Part shown: positions 1-64,000 of the stretch, one piece after another
Layout of the letters: the number at the start of each line of letters is the position of its first letter
Numbering within the stretch: the first letter of the stretch is position 1
Assembly: GCF_949628265.1 (NCBI RefSeq)
Contig: NC_088790.1
Coordinates: forward strand, 5,894,545 to 5,958,544
DNA from: Cloeon dipterum
Lineage: Eukaryota > Arthropoda > Insecta > Ephemeroptera > Baetidae
Direction: 5' to 3'
Length of the DNA stretch: 64,000 bases
Notes under the pieces: generated by a model
What the model was told of the DNA's origin: nothing
The model's database searches: none
The model's input: the letters and a program-made list of their open reading frames with translations, nothing else
Made by a program: the position numbers and the translations under genes

Positions 1-1079
1 TACTACATACTACGACTAGAACCAGACAGCACCCCTCCCCGCCACTTTTTATTGCCGTCGTAGTACGCACATTTCTCCTAGTACTATGGAAGCACACTCA
101 TTCGAGTTTTCACAAAGAAAATAATATGGGGGACTCACACTTCTCGCCCACTTACTCATATTTACCTATTTAGCACTGTTACGCCCCTCCCAAACCACGT
201 TTCCCGGCAATGGAGGCATGCAATGCCATCTATTGCATATTTCCCAATTGAGTTTTGGACCATTGAAGTGAGAGATTAATTTGTAAGAGATTTTTTTTCA
301 CTTTGTTGAAACTCACACTTCTCGCTCAGCACTCACACATCTCGCCCACCTGACTTACACTTCTCGCTCAGTTCTTTTAAAACTTAAGATTGATGCAAAA
401 TTTGATCATATTCGTCGCGAAATAGAACTTTTCTTATCCAAAATTTAATGGAGATTCCAAATCTGAGGTTAGATTTGTGGTCAGGCTGACAGGAAAAATT
501 AAGAAAATAAATAATGGAGTTAAGGTAATGATTTAAAAAGTGTTTAGTTGGGGGAAATATTGTATTTTACGGACAATATTTATCGTTAAAAGATAAAATT
601 AGGCTGATATTAAAAATTGATGAGATTTTCAAATATTTTTTGGTAAAAAAGGGTACATTATAAGGTTAGCTGACTCGGAAAGTGAGCAAGCGATAATGGT
701 TCTCTTTTTGTTAAAATTCGATGGGTTGGTTGATTTTAAGCCACGAAGTCTCAAACGAGTCGTCTCGCCGAGACCTACCACCTGACCCACCCTGACGACC
801 TTTTTCAGGGTACCTCACCCTGAGATCGGTCCTGGAGCCAAATTTCGCGGTTTTTCTGACGCCAACCGCTACTTTCGGCCAACTTTTATTCATCAAAAAT
901 TCCCCGGCACTAAACTTCAAGCACGAAAAGCGCTTGTTAAAAATTTAAATAATAGAAAAAATACAGGGGGAGGAAAAATACAACGCTCAAAAAGAACTGA
1001 ACACCCTAAAAGAGTGGTTGGGGTTTGGGGTGGGATCGAAATTCTAATGGCGCGTCGTTCAGAAATTGGAATTTTTTTT

Positions 1080-3010
1080 ATGAAAAATTTAACCCTTTTG
1101 GACAAGTTGTTTCGTCACTGCACCCCAAAATCCAACTTTGAAAAAAGGTTCCTTGTGGGAAACCACTTTGAAAAAAGTTTCAAAAATTCATCTTGCAAAA
1201 GTGTTCCTTTAGATCAACATTTTGCGCTGATTCCGAATCTGAGGCCTGTTTTTTGTTTTCGGCAGCCGGAAGGGTGTTTTGGTGGGTTGTTGCTTGGCTG
1301 ACAGGGGATGTCGGCGGTCAATATAAAAGTTTGCAAAAGGTGTCGTGCCGCACATGTTTCCGGGGTGAAGTTTTCCGCAAAGACCAAATTTGAGGTTAAT
1401 GACTCAACATTTTTCCGGAATTTTTAAGATTTAAAAGAAAATTTGGCCAAAATCGGAACATTTTGTTGCCTTCCGAGGACCACATTTCGAAGGCGGTCGA
1501 ATGTCATAAATCTCGACGCAAAAACATGAAATTCGGTTTGTGGGCATAAAATGTCGTGCTGAGCAGGATAAAATTTGGTTTTTGAAAATCCGACCGAAAT
1601 TGTCAATTTTCATAAGGGGTCCGAGTTTGGCCTTTTAGCTCAACACCTTTGGGTCCAAGAGCAAAAATAAGCACAGATTCTTAAAGCTGATGAAATTTGC
1701 AATATTATTCATGTCGGAAAATTTTTTCCATCACCTTCGAATTTTCCGGAAAATTCCTGTAAAATTTTGTTCAACTCTATCCAAAAAGAAAAATATCGGG
1801 AAAATATTTTCAACATAGTCAAACTTTAGCTTTTGTCTTAGTTAACATCCCATGAAAAAATAAAAACATTCGTGCAAGCCGTTATCATTTTGCGCGCGAT
1901 TTTCCAAGTGTCCACCTGGAAAAACCGATAAAATCAAATGTGTCCGAAAATTGTCAAATTGAACATTTTTGAACTCCTCATGAATTGCTGATTCCAAAAA
2001 TGTTTGGTGTCTTAAAATCTGAGCTATTTTCAAAAAGTTATAGAATTTTGAAACTTTGTAAAATTTCAACATTTTTAAAATGGTGTTTCTTCTTGAAAAA
2101 TGCTCGGATTTTAAGAAACCAAAAATTTTTAGAATCAGCACTCTATGACGAGTCCATATATGTTCAATTTGACAATTTTCGGACACTTCAGATTTTTTTC
2201 TGATTTTCCAGATGGACACTTGGAAAATCGCGCGCAAAATGATAACGGCTTGCACGAATGTTTTTATTTTTTCATGGGATGTTAACTAAGACAAAAGCTA
2301 AAGTTTGACTATGTTGAAAATATTTTCCCGATATTTTTCTTTTTGGATAGAGTTGAACAAAATTTTACAGGAATTTTCCGGAAAATTCGAAGGTGATGGA
2401 AAAAATTTTCCAACATGAATAATATTGCAAATTTCATCAGCTTTAAGAATCTGTGCTTATTTTTGCTCTTGGACCCAAAGGTGTTGAGCTAAAAGGCCAA
2501 ACTCGGACCCCTTATGAAAATTGACAATTTCGGTCGGATTTTCAAAAACCAAATTTTATCCTGCTCAGCACGACATTTTATGCCCACAAACCGAATTTCA
2601 TGTTTTTGCGTCGAGATTTATGACATTCGACCGCCTTCGAAATGTGGTCCTCGGAAGGCAACAAAATGTTCCGATTTTGGCCAAATTTTCTTTTAAATCT
2701 TAAAAATTCCGGAAAAATGTTGAGTCATTAACCTCAAATTTGGTCTTTGCGGAAAACTTCACCCCGGAAACATGTGCGGCACGACACTTTTTGCAAAATT
2801 TGATATTGACTGCCGTCATCCCCTGTTAGCCAAGCAACCCTACCCACCGCCGGTACAAAAAACAGACCTCAGATTCGGATTCAGCGAAAAATGTTGGTGT
2901 ATAGGAAACATATTATTTGCACGATGAATTTTCTAAACTTTTTTCAAGGTTAGATATAGGGGTGCAGTGACGAAACAGCTCGACCGATAGGGTTGAAAAT
3001 ATCACCCAGA
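1080..3010. repeat. Long imperfect palindrome 1
   Basis: The two arms are near-mirror images about position 2064. For example the GCGCGCGATTTTCC block at 1892-1905 is matched in reverse at 2222-2235, and the segment at 1431-1613 read on the minus strand gives the same 60 codons as 2514-2696 on the plus strand. Arm similarity continues outward to about 1080 and 3010, so each arm is about 950 bp with almost no spacer. No gene is supported inside; the matching open frames are chance products of the duplicated arms. A transcript across it would fold into a long hairpin. Confidence 0.85.
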
Positions 3011-3269
3011 ACCCATTATTTTGTGTCACATTTTCTGAGAAAATTTGTAAAAACCGTAATTTTGGCTGACCTTATTTTCCAAATTTTTCTCCCCTGAAAA
3101 ATTTATTGCAAGTAGATACCAATTGCAAAAGGTGTATAACTTATTGGCTTGAAATGCTCAAGTAGCTGTGAGGCGCAACGGCGCCGACTTGCCACTTTTC
3201 TTGTTGCTGGTTTTCGCATCGCGGCATTAGGGATAAAAATGAAACCCCTAAGTTTAAAAAAAGGCCAAT

Positions 3270-5130
3270 TAAGGCTATAAATAATAGCCTAAATTTGTGA
3301 AAGTAGCAAATTAATGTCCTGGTGTCGATGGATTTTGAAGGAAATTTTTCGCGGTAACTTTACCCTAATTGACCGAAAAAACGGAAAAAAACAGTTGAGG
3401 AAACTCCGACTCTCCAATTTTTGCGGGGTTTGCTGACGTTTAAAGGTCAAAGGGAATTTTGAGTACTTCATAACTTTGCTCAGGGGGTCCTAGAACAAAA
3501 ATTAAAAAACATTTAACCCGTCTCAAAGGTCAAGGTCATAAAAATTTATTTTTGGATTTGAAACTCAAATCTGAAAATGAATATATCGAAATATTTTATT
3601 TTTTTCATAGCCATTTTATAGAGCACCAAAAATTAAGTTAAAACGTTAAAATTTGGAATGGAACTTTTCCTCATTTTAATAAAAAAAAATGGAAAATTCG
3701 AAAACCCTTGTTTTCGAGGTTGTTAAAAAACGATGATCGTCCAAATCTCGACTTCTAATCATCTGATTTTGAAAATCCGCATACCGTTAGACTCGTCATG
3801 ACGTCCCCAAGTGCACTAAAGGGGTATGAGATCAACCAACCCCCAAACCCCTTTTAACCCCCTCAATAACGGGAAATTTAGCATTTTTTCGTCCGTTTCA
3901 ACACCGTGGCACTACGTTGACGAGTAATTGTCTTCTTCAAACTAATTCAGTTACTTAGTTCATTTCAAGACAAGTCAAACGGCACGTAACTTTTGTAAAT
4001 AGGACCCATATGACCCGAGATTCGGGTGCACAAAGTCTTTTTATCGAGACGGACGCAATAAAATGCTCGGTGAGCACCAAATCTCGAATTCTGCATTAAA
4101 ATCTAGTCGCAATTATAAAATTATGGCCTCCATTTCTGCTGTCAATGTCTCGGGAGTGGTTCAATTACGCGTTATTTCCGCACAAAATTAGATAAAAAAA
4201 CGCACATGGGATGGGGGTGTGTAATAGGGGTTGAATGGGATGGCAACCTTAATTCCCGAAAAAAGTGTCAAGGCAAGATAAGCGGTGTACTTTTTATTTT
4301 ATAATTGTGACGTGATTTTAATGCAGAATTCGAGATTTGGTGCTCAATGAGTATTTTATTGCGTCTGTCTCGACAAAAATCTTTGTGCACCCGAATCTCG
4401 GATTGTAGTGGTCCTATTTACAAAAAATAAGTGCCATTTGACTCGTCTGGAGGTGAACTAAGTAGTTGAATCAGTTTGAAGAAGACAATTACTCGTCAAC
4501 GTTGTGCCAAGGGGTTGAAACGGACGAATAAATGCTGAATTTCACGTTATTGAGGGGGTTAAAAGGGGTTTGGGGGTTGGTTGGTCTCATACCCCTTTAG
4601 TGCACTTGGGGACGTCATGACGAGTCTAACGGTATGCGGATTTTCAAAATCAGATGATTAGAAGTCGAGATTTAGTCGATAATCGTTTTTTACCAACCTC
4701 GGAAAACATCGGTTTTCGAAGTTTTCAAATTTTATTTAAAAAAAATGAGTCAAGATGCCATTAAAAATTTTAACGTTTTAACTTAATTTTTTGTGCTCTA
4801 CAAAGTGGCTGACAAAAAAATATTTTGATACATTCATTTTCAAATTTGAGTTTAAAATAAAAAAAATCAATTTTTATGCCCTTGACCTTTGAGACGAGTT
4901 AAATAGTTTCTTAAGTTTTGTTCTAGGACCTCCTGAGCAAAATTATAAAGTACTCAAAATTCCCTGATTTTGACCTTTGAACATCCGCAAAAATCGGAAA
5001 GTCGGAGTTTTCTCAACTGTTTTTTCGGTTAATTAGGGTAAAGTTAACGCAAAAAAATGTTCAAAATCCATCAACCCCTCTGGACAACAATTTGCTGCTT
5101 TCACAGATTTTGGCTCATTTTTAAGTACGA
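3270..5130. repeat. Long imperfect palindrome 2
   Basis: The arms mirror about position 4209. The block 3778-3831 (CCGCATACCGTTAGACTC onward) recurs in reverse complement at 4587-4640, and GTGCACAAAG at 4027 pairs with CTTTGTGCAC ending at 4390. The outermost visible match pairs about 3295 with about 5125. The sequence differs from palindrome 1 but size and architecture are the same (about 1.85 kb, arms about 900 bp). No coding sequence is supported. Confidence 0.8.
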
Positions 5131-6845
5131 TGAAAAAAGTTTGAAATCATTCTCAAAATTAAATGAAAACCACTCTTCGATTTCGCTGTTATTATAATTT
5201 AATTAATTGAAATTTATTGATCGGCTTATTTAGTTTTCTCAAATATACTTTATTATCTCTATTAAAACTAAACACAATTTTGTGTGGCTAACATAACAGA
5301 AAAACTATTCAAGCTGCACTACCAAAAGTGCAAATAATATTTCTGAGAAAATTTGTACCGTGCGTTGATCCCTTTGTTTGCAAAATTAATGCACTTGTCA
5401 GCTGGGCCAACTAAAATGTAATTTTAACAAATTTAATTTAACAACAACATTCCATTTTTAAGAAATGACGTAAATCTATCATTAAAAAACAGCAGTAGAT
5501 AATGCTCATTTAATTTTCTTTGCACATTGAAAATATCTGCTAACCATTTTTTCAGGCGTCTCACGAGTGTTATTTTCTATCTGACTGTTCGAGCCCTTCA
5601 GTGATGATTTTCTGACATCGTAACTATGTATCGACTAGGAAGGAGTTGGGTGCATCTTTTTCAATACAAAAATCATTAGCAACAAATAATTTAACCGTAA
5701 AAAAGAGAGGAAATAGCCAAAATTACAGGTGGGCGAGATGTGTGTGGCAACTTTCACATCTCGCTCACTTCGTTTTTTAGCTATTATTGTCATATTAAGC
5801 GATCATTTAGAGTGAAACTTAGACTCGCGCATTTAGTTCATGGTCTATCATCAGTCTGCTAACCTTTTAAGTTATTATAAATGTGATAATTACCTTCAAA
5901 CACAGATTTGGTGAGAGGTCGATGCACCCCGCAAAATACATGGGAATTTTTGATCAGCGGATTAGCAGACTTCCTAGGTGCGAAATATCTTCGAAAAGAT
6001 ATTAAAATTATCTTCATAGATAATACCATCTCATACAACCAACAGGTGGCGTGTGCGGTCATTTTCCGAACGAAATTAACCAGCTGAAAAGTCCCCCCAT
6101 GTTAAATTCCCTATGGTAGCGAGAAGTGTGAGTGAGCGAGAAGTGTGAGTCACCCATATTTTTTGTGAAATGTGATGAGATGTATGTAAATAGTGTGCGC
6201 CATGATGTGTAATTTTGTTACTGACAATCCTGACAATGAGTTTGTGCCCGTTCTCTACGTTATGTATGTATAAGTTTTCATTACATACATATTCAATTTA
6301 ATTGTTGGATTCGATCTACATAATCTATTATTTCTATGTATTTTGAATATTATTTTTTACTCTTAGCGCTCTAAAAGTCTTTTTGTCCTCTGAGGCGTCG
6401 TTGTAGATATATAATAATGTAATTATGTTGCTTAATTACGTATCTATCTAAAAAAAAAGAAAAATCACATGCATGAATTTTTTTAGGCTAGCAACTTCAA
6501 TTAATTAATTTATGTACAGTTCATTATTTATTTCCCCTACAATTTTTTTGGGTGCGTTTATCAAATGTAATTAACCTAATTAAAAAAGCTTTATTGCATA
6601 TTTAGAGAAAGAATTTAATGCACGCATGACTATATTATGTTAAGATGAAAACTGCATTTTACATTTTGGACATTTTAAAAAAGAATTTGACCGCAAAAAG
6701 CGATTCATATTTATTTATTTATTCCTCTTACGCCATATTATACATAAAAAAAGAGTTCAACACGCTTTAACTTTTGCAACTCTTAGCCCATGAAATAGCA
6801 GATCTATATCTCGCTTTTGGCATAATATCATTTTTCGCATTTTTC

Positions 6846-9186
6846 CTAGTCTTCAGTAATGAGCTGTTGCTGGTTTCGCCTATTTCGGGTTGTGCACATG
6901 ACAGAGTAGTACAGCCACACTGGAATAAGTTCAGGCCTTTCTTTGCAAAGCCAGAATATCGCGAATATAGCAACTATCAATGAAGTAATGCCAGTAAGGA
7001 TAATCCACACGCTGCTATTTTCTTCCCTGTGCCACTTATATTCCCAATCGTGGTAATTCTCTGAATCCTCTTTATTGACCGACTCGTCTTCTTCCTCGTC
7101 ATATTCCTCAGGCTCATTTGTTGTTGTTGCTATTGAGACTCGGACTTCCTCAGGGATATCTTTAAAAATTTTAAATCTCACTTCAGGAGCCATTAATTTA
7201 TTTTAGTAATATTTTACCGCGGGCTGCACAAGTGGTTTCCCAATCTGCGGTTGGCTTGTATCCAGGAAAGCATGTGCATTGGCGGTTATCACATAAAACC
7301 TTTCTCTGACACATGTAATTCAGCATTCGGCCGCAAAAGATTTGACAATGTTTCCCAAATCTGTTGAAAGAACAATCTGCGAAGGAATGATTGAATTATG
7401 AGTACTATTGGACGCGTTTTTCTTGCACTCACTGTTTTCAGTCGGCCCGGTAAATATAGTTTCGTGCAGAGTCGCAACTTGCTCTTCGTCAGTTTTATTT
7501 GGAGCTTTTGATATGGTTTGACACTTTGTGTTAGTGAGATTCACGTTGTTTCGCAACCAAATATTTGATGTGAAAAACTCTAAAGAATTTTTTAAATTTC
7601 GGATCATCAAAATCTCTCTTTCACCTACCATCATCTCCACAAATTTTAAATGGCTGGCGTAGTGCAAATAATGGCTCGAATCCTTCCAAGTGGTGTCCGA
7701 ATGGCGCAACAAAATGCAAATAATCAGATGGTGGTTGCAACGGCGCCCTTATGACTAAATACCTCCATTCACCGTTTGTAGGCTAAAGACATTTATGGGT
7801 TTTTTTTTAAATATTTTTGTCTCTTTAAAACAATAATGAAAGCTCACCTCCAACATCAATTTGAAGTCTTTCCTTTTGTTCGTAACAAACGCCTCTCCGA
7901 GGCCCCCGCGGAAATAGTAGTGTACTTGTAAACAAGAATTCATGGGTTTGCTGACTTCCATGACATTAAATCCTTCGCCATCATCCACTCCGTTGTGCAC
8001 AACCAATCGATCTGTTGAATCAGCGAAGGATATTTGAATTGCGCGGATAGTTTATATTTATGTTCCTCACAATTGTGTAATTTCCAGTAACCAATTGAAT
8101 TCGTTGTCCTCACTGAAATTGATTTGTAATGCAGCAGCCCGTGAACACCGTATCTTTGGTGTTTTATGAGAATATTTCCGTTTCTTGAGTCTTGAATTTC
8201 TATAATGCGTTGAGACACCCGACCAGTCAGCGTTATTGTCAAATGTGCCCACTCTCGGCCTCCTCTCAGTAGACGCTCAATATCAGGAGACTAGAAAGTT
8301 TTTTTTTCAATCCATTTTCCTCCGTTTTTTTTAAGACAAAACTTACTGTGGCATGTGCTAAAAGCACACAACTCCTATTATTATGCCTTTGGATGCCACT
8401 CACACAAAATTCCAAGGTTATCCCTCCATATTGATACGTGTTGGGTATCAGTGTAATTAAGTAGGCTGAGTGCAAGTACGCAGAGTCGCCATTGTGAATT
8501 GCTATTTGAGAATTATTTTCGCTCAACATTGACACATGAATCCGTTCAGATTCCAAATTGTTGCTGAGAACCTTAAATGTCCCGTTCAAAGGCGTCTCCA
8601 CTTGCTCGAAATCTAAATTTAAAAGGGAAAATATTATAATTATCCTTATATTGACGATCAAAATTTAACCATTCCATCCTTCGTCCAAAACTGGTGGTAG
8701 ATGAGTGACGTTATATTGCGTTGAATATGTGGACCGCCACACAAATCCAAAATATTCAAAGTGACCTTTGATCTACATAACACTCACAGAATTAAATATT
8801 CAGCAAATGACTTCATATTTTTTACAAATCCACTGCTTGATCCGTGCTTCCACCTATGGTGACCTAAAATTTAATCAATTAATAAATTTTAATTACTATA
8901 TAATTTCAGTTATTTATTACTTTCTCCCTCGAATGTAATGCCTGGTGGAAGTACCCACGCCAATCCAACAGACTTGTCATGAGGGCTGTTAAAGAGGCAT
9001 TTCAACTCAGTTGTGTCATTCCTTTGCTCTCTCACCAGGAAGACCTCATCAGCTCTCAATGCAACTACATTGGTTGAGTGAAAAACACTTGACTCAGATT
9101 TATATTTAACGAAATTTAAAACAATTACTTATGAATCCAAGAGATGATGAGATAATGATGAAGCAGAAAAGCAAATGACACGTCAT
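6846..9186 (-). CDS. Unrecognised single-pass membrane protein with EGF-like segment
   Basis: I do not recognise the family. Eleven exons close in phase: 9129-9186, 8921-9064, 8826-8863, 8670-8772, 8347-8612, 8071-8290, 7848-8011, 7629-7782, 7443-7579 (printed donor side 7433), 7218-7376 and 6846-7159, giving about 588 residues. Residues 1-20 form a signal peptide (MTCHLLFCFIIISSS). A long ectodomain without clear repeats follows. Near residue 440 is a cysteine-rich EGF-like stretch (RFGKHCQIFCGR, then CDNRQCTCFPGYKP). After an acidic stem (EEYDEEEDE) comes one membrane helix (VWIILTGITSLIVAIFAIFW) and a cytoplasmic tail of about 40 residues with no kinase. The GRFG-C-type EGF resembles that of Tie/Nimrod-like receptors, which proves nothing by itself. 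A cell-surface adhesion or recognition role is inference. The minus-strand AATAAA lies in 6707-6724. Confidence 0.65.
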
Positions 9187-10009
9187 TCTACAATACTAAA
9201 GTAGAAAAGCTGAAAATATTTAAGGAATTAATCATCTTGCAAAACCAAAAAGCTTATGTAAATAATTTTCATTTCCAGACGAGCATAATTAATTTTTTAG
9301 AACGTCTGCTCAGCACATCCCACGGGCTACGTAACACCGCCAAGCGGATAACATGAGGCCTTAGTGGCCAAAGAGGATCTTGGGCCCAATGTGGCCTACT
9401 TTTCGCCTCCTCGCACCGAGGTCTTTTATTGAAACGCCAGACATTGGACCTTAAAGCCGCTGGAAGGTGCGAAAACCAGCAAGCCTGTTTTTGAGCTATT
9501 TAAGAATTTCGAGTCACTATAAATTAACCACCTTTTGCCATCTCTGCGACATCAAGCAGCCAGCAATAGATCCCCGAAATGCTCAAATAATATCCCATTG
9601 TTTTGACACTCCTGAGAATGCCTTAAGTATTCTAGTGCAATTTTTAAACAAAAACAAAAGTTATTACCTTTTATGAGGCGTATATCAGATCATTCATTTC
9701 GTAGCTGTATTAGTGATGAACTCTGTTATACTAAAGTGGTTTTGATCGTAACCCTCTCTTTTTTATCACAAAATTAATTTTCGCCGATGTAATCATTAAA
9801 ATGCTACGCTCTCTTTTCCTTCTACTGCTGGCGATTGCTTATTTTTGAATCAACACCACACACACACACACACAGACAGATGACCCTTGGCCTAAAGATT
9901 TTATCTGTTGAAATGTGTGAAACACGTCTACACATGCAAAGCCACCCAGTATTGATGATCACTATTATTCTTTAACAAATAACTTGTTATTTTTCGTTAA
10001 AATGTCAAC
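9187..10009. other. Intergenic, no gene seen
   Basis: AT-rich spacer between the membrane-protein gene and the odorant receptor. A GC-richer block at about 9305-9470 stands out from its surroundings and may be a transposon remnant. A (CA)n run lies at about 9856-9874. Short open frames here have no coding character. Confidence 0.5.
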
Positions 10010-10450
10010 ACTCGAGGTTGGTTGTTCCATAATTATGATAAAAACGGTCTTCATCCTCGTTGCTTAAAAATGTCCATCTTTATTCTTCGGACAAGTTTTG
10101 GCGTCATGCCGTTTCATGATAAAAATCGTAAAATACACGCATTTAATATACAATTAAAAAAAGTATCTACTATATAGCATTTCAAATACACCCCACAACA
10201 AAAATTATGCTTGCGAATTTCATGGCAAAACACATCTGTCTCCAACAGTAGCCAACTACAGAACAATAATAATAGAAAAATGGTCTTATGAATGGTATTT
10301 TTTTTTTAATTTTAATGTGTATTACGATTCTTATCATGAAATTGGGCGCTTTGCTGTGACGCCAAAACGCGTGTCAGAAGAATAAAGAATTATGTTTTTT
10401 TAAGCAACAAGGTTGAAGTCCGTGTCTATCATAATATGGAACTTATTAAT
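10010..10450. mobile_element. Palindromic MITE-like element
   Basis: The arm at about 10015-10140 is matched in reverse complement by about 10316-10445: CATAATTATGATA, GTTGCTTAAAAA, TTGGCGTCA and CATGATAA blocks appear in the mirrored order. The centre lies near 10229. It is about 430 bp, non-coding, and AT-rich between the arms. Target-site duplication is not resolved. Confidence 0.65.
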
Positions 10451-10902
10451 TGTTTTAATTAAGAACTTTGATTTGTGGTACTCCCCACAGTGAAAATGAC
10501 ATCATTTTTTGGAACATTTTCAGATATATTTGAGGCAAAATTGTTAGAGTAAATGGGAATAAACGCTGAAGATCAAGAATAGTTTTTAGTTTATTTGTCA
10601 AACATAGTTAGTGCGCATAAATAATTATTTTCATTTTTTGTTTACAGGATCTCGTAGGACCTAAAGAGCGTTTGTGCGCTGCTGCGATGCGTCTTTTAAC
10701 TAAAGGTAAGCAAATTTTATATTCATTTGTATAAAAGCTAATCATTTAAACAAATCGATTAACATACGGACAAAAGGTTTACGTTTTATGCACATTTAAT
10801 GTTCACCGTCACACAATTAAAGCAATAAAGGTTTTTTTACAGGTTAATAATTATAGTACCAAACAATTTAACAGTATTGCGTGTAAGCATGGCGCAGTTA
10901 TT

Positions 10903-10908
10903 TTATTA
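10903..10908 (-). terminator. Poly(A) signal of odorant receptor
   Basis: AATAAA on the minus strand, about 55 nt beyond the stop codon at 10964. Confidence 0.5.
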
Positions 10909-10963
10909 AAACTTGGTCTCTACTTGCGCGGCTCCCAACTAAAAGTATACGCTCAGCCCCACT

Positions 10964-12659
10964 TCAATGGATTTGCAGTAACACTATGAAATAGCTCAAG
11001 GCGACACTGCAAACCTGTTAACACGAAATACAGTTTTCTTGATCAATAATTCATATTTTATTCGTTACGACTGTGGTTTACCCTGCCGAAAAACTCGACT
11101 GAGAGGTGAAAATATTTCATTCCAGTCAAAGCCATTGGGGTTGAGCATCTGATTCCAATTATTTGGGCATCCCTCTGTCGTCCCATTTCTGGCCAGGTTT
11201 TGAATGTCATATACGATTTCAAGCGTGTGCTCTGATAGATAAACATTCTAAAAGTGAAAGTTTTCCTTTTTAAGCAAAATAATTCTAACTTCATCGATGA
11301 GAATCTGTCCAAATCTTGCCATGACGTAAAGTTTGGCGACGATGCAGCTCAAATGTCCAGAAAGGCACAGAATGCCAATAATGTCACTGATCTGTTAACC
11401 ATAAAAATTGTTAAGCTTCTGATTTTTTAATTTTTTTAATCTTGAGAGACCTTTACAAGAACATAGGCCAAAACGCACATTACAAAGCCGTTAGTCAGAA
11501 ACGTTGTCAATATTATTGGCGAGAAGAGGTTTTCCACGTCTGTTGCAATCCTGAAGGCAAAGCAGGCGTTCAAAAAATTACATTTTTAAATTTGAAAAAT
11601 TTATAAAAACGAACTCAAGCATAAATTGATGTTGGCGGATCCAAATTTTGTATTCGTCTTCGGGCAAATTGGATTTTTGGTTAGGTTTGCGTTGGCTTGG
11701 ACTAAGCCGACTCAAGTGTCGCATAGCTTCGTGAAGGAAAATGATAAAAGAGTAAAGGAGGCAGTCCGCGCAACAGAAAACAGACACCAAAACGATAAAT
11801 GCCCATGCCTGAAAATTTCAAACTCTCAATAGTATACTGTGAAAAATGATTTCTCTCGTGCTCAAATTTACCTGCCAAACAACCACTAATTGATAGACAG
11901 GCGAAACCTTTAGAGCGTTTGGACCGAATGGTGTCCACATGGGAATATAAAGAGGGTATTTTCTGACAATGCTCGCTGTGATGTCGGACGTGGTTTCCGC
12001 TGCTCCCCGGGGTATGAACGGCAGCGACAAGTAGCCAGCGAGTACCATAAAAACGTATCCACAGCAAAAATAAAGCACTTGTCGCGCTCTAGTTTTCACC
12101 CTCTGGTTGAGCATCCTTTCTGAGTTTGCAAAGCTGGCGCAGGACACTGAAATTTAATTAGTGAACGCTTAAAGCTAAAAGTTTTGTACCGGCAGCCCCT
12201 TAATAAATATAAAAACCATTTCACATTTGATGGTTGATAGTTTAGTTATTGAAGTTATTTTTTTTATCTAGATTTATTTATTGATTTGCCATTAGGAATA
12301 TACTTACTGCCGGTACAGTTTTTTGATTAAAACAAAATGTGTGTTGGATTACCTGGAAAGGATTGGCACTTTGCCATCAAGTAGTAAATCTCCCTGTGCC
12401 TTGCAGAGAGATATGCAACCCTGAGGCAACTCTCTAGAAAAGTCACCAAAATGGTCAAAATCTCCAGTGCGGATCCCAACTGAGTGGCCGCCTCTATTAA
12501 TAGCTGGACCGTGGAGAGAACGGTCAAAAGGACAAGGCTGCCAGTTGTGGCCAGCCATAGTAAAATTCGTTTGGTTAAAAGAGGCGGCCGAAGCTGGCCG
12601 CTCCAGGTCAGCAGTTTGCGGAGCGGCCGAGTTGACTCCCAGAACCCCAAGTTTGCCAT
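10964..12659 (-). CDS. Insect odorant receptor with one-base frameshift in exon 6
   Basis: A member of the insect seven-helix odorant receptor family, which forms ligand-gated cation channels with Orco in sensory neurons. Exons: 12353-12659, 11872-12146, 11615-11808, 11457-11550, 11290-11391, 11082-11247 and 10964-11014, about 396 codons, the usual family length. Diagnostic blocks are RKYPLYIPMWTPFGPNALK before a helix, the loop ending RQHQFMLE, then GQILIDE followed by SEHTLEIVYDI, and the C-terminal SYFIVLLQIH. Exon 6 is 166 nt where 165 is expected. It starts in frame with SEHTLEIVYDI but must shift at ATTCAAAACC (near 11190) to give WPEMGRQRDAQ, which continues into the correct last exon. 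Either a sequencing or assembly error at a short run or a young pseudogene. Minus-strand AATAAA at 10903-10908. Confidence 0.8.
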
Positions 12660-13878
12660 CCTTCCTTCGACTGAATCTTTTGAAATGCGATCAACCTTGC
12701 TCGCTTAATAATTTACTAGGGAATATTTCCACTTTTATTCACATGTCCATAGAGGTCACGCAGTGCTATTTATCTTACAATAATTTTGCTCTGCTTATTT
12801 AACACCACAAATGCATAAAATATGAAAGAAAAAAATATTCCTTTACATTTACTTGGATTTTATGCGTTAAACGTACAAGGGGAGACGATTGCTTTACTGA
12901 AACCAGCTTAACATTGGTTCATCCTCAACCTACTCGTTTGAATTATTTTTGTTTAAATTTTCATCATATAATAGATTTAAGGATTTTTTTATCAAGAGAA
13001 TAATATTATATTAAGAAACCAATTCATAACATATATTCCGAGAGAAAACAACGAAAAATGCATTGCTTTTCGAGTTTCCCAAGAAGTCCCTGCAAATCAA
13101 GCAGTATGCAACTCGCAATATTTCGATGCTGCGCTAGTTGCCTATGTTTACGCTCTTTTATAATGCTCGACAATATTATCCTAATTGAATTTTTGGTTCC
13201 CTGGCGTGACTAAGATTAGAACAATCTCAACTCGCGGTATGTCATGCAGCTATCAATAAGATTAACAAAGACGTAATTCGTTTTTTCTTACGAGAGAGGT
13301 GGTTAGCGCTTGCGCGTTTGAAAACAGGAAAAAGTCTACCTGCAGAAAGCATAGCAGAATATAGCGTGTCTAATTGTAAGTAAACTACGCAAACTCTAAT
13401 ATTTAGGTGTGATTTTTTATCAACTTCTTGATTTACTATCAGTCGAAATTATTTGCACTACGCATTTTTGAAGAATTCGGCTGATAACGTTTTTGGGACT
13501 TAACCAATATGTTATAAAAAGGAGAACAATTCATAATCAATAGACTCTAAACCTCTTGGAATTGGCAATGACGCGCAATAATGTCTTATGAATTTTATTG
13601 CAAAGCTTATCTGTACTTTTGTTTCTTAAATCGCAAAGATTAAAATTCTTGTTTATTAAGCAATGGGTGCCAATAAAATAATTCTCAAGAATTTTTCAAA
13701 AATTATTTCGAAATTAAAACCGAGTAATTTTAAAACAGATATGGGTTTATTCAGCTGGCGTTAACTTGATTGGAAGAACAGTATATAAATTGCCTTGGTT
13801 AATTTACATAAATATTGTAGTTGATTTGTGAACTAAATTGTCCAAGATTATTGTGCTTGGTTAAGAAATTAAAACAAT
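12660..13878. other. Intergenic, no gene seen
   Basis: AT-rich spacer between the odorant receptor start and the 3' end of the first PARP gene. It should hold the receptor promoter and the PARP 3' UTR. I see no further feature beyond the AATAAA at 13746-13751. Confidence 0.5.
13746..13751 (-). terminator. Poly(A) signal of first PARP gene
   Basis: AATAAA on the minus strand, 128 nt downstream of the stop codon at 13879. Confidence 0.4.
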
Positions 13879-14774
13879 TCAGTTCTTCACTTTGTACTTC
13901 ACCAAGTAGCCTGGGTAAGCCTAAAAAGCAAAACTGGATTAGCTATGGTGTGTCTTTAAAACCATATATTTTTACCTGATAATTATTATAAATAGCATAC
14001 TCTCTGTAATTAACCAGTTTGCGCGAGGGATCCGCCAAAATCGAGTGGTACCCTGAGGGAGGGGCAGATATTCCATTCATAGGTGCGTTGGGTTCATATT
14101 CCTTGCCCAGAGCCACTCGGCAGATCAGCATGAACCGTTCACAGTCAGTGCAAAACGTCTTCTTGTGCGGAGCGCATGGCGTATTGCAACCCTCAAATGT
14201 ATACTGATTGCTCTTCGAGGACAAATCAGCAAAATATATACCTGAAATAATTCATCGTCAAATTAAAACTTAGTTTAATCGATGTATAATTCAATTAAGG
14301 TTTCATGTTACTAAAAATAAATTAAATAGATTAAGAAGAAATAAAGAAGTTAAAAAGCTTATAATCCGAACCTTTGCCAAACATTCCTTTATCGTTTGCG
14401 AAATTCAAATTGAAGCCATCTTCCGTAATTTTATATGCATGCTTAGTGCCGTGGAAAAGTCTAGCTTCTTTCACTCGGCCTCCAATTTCTCTCCTAATCT
14501 GGTCTCGTCGATTCCAATACTTCTCCCACAAATCCGAGTTCTTTACTTGGTAAACCTATACATTTTTCTAAGCGTTACATTCAGGAAGAATGAAATTGAC
14601 GAGCATTAAAAGTCTTACCTCGAGTATTTCATAGCCTGCAATCTTTTTACCATTGTGCTCCACAATCGTGTTTTCCATTTTCTGCCGTGCCCATGACGCA
14701 TGCACGTTGCTCTTGTCCAAAAGTGTCAGTTGGTAGCCATTAACCCAATCTTCAGAATAATTGCCGTCGTTCAT
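13879..14774 (-). CDS. Stand-alone tankyrase-type PARP catalytic domain (copy A)
   Basis: An ADP-ribosyltransferase that transfers ADP-ribose from NAD+ to proteins. Four exons (14619-14774, 14372-14555, 13976-14241, 13879-13920) give 215 residues, just the PARP catalytic fold. The H-Y-E triad is present: His in ARLFHGT (about residue 86), Tyr in GIYFADLSSKSNQY (about 115), and Glu in NYREYAIY (about 194) before AYPGYLVKYKV. The zinc motif CAPHKKTFCTDC (CxxHx4CxxC) and the SSKSNQY and PPSGYHS segments are typical of tankyrases. There are no ankyrin repeats and no SAM domain, unlike tankyrase (over 1000 residues), and no intron could hide them upstream because the ATG exon already begins the catalytic domain. 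A TATA box lies about 125 nt upstream. Divergent from copy B. Poly versus mono activity cannot be read from sequence. Confidence 0.88.
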
Positions 14775-14899
14775 GGTGCTGAAACGGTGGTAACTAATAC
14801 TTAATCAGCGACACTAATTGTAAGAGAAGCACACAGCGCTGCACCCGTGAAATAATCCCTCCTCTCTGCGCTCTACGCTGCTCGAATTTAACCGAATCG

Positions 14900-14906
14900 T
14901 TATATA
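14900..14906 (-). promoter_or_regulatory. TATA box of PARP copy A
   Basis: TATATAA on the minus strand, about 126 nt upstream of the start codon. Transcription would begin near 14872. A good match to the consensus, but position alone supports it. Confidence 0.45.
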
Positions 14907-15748
14907 CAGTGCCAAAAGCTAAAAGTCCAACACAGAGATAATAAGTAGGTGGGTAGTATTCTGGGCCCCTTAGACATAGACTTTCTATGCAAATAAGTCT
15001 TATTGATTTTTACAACATTGCGCAATTATTTTTTTATGAAATGTAAAATTTTTAAATGATATTTATTTTGAATTATAAAAAAGTAATAATTTTCTCTTTT
15101 AGAATCCGACATTATTATCAATTTTTACACTCGAGAACAAACATTTTGTATACTCTAAACAAAATTATGACTTTTAAAGTTATAATAATATCTACTTTTT
15201 GATGCATAATAGTGTTATATAATATACTACATATAAAAAAGAACCAATTTCAAAACCATTCATGCTATCAAGTTTTGATAAAGCTTCATATTCCGTTGTC
15301 AGTAACACTCACACATAACTCTTTTGTTTTACAACTTTGTATTTATTAATTTACTTTTGATTTAACATAAACAAATCATCATATTTTATTGTTCGATTTC
15401 TAAATGAAATATTGATTACTTGAAAATATCATATTTTACAGTAAAAAGGTGTTTGTAGTTTCCCTAAAGACAATTTATGAAATTAAATGCTATATAAAGT
15501 TATTTTGTTGAAATATTATGATGAGAACCACCTTTTGATACTGCCATGTAGCAATAATCAAACTTACTTTTTCTATGCACGGAAAACAAAATCAATCCAA
15601 AAGTGTTATTAACGAATTTATTTGGTGAATTTTTGTTGCACGATATTTTGCAATCTAAATATTTGCCTACCATACATATGTCTTCGTGAGGTTCGTCTTA
15701 TTAATACGCATGCTATTAGACTTTTTGAAGATTGAGACTTTTGTCGGT
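14907..15748. other. Divergent intergenic region between the two PARPs
   Basis: Very AT-rich spacer containing no open frame of note. It separates the two TATA boxes and is the natural place for shared regulatory sites. No repeat or transposon boundary was found. Confidence 0.5.
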
Positions 15749-15756
15749 TATATATA
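15749..15756 (+). promoter_or_regulatory. TATA box of PARP copy B
   Basis: TATATATA, followed about 70 nt later by a good donor (CTGAAAG/GTAAGA at 15828). A matching acceptor (AGTTTCAG at 16278) stands 27 nt before the start codon, so a spliced 5' UTR from about 15780 to 15827 is likely. Confidence 0.45.
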
Positions 15757-16305
15757 CGTGCCCCTCTTTGACTTTATCGCAAAAGTGTTTAGCCTGCCAA
15801 ACGAATTCTCGTTAACAAAACTGAAAGGTAAGATAAAGATTATACAGTCAATATAACACCATCTAAAATCAGGCGAGTTTCCTTCTAATTTTTTAGTTGG
15901 TGCGCTTTAATTTGACAATCGTGCTGTTGTATTATTTTTTTCCCTATTTTTATTCGCTGAAAGGAAGGGATAAATGGTCCATTTTAGCTTACCATAATTT
16001 CTCTCAACTATTCCCATACTAAATGAAATTAATGAAAACTAATTTCAGAAAATACTCTTAGATATTATTTTAAACTATCAGGCAACGCAGTGTAGGATAA
16101 CAATATGCGTGTATTTATTTTGCTTTTCTTATCTTTTTGTTAAAAATTCGTGAAAATTGCCTTGATTTTTCAATAACTATAATGACTTAGACCTCACTCT
16201 GATGCTTGAAATAGAATATAGCGAGAGGGCGCTTGCAATGCTTTTATCAGCGGAGTAAGCGTAAGCTGATAGTTTCAGTGGCCTGGTGCTATATTGCGGC
16301 GCAGA

Positions 16306-17106
16306 ATGAGTCGTGAATTCGTGAAAGGCATTCAACTGGAAGAAAAAAAGCCAGGAGAAATTGATTATCGCTGGGTCACAGACAAAATGCACAAAACAAT
16401 TCACCCCCAATCAAACGTGAGCCGCTATGATATTGTCAAAGTAAGTTTCCAATTCAAGAACTATTTTTTTTAAATTATTTAAACATTAATTTTTTATCTT
16501 TGTGCTCACAGGTTTTAAAAATTTTAAACAGCAAAACTTGGCAACCATATAAAGAGAGACGAAGCAAAATGTATTACGAGCTTGGAAACAAGTATACCAT
16601 TGAAAAACGACTTTTCCACTCTTCACCAGAAGCACTGACAATCGGAAATGATGGGTTCAAACTAAAGTTTGCTCGCAGCTCAGGGTTATTCGGAGCAGGT
16701 CGGTCACATACTTTTTGTATAAAATTTGCGAAAATACTTAGAACGCTACTGTACGTTTAGGAATTTATTTTGCCGAGCACTCGTCAAAGAGCAACAATTA
16801 CTCGTTCGGACTGGGTAAAGGCTGCAAAGCACACAACAATTCGAAATGCTCGCAATGTGAGCGAGTCATGTTGGTTTGCAAAATTGCCATGGGGAAAACG
16901 CACGAGACAAATTCCAGCGGCACGAAGCTGCCACAGGGTTGTCATTCATTGCATTTCACGTCACCAAACCGAGAGTCCGAAATAATTATCTACGATGAAT
17001 CTCAGGTTAGAATTATCAGACGCTCCGTAGTTGTAAAATGGTTAATAATATTTTGTTTTAGGTCTACCCCAGCTACATTGTCAAATACAAAGCGCACTTT
17101 AAATAA
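16306..17106 (+). CDS. Stand-alone tankyrase-type PARP catalytic domain (copy B)
   Basis: Paralogue of the divergent copy A. Four exons (16306-16440, 16512-16698, 16761-17005, 17062-17106) with the same last two exon junctions as copy A give 203 residues. The zinc motif CKAHNNSKCSQC (CxxHx4CxxC), GIYFAEHSSKSNNYSF, and the end VYPSYIVKYKA match the tankyrase catalytic domain. The triad residues are His in RLFHSS, Tyr in GIYFA and Glu in ESEIIIYD. The normally invariant Gly after the catalytic His (HG, nicotinamide contact) is Ser here, so activity may be altered or lost. There are no ankyrin repeats or SAM domain. AATAAA lies at 17148-17153, and the PARG start codon follows 111 bp after this stop codon. 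The 5' UTR is probably spliced. Confidence 0.87.
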
Positions 17107-17147
17107 TAAAATTGTTCTCAAGAAAATGACTGTATATTAATATTAGA

Positions 17148-17153
17148 AATAAA
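17148..17153 (+). terminator. Poly(A) signal between PARP copy B and PARG
   Basis: AATAAA 42 nt after the PARP stop and 65 nt before the PARG ATG. Cleavage here would leave almost no room for a separate PARG promoter. Confidence 0.5.
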
Positions 17154-17217
17154 ATTTTGGATTAATTCGAACTTTTAATTTATGATTTTAATACAAATTG
17201 CAGAACCCCAAGACAAA

Positions 17218-18917
17218 ATGAGTTCCCAACTATATGGCAGCCCAAGGGTAACTATTTATTTTTTGTTCCAGAGACAGATATTAAATAAATAAAAATGAAC
17301 AAAAATAATATTTTTTCCTTGTAGATGAATTCTGGGCCGGGGTCTGTTCAAGAAGTAAGGATATTTATTAGAATTTGTTTCAAAGTGTTTATTCATTTAA
17401 GAATAATTTAGCAAATTCGGAGTGCAGGAAAACGCATCACCAGCAGTCACAAAGAATTTCTCGGGTCGGATGCCAAATTTCCCATGAATAGCCTCCGTAG
17501 AGTGATTGATACTAAGGTATTTAACGAAAATTTGCATCTATTTTAAATGCATAAGTTATTCATGATTTATCTATTAGTCCTCCACAGAAAGGGAACGATT
17601 TATACACAGTACGTTTCCCAAAATCTGCAATCTGGCCCAAGACATTGGCAGCGTTAATCAGCTCATCAGTGAACTGGTGGTTGGAAGTAGTGTGGCGATC
17701 AGACGAATCGATATTGCTCGAATTTTGGCCAATGCTTTTTTATGCACTTTTGAAGACGGGTCGAACATCAACTTTTCCTAGTAATTAATTAAAAAGTTTC
17801 AAGTTGTGATATTTCGTAACATTGCTATTTCAGCCTCTACAACTCTGCTACAGCTCGCAATCCGGGAGTCCAGAAGGAAAAACTTCTGTGTTTGATTCAC
17901 TACTTTGAATCTGTCCTCGATGAAAAGTTTGTTCAAGACAATGAAAGAGTTTTTTTCAAAAAAGAGAGCATCGAGAACTTCAACATTGATGGATTTTATA
18001 ACAAAAAACTCCGCTCCTTGCAGTTAGAAAGAGGGAGCATTTTCGACGCTCACAATACGTTTGCACAAGTCATATTTTCTAACAAGTATTTTAGTTTTTT
18101 TTAAAAAATCGAAAACAAAATGTTAATAATAATTAAAATACAGGTATTTGGGCGGAGGAGTTCTTGGCAATGGCTGTTTGCAAGAGGAAATCTGCTTTTT
18201 GACGTGCCCTGAGCTGCTGGTGCTCAAACTCTTGTGCCCCAACCCGCTGAAAGAAAATGAAGTCGTTATTGTGAAAGATGCACTTCAGTTCGTTAAAACC
18301 TCAGGATACGCAGAGAATATGAAATTTGAAAAAGCCGTGAAGAATGCAATTGGACCAATCATACTGATGGACGCAATCGACTTTTCAAAAGATCCAATTG
18401 CTCAGTGGGAGGAGAGATACGTTTCGAGGGAATTGAAAAAGGCATTCCTCGGCTTCAGTAGAGCTGGCTCAGAGAAGCTAGCGTCTGGATTTTGGGGCTG
18501 CGGAGCGTTTAAGGTATTTATTTAACTTTTAATTCATACAAAATATTATGAAATAGAAGGACTTAAAAGTAATTTTCACTTTTTATTATCAGGGTGATCC
18601 TTGGTTAAAACTCGCAATTCAATGGATCGCCGCGTCTGCGGCTAGCAAGGACTTGGTCATTCATCATATTGGGGATAGAGTTGACGCCCAGCGAATTATC
18701 AGCGACCTGGAAAAATTGAAGGGGAAAGAAATAAGTAAATTCTACTAGATATTATGTTATATGTAGTCATTTTGATTAATTTTTCTTACCAGAACAATTG
18801 ATCGACCTTATTCGAGGTGGGCGCTATTCAACGCAGACTCGAAGTCTGGCAACACCAATTGCTACGCAATCAAAAATTCACCAGTCAAATCGCGCTCAAT
18901 ATAGTAACTATTACTGA
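17218..18917 (+). CDS. PARG: Poly(ADP-ribose) glycohydrolase, catalytic domain only
   Basis: Removes poly(ADP-ribose) by cutting the ribose-ribose bonds. Eight exons (17218-17247, 17325-17354, 17412-17516, 17578-17780, 17834-18085, 18144-18513, 18593-18734, 18793-18917) give 418 residues. The signature GGGVLGNGCLQEE (about residues 210-222) holds the paired catalytic glutamates. Upstream are ILANAFLCTF and a HYFESVLDEK block; downstream are PIILMDAIDF, RELKKAFLGFSRAG and WGCGAFKGDPWLK, all in PARG order. The N-terminal regulatory region of animal PARGs is nearly absent. The first two exons are micro-exons of exactly 10 codons, each beginning with an in-frame ATG, so either could initiate. Directly follows PARP copy B, so shared transcription is plausible but unproven. 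Confidence 0.93.
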
Positions 18918-19293
18918 AACGTTACTGCGGTACATTGTTTTTATTTATAATATGTCAACTAAAACAAAATATATGTTTAAAGGATCACGATTGAGCCATA
19001 ATGCTGGTATCACATTAATAGAGACTTTTTGTTCTAAAATTTTTAAGTTCAATAAAAATACTTTAATCCTTGTATGCATTGAATTTAATTTCTCATCCGC
19101 CTGGATAATTAATTTAATATGTAGATTAAAAAGCCCAACAATGGTGGATTATAAAAAAAGATTAAATTTTTTTAGATTGTTGCAAAGGAATGCTCTTTCT
19201 TGAAAATTTAATTCTTATTAGGTTGTTACAAATTTATCTCCAAGTTAATAGTGTTTTATTTCTTGTGGTCATCTCTTTCTGGTGCAAACAGAA

Positions 19294-20309
19294 ATGTCGA
19301 TCACCAACATAAACGATAATGTCGCAGCACCTATCGTGGTAAATCCCCTACAACCTCCACCAGCGTACTTTACTCTCTCCCATCAGCAACTTTCGACTGC
19401 AAATTCGCCCCGACCTTCCGCACCATTGGCAGACCCACCCCCATGTTACAGTGTGTACAGTTTTGACCAGGACAGAGCCCACAATCAATTCATGAGAGGT
19501 GAAAACTTTTCGTGTGATAAAAAATCCAATTATAAATATTTGCAGCCTTTGGTGATATGTGTAACATACATTAAATTTAACTATATATTTCCTGTTGATA
19601 GGCCAGGATGAGAGACGGGTGCAAGTCTTGCGTGCGTACACGTTGATCATGGTTTTGATTCTGACCACTATGTCCCTGGTTGCGCTGTCCAAACTACTAC
19701 CAGCCTCGCTGTCCACCCGCCTGTACACCCATCACTGGATCTACTACGTGTCTGGCATACTGATGGCCGCGTCTCTCATCGTGTTGGCTCTTTGGCAAAC
19801 CTCTGGCTTTTCTAAAATTCTCAACGACTGCTGGCTACTCTTGCTCTGGGGCAGTTCCACTATCAACCTAATTCTGATTGGAAAGCACTACACACTGAAT
19901 GCAGTTTACTTGGCTGGCTGTCTCACGATTGTGTCTGCTGTTTGCCTAACCCTATTTGCTCTTCAGGTGCGGTGTATTTTTTATTCCATCTTAAAAATCG
20001 TTAATTTTGAAATATGAATAGTTGAGGACAGATTTGACAAAGAAGAGTTGCGAGTTGCTGGTTCTGCTTTGCGGCTTGGCTGCCTTTGTCGTGACCATGA
20101 CCGTGCTACGTGGCGGAGAGGATGCCAAGATTACCGCCTCGGCCGCGTGGATTACCACCTCTGTCATTCTGCTGCCCTTTGTAACACAAGTCTTTGTTGG
20201 TGGACGCAAACTGGAGCTGGACAGGGAAGATTTCATCCTAGCAGTTGCTATACTGTTCACTCTGATTGCCAGCTCCTTCCAGCACATTTTGATTTATTTC
20301 TCAATCTAG
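19294..20309 (+). CDS. Seven-helix TMBIM/Lifeguard-like membrane protein
   Basis: Three exons (19294-19498, 19602-19966, 20022-20309) give 285 residues. The first 65 residues are proline-rich and carry two PPxY motifs (PPPAY and PPPCY), potential WW-domain (NEDD4-type ligase) binding sites. Seven hydrophobic helices follow, beginning at VLRAYTLIMVLIL and ending at the short tail ILIYFSI. The last helix, preceded by GGRKLELDREDFILA, resembles the final segment of the BAX-inhibitor-1/Lifeguard family, whose members are ER or Golgi calcium-leak and anti-apoptotic proteins. Overall identity is low, so the family call is tentative. The 19282 upstream in-frame codon is GTG; the ATG at 19294 is preferred. 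AATAAA at 20334-20339. Convergent with IntS2. Confidence 0.55.
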
Positions 20310-20333
20310 CGAAAATACTGGAATTTGGTTCAA

Positions 20334-20339
20334 AATAAA
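20334..20339 (+). terminator. Poly(A) signal of TMBIM-like gene
   Basis: AATAAA, 25 nt after the stop codon. Confidence 0.5.
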
Positions 20340-20490
20340 TGATTTCTCGAGTTACAAGCCGTCAAAAAGGTCGTTCACCTTAATAAAAAATAGACCACCT
20401 GCACGACACAGCAAGTGAGCGGAATGCATAGCTTGGATTTCCAACTTTTCACGGAAAATGTTTTTTGTAAAGAAACTTATACTTTTTCAA

Positions 20491-20496
20491 TTTATT
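20491..20496 (-). terminator. Poly(A) signal of IntS2
   Basis: AATAAA on the minus strand, 51 nt beyond the stop at 20547. The two convergent genes end within about 150 bp of each other. Confidence 0.5.
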
Positions 20497-20546
20497 GGAT
20501 GAACCATCAGATAAATAAACACACTGTATAAAATTAATCCATGATC

Positions 20547-23500
20547 TCAATAGATAGTAGAGCTGAGTACAGCTTTTCCCATTATCTGTTCAAATGTGTC
20601 CTCAATCTCCTGACACAAACAGAAATTGTCTTGCGGCACTACAGCAGATCGGCCAGGTCCTCTCTTGCAAGAATGTCCCGTCAGAGCACCTTGCGAAATT
20701 TCCACTCGCCCCAGTTGCTGCAGGAAATTCATAATTTCTTCCATCAGAGGTGGGAAAGCCTGGCTGAATCTGACCAGGGCGCCTAGCGTCTGTGCATAGA
20801 ATTGCGCCCTGGACGTGCTGGGCAGAATATTCAACAGTGCCGAAAGCACCTGAAGGAAATTATTAGCACGCAGACGTAGGAATATGAAACTATCAATTAC
20901 CGTGATGCAGAGTTTGGCGATAGACAAGGATTTGGGCATCGCGAACTGCAGGCTGAGATGAGACGCCAGGTTGACAGCGAAAATCTGCTTTTCAGTCTCC
21001 GGTTGGCTTAGCATTTCAGGTAGGTAGTCAAGACAAATGTGCATTGAAGGGATTCCTGCCACGGTCACAGGGAGCAATTCCATCGGATAGCCTTGGAAAT
21101 GCACCAGCTTGGCTAGATTTGTGTCGGCTATGAACGCTTGATGCAGGTAGCTGCACACGACACCTCTACACTCCCTGAGTGCCCAGTTCTCGCCTGGTTT
21201 TTCCTGGAAAGCAACAAATTAATTGAAAAATCTCCGCATGAGAATAAGCTCACCTTATCCTGCTTATTCTCCAAGCAGGTTTCCAGCAGGACCTGAATAG
21301 CCGCAGACTCTTGAGAGGCAGTCAAAGCGATCCTCAGATCGTGCCTTTCTTTCATCTCTCTTTCTTCGGCTGTTCCAGCCACCTGCAAGTCCTGCAACTG
21401 CCGCGCCAGGTGCGATCTTGACGCGGCAAGCCCAGCTTGCAAAACTCTCAGCACCACACTCAAAGCAGGTGCGCATCGAAACACTCTTTCGTCGCAACGT
21501 AATACCTGCGAAAAACGTCAGGTTATATTTGAAACCAGAATTTCATAGTACAAAGCATTTATACAAAATGCATAACTTATTTTTCCCGTACAGAAAATTT
21601 ATCCAATGATGGTTAACGATGTTTTGATAGGTTTTTCAGTACATGCTACAACAGCCAAAGGAGAGAGTTTCAAAATAGAAGAACTTCAATGAAGTATATA
21701 TACAGTAAAAATTGCAATTGTTTGATTTACTGTTAATAAGCGGGAAAATCGGTTCCATGTCATATTTGTGAGTGAAATTATTAAGTGGCAAAAATCCAGG
21801 TTAAGGAATGCAGCCCTTCCTGAGACTCTCCCTTTAAATGTTGGCCAGATATGCCACAGCATTGATATGAACCCTTGAAACATGAAAATAAAAAATAAGT
21901 AAATTTAGAGGTCTCAGCCAGCCGCGCTGCGCCGCGCCAATTTTAGATCACATGGGCAGCCGCCGTGAATCTGGCAAAGCTGCGCCAGTCACGCTAGCCG
22001 CCGGTAAAAAAGGATCAAAAATTAAAAGTGCGGAAAAAATGTCGGCCGTTAAGCACTATTAAGCTTCACGTTTGTCAGCCACGCCAGCCACCAATGAAAA
22101 TGGCCAGCAGCCAGGCAAAAAAAAAATGGCTAAGCAGGTGCGCCAGCCGCAGCCTTAAATCTCGCGGCTGAGACCTCTAATTAAATTGGAATATAGGTTT
22201 TATCGCAATTTTAAATTAAACTGCTTTAAGTTTAAACAGCAATTAGAAATGGTCTATTTAAAAATAAGAGGTTTTAATTACCTGCAGAGGATCTAGCACG
22301 ACGTCTTCTTGAGTGAGCGGCACCATGAGAGTGTCATGACCTGGCTCAGGCAGCAGAAGGGCATTAACAGTCATCACCCACAAACTCCTGGGAAGAACCG
22401 TGTTCAGTCGTAGCCAAACCCTTTGATACAGTTCTGGATAGAAGAGATTGATTATTTTAATTTTATGAGGGTTTTGTTGATCAACCTTGAACTTGACGAG
22501 GGACATCATATCCCAAAATCGCCTTGAACTGTGATGTGATCATCTCAGCGTGGCTCCAAGCCTCTGTCGGGGGCATGTCTGCCAACCTCTGAAGAACCTG
22601 GATCGTTCTCAAAGGATGGGCCGACACTTCGACCAAAGCTGAAAGTTTATGATGAAGCAAAGGTGCTGCAATTTAAGCTATAGCCAAACCTTTAAGAATG
22701 TCATCAGAGTTAAGGGGCAGGTTGGAAATGGTTGTGCCAAGCGAGGGTGGCTCAGTCTCAAACCAGTCGTTGACCAAGGAAAGGTGGGGGAAATGCGTGG
22801 CCAGCAGTTTGAGAAGGGGAGCAAACAATCCTCCCAGGTTTTGCTGCTCTCGCTGTGCTTGCTGCAGAAGGTACTTGATGGGCAGTTGCGCTAGGAATTC
22901 CGAGGAGTATGCCTTAGCATTTCTGTGTTGAGAAGAAAGCCTCAGGTCTTCATAGTGAAGGACGTAGTAGAGCAGGAGCAACTGCGATGTTAGCGAGGGT
23001 TGTGATTCCTTTGAGCCAGACCTAGATAGACACAAATTTTCAAGTTAAACCATTGCATTCAAATAAATATTTCAAACTAACTGGAATGTTGACGCGTTGA
23101 AAACTCTTTTAATTTCAGCCTCTGAGATGGGTTCGTTTGTGGTGTGGGTTTGTTGGTCCAGAGCCTTGTTAGCTGGCACCAAAATCGAACCGACATACAC
23201 CTCCACGAGGGATGGGAGGACAGGATGCAGGGGAGAATCGCTGAAGCAAATTTGCCTGTAGATCCAGTCTTTGATTGGAACCCTGTGTTTGGAGAAAGCT
23301 CTGCTTTTCAACAATTGGTAAATGCAGTGCACAGGGAGGAAACCCGACGTTTGTCCAGATAAATTTGCAGTAACTGGTACTTTGACTGCATGAGCGGTGA
23401 CAACCTAGAATAAAATTATTTTTAACTGTAAATATAATTAATTTCTAAATGATCTTTGATTACTTGTTCAGTGAAAATATCATTCACGAAGATTCCCCTA

Positions 23501-25304
23501 ATTTTATTCAGGTTGTTTGGCCTGATGTTGATTTTCATTCCCAGGGTCGAGCAGACCAAGTCGCAAACTGCTGACAGCTGGTTGGAGTGGAAGTGGATAG
23601 CCATCAGCAAAAGCATCTCACCAAAGGACGCTTTAACTCCACTCGCACTGTTTAGGAGGGAGCGTTAATTCATTTAAGGCAGTGAAATATCCAAAATGAG
23701 CAAACCTTTCAAAATAGGCTTCCTCTTGGACAAGCCACTTCACCCAATCCACTGATTTTTTCTCGTGCTCTGGTTGAATCAAAGAGGGACAAGCGATTAA
23801 CATGCAAAGGCCAAGTGACACAAAGTGCACTCCGGCTACAGAGGGTGGTGGGTGGCTTGTAACAAGCTTCACTATAAGCGTCACCTCCTCGTCTTGGAAT
23901 CTGCAAATTGATTTTAAAATTCATATTATTCAAATATATTCCTAGATTTATTTCGGAAAATTAAAATCAGTTTCTGAGTGTAATTAGCAACACATAAATC
24001 AATGTCTTACTTGATCCCAGCAATTCCTCTCAGAGCACAAAATAACCTTAGCATTACAGAAGCCTGTGCAACTTTTGAAGCTTCCAGCTGACCGCCTGAA
24101 GGCACTAACGCCTCCAGTTGTCTTGTGAGTTCAGCTCGGAGAGCTACAAGCGCTGTGTGCGACTCCTGTTTCCTCTTCTGGCTGTTTCTGACAAAGTGAG
24201 AGAACCACTTGGAGTTTGGGTCATTGCTTATTAGGAGTCCAGATACAAATGCGACTATGTCGGAGCCATCTTGGCCTGGCTCTGGCATGGTGAGCAGTAT
24301 CGCAAGCGCTGGCATCCGACCCAATTCAACCTAATCAGGCGTGAGAATTGAGTTTCATCGCAGTTTATCAAAATTAACATACGCATTTATCTCTAACATC
24401 AAGGGCCTGGCTAGGATTCATTTGGCACAGCAGTCTCAATGCTTTCATTCGTGCCTGAAAACCAGGGTTTTCATCCTCTTGCTTGTCCCCTGTTGCTATC
24501 AAAGATGTGCACACTGGAAAGAATACGGTGCCATTTTATTTTAAGAAACTAGCACAGAAATACCTTCTCTGAAAGAATCTGGCATGTTTGCTACAAGTCT
24601 GCAGATGATCCAGGGACCAAAACGAACGTGCAGCAAGTATTCCGCCACTTCAGTTATGTTTAGTAATGCTGGAAGCTCAGCCAAAGCGATGCTCAAAATG
24701 TCGCAAATCTTTTCTTGGTACACAGGGGGGTCAAATAGCTCTGAGTATATAACTCCTTGCTCTCTTCTTTCATTAGCCTTTGAGAGAAATTAAATCAGTT
24801 GAACAGTAAATTGATATTACATATTTGTAATTACTTGGTATTCTATGCGGAAGAGTTCAAAGAGAACCAGTCTCATGCTTTGGAAATTGTCACCTCTTTC
24901 GAATTCAAATGACAAGCCAGTCGGCTGAGCCATAGCACTTTCATTGCTGCCTGGATGGGATCTGAAATTTCAATTATTTAAAACAAAATAAAAGTATACT
25001 GCTAACACGGCTACCTGAATCTAATTTGCAGCTCTCTTCTGACGTCTATTTCCAGAGCGTGGAAATCTATGGAGAGCCATGCTACTATGGCATTCACTGC
25101 CTCAATTCCACTGAGCGCGGCCAAAATTTTGATTCTTTCATCGACACGTTTTTTAGACGTGTCCTGAAGAGGAAGAAGGCTGATCCGAGACAAGGTTGGC
25201 AGAATGGGTCGTATTGCGGCTGCAGAACACGCTGAAATCGCTTTCACGTCCAGTTCTTGGATTGCTTTAAAGACTTGGGGAGAAACTGTAATGACCCTGT
25301 CCAT
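20547..25304 (-). CDS. IntS2: Integrator complex subunit 2
   Basis: Nuclear subunit of the Integrator complex, which cleaves snRNA and stalled RNA polymerase II transcripts. Fourteen exons close in frame: 25015-25304, 24835-24961, 24564-24777, 24383-24513, 24011-24330, 23706-23900, 23464-23647, 23082-23404, 22690-23021, 22486-22638, 22282-22433, 21254-21505, 20901-21203 and 20547-20849. They encode about 1092 residues (human about 1200). Recognisable family blocks are GIEAVNAIVAWLSIDFHALE near residue 75, LCQMNPSQALDVR, ASGVKASFGEMLLLMAIHF, NTVLPRSLWVMTVNALL and HLSLQFAMPKSLSIAKLC. The intron between exons 10 and 11 is only 52 nt. The intron 21506-22281 holds a MITE-like insert. The first ATG lies 17 bp inside a short leader. 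A complete, ordinary single-copy gene. Confidence 0.95.
21905..22180. mobile_element. MITE-like insert in IntS2 intron
   Basis: A 276-bp GC-rich block inside an AT-rich intron, ended by inverted TTAGAGGTCTCAGCC copies (left at 21905, right ending 22180). The interior is built of repeated GCCAGCC- and GCGCCAGC-like words. It has no coding capacity. A target duplication is not clear; flanking bases are TTA/TAA-like. Confidence 0.65.
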
Positions 25305-26161
25305 CCTGTCTTGTGCGAGGAAATACTCAGGAGGCTAAAAAGACCTAACCACACCTACAAACTGGTCTGTTGAGAAATTTTCAGATGTTTTCTTTGAAAG
25401 TCTTGTCTGGTCCAGCTTTATTTTTGTTTGCTTTTATCGAAACCAATTGAAACCGACAACTATGCCGGTAACCGGTACTTTTATGAGAATATTGGACTTA
25501 AATATTTGTGATTTTTCCTAAAATAATTTTGCCTTGCTTATTAAACGTCGCAAAAAATGGCTCATAAATTAAAAGTTTTTCAAGGCCTTTTTATAAAATG
25601 ATAACAAATGAAGAATACATAATTTATGAAAATCCAAATCTGATGTAGCGACATAAATCTGGATTTAACCGATACAGCTGATTGTTTTTTAAAACCGGCT
25701 AAAAAACCAATTAGAGTGTGTGCCTGTGCCAATCAGTGAGATTGACTCCTTTGCGCATGCGTCGTACTACGCCCCGTTCATTTTTTCCTGAAAGCTTCAA
25801 AAGGTCGTTGTCCAGCTTTAATGGCGTCGAACAAAGACTCGTAAGGAAGCTTTCCTTCGTTTCACATTTTGCAATCTCAGTCTGGTAAGATATCTGGCTT
25901 TTTAGACTGTTGCGAAATCATCTTTCAAATCAAGCAATTGTCCTCGGCCTATAAGCATGCAATCGGGAAAGCACGTGCGGGAAAAGCACCTGTTGTGTTG
26001 GTGCGTGGAGAACACGGGGGCTTTAAATTGTATACAAACAAGTTTGACGTGACGTCTCACTACATATTTGTACTTATTCGCAACACTAAATATCATTGCA
26101 GAATGAGACTGAACTGACTGGCTGAAAGCTGAAATAGGAAAATCTCCGTCCGTTTACAGAA
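25305..26161. other. Divergent promoter region of IntS2 and M6
   Basis: About 850 bp between the IntS2 start codon and the first possible M6 coding exon. It must hold both promoters. No repeat or further gene is seen; open frames at 25869-26117 overlap on both strands and lack coding character. Confidence 0.5.
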
Positions 26162-26165
26162 ATGG
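26162..26165 (+). other. M6: Candidate alternative first coding exon of M6
   Basis: ATGG immediately followed by a strong donor (GTGAGT at 26166). Splicing to the acceptor at 28811 gives MGCCSDLQGRLPYATL, the canonical short PLP/M6 N-terminus with cysteines for palmitoylation. It replaces the 42-residue N-terminus encoded at 26974-27100. Phase matches exactly. Confidence 0.6.
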
Positions 26166-26973
26166 GTGAGTTTTGTATTATTTTTCCGACATTATTTTAC
26201 CTTCGAGCCCCTCTGTATGCAATGCATGATGCAGTGATATAAAAGTATGTACATACTGTGAATGTATGTATGTATTACGAAATGAAATAGGCGACGCATG
26301 ATTCATTCGTTGCGTGCAAATTGTAATGAGAAAGTTAATTCTGTTTTGAATTGGAAAAGTTTATAGAGAACGGTTTTTAACTTAAAAATGGAACGCAATG
26401 ATGCACATCAATTTTATGAAAACAACTGATATGGTTGTTTAAAATTATTTTAGAATGTAATTCCACTTAAAATAACTAGAATGAAATTAAATTAGAAATA
26501 AAAATGAAGTTTTGTGTTGGAGACCTGATTTAAAATAGTTTAAATCTCAATTATTGAGGATTAATTGGGGCAGTGACGTCACAGGAAGTTTGCAGTTAGG
26601 ACGCATTGTGTTTGTCTAAATTGTTGGAAACCGTGTGTACTTGTCACGGCCTGGTCACGACCCGATTTTTTTAATCATACATATTATCCTCCACCACCTA
26701 GATAGTGAGAAGAGGATAGAAAATAACTGTTCGTGATAAAGATGAGAGAGAATAATCAACAATTTAGCATTGCCAATTTAACCGCTTCATCCTGGGAAGT
26801 TGGCAAAGACAAAAGAAAAAGCCAACATCAAGTAAAAATTTGAATGAAAGGCGGCGCGGGCAGCACCTGCAATGCCAGGAAATTAATCTTATCTGGGCGT
26901 GAAGTAGTGAGAAACGCAGCGAGTGTGACGATCCGCTCATTCTTTGTCAGTCGTTCGCGGGAAGGCAGAAAGC

Positions 26974-29900
26974 ATGGCAGATCGCCGTCGGTGGTCGCAG
27001 CACCACGAGCCGGAGGATGCGGCCGAGGAGGTAGAGGCCCTGCGTGGCTCTCAGGACATTTACCCTTCGTACTCGCAGGACCAACTTTATCTCAACAAGG
27101 GTGCACTTTCCTTTATATATAATCTTACTAGTTTAATTCTTGTTAAAACGTTGCACGGATTTAAAAACACGCAGATTGAGTCGAAAATGTGTCTCGTTCA
27201 TTCATTTTCCTCATTTTGTGAGTCACAGGTGTTATCTCGCTGCCTCAGATAATCTTGTTTGGCGCATGTCCACGCAGATGGTTGTAGTGTTGTTTCTGTA
27301 TTATTTTTTCTTATTGGCGCATCAAGCGATCCACGGACGGTGCTTGGTTAGGGGTGCAATTTGAGACGTCCTCGGCACGCTCTGCAGGCCAAGCGAAAGG
27401 CCACAGAATAGGTCAAAGAACTTAAATTATTCAAATGAGACCGGAGAAGTGCTCAAATATCCTCTGATGCGCGCACACACCCAAGACGGCGCGGCGCGTT
27501 TACTTTCAAATAGAAATGCTCGGAAGAGTGGCAATCAACGGAATAGGAGATTTGGTCGGTTTGTTCTTGAGTGCCTTTTTGATTTGAAACCGACAAAGTA
27601 AATCAAGCGTAGTCAATACTAATGTTTACACATGTTCAAAAAGGTTTCAAGCTGAATGAGTTAAACGATCAACCTTTTTAAAGGCTTAAAATGATTGATA
27701 TTTTGTTGGAAGTTGTTTCACTTTTAAGAAGCGTGATAGAGGCGGTTTGATCTGATACAATGCACGTTAGTCATTATTTTTGTTTCCATGAATAAAATGA
27801 TTATTGCATTAGGGGGAGGGGTCAAAGCACTTCTCTTACTGAAAAGGATAACATTTTATTTTCTAATGTGTAGATATACATATCAGTGTTGGCTTATCTT
27901 ATTGTACCACCCTGTATTAATTGTTTTTTGCCACTTAATTTGACCTATTTTCGTACTCTTAAAATTGCACAGTCGGAATTTATCACTTCTTTAGGTAGAA
28001 ATATTTTAACCGCATTTCTAAATTCATTTGAATGTTCCACCCTTACTAACGCTTGTTTCATAAACTTAAGCAATTATTGCCATAACAAAAGTCTATTTTT
28101 TTAAATATTTGGAAAGAGTTGGAGAGCCCTAATATCCACAATGTCATACACATTTTTGTCTACAGATAAAATCACAATATATAAGCCGATTACAATATTG
28201 CTAAAAATAACACTCTATGAAAAATAGGAAAAAAATCACCAAATTTAAAAATCATCGGTTCCAGCTAATCACCAAAGAAAGACTCGTTTCAACCAACGAG
28301 AACAAGTCCCATTATTTCATCACAAAAGATATTTCAACTTCGTGAAAAATGTTTTTTTTCATTCGTTTTCCTTCTTCATTCATTCAGTCTTCTGAATAAA
28401 GAGTCTAGACTATTGGTCTTATGGAATAACAACATTCTGCCGTAAGAAATGAATGATTACCTTTACCCCACGAATCACGTTTTCTTTAATGGATATTCAA
28501 TAAAAATCGTATTTTTGAACAGAAAATTTCACGTGCATAAAATTAATTAATTATAAAAACCGGGGTTTTACTGAAATTAATTTTGTTTATAAATGGGGTT
28601 TTTGCCAACACACTGCATCCATTACGTATGCTTTAGTCTTTCCGTTATAGACTAAATGATAATATAAGGTCTAAAAGTTTTCCAATTTGCAACTAAAAAT
28701 ATCGTCATATTTTTTCAATAAACCAAGAGGCTTAGCAAAAATACAAATAATTTTAATTTTGGAGTAGTGGAGCTCCCCTTTAACATCAGAATTTGTTTCG
28801 ATTTGCTCAGGTTGCTGCAGCGATTTGCAGGGCAGGCTGCCCTATGCCACCCTCATTGCCACAGTCATGTGCGTGTCTGGAGTGGGCATATTTTGCTTCA
28901 CTGTCTTCAGAGGCATCACACTGACAAATCTCATGTTGGAAAATGTCTTCCACTTCCGTCTCGCTTGGTAAGCTATTTTTTCCTATTTTAAATTTAAGAA
29001 ATAACTCCGTAAATCGCTTTGCGGGTAAAATTGAAACGTAAGCATAATTTTATGTGAGAAATTAAGTCGATATTTAATTACAATTTTTAAGAAATTGATT
29101 TTTCTTCTGCTAGTACTACACTTCAAAAAATATAATTCTTAAGGGTCAAAATTTTCTATTCCTATGTAAAAGCAAATACAACGAAACAAACTAACTGATC
29201 TGAACTCTAGGCTAGAGCCGACGCAGCTAGGTCTGGTGATCAGCGCCGCTTCAATGGCCGCCCTTGGCCTGATGATGCTATTCGTCGGTTGCCTGGCGAC
29301 GGGGGCGACCAGGCGCAGAGTCTACAGAGGCCACACCAGCAGGGTCGGCGGGCGTGTGACCTGCGCCATCTTCATGGTGCTCACCTACCTTCTGCAGCTT
29401 GCTTGGCTGGCTTTGCTCATTCTGCTGGTGCTCATCGCTGCCACCTACTCCACCTTCAAGGCCCTCTGCAATGACAAGTTTGAGCATCCCGAGAACGAAT
29501 GCATCAACTTTGAGATGTTCCGTAAGCATTTGTTTTTATCAGACTGATACATTTGATGGTAATCTTGGATTTGCTCCGCTCTAAAGCGCAATATTTTAGA
29601 CATACAGTAGAAAATTTTTAATCTAGCAATGTTTTAAAGTTACAGACTGGACAATAAATTTTACATTTAAAACCCCAATTTTTGCTCAATCCTGATAATA
29701 TTGGTTATGTAGACTCCCCGTGACGAGACAAATCGACTGATGGGTCGTTTAACTCTCCAAAATTCTAGGAGATTTTATGATACTATCCATAATTATGGAT
29801 CTTTTCAGGTCCTTATGATGATTAAAATTTGTTGTATTTATTTATCATTTTTGTTATTTAATTGAATTTATTGATAGCTTTTTGTATGTACAAAATACGC

Positions 29901-30335
29901 AGTGGCAGGACCAAACCAGAAATTTTTAAAATTGTTTTATAATTGCCAATTTGTTCAAAATTATCTCTGAAGTTTAATCCCTACGTTTTATTTCCAGACT
30001 TCTTCTTCCCCAAAAACACTCCAATTGATGACATGAAGGTTTGCAACCAGGAAGCGACTGAATTCTGCAAAGACTACGTGAAGAATGGCGAACTGATGGC
30101 ATATCTGGCTGCAATTTCCAGCTTGATAGTCATCCTAAGTCTGGTGGGTGAACCAATAAAACTCACTGAACCATTTTTATTCTTATATTTTAATCAACTT
30201 TGACAGATTCACTACTTGATGTGCTTGTCTGCCAACTATGCACACATCCGAGACCAGGAGAAGTTCCAAGACTTCCAGGAAATGCAGTTCATCACTGACC
30301 CAGACGGCCACATGACGTCGAAAGAGCGCTTCTAG
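26974..30335 (+). CDS. M6: Proteolipid protein family member M6
   Basis: Four-helix membrane protein of the PLP/DM20/M6 family, active at the plasma membrane of neurons and epithelia (tricellular junctions in flies). Exons 26974-27100, 28811-28967, 29211-29521, 29998-30143 and 30207-30335 give 289 residues. Family blocks are GRLPYATLIATVMCVSGVG (helix 1), FRLAWLEPTQLGLVISAASM (helix 2 start), VGCLATGATRRRVYRG, SRVGGRVTCAIFMVLTYLLQ (helix 3), an extracellular loop with paired cysteines (ALCNDKF, KVCNQEATEFCKDY), and helix 4 ending before YLMCLSANYAHIR. The first exon encodes a hydrophilic N-terminal extension (residues 1-42) absent from short M6 forms; an alternative first exon lies at 26162. 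A 1.7-kb first intron may hold regulatory sites. AATAAA at 30769-30774. Confidence 0.93.
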
Positions 30336-30768
30336 GATACAGCCAAAGAAATCTTCAAGAGGGGAGTGCTTCAATCAAGAGCCTGACTAACAATTGAGGT
30401 ACTGCCTCTTGGACATTTCTTTGCCCTCGGACGAAAATCTCTCATTGTAAATAACGAATTAGCTATATTTTTCTCTCTCGAACGAAGTATTTTTATAGCT
30501 TGGTTTCTATGCAATCAAACTTGCACAAGATTTTTTTTCGGAAAAATTGTGTGCCGTGGTAATTTGAAGCGAGTCAAAATCGTTCTTAACTATCCTTGCT
30601 AACTTTAAGAGCTTACCTTGACTCTCATATTCACTGAACGTGAACACAGAAGACTGTAAATACTACTAAAAGCAGCTTTAGCATTTAATGTGTTGGACAA
30701 TTTTGCGTGGGGCGTTGTTGTACAACAGCCGCATTCAGCTGAGTTAGATTTGTGATTGCAAATTTAAT

Positions 30769-30774
30769 AATAAA
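30769..30774 (+). terminator. Poly(A) signal of M6
   Basis: AATAAA about 430 nt after the stop codon, within 90 bp of the 3' end of the convergent secreted-protein gene. Confidence 0.5.
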
Positions 30775-30856
30775 ACCATATTTCACATAGCCCTCGACTT
30801 AAAATAAATTACAACTCCCGTAACCCCCGTAAATCTATGATACAAGTTTTGGCACG

Positions 30857-32536
30857 TTATGCACGGATGAAGGGTGATCCCGGTCTGATGGAGCCGATTC
30901 TCAAGGGAGGGAGGTTTTGGCTCGCGCGCAATTCGACGTTGGCTAGCAAGGAGCGCTCGTGAGGGAATTGGTGGAAGAAGCGGGGCTCGTTGCTCATGAA
31001 GGAAGCGGCAAACGCGTCCAGCTCTGCTCCAGATAAGACAGCGGGCACTGGGTCAGGATCAGAGTGGATCATTTGCACGTTTTGCAGTTGAGAATCGTGA
31101 GCGGTCAGGTATTGGGTGGAAGCTGAAAGTTACATAGATTTTATTAAAGTTGAGATGACTTAAAATTTCTTGCAATACAAAATATATTAACTCTCGAACA
31201 AGCTAATTTTTATGAAGAAAAGTTATTTTCTCTTTAATGACTTAGGGCTGTGGATTTCAGACATTTTTCGGGACAAGAACAGTGCTATTTTAGACTGTTA
31301 TTCATTTAAAATTAGACATGGTTCCACCCCTAACATTATATTTTTCACCAACCGTGTTTATTTCGAATTACAAACAGGAAATATTTTTTTTGAAATCCAA
31401 TTTTTATCTAATCACGGTGGTATTTTGGTAAATAAATTCTCCTTTGCGAGATACATCGATTAGTGGGTGACTTTTTGACTTACTGAAAAACCACTTAATT
31501 TTAACATAAATGGTCATTTTGGGCCGATAAAATGTTTAAAAAAATAATAATTTTATAAACATTAATATGTTTTGAAACAAACAATATTTTTCACATCTAT
31601 GTTGGAAATATTTTCTATCTGCTCCCACAAAAATAAAAATAATATTGTATGATTAAATTTGGGTTTCTCCCTAAACTGAATATTGTAGTTCTTCTTAGTG
31701 TTAATTAAACACTTCTTTAATCGTAAAAAGGCTATTTAAAATCACACCTTGAACCTTATTTTCTTATTTTGACCGAACTGCATTACCAGCAACACACACA
31801 AGGTGTCAATTTTTGTCCATTTTGGAAAGTTACGTGGGGATTTATTCAAAATCGTACGATTTTCGCTGCTGGAGTTTATTCTAGTTGGAAATGAAAACAG
31901 TCTATATTTTTTTGTTCTGTCTGCGTTTCTTACCATAACAAACTCTGTTTTTCGCATGTAATAATAACTGGTTTGGCTGAAATACTGATGAAAAAATATT
32001 TGTGCTAAAAAATTCCTCTGGAAGAAAACTCCTTGTGCGAGTAAAAAAATATCCACGGATTTTAATCAGATTTAGACAGTTTTAGAGGACTTAAAATATA
32101 GTTAAAATGGTTAAAAATTGCACTGATTTGTCCCTCGAAGATTGGAGCTCAGAAAAAAATAAACTATAAATTTCACAGCCCTAAAAATGATAAAAATTTC
32201 AGTATGTTAAAAAAATTGGATTTTAAAAATATTTACTGAATACCTTGATTGTACACAGATAAAGATGTAATACAGGTAATGGCGAGAGTAAAATCAGGGT
32301 TATATAAATTAATGCAATTTACAGTGTGTGCGCAACGAAGTGTATATTATTACTCATGTACTTATTTTTTATTCGTTTCGATTCGTATTTTATGACTCAC
32401 CCGGCATCAAATCGAGTCCGTGCGAATATGAATGTGGAGGCGAGACAAACGAAACCCTGACGCTCGCCTCAGGTTCAACGGGGGCAGCCGTTGATGTAGC
32501 CGCCAAGGCGAGAAATGCAATAATCAGCACCTCCAT
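30857..32536 (-). CDS. Small secreted protein, family not recognised
   Basis: Two exons, 32401-32536 and 30857-31122, with a perfect phase match and a GTGAGT donor, give 133 residues. The N-terminus (MEVLIIAFLALAATSTA) is a clear signal peptide with likely cleavage before APVEPEA. The mature part has no cysteine, no dibasic cleavage pairs and no repeat; it is rich in Pro, Ser and Ala, with the segments FMSNEPRFFHQFPHE and PLRIGSIRPGSPF. It could be a cuticle-associated or signalling protein, but nothing identifies it. The 1.28-kb intron (31123-32400) is AT-rich and shows no other feature. The high G+C at codon third positions in exon 2, against an AT-rich background, supports real coding. Confidence 0.65.
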
Positions 32537-35500
32537 GTGCGTAACTGTAAAAATCGTAACGAATTATTCACTTTCATTTGAAGTAAAGGTCAAAATCAAG
32601 GAGAATTAAAAAAAGTAAATAAGAATAAGAACTGCACGCCTGCTTGATTTGCCGAAAAACTCGCTACTGGCATTTTATTGCAGAGTCACGAGCCGCTTGA
32701 TCCCTTTTTAAAACGGAGATTTTTCAATTTCTCAGCTAATTGTCTCCTGCGGTTTGCAGCTAATTCGAGCAAAGCGAGTAATTGTCCCCGGCGAAGAAAA
32801 AATAATCTCAGCAGAGCGAGACGACATGCTGTGCCTTATTTTCGCACCCACCCGGTGTAAAAAAAACATGCGATCAATCAATCGGTCGATCGCGGCGAGG
32901 AAAATCATCAATCAGCCGACAATAAAGTCTTTCGCTCGCGACCTTATGAAACTCAAATCTCTTTGCAGCTTATAAATAATATAACCGGGGCATACCAGTT
33001 ATCGCTCGCATTTTTTTGCTGCTCTTGCGTTTCGCAATGTTGATGTAAGCTTAAGTGCTGTTTTAATTAGCAATAATTCGCAATCGAGAAGATCGCGATC
33101 GGCGATGATTTAGCTGTTTAATTGAGTGTGCTCTCGTGTGGGAGTTAATTGCCAACTCGAGTAGCTGCCAAGTATGGGAACAATAAATATTGGTTGGTTA
33201 CGAAAAGAGCAACTTAAATTACAAAACAAATAAAACTACAACGTGTGGAGTGGGATTAGTAATCGGTGTACAAGATTTATTTTGAAGATTTTGTGCTTTA
33301 AAATCTAATGAACTGTAAAATTAACTGTGGGGCAACACCAAAACTCAACAAATAACTGTAAAAGTCTAAAATTAAAATAGATATTAAGTGGTTTATATAA
33401 GTGAAACGCTGATTTTTAGTTTTCTTTGAATTAACATTAATCGGTAATTAACTCTCTCATATTTTCTTAACACTAAATAAAACATTGAATGGTTAACAAG
33501 TAGAGAATGCCTTTAGTAATCTAGAAAAATTGATTTGAAATAAGATGAAAATTTTCGGCTATTCGCGGTTTTCTTGTTTTCGTCGATCACCAAACGTATC
33601 GAAATTTTGAGACATAATTTTACGGCTTTCAAATCTACCGAGTTTCATTAAAATTGACAAAATTTAGAAATAAAGGACTTTATATGGATGAATTACGAAT
33701 AACGGGAACTATTCTTTTGGCAAATTGTGTTTTTATATCATACTCGCTATCGAACGGTGGCGAAAAAAGGTGATAATTTTCTGATTAAAAGATGCGCTCC
33801 ACTTGTAAAGTGCTGATTTTGAGAAACATTAAATTTGATCCTTTTCTGTGTTCGGGACGGCTGTTTTAGTTTGAATAAAAACTGTAAATTTCAACCTTTT
33901 AATTTATTTTTTGATATTTTCCTCCTAACTGCTCGCATTTTAATGTTTTTCAACCAATCAACGCAACGGTTTGTCGTTTTGACGGCTATTATTTGCAGGC
34001 GAATAATGGATTTAATTTGAATGCTCAATCTGCCCTGTTTATTCCGCAGCCTTTCATTAGCGTCAAGTGCATGGCAAGCAAAAACTCGGCAGTGAAGTGA
34101 TGGATCAAAGTTTTTGTTGGCAGTCGGCTTTTAATTATGCCTTTGTGTTAATGACAGCGCTCTTTCATGCGCTTGAGGCTAATTAATAAAACAGCCCATT
34201 CAGTCGGCTGCGTACGCGTATATGTTTCAACGCTTTTGCAGCACACTCGTAGAAACATCACGCGGTCGGTGAGCCATTAAGCGGAATGAATAATTTGCAA
34301 AAGGTGAGAGATAATACGCTTTTTATTGCCATTAAGAGATGCGCGGAATTTCGCGAGCAGCCTTGGCTTAATTTCATTTTTAATACACACACGTGTGCTA
34401 GCCCTTTCAACAATTTCCACAAAGTAAGATAACCATCGCACCAATATGTCCACTATTTTTATGGCTTTTAATGGTTTTTTGCACAAAAAATCAAGCTCTG
34501 TACCTTATCTCAAATCTACGAGTTTCGCGAAAATACGCGATGCCCAGATTTTGATAAAAATAATTAAGTCTGCTCGTTTTCGCCTTAAAATTAGTCGATT
34601 TTTTTTCAGTTCCTAACGTGAAAATTTCAACAACATGTGGAATTTGACGGATATTAGCATATTTCGAAAGGATCTGATTCTCATTGAAGCTATTGATGGT
34701 CACCTAAGATAGGCGCGCGCGTGTTCCCTCGCGCGTATTACAAAACGAGCGCGCGCAATGAATTAATTGAAACCGAGTTTTGAGCAACTGAATACATTTA
34801 ATAATAGTAATAAAAGTCTGCGGGTCGTGATTCTGGTGTTAAAATTTCTCAGCTCGCTAGAAACACGATCTTTCGCCGCTCTCGCATCTGTCACACGCGC
34901 GCTGGGAGCTTTTTATCTTTCGCTTCAGCGGCAGGGTACATTTTTTTCTTTGGTGCGGAGTTGCTGAAGGGAAAGAATTTAATAAGTGCGCGCGACACAT
35001 TTCTCCGTGCTTTATTTCGGGGCCAGTGATTTCGAGATGTGTCAGAAATTACTTGCTCCGTGTATTTGCAGCCTCATTGCTAAATGCACGGGCCTTAAAA
35101 ATTTAACGAACTCTGCTCTCGCTCTCGTTTCTCGTTCTGTGTCGAGATTGATGACATTTCCTTTCGATTTATCATTCCCAATTAGAGCAAGATAAAAAAA
35201 CAGACTAGTTTCTAAAGAATTTCAATGCAGGAAAGAATTTGGGTCAATTTGGCCGAAATCTAGAGATCAGATTTTCAAACATAATTGATTGAAAAAAAAT
35301 ATGATATATATCCAATTACATGCAACAAACTTTGTAATGTATATTGTTTTATACTTTTAAGAATATCGGCAGGTTGATTTTTCTGAAGGGAACCTTCATC
35401 AGATCTTATAGAGAGAAATTTAATTAATTTTTTCTTTGTTTTTTCTAAATTATTATACAAATCCATTTTGAGTTTTCTTTTTAGCTGTCTCTAGATCGAT

Positions 35501-38500
35501 TTTTTTATCTTTTTTAAAATCGTTTTATTAAATTTCTGCAATTTTAAGGACAGAAAAAGGGCAGACATATCTCTTCGCAGGTTATTTAATGAAATGTCAA
35601 TAAGCGATCCATTTTCGTCTTTCAACAGGTACTATTCACACCCTCATGACCACTCATTTGCCTTGGAGGAAAGGAAACTTATGTTTTTAAATTATCGTCA
35701 TCTCAACAATATAAATGTGCGGAGTAATTAAATTAGGACCGAGTGACAGATTTATTATAAGGATTTCCCAAATTTCTATAAATATTAAACGGGCTTTTGT
35801 CATTAAGTTTACGCTTAATATTGATTGCGAATTATGAGCTAAATTTTCCTTTTGGTGAAATAAAAAACACGAATCAATAAGGAAATCGCCGATTGGCTAG
35901 AATACAAACTTATGAGAAATTTAAACAACAATATAGGAAACTTGAACTCAGGAATAAGTGATATTTGGAGATGAAATTATTAATTAACGCTAGCTCTCGT
36001 TCCTGCTATTCTTCGTATATATTTGTATCTTTCATTTGATTTATTTGTCGAGTTACATCATAGAGGACAGCATAAGTGCACGCTCATAAATTCCATAAAA
36101 AATAATGAGTGTATAACAAATTAAATAAATTCACAGAGTGTCAAGAACGACACATCTTATTTCACGCCATCTTTATTTGTTCGCAACGACAGTTAAATTT
36201 CCACGCGCGGAATATGAGCATATATATAACAAGCGTGATTTTCATAAAAGTGGACAAGGTCGTTTCAGCAATCGCCGACTAATTACACGGGCATTTCAAT
36301 GCGCAGCTATACGCAAACAATAGAGGCGCGCGTACTGCGCGTGGGAACGAGCACCTTTTGCCCCCCAAACGCCGCGTTTACATTTAAGCTTTCGTGTTAT
36401 TTCCAGAGATTTAAGCGTCGCCAGGCAACTGTGCGTTGCGTACACACAATCACAAAAGGTTAATCTGTCGCAAAAGCGCGCGGACGACCAAAAAAATGTT
36501 GCTATCCTACTCGTTTGCATTGAGCACGCCAACGACGAGAACAACAAACGGATAAAAGAAGCGTCAAGCTCTCGGCTTGGGTGGGAAATCAAGTTTGCTC
36601 TCTCAGGTGCAGTAATTTTTTTTATAATCCATAATATTTTTATAAATGTAGTGGTCGGCCTTGAATTTGAGTCCCGAGTCTCTCTGATGATCCGAACGCG
36701 TACGCAGGATTCGTAGAAGGCGCGCGGCTTTAATTTTGCCCGCTCGTCTATGATATGATTTATGCGTAACAGCGGCAACCAGGAAGCGTCTCGTTTGCTA
36801 AAATTTATAGACCCGCGAGACGAGGAAGAGATTAAGCGCAGCAAATTAGCAATTCAGAGGAGCCAGACATTTATTTGTAGACGTTGCTTCTTTGGGGAAG
36901 CAAATTTGCGAATTTTATAATACCAGCAGCTAAACACTTGACTTGAAGCCGCTGAGTCCTTGAAACTTCAGACGTACGTTAGTTCAGAAGTACAAACGTC
37001 ATGCACAATAATCGTTTTAGTGCCACTTCTTGCATTAGATTTATAAACATTTATTTTAATAAGAGAAATTTACATCTGAATGAGAATCTTGGCTCTTTTT
37101 TAAATTGCAATTTTTTTTTGCAAAATACTGCACGAATTAACGAAAGTGAATTGTTTCAAGTTTTTCTAGGAATGACTACATCGTGATTTTCAGATATGCA
37201 GTTAGGGTATAAAAGTGGTGTTTAAACTGCTAACATTTAAGCGCAAAATGTTGACTACTTTCTCGGGAAAACGGAATTTTTGTAAATTGAATATATCTCG
37301 GCTCTTTGAGGAGATAAACCAACTATTTTTCACCATGATTGTAGATTTTGATGCCCCAAATACTTTGTTGTTGACACCAAAATCGTCCAAAAATTTCTTA
37401 TGCCTCAAAAATACAAAAAAAATGATATTTTTTGTGATCCAGAGGAAAATGTTGCCCAAGGCACGCATTAAATGCTTTTTATTAGGTATTGTGGTTTTAT
37501 GGCAATCGTAATGGACGAGGAGTAGTGCACGAATTTGTGGCCATCAATGCAGCTGACAATCCGGATTTGGAGATCACGACGCACTGACGTTCTGTTCGGC
37601 GACGATTGAAATTTGTGGAAGTGCGCAGCGTCGGTCACAATAGGTTTGTCTGTCTTTGGCGGAGACCTTTCTCAGCACTCCCGCATGCAATCCCCAAGGC
37701 TGCCTTTTTCACGACGGCCGCACGCCTAATTATACATGGAAAAATAAATTGTGTGATCGCTCTCGCTTGCTCGCTCGCGACACTCTCGTTGCGCTCGCGG
37801 GGCGCGATCGTGAGGTGCAAGTTTTGGTTCTGCGACCCCTGACCCCCGCGTCAGATGTTTGCGTCTATCTCGATTTCGTTTGTGCTCGCGCCGCTAATGA
37901 TGACTAATGCCGATTTCACGTGTGTTGGGAAAACAAGCAGCGCACGCCGAGAGTGATTCATTGTGAAATACCCACTGATGGTGTCAAAAATATTTAGGGG
38001 TTGCAAGCGAGTTAATTTTTTTCATTTTTTCCCCTCTGGACGAGTGGAAAAGTTGCCCAGCTTACAATCTCCGACGGAAAAATCTAGATATTTATTGGTA
38101 GAATTTACATTTTTTTACTTTTATCTAAAAACCAAGTAGTTCTATTCAATAAAAATGATTTTCTCACATTCTGAGTTATGATGTCATTTTGCCTGTAATT
38201 TTTAATTTAGGATAAATATTTTCAGCGCTTTCAATAAAATAAAAATCTCCCTGAAAATCTGTTTCAGAATAACTAGTAATTAGATTTCGATACACCTGAA
38301 TGATCTCGCTCTTCAGACTAAATGAGCTGTGTCTGGTTTATTTTGCTTTATAATGGTATAAACTCATTAACTGATGATTTCAAGCCAAGAGCTGTGAGCT
38401 GTGAGATAAATAATGGCAAATAAAATCAATTTGCTTTTCATATATGTACGAGGATGTGTTCATAATTTGCTGGTGTTATTTGCATATATCCAAGTAATAG

Positions 38501-41500
38501 ACAAAGAGACAAATAATATTATTCATAGTTTATCGATAATTTATTAGGTCAGAATGAAGCGAAGTGAAAGACACTGAAATATCCAGTTTCTCATGTGGCT
38601 TCACTAGGTCAAAAAATGCTCTTGGACGTCGCTCGGTATTATTTCGCAACCTTGTGTTTTTATTCGTTTCTCAAATCAAAACTGCGAACAGGATTTATTA
38701 AAATCCAACAATTGCGCGAGATACTTGGCGTCATAAATTAAATCACTGTCACTTTTCTTGTCCTGAATTGCTTTTAAATTAAGCAAATACACACCCCTTC
38801 TTTTATAGTTGGAAAGAAATTAAGTACAAATGCGCGCGAGTAACCCATAAACCAGGAATATCGTTTTACAATCCGCGCGCACAGGTGCAAACGTGTTAAT
38901 TGCAACTCTTGCAGCCACGAACGCAGAGCAATATATGGACAAAATTGAGAGTGAATATTGCATTATATTGTTATTGTTCTGTGGAATTGAATCGCGTAAT
39001 TGCAACGGTCGCGTGCATTTAAGTGCGAGAGACGCCAGTCAAATGAGTTTGAAATTTGTGTCCGCGGCGTGCGCGCGTGGTCTGTGTGTGCGGGGGCGAG
39101 GTCGGCGAATAGATTGTGGCCCTTGACGGCCTCAAAAATAAAATAAAAAGTGCCACCGTGGTAATAATGCAACGCCCGAGCGTGATTAATCATATTGTTG
39201 CAATTTTAATTCGGCGGCCCTCCTTACGAGCCGCGAGACTTTTTTGAGCGACAGCTGTCGATAATTGCTCCAATAACACAGCCTTGTTCCTCTCGCAATC
39301 TGATAAAAATTGAGTGTCAACCAAATGGAAGTAATTTATTTTTAATATATTTAAACAATGGACCGATTAATCAAGCTGAAATGAAAATGACTTGGAGCGT
39401 TTCGATGAAAATTAAAATTAGTCTCAGCCGTGGATTTTTTCGCAATATATCAAAATGAAAAACTTTATTTTGATCTCTTTTTTCAAACGTAGTGGAAAAT
39501 TTTTTAAATCAATGATTTTATTGATAAATTGAGAACTTAAGAAATTGGGCCTAAATTTTAAAATTGATTTAAAAATACAGATTTTGTTCAATTTAACTGA
39601 ATTTTTGTTTTTAGACACTGATCATTGAAACAAATTCATCGGCGGGTTATTTTTGACGCTTCGAAAGAGAGTTAAAAATTACCCACAAGGGTAAGTTCCG
39701 AGCTTTGCCGGTTTTTAATGGTTAACCGTAGAGCATAAACCTATACTAAACATATTTTTCTTGCGTATTTTTCATTTCTGAAAAAATTATCTTAGTTGTA
39801 AATATAAAAATGAAGTAAATTAAAAAAATGGAGCTACATATGGCGTGGAGGTAAGATCGGAAATTTCCAAAACATTAATTGTCTCAAACCGTTATGATCT
39901 ATTAGCCACTTCCCCTGCAAAATTCTAAAATTTGAGCGCTTTTCCAGAAAGTCAAACTTTGTCTTGCCAAGTGGAGTCTACCTATAACATAGCATCACGG
40001 ATTGAATGAAAACTGGCTTCAAAATTATATTTTGAAACATCCCATGATTAATTCTATAAGAAGCTGCTTATCTTGTAAACTCCGTTGAATAAAAATCCCT
40101 AAACTTATTAGATACTGCACAATTTTATAATTTTTCGGTAAAATAAAACGTACAATCCTTTATATACAGTATTTTCCTATAGCGATAATACTGACCCGTG
40201 GAACGAGATGAATGAACGCATTGCAATTTGCTCGGTCAAGTGCATCGATTGAAACAATCATCATTTGCAGTGAATGCTATATACGCATGTACAGTTAAAT
40301 CAAATTGAACTTCGTATTCTTTAAAAGAAAAAAATAAGATATTGTCGTAAGCCGTTGGAAATCCAGTTAGTTGCTTGAATTTTTAACGAGGTATAGCTGG
40401 CACAATAAAACATTACGCGATTGAAACATCAATATAACTTATCCTTGAATTTATAATGTATAATGTTATTTCTCTCTGCAATATATTGTACAAAAAATAC
40501 TGGCGAAAAGGAAAAAGCTGTCGTATTTTTTCATTCTGATGAAATGTGTCTTCTCCAATTTATTGCGCAGGGTATCATAAAAAATGGAACGTTTTGTTTC
40601 ATCATGCACTTTACCGGAGTCGATAGAGACGAGTTATGTTTTGCAAGAGAGTGAAAAAAGATATACAGAAATTCCCAAAAAGAAACGAGGACGTAATTCA
40701 AAACGGACTAGACAGATACCATATAATAAATTTTCGACCAAAGCGAAAGTACAAGCAGTGAAGACGTTGGCGGCTGGGCCATTTGTCTCGCGGCGGTGTA
40801 TCAAACAATGAGCTATTACGGCGGCGAAAATTTGAATAAAAGACCCATTATCAGAGAGCAACTGGAAGCGCGACGCCGCAAAGGGCAGCGAGCGGCTCGA
40901 TTTTCCCCGAGAGAAGGAACAACTCCCTTTGGCAGCAAAAGTTTCTTCAGCACTTACCTTGAGAGAGGCGTTCGGTCCGTCGGCTTGGTTCTCACCAAAT
41001 GAGATTTGTTTTGCAGCCGCTGCACCTGTTGCAGAAATCCACGCACGCCTTTTCCCTCCTCCACCTTTGCCCACCATCCAAGACGCGCGCGCCCAAGGGA
41101 AAGATAGTGATAAGTGGCGTGCACATGGAGAGGCGGCTATCTCCGTCCGCATCTCTTTCTTGTCAAGTTCATCAAAGCCTCCGTGCAGGCAACTATCGGC
41201 GAAATGCTAATGGCTTGCACTCCGAGCGCGCATTACGTCAAAATTGCAGCCGTAATTTGGCAACAGTCTTGCCTTACTTCTCATGCAAGTAGAGTAATTG
41301 TATTTAAAACTCCTGAAAAGTGAAAATATTTTAATTGGAGTCAGGCGGGTTGGACAGTGTGGAAATCGGTAATAAAATCAGATTAGTTTAGACCCAACAG
41401 ATTTCACCATTGAACTTTTAGGGTTTTTTTTCGGGAATTAAACAGTTTATAATAGATTCCAAAAAGGTAACCAAATGAATGGGTGGCTTAAAATTGTGAA

Positions 41501-44500
41501 GGAAATTTTCGGCTCTGCAGGTCTCATCAGCAACAATTTACGATCTTTTGCTCAAAATTTAATAACTCTTGACGGTCAAAATCGTTCTCTGATGTCACAA
41601 TTCATGCTTAAAAAGTATTGTTATATACTTCCAAATTTTTGTTTGTTAAATCAATAAGAACATGAAATAAAATGCAGAATTTTCCCATCATCAATTAAAA
41701 AACCCAGTAACCTTTTGCTGGTTATTTTTCTTATTCAAAGAAACCCGGATGGACAAAACTACAAACCCAGCTTGGAAGTGGCCATAAATTGTAAAATCTG
41801 AAATTAAAAAGCCCCAAACAGTTTTATTTTCATTTTTTTGCGTTACACGATTTCAGTTTCCAGAAAAAATAAAAGCGGGAAAACACAAATAAGAATTCAC
41901 TTTTTCACCAGCGATACAGTTAAAATCCAGTAATATAAAAAAGCTCGATGAAAATTAATGATTACTTAATATCCTTTAATTTCGCAATTAAGTCTCTTCT
42001 CGATTTAGCTCACAATCAGTCAACCCTTTGGGTCGGGGAAAGATTGAGAAATCAGGTACCCTGAAGCCTGAAGGCCGCCAGATGTGCGAAGAAAGGCGTT
42101 TTAATTTACAATCCTGATTGCTTTTAGCTGTAGAAAACAAATAATTCGTCGCAGAGGTGTGTTTTGAGTTAAATAAAGTCGGTTTTTGTACCTTATACTG
42201 GGTGTAAGGCTTTTTATTTGTAGATAATGGATTTTACATTGTTGTCAGTTAGGATAAAGGTGTGTTTGTTACAGCAATTCAATTAATACCTTAGTGTATG
42301 TCGTTATACAATTAAAAATGTATATTATAATACGGCAGAGAAAAAATACTGTTAATCTATGTAAAGGAAAAAACGCAATCCACCGGCGACCAGACCAAAT
42401 AGTTAAAAAATCACACTTGATATTGCACAGAGGGGGTTAGGTTATTATTATCATCGTTATTGATTCCACAAAACGTACAATTTCTCCTGCTTGAAAAAGA
42501 TTGAGTGTGTGTTTCTCTATGTAAAGTATGGTGTGTGTTTACTTGCAACAATTGAGGAATTTTGTGTGTTCGCCTACACCCGTCCATAAATATACAAACA
42601 AACAGGCAGTTTCTCTTCTAATACACGTGTTATCTTCTCTTTCTCTTTTCGGTATTTTTTTCATTTAACCTTAGTTTTATTACAACGTACTTAAGCAACT
42701 GGGTGTCTTTTTTCAACTGGGAATACTTTTCGTGTCAAATTTTATCCATTTTTTTCAACTTCCTGAGTCACTTTAAAAAATAATTCTTTCGACTAATATT
42801 CATTTCCATAAGTGTATATAATACGCATTACCTTTAAGTACACCAAGTGGACAATCGAAACATCAACGGACACATTGTGTAATTAATGAAGTAACCGTAA
42901 TCATTAATTAACCGAGTGCGCGTGAGTACTTTCACCCACCGCTCGACTCCTAACACCGATCGATTTTTAAGCCGAGAGGGGTGGCCTCGAAAGAGTAGCG
43001 ATTTGTGCTCAAGCCGCCCCTCTCATGCTGGAATGTTCATAAAAACTTCCGGGGGTGGCTTCTTTAATTCTGCTTGTTAAGTGAGAAAGAGAGTGGAGTG
43101 ATTGATTAGTTTATTCGAGTGCTATTCTTGGCAAGCCCGCTAGGTTAGCCTATTCTTTTTAGAGTGTACACAAATAAAAACAGCAGTCTATAAATATTAT
43201 TATTAGTATATAATCATAAACGCGCGCGTGTGTGTTCAAATGTAGTATTATATAATATATAATATGCCGGTAAGTAATCCAATTAGGTGTGTCGTGTCGT
43301 GTGTGTGTGTGTGTTTATATAAATTCATCTCACCACTAAGTAGTTATTTATAATTCACTTATTTAAGTTATTATCCCACACCCTAAATTAGATTATTAAA
43401 CAGACGAGCGCCTTTCTTTCTTTTGCCGGTGTCAACGAGACGCCGGTTTCGAGGCCCTCGATAGTTTCTCATCTGGACGCATTTTCGTTTTTGCTTTTTC
43501 TCGGGAAACACTCGCGAAAGGTAATAGTTTGATAGGAAATCATGACGGAGCGTCAAATTGATTGAAAGCCCTGGAAGAAAATTGGTCTTTGTGAGCTTTT
43601 CTTGAATTTGGCGCCCAAATAATAAACGCTTCAGCCGCGAGTGTTTCGAGAGATGTGCGGTGGGAGAGCTGCCGAGGGCCCCGCGCGAAGAATTGTTTTT
43701 CAGAAGCAAAAGTCCAAAAGAGTGAATTAAAGTAGACCTCCTGCGAGATGTGTAAAGTTCAAAGCTTCAATGACTGCGCCTGACTCTCATCAATTTGCGT
43801 CGTTACTCAAAATATAAGTATTCAACTGCTACCTTAAAACTATAGTAAGTGAAATCAATTAGTATCGTACTCTGTTTGTTTTTTCGGTTAAGCTTGTAAG
43901 AGAAAAATTAGCAGAAAAACAAGACAGCGCTAGTTAAGCAAAAAATGGACGGTTTTAGTTACAAGTGCTGTCCGTCTCAACAACCGAATAAGCTCCTTCT
44001 CCACTTTTAGAGTGTACAAGTGTTTAAGAGTGTCGTTTTGTTTGTGTATGTGTGTTGCTTTATATATTATAAAAATAACCGGGGGCCAATTGAAGCTTCA
44101 AATTTTACTCCTTTAATATTTGATTCGTGTGCAGAGTTGTGCTCGAGGATCAACAAGGACAGAAAATGCTAAATAATGCCAAAGCAGCCTTGCGCAATTA
44201 ACAAAAATGAAGAGTAGGAATTGTTTCCAAAAATAAGTAAGAACTTACGTTTTGCCTTTTCAAGGCATCGTGACGAGAGATAGAGAGAGAATTACTTTAT
44301 AATGGCTGCCGAGCTGATATGCATAATATTAATCCAAAAACCAATTACAACTAATCAGTAGTACATTGAAGCCATCACAATCGAGCAAAAAACCAAAAGT
44401 TGGGCCAAGAATGGCACTGGCATGGCTAAATCAGGGACAGACTGACTATTCTATGGCACTAAGAGAGTGTTGGACCCTCAGTGGATCAACCAAGTAAGAC

Positions 44501-44652
44501 AAGCAGTAGCGCCTAATCAAATAGACTGCTTATTCTTAAAACTAAGGAACTTGCATGAGTGGCGTGAAATCTGGCAACTCCTCCAAGTTCCCGATCCACC
44601 TAACATGACCTGAAACACCAAACACATAACGCGTAAAATTTGGCTTGACCGG
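32537..44652. other. Gene-poor region, probably regulatory
   Basis: About 12 kb with no coding region I can support. Open frames of 100-180 codons at 36296-36844 and 40634-41152 (-) have no domain, no splice partner and runs of low-complexity residues. CpG- and GCGC-rich clusters appear at about 34700-34990, 36290-36740, 37730-37900 and 40880-41250 within AT-rich DNA, as at promoters or enhancers. The right part (from about 42200) probably includes the calsyntenin 3' UTR. A (GT)n run lies at 43298-43314. Confidence 0.5.
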
Positions 44653-44680
44653 TATTTTTATTTATTTATTTATTTATTTT
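44653..44680. repeat. (TTTA)n microsatellite
   Basis: Seven consecutive TTTA/ATTT units just beyond the calsyntenin stop codon, inside its likely 3' UTR. Confidence 0.85.
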
Positions 44681-44773
44681 ATGTAAAAACAAATAAAATT
44701 GAAAGTGACGTATCTGGTTATCATGATGTTCTAATAATTTTTGGAAAAAACGCAAATCACATCAGACCAACCT

Positions 44774-47700
44774 CTAGATGGATAGAGTCGAGTTGTCCCA
44801 CTCGAGGTCCTTGCTCTTCTTGTTGCTTGCCACGTCGGCGTCGTCATCGTCGTCGCTCGAGTCGAGCTCATCCCGATAACTAGAATCGTCGTCCTCGTCT
44901 TCGTCAGACGAGTCATTGGGCACGTGGCCGCTCTGGGCCACCTGCGGCCCTGCTTGGTTGGCGGCGGTCTTGGGACGGTGCGTGTCGGCCAGCTCCATGG
45001 GGTTGACGGTGATGGTGAGGGCCGAGTCGTCCCACGCCATCTCCGTGTCGGCCGTCTCTTCCTGCTGGCTGCGGTGGTGGGCAGCCCTGATGCGGATCAC
45101 GCCCAGCACAATCATGAAGACCAGGAAGCCGACGCACACGACGATGATGATCGTGACGGCATGGCCTGTGTACAGAACATTGCTCCCGTTTAATTTATAT
45201 ACCTATTTTGTTGGGAGTTTGGACCACGGGATTGTGAATATTAAAAAGGCGCGTAGTAAATCATGATGGATAGCTATTATGAGGAAAAATTTAATGACAC
45301 GCTTCTGTACGATACAGCAGCTGTTTCGGCACCACAGGCTAATCCTGTGATGAGTCCTGTGGGGCCGCTGTACAGTATGAGAGCCAGCCATTAAATATTT
45401 CCTCATAATTTCACCAAGAACCATCCATCCTGAATTAATCTTCCCAGAGATATATTTTAACCAACAAAATATGAAGAAAATTATTTTAATGCAACATTAA
45501 GAATGAAACTCACTGCCTGTGGCAACGACGCTCTGGGTGTCTCCCAAGTAGATGTCGTTCAGGGTCTGAGCAGGCTTCAATTCGGCGTGGTGCCTGTCCA
45601 TCTTGGCGTGGGCTGGGGCAACGGATGCCTCAACAATGACACTGTCCACCTCCTTGACCACTGGTTGGCTTGTGACCTCAGGAAGCGGGTCGGAAGTAGC
45701 GTCAGGTTTGTTTGGAGAGCGAGGATGGATCACAGTGAGCTGTGAAAATGCCGCATGATGCTGATTAGACTCGTGTTTCTGGGACGAGTTCATAAAAATT
45801 TATGATGCGGTATAGAGAATCAGTACTGCAGGACTGTCATCAAAATTCAGGCGGTGAATCCAATCATCATTTTCATTAGCTATTAGGAATTATTGCTTTA
45901 AAGGTAATACTCACGGTCTGGACGTATTCATTGCTGGTGAAGCGGCCGTTGAGCTCGGAGCAGAGCAGTTTGAACACGCGGTTCAAGTAGTAGGCCGGCT
46001 TCTTGTTGGTGTACTGAATTTGTCTCAGGACCTGCAACAAATTATCCAATGTTAGTGAACCCAGGCAGAAACATCAATTAACTGTCGGTATTACCTGTTC
46101 GTAATTATAAATCATGTCGGCGCCGGAAACGACGACTCCATCCCTGCTGACCTTGGCGACGATTCCAAACTGAGCCATCATGTTACTTGGCAGGGTGAGC
46201 GTTTCGTGGTCAGGGTTAAGTGGTGGGTAGACCGAGACCGTGCACGAGTCGAGTTTCTTCTCGATCACTGTCATCGGCTCGCCCTTCTTCCACTCCTTGT
46301 TGTTGTCCTTGTCGCCGGTGACGGTGATGTGGACGTCAGTGAAGACGCGGACGCCAAGCCTGAAGTCCTCGTACTCGCGTGCTACGTTTCCGGTGCCGTT
46401 GACCTCGATGGTGGGCTGCTGCGGCTGCAGCACCTGCACGTAGCTCTCCACGGCGGGCACCTTAACTGGCCTGCCACGCTCGCACGTGATGGTCGTCGAG
46501 ATGTGCACATTCCTGCGGCCTGGCGTCGGGAATTCCCTCAGGTTGATGTAGCCCACTTTGCGCAGCAGCACCTCCAGGTTGGTCTTGTTGTCACCCTCGA
46601 TCGTCATCTCCGTGAGGTCGCTGTTGGTCAGCAGCTCCATGCCGGGCTCAAGTAACTCCATGGCGGGCACTTCAAGACTCTCCTTGCACTTGTGCAGGCA
46701 GGCGAGCACCTCAGGCCGCTCGTTCTTGTGCAAGAGGACAGACAAACCTGCCAGGTAGCCCCTGAAAATACAAACACATTTATTTTCACACCACAGTTTA
46801 TGTTAAATTGGTGATAATATTCAAATTTTACCTTGCTCATACGTAAAATGTCGTCAATACCGATGTTAAATTTTTTTTAATAATTATTCTAATTTACTTG
46901 ATTGATCAGCAAGTGAAATTAAAAAACTGGTAATTTTGTAATTGATCCAACGTGCAATTTTTCCTTTTATAAATCTTTTTCAAACATTGTTTCTCTCCAA
47001 ACAAGAAAAAACGCGATGTATTTATTATCTTCGCAAGAAATAGTTTTTTCATAACTTACTTGAAGTAGTGCTTCATCTTTCCGTCTGAGCCCTGCCAGCA
47101 GGCGCCCACAGCGAAAGTGGTGTTGATGCCCTTGGTCGGGTGCAGAGGCCAGTCATCGATGATTTCGGGGTTTTTCTTCTCAGACTTGAATTCCTGTCCG
47201 TCGACAAACAGTTGGATGTCTGGGAATTGGACAGAAACCGCGTAGTGATGCCACTCATTGTCGCACACCTAAAATAACCCAACCGACACATGAGTCACTG
47301 CGCTTATTTAAAAATTCGACTTGTGGGGAACCGCAGAGATTTCAGAACTGCAGGTTTGTCATCATTCTCAGAATTGTGTTAAAGTCATCATTAGGAGGCC
47401 GTGAAATGAAAGAAAAGTCTGGAAAATAAATTTACCTGGGGCAGTTTCCATCTCCATTCAGCTGGGCGGAAGATGTTGAGGTCGCCCTCGCTGAAGTCTC
47501 TTCTGAGCAGAAGAATGAGCCTGCAATTCCTCACAAACAAGGCATAATGATGCCTGTTCATCTCTGCAAGATGAAAGAGCGCAAATTAAACACTTTTGTT
47601 TGTCCGCCCGGAAAAAGTAGATCGCGTACTGTGATCATCTGCAGAGCAAATAATGTGTTCCTTGGTGTGGTGGTCATTATCAGGGCTTTGCTTGTGCTTC

Positions 47701-50660
47701 ATCCAAGTAGCGACAGTGAAAGTCCGGCTCAAGGATTCTTCCAAGACGGAATTGGGTACGACGGCAGCTGTGTTGCCATCAAATTCAAAGATTTGGTCCG
47801 ACTCGTGGCCATCGTCGCTGGGCAGATTTTTCGTCCATTCTGTTCCCAGACCAGGATTGGGCAACAGATCAATACTCTCGGTGCTGGCGCCTGCAATTAC
47901 GAAAAGGAAATTGTAGTCAAGAGAGCGGCAGACGGCTAACGTGATGTTTTAAAAAAAATTAAACCAAACACCTCATTGATGAAATTACGTAAGGCAATAA
48001 AGGTTAGATGAAGCAATATTTCTTAAAACAAATTAAAAATAAGCACTAACTGTTTACACATACATAGTGTCTTAAGTAGCAAATTGTTTAATGCTTGCAT
48101 TCCCTAACACTGTCCGTTTGCAACAACCTAAGCAACATTATTCAAAAGAAACACATGTATATTGTAATAATATCCCCAAGAAAATGCAAACAAAAAAGAG
48201 AAACAACCTTCAAGCCAGACTTAATTTTGTAACAAAACAAAGCATTAAGGAATTTTAGTCGTACCACAAAGTTTCCTCTGGCTCTGCACAGAGTAGGTGT
48301 CTCTATCACAGCCTTTGCCAATGTGGCTGGTCTGCAGAGAGACTCGCGACTCGACCGTCCTCACATTGCAGGGCACGTCGCACAGGTCCAGCTCGGCGTC
48401 GGGGAACAGCTCCTCCCGGCCGGTGCCGGGCGCGTAGTCGATGCGCTCGGGCACTCCCTTCCAGCCGAGTTTGCAGACGCGGTTGACCTTGATGGTGACC
48501 ATGACCGGCACACTCTGCTTCATGCCGCAGTCGTACGCGACCACGGTGAGGATGTGGTTGTGGCTGCGCTCGTAGTCCAGCGGCTCCGTGTTGCGGATGA
48601 CACCCTCATTGTCGATGATGAACGGCTGGTCGCTCGTCAGGATCTCGTACTTGCACACGTCGCCGAATTTGGGCGTGCAGTCGCGGTCCGACGCCTCCAC
48701 GCGGACCACCTCCTCGTACAGCCTGCCCTCGTCAACCTGGCGCACGTAGCTCGGCTCCAGGAAGGCGGGCGCGTACTCATTGATGTCGGCCACAGAAATG
48801 TGGACGGTTGCACTGCAAAATAAAAGTTTCTTAATGAAAATATGCCTCATTCAATAAATTTTTTCTTTTTCGAATGTCCTTTTTAACAAATATATATATT
48901 GAAGCATTTAAAAATTTCGTCGTTACCTCTTGTTTATTTCTGGGTCAGATAATAAGACTTTTAATAGTGATCGGAATCAAATAAATATTTTGAATATTTA
49001 GGCTTGATCCGACATTACAATATTCATGAAAATATCTCAAAATTCACCTCTACGTAATTATATGTAGCTAATTGAAATTCTAATAATTATCTTTGAGCAA
49101 AGATAAGTTTTTTTATTATTTGAAGAGTTGAAAAGTCGCGAGTGGTATATTTGTTTCTCTGGTAAATTGTAAGATACCAGATTTTGCGTTGAAGTTTATG
49201 GCACTGATTCATGCAGAGCAATCAGTTTTAAAATATCTACTCAGCAATTTTCGTGTGTAGTTGCAATTTTCGCTCAGGGCAAACCGGTTTTATGCTGCCT
49301 GTGGTTTTCTTCCCTGGAAAATATTCGAAGCGTAATGCTCCAGGGTGAGGAAAACTTGTTCCGAGATGATTAAAAATTGATTGCCTTATGTGGTTTGATT
49401 CTGAGAAGAAGGCTCATTGGATAACGAGGAAAAAGTGTATGTAGGCCATTTTATACGAGAGTGGGTTATATAGAATACACTCACTTTTCACTCTGCTCGC
49501 CACTGCAACTGACAGCCGCGATGTCAAATTTGTAGTTTTTTCTCTTCTCGCAGTTTAGGGTCTTCTTCGCCCTAAGCTCGGCTTCACCCTTTTCCTGGTC
49601 TTTCAGGATGATCTAAAGAAGACGGTTTCAAATCGTAAGAATGTGAACGATATTACGTCAGATTTATTTAAGCAGGATTCTTACGCAAAAAATAGAATTG
49701 ATTGAAAAATGAAACGACTGGGCGGGGTAAAGAAAATTGAAAATAGCCTGTGGCTAAACAAGAGCAGTTTAATTAGAGGGCTCATTCACTCGTGTTATCT
49801 TTTTGTTTGCACTGCTGGGCAAACGAACAAAAGCAGTGGGAGTCCTGCCTTTGATTGTTGGCGAGCGGGAGAGAAAAATTTTAAAGGGGCACCTCAAAGG
49901 GCGCTTCGCCGTGGTGCTTGTTGACGATGCGGAAGTTGCAGATGGGGGCATCGACGCCCCTGATCCTGGGGGTCACCTCGACCAGAGTTTCATTCTCCTT
50001 GACGATGCCGTGATAGCCGCTCTCCAGGCTCAGCAGATCCAGCCGCGGCACTATCCGACAAAAGGAAATTACTTTTCCCGAGAACACCAATTAGCGCACA
50101 AAAGAATTTCCGTATTAGGAAATGATCGAGGTGCACACAGGAGAGCGCCTTTGTTTTTCAGTCCCGAGTAAAGTGCGCTCCGCGGAACATCTGTGTTGAC
50201 GTAACAAGCACATTTCAGCAAAATTAAACTCGATTTATTCAGAAATGAAGAGCTTTACAAGAGTAAGAGTCCAATTGTTACTTAGAAACGCATGAACGGA
50301 TAACAGTGGAGTAAACAAATTGATTTTAAACGGGATTAATCGAAAAACATAGTGGAGAATGGCACCGAAAGGGTTATGTGACGTCATCGAGATGTATCTG
50401 CGAACCCACTGTACGGGTGACGCATGAAATGGCTGCCTGACCGAATTTCCTCTTTAAAGTCCACGTTTCGGCCGACCGGCTACTTGAATGGGAGCGTGGC
50501 CGTAAGTGCCGAAGCCAACCCTGGAGCCAGGTGTCGGGGAAAATGGCCGAACGAGCGGGGGCAGTGCGAGGGAATGCTCACCTGCGGCGGGCGTAGAGGT
50601 GGCGAGGGAGGCGACCACCGTGCACCACAACACCAGCAACACCTGAGCGCGACGCAACAT
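44774..50660 (-). CDS. Cals: Calsyntenin
   Basis: Type I membrane protein of the cadherin superfamily, postsynaptic and a cargo adaptor for kinesin-1. Eleven exons (50582-50660, 49893-50050, 49485-49612, 48265-48812, 47630-47890, 47436-47563, 47060-47268, 46095-46761, 45915-46031, 45514-45778, 44774-45165) give about 983 residues, the family length. Order: signal peptide (MLRRAQVLLVLWC), cadherin repeats (SGYHGIVKENETLV; ADINEYAPAFLEPSY), the block TSHIGKGCDRDTYS, a laminin-G/LNS domain (CDNEWHHYAVSVQFPDI, VGACWQGSDGK), FKLLCSELNGR, one helix (TIIIVVCVGFLVFMIVLGV), then an acidic tail. The tail keeps both kinesin light chain W-acidic motifs, MAWDDSALTI and LEWDNSTLSI, the second at the very C-terminus. 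The in-frame GTG at 50702 is not used; ATG at 50660 starts the signal peptide. Confidence 0.95.
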
Positions 50661-53600
50661 GCTGGCTCGATTCTTCTTCTTTGATTCGGCCGACGCGGAC
50701 ACCTGTGAGTTCTAGTGCGATTCGCCTGCCTAGTGGGCAACGAGCAAGAGCATCGCCGCCGATATTCAGCCGAAGTGATGGACACACGGGAATGGCAGTG
50801 CTGCGCCGAGATCGAGTCTCTCTCAACTGTTCTCTTCGGAGGAGGCCGCCCGCGCTCGGCGCCGCTCCGAAGCTCGCCGCCAGCCCACCTGCGCGGATCG
50901 AGTCACGTGATCTTGCCGCCGCGCTTTTCGGCCCGAATTGCCGTCTTTCGGCGCGGAAAGTGAGGTCGGCCGGTACAATTTAATGATGCCTTTTTAGAAA
51001 TTACTCCGGACTTGTTAGTGGTGACGAGGAGAGAAAATTAAAACATAAATTGTATGTCTGGCCGCGAATCAGGGGACAGGTGCGAAGCGTGAGACGGCGG
51101 TAAAGGGAGTATTTTAAATTGGCGTGGAGGAGGGAAGCTGGACCAGATTGCGGTCGGCGGGCCTGAGTGTCTGAGTGAGAGCAGGTGGCTTTTGATTTTT
51201 CTCTCGAGACGGTCGAGCAAAAAACGAAGGATTAAAACGCTGGTGCCGGGGCCGGGGGAGGGGATGAGACGCGATTTCGGCTGTGCCGCTGTTGCTGTAC
51301 ACGGCAAATTTATATTATTTATTCTTTCCTTGCGTGGCCAAACTTTTTATGTACACATAGCTTTTATCGTCGGTTCGGTCGTCTCCGCTGGGCTGAAAAC
51401 TTCAGAAGTGCGTACGCGCCTCAAATTTAACGCTGGTCTGCTGAATAGACGAGTGGCTGGTGGTTATCAGCGGGGAATAAATCGATTTGCCATTGTCGAA
51501 AAGGAGGACGAGACGAAGCGCGCGAGCAGAGATATAAAAATGCCTTTTAGCACTGCCGGAGCAGCACAGAGATTTTTAACTCCCTATTGATTTTCAATGG
51601 CTTACAACACAAAACACGGCACTCTCGCTCTTCTGCTCGTTCTGTGTGTGTGTGTGTAATATGCAGAGAGCGGTGGTGCGCTGCTGAAAGCGGCTCGAGT
51701 GGCTCAAATTCCGCCGCCGGCTGCCGAGAGCGAATTAATATTCAAGCCACAGCTCGGCAGTCAAATAAAATCTTCATTATTTGCGACCAAGCGAATGTGC
51801 ATGCAAGGGGCGGGAAAAAGGAAGAAGAAAGAGTGTCTGAAATTCTCGTCCTCTTTTTATTTTGTTCATTTCTTTTTCAGCACATGATGTCGGAGCGCAG
51901 CGCATCTTTTTCAGTTCATTTTTACTTCTCTTTTCTCGCAGTCTGCTTTGTTTGCCGTCGGTTTTATTAAATCTGCTCAGCAGAGACAAACTGCTGCGAG
52001 AGTTTTGTCCATTTTGAACCAGTTTTTGCCGACATAACCGGGCCCAAGAGTAAATAAAAATTAGCATATAAACGCGTGCCCTTGAGATCGTCGAATACTG
52101 ACTGCTCTCGCCAGGTTTTGAAATGCGCCAGCAAAATCCTGTCTGCGTTGTGTGTGAGTGCGCGGTTGTTCGCACATTTTATTATTCGCACGCGACCGAG
52201 TAATTGGCAGTGAGTTTGTTGCGTGATTCTCCTTTGCAAAGAGCCGACTGCGTATATTACATCCCCCGCATGCCCGCTTTTGGCACGTCTGCGTTTTAAT
52301 TTACGCCCGCCGACACACGACTGCCTCTCGTGTGTCTCTTCATTATCTCCAAAAGTGGCGAGAATGAGAGAGAGAAAGAGGAGAGCGCGCGCCGCGCGTT
52401 CGGCGTAAAAGATTAGGATACAGAGTGGCAAAACGAAGGATGGCAATCTCCAAATGTGTATCAATTATCCCCTCTCACAGCTGACTCTTTGCAACTCACA
52501 TTAAACTATTTTATGTTCTGTTATTACTTGTTGAGAAAAGCTCTAATTTCTATTTGCACCTAGATGTTCTCAATATAGAAATTGAGCAATTTTGCGTTCT
52601 TCTTCATTTTTTCATATCTAACTAGTCGGAGGAGTATTATCGTTATTATTACAACACATTAACAACACAATAGAAGTCGTCTGTTAATAGATGCAACGCT
52701 CGTTCTCTCGGGTTAACATTGTTCATGTGATAAAACGGCACCAAAATGTGCGCGCACTTCGCTCCGTTGTATAACATTTTCATATATCTAAAGATTTTAT
52801 CGAAAAACATACTTTTCACTCCGTCGTGTCCCATTTCATACACGTTTCAACTCGCCCTCTAGCTTTTGCTCTATGCATTCAACAAACAGCTTATATAAAT
52901 CATTTTACGCAAACAGAGAGTTTTGGCGAGTGTGTTTGTGTATACAATGTTAAAATGCAGCGCTGTGTATCACAACTATAGGCTTGTTCGGCCCACTCTG
53001 CATACAGTCCGTTATTTTTTTTTTTTGCCATCGCATTAAGTAGATCATGCTCTTGTTTTATTCATTTTATATTTAATCCGGTCATATAACAACAATTTTA
53101 ATTAATATTACACAACACTGACTGCGGAGGAAAGCCGTATATTTTGTAGGTGATATACATATATGTGTATAATAAAAACCTTGATAAAAGTTCGCGCGTG
53201 TTGCAATGGCAGCATCAGGAAGGGTGACAGAAAATGCAATCCTTTTTTTCACAGTATGCAGAATAAGCTCATGACATGACTCAAATCTCATTAGTTGCTA
53301 CATATGTTTTTTTAATGTCATTACGCTACGCTAGGTTGATTTTAATATTCAAACGCTGAGAGGATATATGATGTTCCTATCACAAGAATGAGTTTTTTTA
53401 TTATTATTTTGCTGCCCCAAACAAAAATATTCGCTGCGAATGTATTCGACATAAGAGAGAGAGGAAAGAAAACATCCCTTCCCTTGAAAAGCACCATACT
53501 ATATTCAAAAGGGAAGAATTGCGCTGCGTATCGACTGGCCCATATTTGCAGTGTTGCCAGTCAGCATTTTAATGGGGTCAGCTAATGCTCTAGAATTGAA

Positions 53601-54613
53601 TGGACGAGGATATAATTTTTAATTTAACACCGCTTTGATGCTACAAAATTATATGAGTGAAAATTTGACGGGGCGGATCACTGATTCACTGGCAGAACCA
53701 CAAAGAAGGATCAATTTATTTTTCGACCGCGGGCGCCGAGTTATGCAGTCCGCTCGGGCGATACGTCGAGCGGGTTGCATAGCCGACGCAAAGCAGGCGC
53801 TCGGCGAGAAAAGAAGCGTTTCGTCAGTTTTCGCCGCGAAAAGGTCAAAGCGCGCGGGCAGCAAAGGTCCAAGAAAAGCGAGTGACTCATCAAAAAAGTC
53901 TGTTGACGAAGGGCGATGGGAAATGAGCGTTTGAATGCCCGGCGAAAAGAGGCTCTCTCAGCGCGCGCTGCATGAATTATTCCTGGTAGGAGCAGCAAGT
54001 GGCATATTCCGGGCTAAAAGCATCATGACCGCATATTTAACACCCCGGCAACGCAGGAGAGCGTGTAAATAATTAATGGAGGGCTGCTTTGGGAATCAGA
54101 AAGTAATGTCGCCTCGAGGGCTTGGCACAGAATCTGCTCGCAAGTGACGCGGGCCGCAATTTTTCAAGCTCTAGAGCCTTAAATGAAATTGGCGGCGGAT
54201 GCCTTCTTATAAACGTATGTACTTTCGCAGCCCTCTCTCGTATTTCGCTCTGCAATATCACAGAGACGCGAGCGTTATAATACGTATGTTGGTGGTTCTG
54301 AAAATAAAAATACACACAAGTCGTATTCCGATTAAAAAATAATTAGATTCTTTCACTCGCGGCTTTGATTCCATTATGCACGCTAACACATCCTCAAATG
54401 ATCAACATTCAGGACAAACAGCACGTGTGTGTCTCGGGAGGGAAGAAAAAAAGCAGCTGTATACAGTAGTTGCAAAAGCAATAAAGACGAGGAGGTTCAA
54501 TATTGACCTAGCTCTACAACAGAGAGAGGAGGGATGTTGCGAATCGGTGTCGACATATACGTTGGCTGGCAGTGTTGCTTGCAATTGGTGTTTTCGGCGT
54601 CGGTCTCCTGCGA
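50661..54613. other. Calsyntenin upstream region and RNF207 3' side
   Basis: About 4 kb without a supported gene. The part next to calsyntenin (50660-51300) is CpG-rich and is the likely promoter and 5' UTR. A (TG)n run lies at about 51642-51657. The rest is mixed-composition non-coding DNA; several 60-165 codon frames overlap on opposite strands and lack coding features. The RNF207 3' UTR probably extends leftward from 54614. Confidence 0.5.
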
Positions 54614-57600
54614 CTATTTGTTGGGCTTGCGCTGCTGTTGCGTGTGTCGCGTCTCCTGCACGGCGGCCACGAGGGTGCGCACGGCCTCCTCGTGGCCCTC
54701 GAAGCTGTCCGCCTTCTTCAGCGTGTTCGGCTTGAGCTCGAAGCCGTCGGGCAGCTCGTTGGGGTCCTGGCGCGCGTACGCCCGCTCGGCCCTTTCGGCG
54801 CGCTCGGCGGCCAGCGCGGCGGCCGCGGCGGCCATTGCCAGCGCCACCGTGCCGGCGTGGGTGCCTCGTTTCGGCGGAAACGTCTCCCACGAGTGCTGCT
54901 TCTTCATGCGCCGCTCGAGCGAGTCGCCGCGCCGACCCTTGGCCCCCGCCGACGCAGAGCGCGGAGGTTCGACCAGGTCGACCGACGACGAGCGCCGACT
55001 CGCGACGCTGCTCATGCTGAGGCTCTCGCACGAGCTCTGCTTCTTGACCGGAGCCCAGTGCGGGTAGTCGACCGTGTCCTCCTTGGAGCCGGGCCGGATG
55101 ATGCGGCCCACGGAGCGGCCCACGTCGTGCAGCTTCTCCTTCAGGTGCGACTCGATGCGCTCCACGTCCACGCAGCTGGCCACGCTCTCAGGGAACTTTG
55201 CCGCGTCCCTGAAGCTCGAGTAGCTGGCCGCCTTGGCACGCGTTTTGGTCTTGGGCCGCTCCTCCCCGGGCGACTTTTTGCCTCGCTCTTCCTTTGTGCG
55301 CACTTTGTCGATCAACTGGCCCAGCATGCCGCGCTCAACCTTGGCGCGCAAATCGTCTCTTCGTCGCTCTGAAAACAAAATTCAAAATTCAGCTTTTTTA
55401 TAAACTGACTATAAATTCTTGGTCTGACATATATTTTTTAAGGATAAAATCAACTAGCCGCACGCACCTTTGGCCATAGCCAGATTTTCATCCACTGGCG
55501 ACGAAACGTGCGACGGGTGGAGCCGACACGCTTCCCTCTGGTTCTCCAGCCGAGCCTCCTGTTCCATTTGGAGCAGGCTGATCTTGTCCAACAGCGATTG
55601 CAGGTGCGGCTCCAGACTCGCGAACGACACGTCGGCCGGCGTGGCGTGCTCGGAGGAAGGCGGCCGTTCCTGATGGTGTTGCTGTTGCTGATGTTGTTGC
55701 TGATGTTGTTGTTGTTGCTGCTGCTGCTGCTGTTGCGTTTGTTGGGCGTTCAGGCTGCGGATGTAGGGCTCTAGCTGGCGCGCCACCAGGCTCAAGTGGC
55801 GCAACTCTGACCGCATTGCCGCCACCTCCTGAGTCTGCACACATGTCACTGACCAATTTCTACATGCACCCAGGCAATTCCTCACCTGCTGCTGGAACAT
55901 GTCCTGCTCAACGTGGATGCGGCACAGCTGCTCCTCCCAAATCGCGTCAAAAACGCTCCTCAATCGCTCCAACTCGGTTTGGTGTCTTTCCAGCGTTTCC
56001 TCCAGGTTTGTGCAGTCGCGTGCGATATTTTCCAGCTTCCCCTGCGCGGCTTGTTGGCCCGTCTGCGTCGGTCGTTGCTGTATCACCTAAAAAATCGCGT
56101 CTTATTTTATTAACAAATGGAATAAAAAATAATCCCAACCTCTTTGTGCAAAGTGGTGAGTTGCTCCTTGAGGTGCATCAACTGTCCAGCTAAATCTTTC
56201 AGTTGGCCGTCGAAACTTCTGCAGTGGTTAGAAAACGGTCCTTCTCCCTCCAACGCCTTGGTCCTGAGGGCTACTTGCTGCCGACGCGAGGAAGGAGGGT
56301 GTCCCTGGAGCTGCGTCCGGGACTCGTACAACTTTTCTGGTGCCTTCGACTGGCCCACCCAGGCGTCGAGTGCGTGGCCAAACTCGGAGCGAAAATTGGT
56401 TTTGATGGTCGCCGTTTGATTAGGCCGGACCGCAGGGCTGATCTGCGTGACGGCGGACAGGCGTTCCATCATCGGATAGGCGAGGCCGAGGAATTCGTAC
56501 TTGGTGGCCGAAGTGCTGAAGGTTGTGCACATGAGCAGGTGCATCTGCAGAATTGGAAGTACCGACGCCAAAGAGACCAGCTGCGATCTGAAGAGGCGCT
56601 CCTTGTTCTCGAACTGCCTCTGCACCTCAATGGCCATTGCTGCGTGCGTTTTCGCAATCGCCTCCTGCATTCCTTGGCAAAACGAGTTGATGGAGTTTTT
56701 CTCGCACTCCATGTTTTTCTTCAGCTCGTCCAAGAGCACGCGGAACATGACCATTCCTTCCCTAACGGAGCCCTGCAGCTCGCAGACGCCCTATGAAAGA
56801 ATTTCATTATATTTCTCCTGAACTATGTCGACAAAAAAATGCAGCCGTCATACCATGACGGCCCGCTCGAGTTTTTTGCAACCCTGTGTGTAGGCAGTGT
56901 CGATGTCGACGCACTGCAGTCTCGCTTCGGGCGGTGTTTCTCGGAAGCAATGCATGCACAGCATGTTTTTTTGGGCGTTGGAAAACATAATGAAAGGCTC
57001 GTTGTGAGAGCCGCACTGCAGAAAAATCAATTTCTCAGATCAAAGCAAAATTTCAGCGCGCATATACCTTCTTTTTGCCTTCTTTGTTGAACTTGGACAT
57101 GTGAATGACGTCATGCGAGGAGAACATTTTCGCACGGTGTGTGTTGTCCCTGCAGCCGGCGCACAAAGCCTGGCCTGAAATCGTTTACGATTACACCGAG
57201 CGGATCGACGACCAACACGCTCTGTTACCGCAGGTGTGGCAAAAGTACATCGCGGCGCGGTTCCTCTTGTCGCAGTTGGCACAAGGGGGGTTCTCGGCGT
57301 TGTATATGTCGATGAGTTGGCGCAGAAGGTGGTCCGGGGGCGGCAGCGGAGCTCCATCCTTTAACGCTGTCTTTTGTCTGCGCATTGAATGACACAAAAA
57401 AAAATGTCAAAAAGTCACTCTCTCAGAAAAGGAAACAACAAAGGGTGCACTGTGCTCTGGTGTCAAGTGGACTGGCATGTTATTATTGTCTGTGCGGTGC
57501 GGGACTTGAAAAGACACTTGTCAACAGGGGAAAATGCACCCGACCCACATTCCGTTTTCAATAATTCCGTCAAAATCAATTAGCCACGCAGCACGCTCTA

Positions 57601-57958
57601 AAAAGTCAACTGGCGCGCGCGAAACAAAAGTGAAATTCGCATCCACCCCAGTTGTTGTTTGCTTTGGAAACGTGCTGGGCGACCCTGAGGACGGGGAAAC
57701 CGCCGGGCAAAATCGTGCTGCTTACCCGCACAGGGGGCACTGGATTTTGTTGTCGTTGTCCCGTCCCTGAAGGCAGCGCGAGCAAAACGAGTGGAAGCAG
57801 CCGAGCAGGCAGGGTTCGCAGTAGAAGTCGTTGCACACGAAACACAGCAGCGGATTGCGCCCCTGCGCCCCTTGCTGGGCCATGTTGAAGGGTTGCTGCG
57901 GTGGCGGCACCGCCGGGGTCGAACGACCTTCCTCTCCAAGCCCGCCTGACGATGACAT
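54614..57958 (-). CDS. RNF207: RING finger protein 207 (TRIM-like E3 ligase)
   Basis: Probable ubiquitin ligase; the vertebrate protein modulates cardiac HERG channels with HSP70. Eight exons (57726-57958, 57229-57377, 57068-57174, 56854-57015, 56140-56790, 55886-56086, 55468-55828, 54614-55368) give 872 residues (human 634). Order: RING (CFVCNDFYCEPC, then CFHSFCSRC, CPLC) at residues 39-77; B-box (CANCDKRNRA, FCHTCG, CAGCRDNTHRAKMF) near 105-160; a second cysteine-histidine block (CGSHNEPFIMF, CMHCF); coiled-coil with QLVSLASVLPILQMHLL; then DAIWEEQLCRIHVEQDMF. Residues near 560 form a Gln/His-rich tract from CAG/CAA/CAT codons. The last exon, about 250 residues, is basic and Ser/Ala-rich with repeated KKQSSCESLS-like and KKQHSWETF segments, longer than in vertebrates. 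Start region is CpG-rich. Confidence 0.93.
55685..55740 (-). repeat. CAG/CAA tract encoding polyglutamine
   Basis: Mixed CAG, CAA and CAT codons in RNF207 exon 7 encode a Gln/His-rich run between ALSLNAQ-type coiled coil and the ERPPSSEH linker. It is interrupted, so probably moderately stable in length. Confidence 0.8.
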
Positions 57959-59688
57959 CCGCTCCGCAGCTCCAGCCCTGCTGCACCTTCCCGCTCAAGT
58001 GAATCGATCGCAATCACCGACACCGCGCCGCGAGCACCGATTTTCGCAGCAGCACTCTGCGCTCCCTGCGAGCCGGTCGCCCTGCGCCAAATCCACCCCG
58101 TGTTTCCTGTCGCGACGCGCACAGATCTCGTGTTCCCAGCCGCGGCTAGCCGGACTGCTCTCGGCCTGAAGACATTTCCACCCGTGTTCGCGAGTTCGGT
58201 AAGGGTGGTTTTCACCCCCAATTCATCGATGCCGGGCTGGAGAATCGCCCAACCCAGATGCTATTGATCGCGCACAGCTGCGCTGTGAGAGCGCCGCCAA
58301 CCCCAAAAGCCACCCCTGAAACCAGCGAAAGCGTGTGTGCGCTTCCAATTTACATCTGGCCTGTGACATTTGCTGCACCGACAAAGCACTGATCAGCAAC
58401 GCACCATGCAAATTCCCTTTGAATGCACAATTCTGTTTTATTGATTTTCAAGAGAGCTCCTGTGATGACATTTGCTGCATAGTTGGTAATGAGGTGCACA
58501 CCTCTGCAGTGGGTTTCTGGAGCACAAATGTGGAGCGAGCTTGATGCTGGGAGAGATGATGACCGGGTCATAGGGTACAAGCACGCCAAGTCAATAATAG
58601 AAAGTTGTGCAACTCCTGTACGTGCTCTATTTCCACGATGAAAAAAATACATGTTCTCCGTTATTGCAGCAGTGAAGAGGAGACTGCACAAATAAAATCT
58701 CATTCATAATATAGAAGTTTGAGAATAACATTATCAAGAATAATTATTTTTAGTTTAAACTTTCAAGCTCTTAAAATTTTGTTTAAGACAAGACAAATTT
58801 TATAATAATTCTGCTCTGCTAATCCGCAGAAAAATTACTTTTCAATCTAAAAACTATTGTGCTTTTTATTTCTCAGTTTTAAATTTAATTATATTTTTAC
58901 TACTACCTCATTTTTAATTCCTAAAACTCCCAAAATAAAGTCAACTTTTTGGAATTGATTTTTTTTGTTCGCACATATTAATATTTTAAAATACAAAAAT
59001 AATGTTGGAATCCTAAATGTTATTAAGTAATTTAAGCAAACTCCCAGTGCTTAGCCGTATAGGTGTTAAGTGATAACGTAATGCTGGTAGAAAATGACAA
59101 GATAGCGATACAGCCAAGCATTACACGACGTGATAAGATTTTATTTGACACGCTGCGAAAAACTCATTTCAGCATTTGAGAGCAAAATTCAAGTGTGCTT
59201 GCTGTTTTTGAGCTATTTTCATCGAACAAAAACGCTTAGGTGTGTGAAATTAGTAATTCTGCAGATAAGGCAGTTTAATTTCCTCTCGGGTCGTCTCCCA
59301 CGGGTGTAATAATAAAAGGTGCGCTCGAGAGCTGCTTACACCACTCTCTGCAGCAATGCAATTTGCGGGCTTTGCGCTCAATCTTGCTTGGGGGATCACT
59401 AGTAGAGCCATCTGTGAAGCGCTACGCACACTTTCTCACTCATCAGCTGCCAGACCAGGAGGAGGTGGTGTCCTTCTCTAATCTTGGACTTTAGTTTGAT
59501 TTCTTAGTGCAGTTACCAGTTAGTTCAGATTATCAATCCATCCGCTCTGAGTATTATCAGCGATGAATGATTCATAGCTGGAAGAGAGACAAACCGGCCG
59601 ATAGTACTTTGCTCAATCAGAAGAGGCCAAGTTTTTAAAATTATATTCAACGTGAAATACCCTGTGTGAATCAACAACTGAAACAATA
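57959..59688. other. Divergent region between RNF207 and CPTP
   Basis: CpG-rich near 57959-58220 (RNF207 promoter side), AT-rich from 58700 to 59000. A near-repeat CCTGTGA(TGA)CATTTGCTGCA occurs at about 58360 and 58459. A 117-codon minus frame (58350-58703) begins with a hydrophobic, signal-like stretch but has no splice partner or homologue I recognise. Confidence 0.45.
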
Positions 59689-60521
59689 ATGTCGTCAGTA
59701 GAAGAAGCAGCCAACGTTAAATTCAGTATTACGGCCCTGCAGGATGGGTTTGAAAAATGTCTGGAAGGTGAAGATGACATTCACGTCGACAAATACATAT
59801 ACGCTTACAAGGAGCTATACAAGTACGTTTGTTATAATTATTATTAAAATAATTGTATGTATTCAACAAAAAATCCTTGCTTGCAGATTCATCTTGCTCA
59901 TGGGCAAGCTGTTTAGCTTCGTGGGCAGTGACATAAAAGCCAAGCTGGAGATATTAGAGGATTTTAGAAAAAGAGACTCGGCAGGAAACTTTCTGACAGT
60001 GAAGAAAATGATTTTTTATGAATTGGAACAAGATTTGCTGGACAAGAAAGGCTACATATCCGCCTGCAGGACAGTCTTACGTCTGCACAGAGGTCTTGGT
60101 AAGACTGATCACGATCAAACTAAATATTCTCTTATTAAATAATGAAACCGCTTTAGATTTCATCAGTCAGTTTCTTCAAAAAGTTGGTGAAATCGAAGAC
60201 CAGGATGGCACCTCTACTGTTTGTCAAGACGCGTACAACGTCACCTTATCCAATCACCATACTTGGGTGATTCGTAAAGCAGCTGGTGTTGCAATGTACG
60301 CTTTACCAACTAAGGAGAACCTTCTGATCAGAGTAAGATCATCTAATAAGGGCAATTATGACGATGTGCTGATACTTAAAAAATTCTAGTTGTTTGGTGG
60401 AGACCAGGAAGAGATAAAACTCGCCAAGAAAAACTTGCCTGACATGCTAGCGGCCAGCCGAGAAGTGCACAGACGCACTCAAAAACTTCTTGAAGCTCAC
60501 AACTTGCTCCTACTACCTTGA
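59689..60521 (+). CDS. CPTP: Ceramide-1-phosphate transfer protein (GLTP fold)
   Basis: Cytosolic lipid carrier that moves ceramide-1-phosphate between trans-Golgi, plasma and other membranes. Four exons (59689-59822, 59887-60098, 60157-60332, 60390-60521) give 217 residues (human 214). The GLTP-domain blocks are in order: LYKFILLMGKLFSFVGSDIK with the headgroup Asp-Lys region, KKMIFYELEQDLL, CRTVLRLHRGLDFISQFL with the Arg-x-x-Arg-Leu-His pair typical of phosphate-binding CPTPs, CQDAYNVTLSNHHTWVIRKA with the conserved Trp-Val-Ile-Arg, then YALPTKENLL, and the C-terminal end AHNLLLLP. The family's acidic N-terminal segment (EGEDDIHVDKYIYAY) is present. Complete and ordinary. Converges on the CNT gene with about 325 bp between stop codons. 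Confidence 0.95.
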
Positions 60522-60806
60522 GTCGATTTTTCGCAATTTTACACATTGAATTCATTCCTCCTGTGCGCAGGTATTTCTTTTCATCGCAATGCATACACGT
60601 AGCAGTTATTATCCTAGTCCAAATTTGTGCACATCTATGCACGTTATTGTATTTTAAACTATTTGCATTTATACAGGAAGCAAGTTTGGAATGTTTTCTA
60701 ATTTTAAAGCATACTAAAATATACCACGGGTTATTTTCTTGAAAATATATATCTTGTCAAGTTTATTGCTTAATTACACCAACTTAGTTTAATATTATTT
60801 TAATAG

Positions 60807-60812
60807 TTTATT
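60807..60812 (-). terminator. Poly(A) signal of CNT gene
   Basis: AATAAA on the minus strand, 35 nt beyond the stop codon at 60847. Confidence 0.5.
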
Positions 60813-60846
60813 TATATAAAAGCTAATACTTTTGCAGTCCTCACAA

Positions 60847-63800
60847 TTATGATACCGTCAGTGCGCCTACGGGTGTAAACAGAATTATTAGCAAACATAA
60901 TTGAGTTAAAAAGAGAATCTGGTAATTACCTGCAATGCAAGCAGTCAGGTCGCACACCACGTTGGCCGTGAGTAGGGCCCAGTATGCGCTTTTGTTGATA
61001 TCGTTAGTCTTATTTGGCGCCATCACTTTCAATGTTGATACCAGGGTTGCAACTGCTCCAAAGTTAGAGAATCCGCAAAGTGCGTATGTCGCAACCATGA
61101 ATGACCGTTCCTATTGGAAAATTTTAACAATGCTTTGGAAATATTTTATTTCAAAGAAACTCACTGTAATAACTCCTGCCAGCTTCTGAAGCTCAGTGTA
61201 GGCTACGAATTCGTTGATAATAATCTTCATTCCGACCAGTTTTCCAACCTTAGTGGAGTCTGCCCAGTCGGTTCCCATCAAGTATGCGAAGGGAGTGAAT
61301 AGAAGGCCGAGCAAGTACTGAAATTTTCCAAAGGCAATTTAAAACATCAGTTTTCTATTTCACATTAATTTATGGGCACTAAATAATCACGAATGAAATT
61401 TTAATATCGAAAAGAGATTGATTGTAAAACAAACTGCTTTGGACACCAGGAAAACGGTTAAATAACCTGATTTTTCTCAGTGCATTATTTCTTCAATTTT
61501 TTACGATTTTAGAGACAGTTTACTGGTGCCTTTGCAGGGTTTGCACATTTATTTGGCAAATGAAGATTTAAAGTAAAATTTTTTTAAAAGCAATATGAAT
61601 TTCATATTTTGAATTTTGTAAAAAAAACCTGAGATAGCAATTTGTTAACGTTGGTTGATTTAAAATGATGTCGTTCCGAACCATAAACAAATATAAATTT
61701 AAAATGTTTTACACCGCATTTCATCAACTTTGCCGTTTTTTCGGTTTGAGGGCAAATCCTGTAACACAGGATGCTGAAATTAACTTGGTATAATAGGGTT
61801 CAGTTCCTTAGGTTTTTGGTGGAGATAAATTTTCTAAATTTTTCCTATCCTATTTTTACATATCTAAAAATAAACTCCAGAGAAAAGGGTGTTATCTGCG
61901 GTTATTTCTGGAAAAAATCAGTCCAGTCTTTTAATTAATCTTCCGTAGCTAATTCAAATAAAACTGGCCTTATCATGTTTAATTAATGAAACTGGTTTTC
62001 AAACTCTCTTCTGTTTCGTTAAAATTCTCAACCTGTATAAATTATTTTAACCCTGGTCTTACTTCGAAAGTAACTCCTTCCACACCGCAGAGGAGGTAGA
62101 GCCCATTTTCAATAACTGCGTTGAAGAAGGGAATCACTGAGAGCCAAATGATGAGGCAGGCGACAATTGACTTAATGACTTCAAAGGCTGTCGCTGCACT
62201 CGTCGTTGTGAGATCGAAAACGTTTGTTTTTTCCCTAAAGAGTACTTATTAGAGGCCTAATTGAATGCCGAATTGAACGCTTACGTTTGTTTTGAGATCT
62301 CCATGTCCTTCGTTTGCGATTCTTCCGTGTCGGGCAGGATCAACTTGCACGCTCCTATGGCGCCAATTGACGACATGATCGATGCGGTGATCAAATGCAC
62401 GGCCGAGATGCCTAATGTGATGTAAGCTGCCATGACGGATCCTAAAAGACACACGCTAATCAGTATCAACTTAATTTTGCCTGCACATTGCAATGTGAGA
62501 ACTCGAGTGATGTTTGTGGGTCGAGTGCAGGATTATTTTCGCCTACATTTGACTCTCTTGCATTGAAATGAAGAGTCCATCCGGATTTTGGGAGAATTGC
62601 GTAAGCTTTTTCCGACTCGCTAATTCCTGGCTTGATCATTTCCAGCATGCGTGAATAAATTCCTCGCAGGGCTGCAGTGTTCGCCAATTATGCAATGCGC
62701 AAAAATGCACCACTGTTTTTTGCGGAAAAAAGCTTTCTGGGGTTTTCCGCATTTTTTCCAAATTCAACCCCAATAAGGTCCCATTTTGCGCCAAATAAGT
62801 CAGAAATTTTGTATAAATACGATTATAGTGTTAGAATCTTTGGTGAAACCATTTTTATTAATTTTTTAAATCCCTATTTTTGATTATCCATCATGAGAAT
62901 TTTTTATTAACAATAAAAATCCATGCGTGCTGAGGAAAAATGCGCAAAATTGCTTAAAAAAACCCAAAAAAAGGTTTTTTGCAATGCAGTGGGTTTTTCC
63001 AGAAAAAATGCGGATTTTTGGCGAACCCTACAGTACTGGGAATCTCCCGGGGAGTTTCCCAAACTTGCATATTATCAGTGTTTTTTTTGCGGTTTTTACG
63101 CCAGTTTCGTGCGGTTTATTGCGCATAATATTCAGAACTCGAAATTGACCAGTTTTACCATTAAAACTTATTTGAAAAAATGCATATGAAAATCTGGGGT
63201 TCACAGCGTTTAGTATTATCAAATGATTTTTTTTAAATTTTAATAAAAAATTTTATTTTAAAAGTTGGTAAGAGAGTTAAAAAGGCAAAATTCAATAGAT
63301 GCAAAATTTGTTTACAAAAGCCCGGGAGAAATTATTTCACGGGACGAATGTCTAATTTTTTAATAAAAGATCCCGGTGCTGGGACTTGTCCTTTTCTGGA
63401 CTGGGCTTCCTCCAATGAGGCCCATTCGTTCGCGGTTTTATCAGAACGCGGAGTTTTCGCCCTTATTAAAAGAGGCGAACCAATCATTAAAAAATCTGGC
63501 AAAGTGTCTCTCTATGCACTGCTAAAGGACATGAACTGGCAAGAGCTAGTGTGGGTGAAAAACTTGGCTCTGAGCTCGAAATCAAATAGCCCTGACACAG
63601 AATTAAATCAATTTTCACCTGCGATTGTTGACAGTCCACTGACCATGATGGTGAATATTTCTGACTTCGACAACTTTGGCAGGTAGCGCTGAATCAGAAG
63701 TGGTGACTCGGTCTGTTAGTTGCATAAATTACAATTAATAATTTGTTATTTAACGTTTTAATAATTTTACTTGGCCGAGGAACACACTGGAAGCAGCCGT

Positions 63801-63935
63801 AAAAGCCTCAACTTCGGAATTTGTGCCCAAGATTTTGAGCAGACCTTTTCCAAGGGCAGAGATGAATTTCGGTAAAATGTTCATGTGGTTTAGCACGGCA
63901 ACCACAAAGCTCAGGAACAAAATAACTGGCAGTAC
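60847..63935 (-). CDS. Concentrative nucleoside transporter (SLC28 family), 3' part
   Basis: Sodium-coupled nucleoside importer at the plasma membrane; only the C-terminal half lies in the window. Exons: 63771-63935, 63619-63712, 62285-62441, 62063-62234, 61165-61317, 60930-61110 and 60847-60866, all phase-compatible. Family blocks: NSEVEAFTAASSVFLGQ, TESPLLIQRYLPKLSKSE (usually TEAPL; Ala is Ser here), FTIMVSGLSTIAGSVMAAYI, GLYLLCGVEGV, the signature IINEFVAYTEL, and MVATYALCGFSNFG. The last intron (60867-60929) is 63 nt, in frame and stop-free, so the gene may instead end without splicing and carry an extra hydrophobic segment. The intron 62442-63618 contains repeated TGCGG(A/T)TTTT-like words. 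The 5' exons lie beyond the right edge. Confidence 0.9.
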
Positions 63936-64000
63936 CTAATTAAAAACGGTGTAAAATAATCAACGTTGCCTTGGGTTGAAAATAAATTGCAGTACCATAA

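What the first reader, a model, noticed from the sequence alone, without database searches (positions are those of the whole stretch)
13879..18917. Writer-eraser ADP-ribosylation cluster: two mini-tankyrases next to a mini-PARG
Two divergent genes encode bare tankyrase-type PARP catalytic domains (215 and 203 residues) and the third gene, directly downstream of the second, encodes a PARG catalytic domain (418 residues). Sequence shows the H-Y-E residues, the CxxHx4CxxC zinc motif and the GGG...QEE signature directly. From established knowledge, tankyrase and PARG are normally single, large, unlinked genes with targeting domains. The physical linkage of opposing enzymes, all stripped to catalytic cores, suggests an accessory ADP-ribose module, perhaps for antiviral, stress or symbiont responses (inference).
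Basis: partly seen in the sequence, partly recalled or inferred. Interest (0 to 1): 0.9.

Follow-up and report, generated by a model that had tools for sequence, protein, structure and literature searches.

The report
Tankyrase-derived mini-PARPs beside an altered PARG
In this insect, genes for the bare catalytic part of tankyrase (an enzyme that tags proteins with ADP-ribose) have multiplied, and two sit beside a relative of the enzyme that removes the tag, although that neighbour has lost a residue thought to be needed to remove it.

Summary
The window has three intact spliced genes. A (215 aa, minus) and B (203 aa, plus) are bare tankyrase-type PARP domains with H-Y-E and the zinc motif; G (418 aa, plus, 111 bp after B) has PARG helical and macro domains with GGG...QEE.

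The genome changes the meaning. A tankyrase with ankyrin and SAM exons and a canonical PARG lie elsewhere. Besides them are 29 mini-tankyrase places (20 modelled, A and B included) and about 11 PARG places, G included. Eighteen mini copies form one fast clade; five intact C3 copies show purifying selection. On C3, six mini-tankyrases lie with a PARG and a truncated PARG copy, so the linkage is not a one-off.

"Opposing enzymes" is doubtful here: G has Ile for Asp737 and for Phe902; B has HS for HG. The D737N-type mutation abolishes activity but not ligand binding (PMC3519477, passages). I favour writer plus PAR-binding pseudo-eraser at C5 and a truer writer-eraser pair at C3. Function, perhaps defence, is inferred.

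The parts
13879..14774 (-). Gene A, mini-tankyrase, 215 aa, 4 exons: 14619-14774, 14372-14555, 13976-14241, 13879-13920. H87, Y116, E194; zinc motif from C136
   Evidence: Spliced model without stops; PF00644 1.9e-22; tankyrase-2 in PDB 9.5e-38; exon 2 is 184 nt as in the own tankyrase, exon 3 is 266 nt against 138 + 128 nt there
14775..16305 (.). 1.5 kb between the divergent start codons of A and B; no PARG-like remnant found there
   Evidence: Spliced PARG search of 14800-16300, both strands, best score 35
16306..17106 (+). Gene B, mini-tankyrase, 203 aa, 4 exons: 16306-16440, 16512-16698, 16761-17005, 17062-17106. H81, Y110, E181; HG is HS
   Evidence: PF00644 5e-17; tankyrase-2 in PDB 3.2e-32; residue table
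17107..17217 (+). 111 bp between the stop of B and the proposed ATG of G; AATAAA at 17105 and 17148
   Evidence: Sequence and script
17218..18917 (+). Gene G, PARG helical plus macro domain, 418 aa, 8 exons: 17218-17247, 17325-17354, 17412-17516, 17578-17780, 17834-18085, 18144-18513, 18593-18734, 18793-18917. First two exons are tiny and uncertain
   Evidence: PF05028 3.9e-50 and PF20811 2e-15 (run on a 419 aa first version that differs by one residue); PDB PARG 1.3e-40
18063..18189 (+). Active-site stretch of G across an intron: AQVIFSNK then GGGVLGNGCLQEE; Ile203 (codon 18072-18074) stands where PARG has Asp737
   Evidence: Residue table over 11 own copies and PDB 8adj; protein positions, genome positions counted from the exons

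Best explanation
The trio is one outpost of a lineage-specific burst. The 3' end of the tankyrase gene, encoding only the PARP domain, was copied as DNA with introns and then multiplied over C1, C3 and C4 as well as C5. PARG's catalytic part multiplied in parallel, and at C3 and C5 the two lie head to tail. A, and with less certainty B, are free intracellular ADP-ribosyltransferases that no longer depend on ankyrin targeting or SAM filaments. G most likely no longer cuts poly(ADP-ribose) but may still hold it, acting as a reader or brake on the tags that its neighbours make; the C3 PARG, with its catalytic residues in place, would be a true eraser. Shown: gene structures, family membership, expansion, purifying selection on the C3 mini-tankyrases, altered residues. 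Inferred: enzyme activities, joint regulation, and a role in cell-autonomous defence or stress control.
For: Models and domains. Own-genome expansion of both families, while macrodomain (5 places) and ARH (0 places) searches show none. One mini clade apart from own and human tankyrase, 100/100, 18 rows. H-Y-E kept in 16 of 20 modelled mini copies. Pairwise dN/dS 0.10-0.23 in 10 pairs of five C3 copies; omega 0.143 for these five and 0.131 for 15 copies. Second linkage, and a truncated second PARG 78% identical in DNA, at C3. D + GGG + QEE kept in 7 of 11 modelled PARG copies, the C3 one among them, G not. Bare Aedes tankyrase PARP domain is active in vitro, and tankyrase knockdown raised chikungunya titre in mosquito cells (PMC10223269: abstract and passages).
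Against: No expression or biochemistry. Synonymous change is saturated or nearly so for A and B and the PARG codon tree is very long, so omega there is rough. The pair at C5 and the pair at C3 are not shown to be one block: G + C3 PARG is best in two trees (80/86, with an earlier C3 model; 68/59, macro domain only) and not in two others (AU 0.222; 0.465); B's best sister is a C4 copy (89/87). By my listing 13 of 15 mini-tankyrase clusters and 7 of 9 PARG clusters are not linked to each other. G keeps Glu755, Glu756, Asn740 and Tyr795, and another residue could stand in for Asp737.
Confidence: 0.5

Rival explanations
1. Writer-eraser module: A and B tag targets, G removes the tags, and they are kept together because imbalance is harmful.
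For: Same-strand B then PARG order, repeated at C3 with mini-tankyrase then PARG; GGG...QEE intact in G; linkage unlikely under random placement.
Against: G lacks the Asp737 and Phe902 equivalents; D738N in bovine PARG is reported dead (PMC3519477, passages). Seven of nine PARG clusters are unlinked.
Confidence: 0.2
2. Neutral block: two multiplying families happened to become neighbours once, the block was copied, and linkage has no function.
For: Tandem duplicates can stay together without selection (general knowledge); tree results allow shared descent; no other flanking gene stands out as shared; most clusters are unlinked.
Against: Copies are old (B against its best C3 copy 48% identical; G against the C3 PARG 43%) yet the order is kept at both sites.
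Confidence: 0.25
3. Decaying duplicates: the window genes are on the way to pseudogenes.
For: G has the longest branch in the full-length tree and odd active-site residues; other copies in the genome look broken, for example p1e, p1f, p4b and C1_7452, and p1b, p3c and p3h carry a frameshift.
Against: 16 exons with GT/AG splice sites and no internal stop over three genes; H-Y-E and zinc ligands kept in A and B.
Confidence: 0.05

Closest known systems
Tankyrase (PARP Clade 4)
   Same: Catalytic domain, zinc motif, H-Y-E; A's introns match those of the own tankyrase, which has one more
   Different: No ankyrin repeats or SAM found; Clade 4 is characterised by 15-18 ankyrin repeats, SAM and PARP, and its members are said to be very alike (PMC2964712, passages). 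Here 29 extra places diverge fast
PARG
   Same: Helical and macro domains, GGG...QEE in 8 of 11 modelled copies
   Different: G has Ile for Asp737 and for Phe902; its Phe at Glu727 is shared with three other extra copies. PARG multiplication as such is common in eukaryotes (PMC4245714, passages)
Vertebrate expansions of PARP9-15 tied to antiviral defence
   Same: Lineage expansion of ADP-ribosyltransferases (recalled; only starts of abstracts seen in the listing)
   Different: Those are Clade 3 with macro, WWE or zinc-finger parts (recalled); these are bare Clade 4 domains with PARG relatives
Bacterial DarT/DarG
   Same: Gene for an ADP-ribosylating enzyme next to one with a macro fold (recalled; PMC9967889 seen only as a listing)
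   Different: Bacterial, DNA target (recalled); toxin-antitoxin logic untested here

Membership tests
Tankyrase | PARP domain nearest to tankyrase | tested here: met
   Best PDB matches are tankyrase-2 for A and B
Tankyrase | H-Y-E triad and CxxHx4CxxC zinc motif | tested here: met
   A and B both; 16 of 20 modelled mini copies keep H-Y-E. B has HS for HG
Tankyrase | Ankyrin repeats and SAM domain in the same protein | tested here: not met
   Only PF00644 in A and B, while the own tankyrase locus has both. Upstream exons are not excluded by RNA data
Tankyrase | Makes poly(ADP-ribose) | not testable with these tools
   No enzyme assay; the bare Aedes domain is active (PMC10223269, abstract)
PARG | PARG_cat_N and PARG_cat_C domains | tested here: met
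   PF20811 2e-15, PF05028 3.9e-50
PARG | GGG-X6-8-QEE signature | tested here: met
   GGGVLGNGCLQEE in G; signature as given in PMC4245714 and PMC6414514 (passages)
PARG | Third acidic residue (human Asp737) | tested here: not met
   Ile203 in G; Asp in 7 of 11 own copies and in PDB 8adj. Human numbering carried over by motif spacing, no human row aligned
Conserved writer-eraser module | Linkage kept across independent sites or species | tested here: inconclusive
   Two sites in one genome; common descent unresolved; other species not held

The most novel reading that the evidence does not exclude
This insect lineage has built an ADP-ribose based effector system from tankyrase: dozens of untethered PARP domains with different targets, answered by a co-amplified set of PARG-derived erasers and dead PARG readers, with writer and PARG genes travelling as a linked block, a parallel in insects to the vertebrate PARP-macrodomain arms race.
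Probability: 0.25. Interest if true: 0.82.

Novelty: new variant of a known kind. Interest (0 to 1): 0.6.

Why it matters
Tankyrases are described as very alike across animals (PMC2964712, passages), with a known duplication in vertebrates (PMC9688111, passages). A burst of about 29 bare tankyrase domains with a parallel PARG burst would give natural variants of a drug-target domain that may work without SAM filaments, a test of what the ankyrin and SAM parts are for, and a candidate insect defence built on ADP-ribose. A natural PARG lacking its third acidic residue could be a ready-made PAR-binding reagent.

Tried and rejected
Rejected or empty. (1) Viral or mobile origin: no relatives in viral contigs for B alone or for the two family alignments; A's introns are shared with the own tankyrase. 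(2) My first thought that A and B lack the catalytic Glu was wrong: the Glu is in xEYxxY. (3) Whole-segment duplication of C3 and C5 with flanking genes: tblastx of window 1-40000 against C3:7.54-7.57 Mb gave 100 hits, 25 of them outside 13.8-19.0 kb, 10-42 aa long each; I saw no gene among them. (4) Duplication carried by a shared mobile element: blastn among the loci showed a few pairwise matches outside the genes (for example window 21992-22182 with a C1 locus, and a longer tandem repeat within C3) but none common to the copies; a limited test, with the list for other pairs cut at 150 bases. (5) Naming the organism: insect odorant receptor family at 5 places; PRANC 0, MurB 0, BioB 0, TTATTGGG triplet 0; so, from general knowledge, a winged insect, not further placed. 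Five contigs of 33-43 Mb make up about 187 of 190 Mb. My early notes guessed chalcid wasp and I later considered mealybug; neither is supported. (7) Literature: I saw no report of this expansion in the listings of searches. One search found no paper; the longest results were cut (20 listed of 341, 15 of 339, 12 of 793, 12 of 37); the library lacks most subscription papers and bioRxiv.

Rows dropped: the tree leaves out p1f; that leaves out p1e and p1f. Codon sets leave out p1b, p3c, p3h (frameshift), p1e, p1f, the tankyrase, C1_7452 and C3_5585 (frameshift in the model) and C3_7566 (model length not a multiple of three). Nine of 29 mini-tankyrase places were seen only as matches, not modelled, and the C2:14.97 Mb PARG place was not modelled.
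Full report
WHAT IS THERE. The window lies at C5:5894545-5958544 of a 190 Mb genome with five contigs of 33-43 Mb. Between 13879 and 18917 are three spliced genes. A runs leftward in four exons (215 aa). B runs rightward in four exons (203 aa). G follows B on the same strand, 111 bp after its stop, in eight exons (418 aa). The splice sites are GT/AG and there is no internal stop.

THE GENOME AROUND IT. A tankyrase locus with ankyrin, SAM and PARP exons lies at C1:22.94 Mb (the whole gene was not spliced). A canonical PARG lies at C1:28.54 Mb: its modelled part scores 311 bits against PDB PARG, while the best PDB scores are 143 bits for G and 161 for the C3 copy. Besides these, the PARP family profile and searches with A and B give 29 places with tankyrase-like PARP domains, counting A and B: 6 on C1, 14 on C3, 7 on C4, 2 on C5. 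I modelled 20, of which at least three carry a frameshift (p1b, p3c, p3h) and three more look degenerate (p1e, p1f, p4b); nine are matches only. PARG-like places beyond the canonical one number about 11, G included, of which 10 were modelled, plus a truncated fragment. Macrodomain hits are few (5 places) and ARH hits are absent, so among the families searched the burst is in tankyrase-like and other PARPs and in PARG. Counts are lower bounds by the tool's own note.

ORIGIN. In a tree of 18 mini-tankyrases with the own tankyrase and human tankyrase-2, the two true tankyrases sit together on short branches and the 18 mini copies form the other side, 100/100. That fits one event, then expansion at a far higher rate. 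Exon 2 of A and of the own tankyrase are both 184 nt, and exon 3 of A (266 nt) equals 138 + 128 nt of the tankyrase, which has one more intron: copying was at the DNA level. Some C1 copies lack one of these introns, and three copies near C4:28.74-28.77 Mb match in one long frame and may be intronless. A groups with two C4 copies (98/96). B lies near the C3 cluster, best beside a C4 copy (89/87); holding B with the C3 copies is not rejected (AU 0.143), holding A with B is weakly rejected (AU 0.046). So A and B probably did not arise from each other at this spot.

LINKAGE. On C3, six mini-tankyrases lie within 7544361-7563475 (one with a frameshift), and a PARG, intact over the part modelled, follows from about 7565.4 kb on the same strand. 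After the first of the six, at 7546198-7546618, is a PARG 5' fragment with 78% DNA identity to the intact copy; beyond it similarity stops, and an M13-peptidase-like frame (below Pfam's cut-off) lies near 7548.3 kb. The mini-tankyrase plus PARG order therefore occurs at C5 and, whole and truncated, at C3. By my listing 13 of 15 mini-tankyrase clusters and 7 of 9 PARG clusters are not so linked. Random placement gives two linked PARG clusters in 1 of 20,000 draws and one or more in 210, but the sites may share descent. Whether they do is open: G pairs with the C3 PARG in two of four trees (80/86; 68/59 for the macro domain alone) and not in the others, where the pairing is not rejected (AU 0.222; 0.465). 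No other flanking gene stands out as shared.

CONSTRAINT. Five intact C3 copies differ from each other with dN/dS 0.10-0.23 in 10 pairs, at dS 0.8-1.8. The codon-model omega is 0.143 for these five, 0.131 for 15 mini copies, 0.033 for A with three others, 0.104 for B with four others and 0.083 for 8 PARG copies. Synonymous change is saturated or nearly so for A and B and the PARG tree is very long, so all but the first figure are rough. H-Y-E is kept in 16 of 20 modelled mini copies; the exceptions are p1a (H-Y-V), p1f (H-F-E), p4b (H-Y-K) and p1e (none).

WHAT SPEAKS AGAINST A SIMPLE WRITER-ERASER PAIR. In the residue table (human numbering carried over by motif spacing from the positions in PMC3519477) G has Ile at Asp737, Ile at Phe902, Thr at Tyr792, Phe at Glu727, and Phe for Asn in the NWG motif. 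The change at Glu727 is shared by three other extra copies, and Tyr792 varies too; Ile at 737 and 902 and the NWG change are G's own, though two other copies have Val or Asn at 737 and the broken C1_7452 has Tyr there. Glu755, Glu756, Asn740 and Tyr795 are kept. PMC3519477 (passages) states that D738N and E756N in bovine PARG, equivalent to D737N and E755N in human, abolish activity without much effect on binding of an ADP-HPD analogue. Seven of 11 modelled PARG copies, the canonical and the C3 ones included, keep D, GGG and QEE; G does not. In B the glycine after the catalytic His, which in PARP enzymes contacts nicotinamide (recalled), is Ser; the own tankyrase and 18 of 20 mini copies have Gly. 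The window trio is thus the less likely of the two sites to be a normal writer-eraser pair.

HOW IT MOST LIKELY WORKS. Shown: bare tankyrase domains, some of which selection has clearly kept. Supported from elsewhere: the isolated Aedes aegypti tankyrase PARP domain makes poly(ADP-ribose) in vitro, and tankyrase knockdown raised chikungunya titre in mosquito cells (PMC10223269, abstract and passages). Inferred: A and B modify proteins freely in the cell; G holds or shields the modification rather than removing it; the C3 PARG removes it; rapid diversification reflects conflict with pathogens or another fast-changing partner. I put 0.5 on this reading of the C5 trio, 0.2 on an active writer-eraser pair, 0.25 on linkage without function, 0.05 on decay.

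COMPARISON. Clade 4 PARPs were characterised by ankyrin repeats, SAM and PARP domain, from animals in which the insects kept were Diptera (PMC2964712, passages). A later survey mentions PARP-only Clade 3 proteins in Tribolium and common PARG duplication, and reports no bare tankyrase family in the passages seen (PMC4245714). A tankyrase survey lists Drosophila for insects in the passages seen (PMC9688111). A PARP domain thought to be host-derived occurs in a baculovirus (PMC9503650, passages). I saw no report of this expansion in the listings of searches, several of them cut. The mini-tankyrases are tankyrase-derived but fail two defining features of tankyrase (ankyrin, SAM); G is PARG-derived but fails the third acidic residue. 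I file the whole as a new variant of a known kind.

Noticed in passing
G000 C2:4095079-4095348, C2:35501534-35501794, C2:35503274-35503528, C2:35888968-35889183: A second set of PARP copies with the motif NWRLAGSRVGHRHGLGVYFS, not tankyrase-like, also multiplied.
   Followed up: partly
G000 C4:28743928-28767148: Three mini-tankyrase matches in single frames of 257-262 codons, perhaps intronless copies.
   Followed up: no
G000 C3:5579430-5587778: Two PARG copies in tandem, 78-85% identical in DNA over three stretches.
   Followed up: partly
window 17095-17230: Two AATAAA signals at or after the stop of B and only 111 bp to the ATG of G: very compact, shared transcript possible.
   Followed up: no
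window 20547-25334: Probable INTS2 (Integrator subunit 2) gene on the minus strand downstream of the trio; one exon, 22676-23044, matches PF14750 at 1.7e-32, the rest is my reading of the frames.
   Followed up: no
window 29170-29544 and 59702-60139: Exons of a myelin-proteolipid-family gene (PF01275) and of a glycolipid transfer protein gene (PF08718).
   Followed up: no
G000 whole genome: Only 5 exon matches to the insect odorant receptor family PF02949, which seems few, though exon-wise profile search is insensitive.
   Followed up: no
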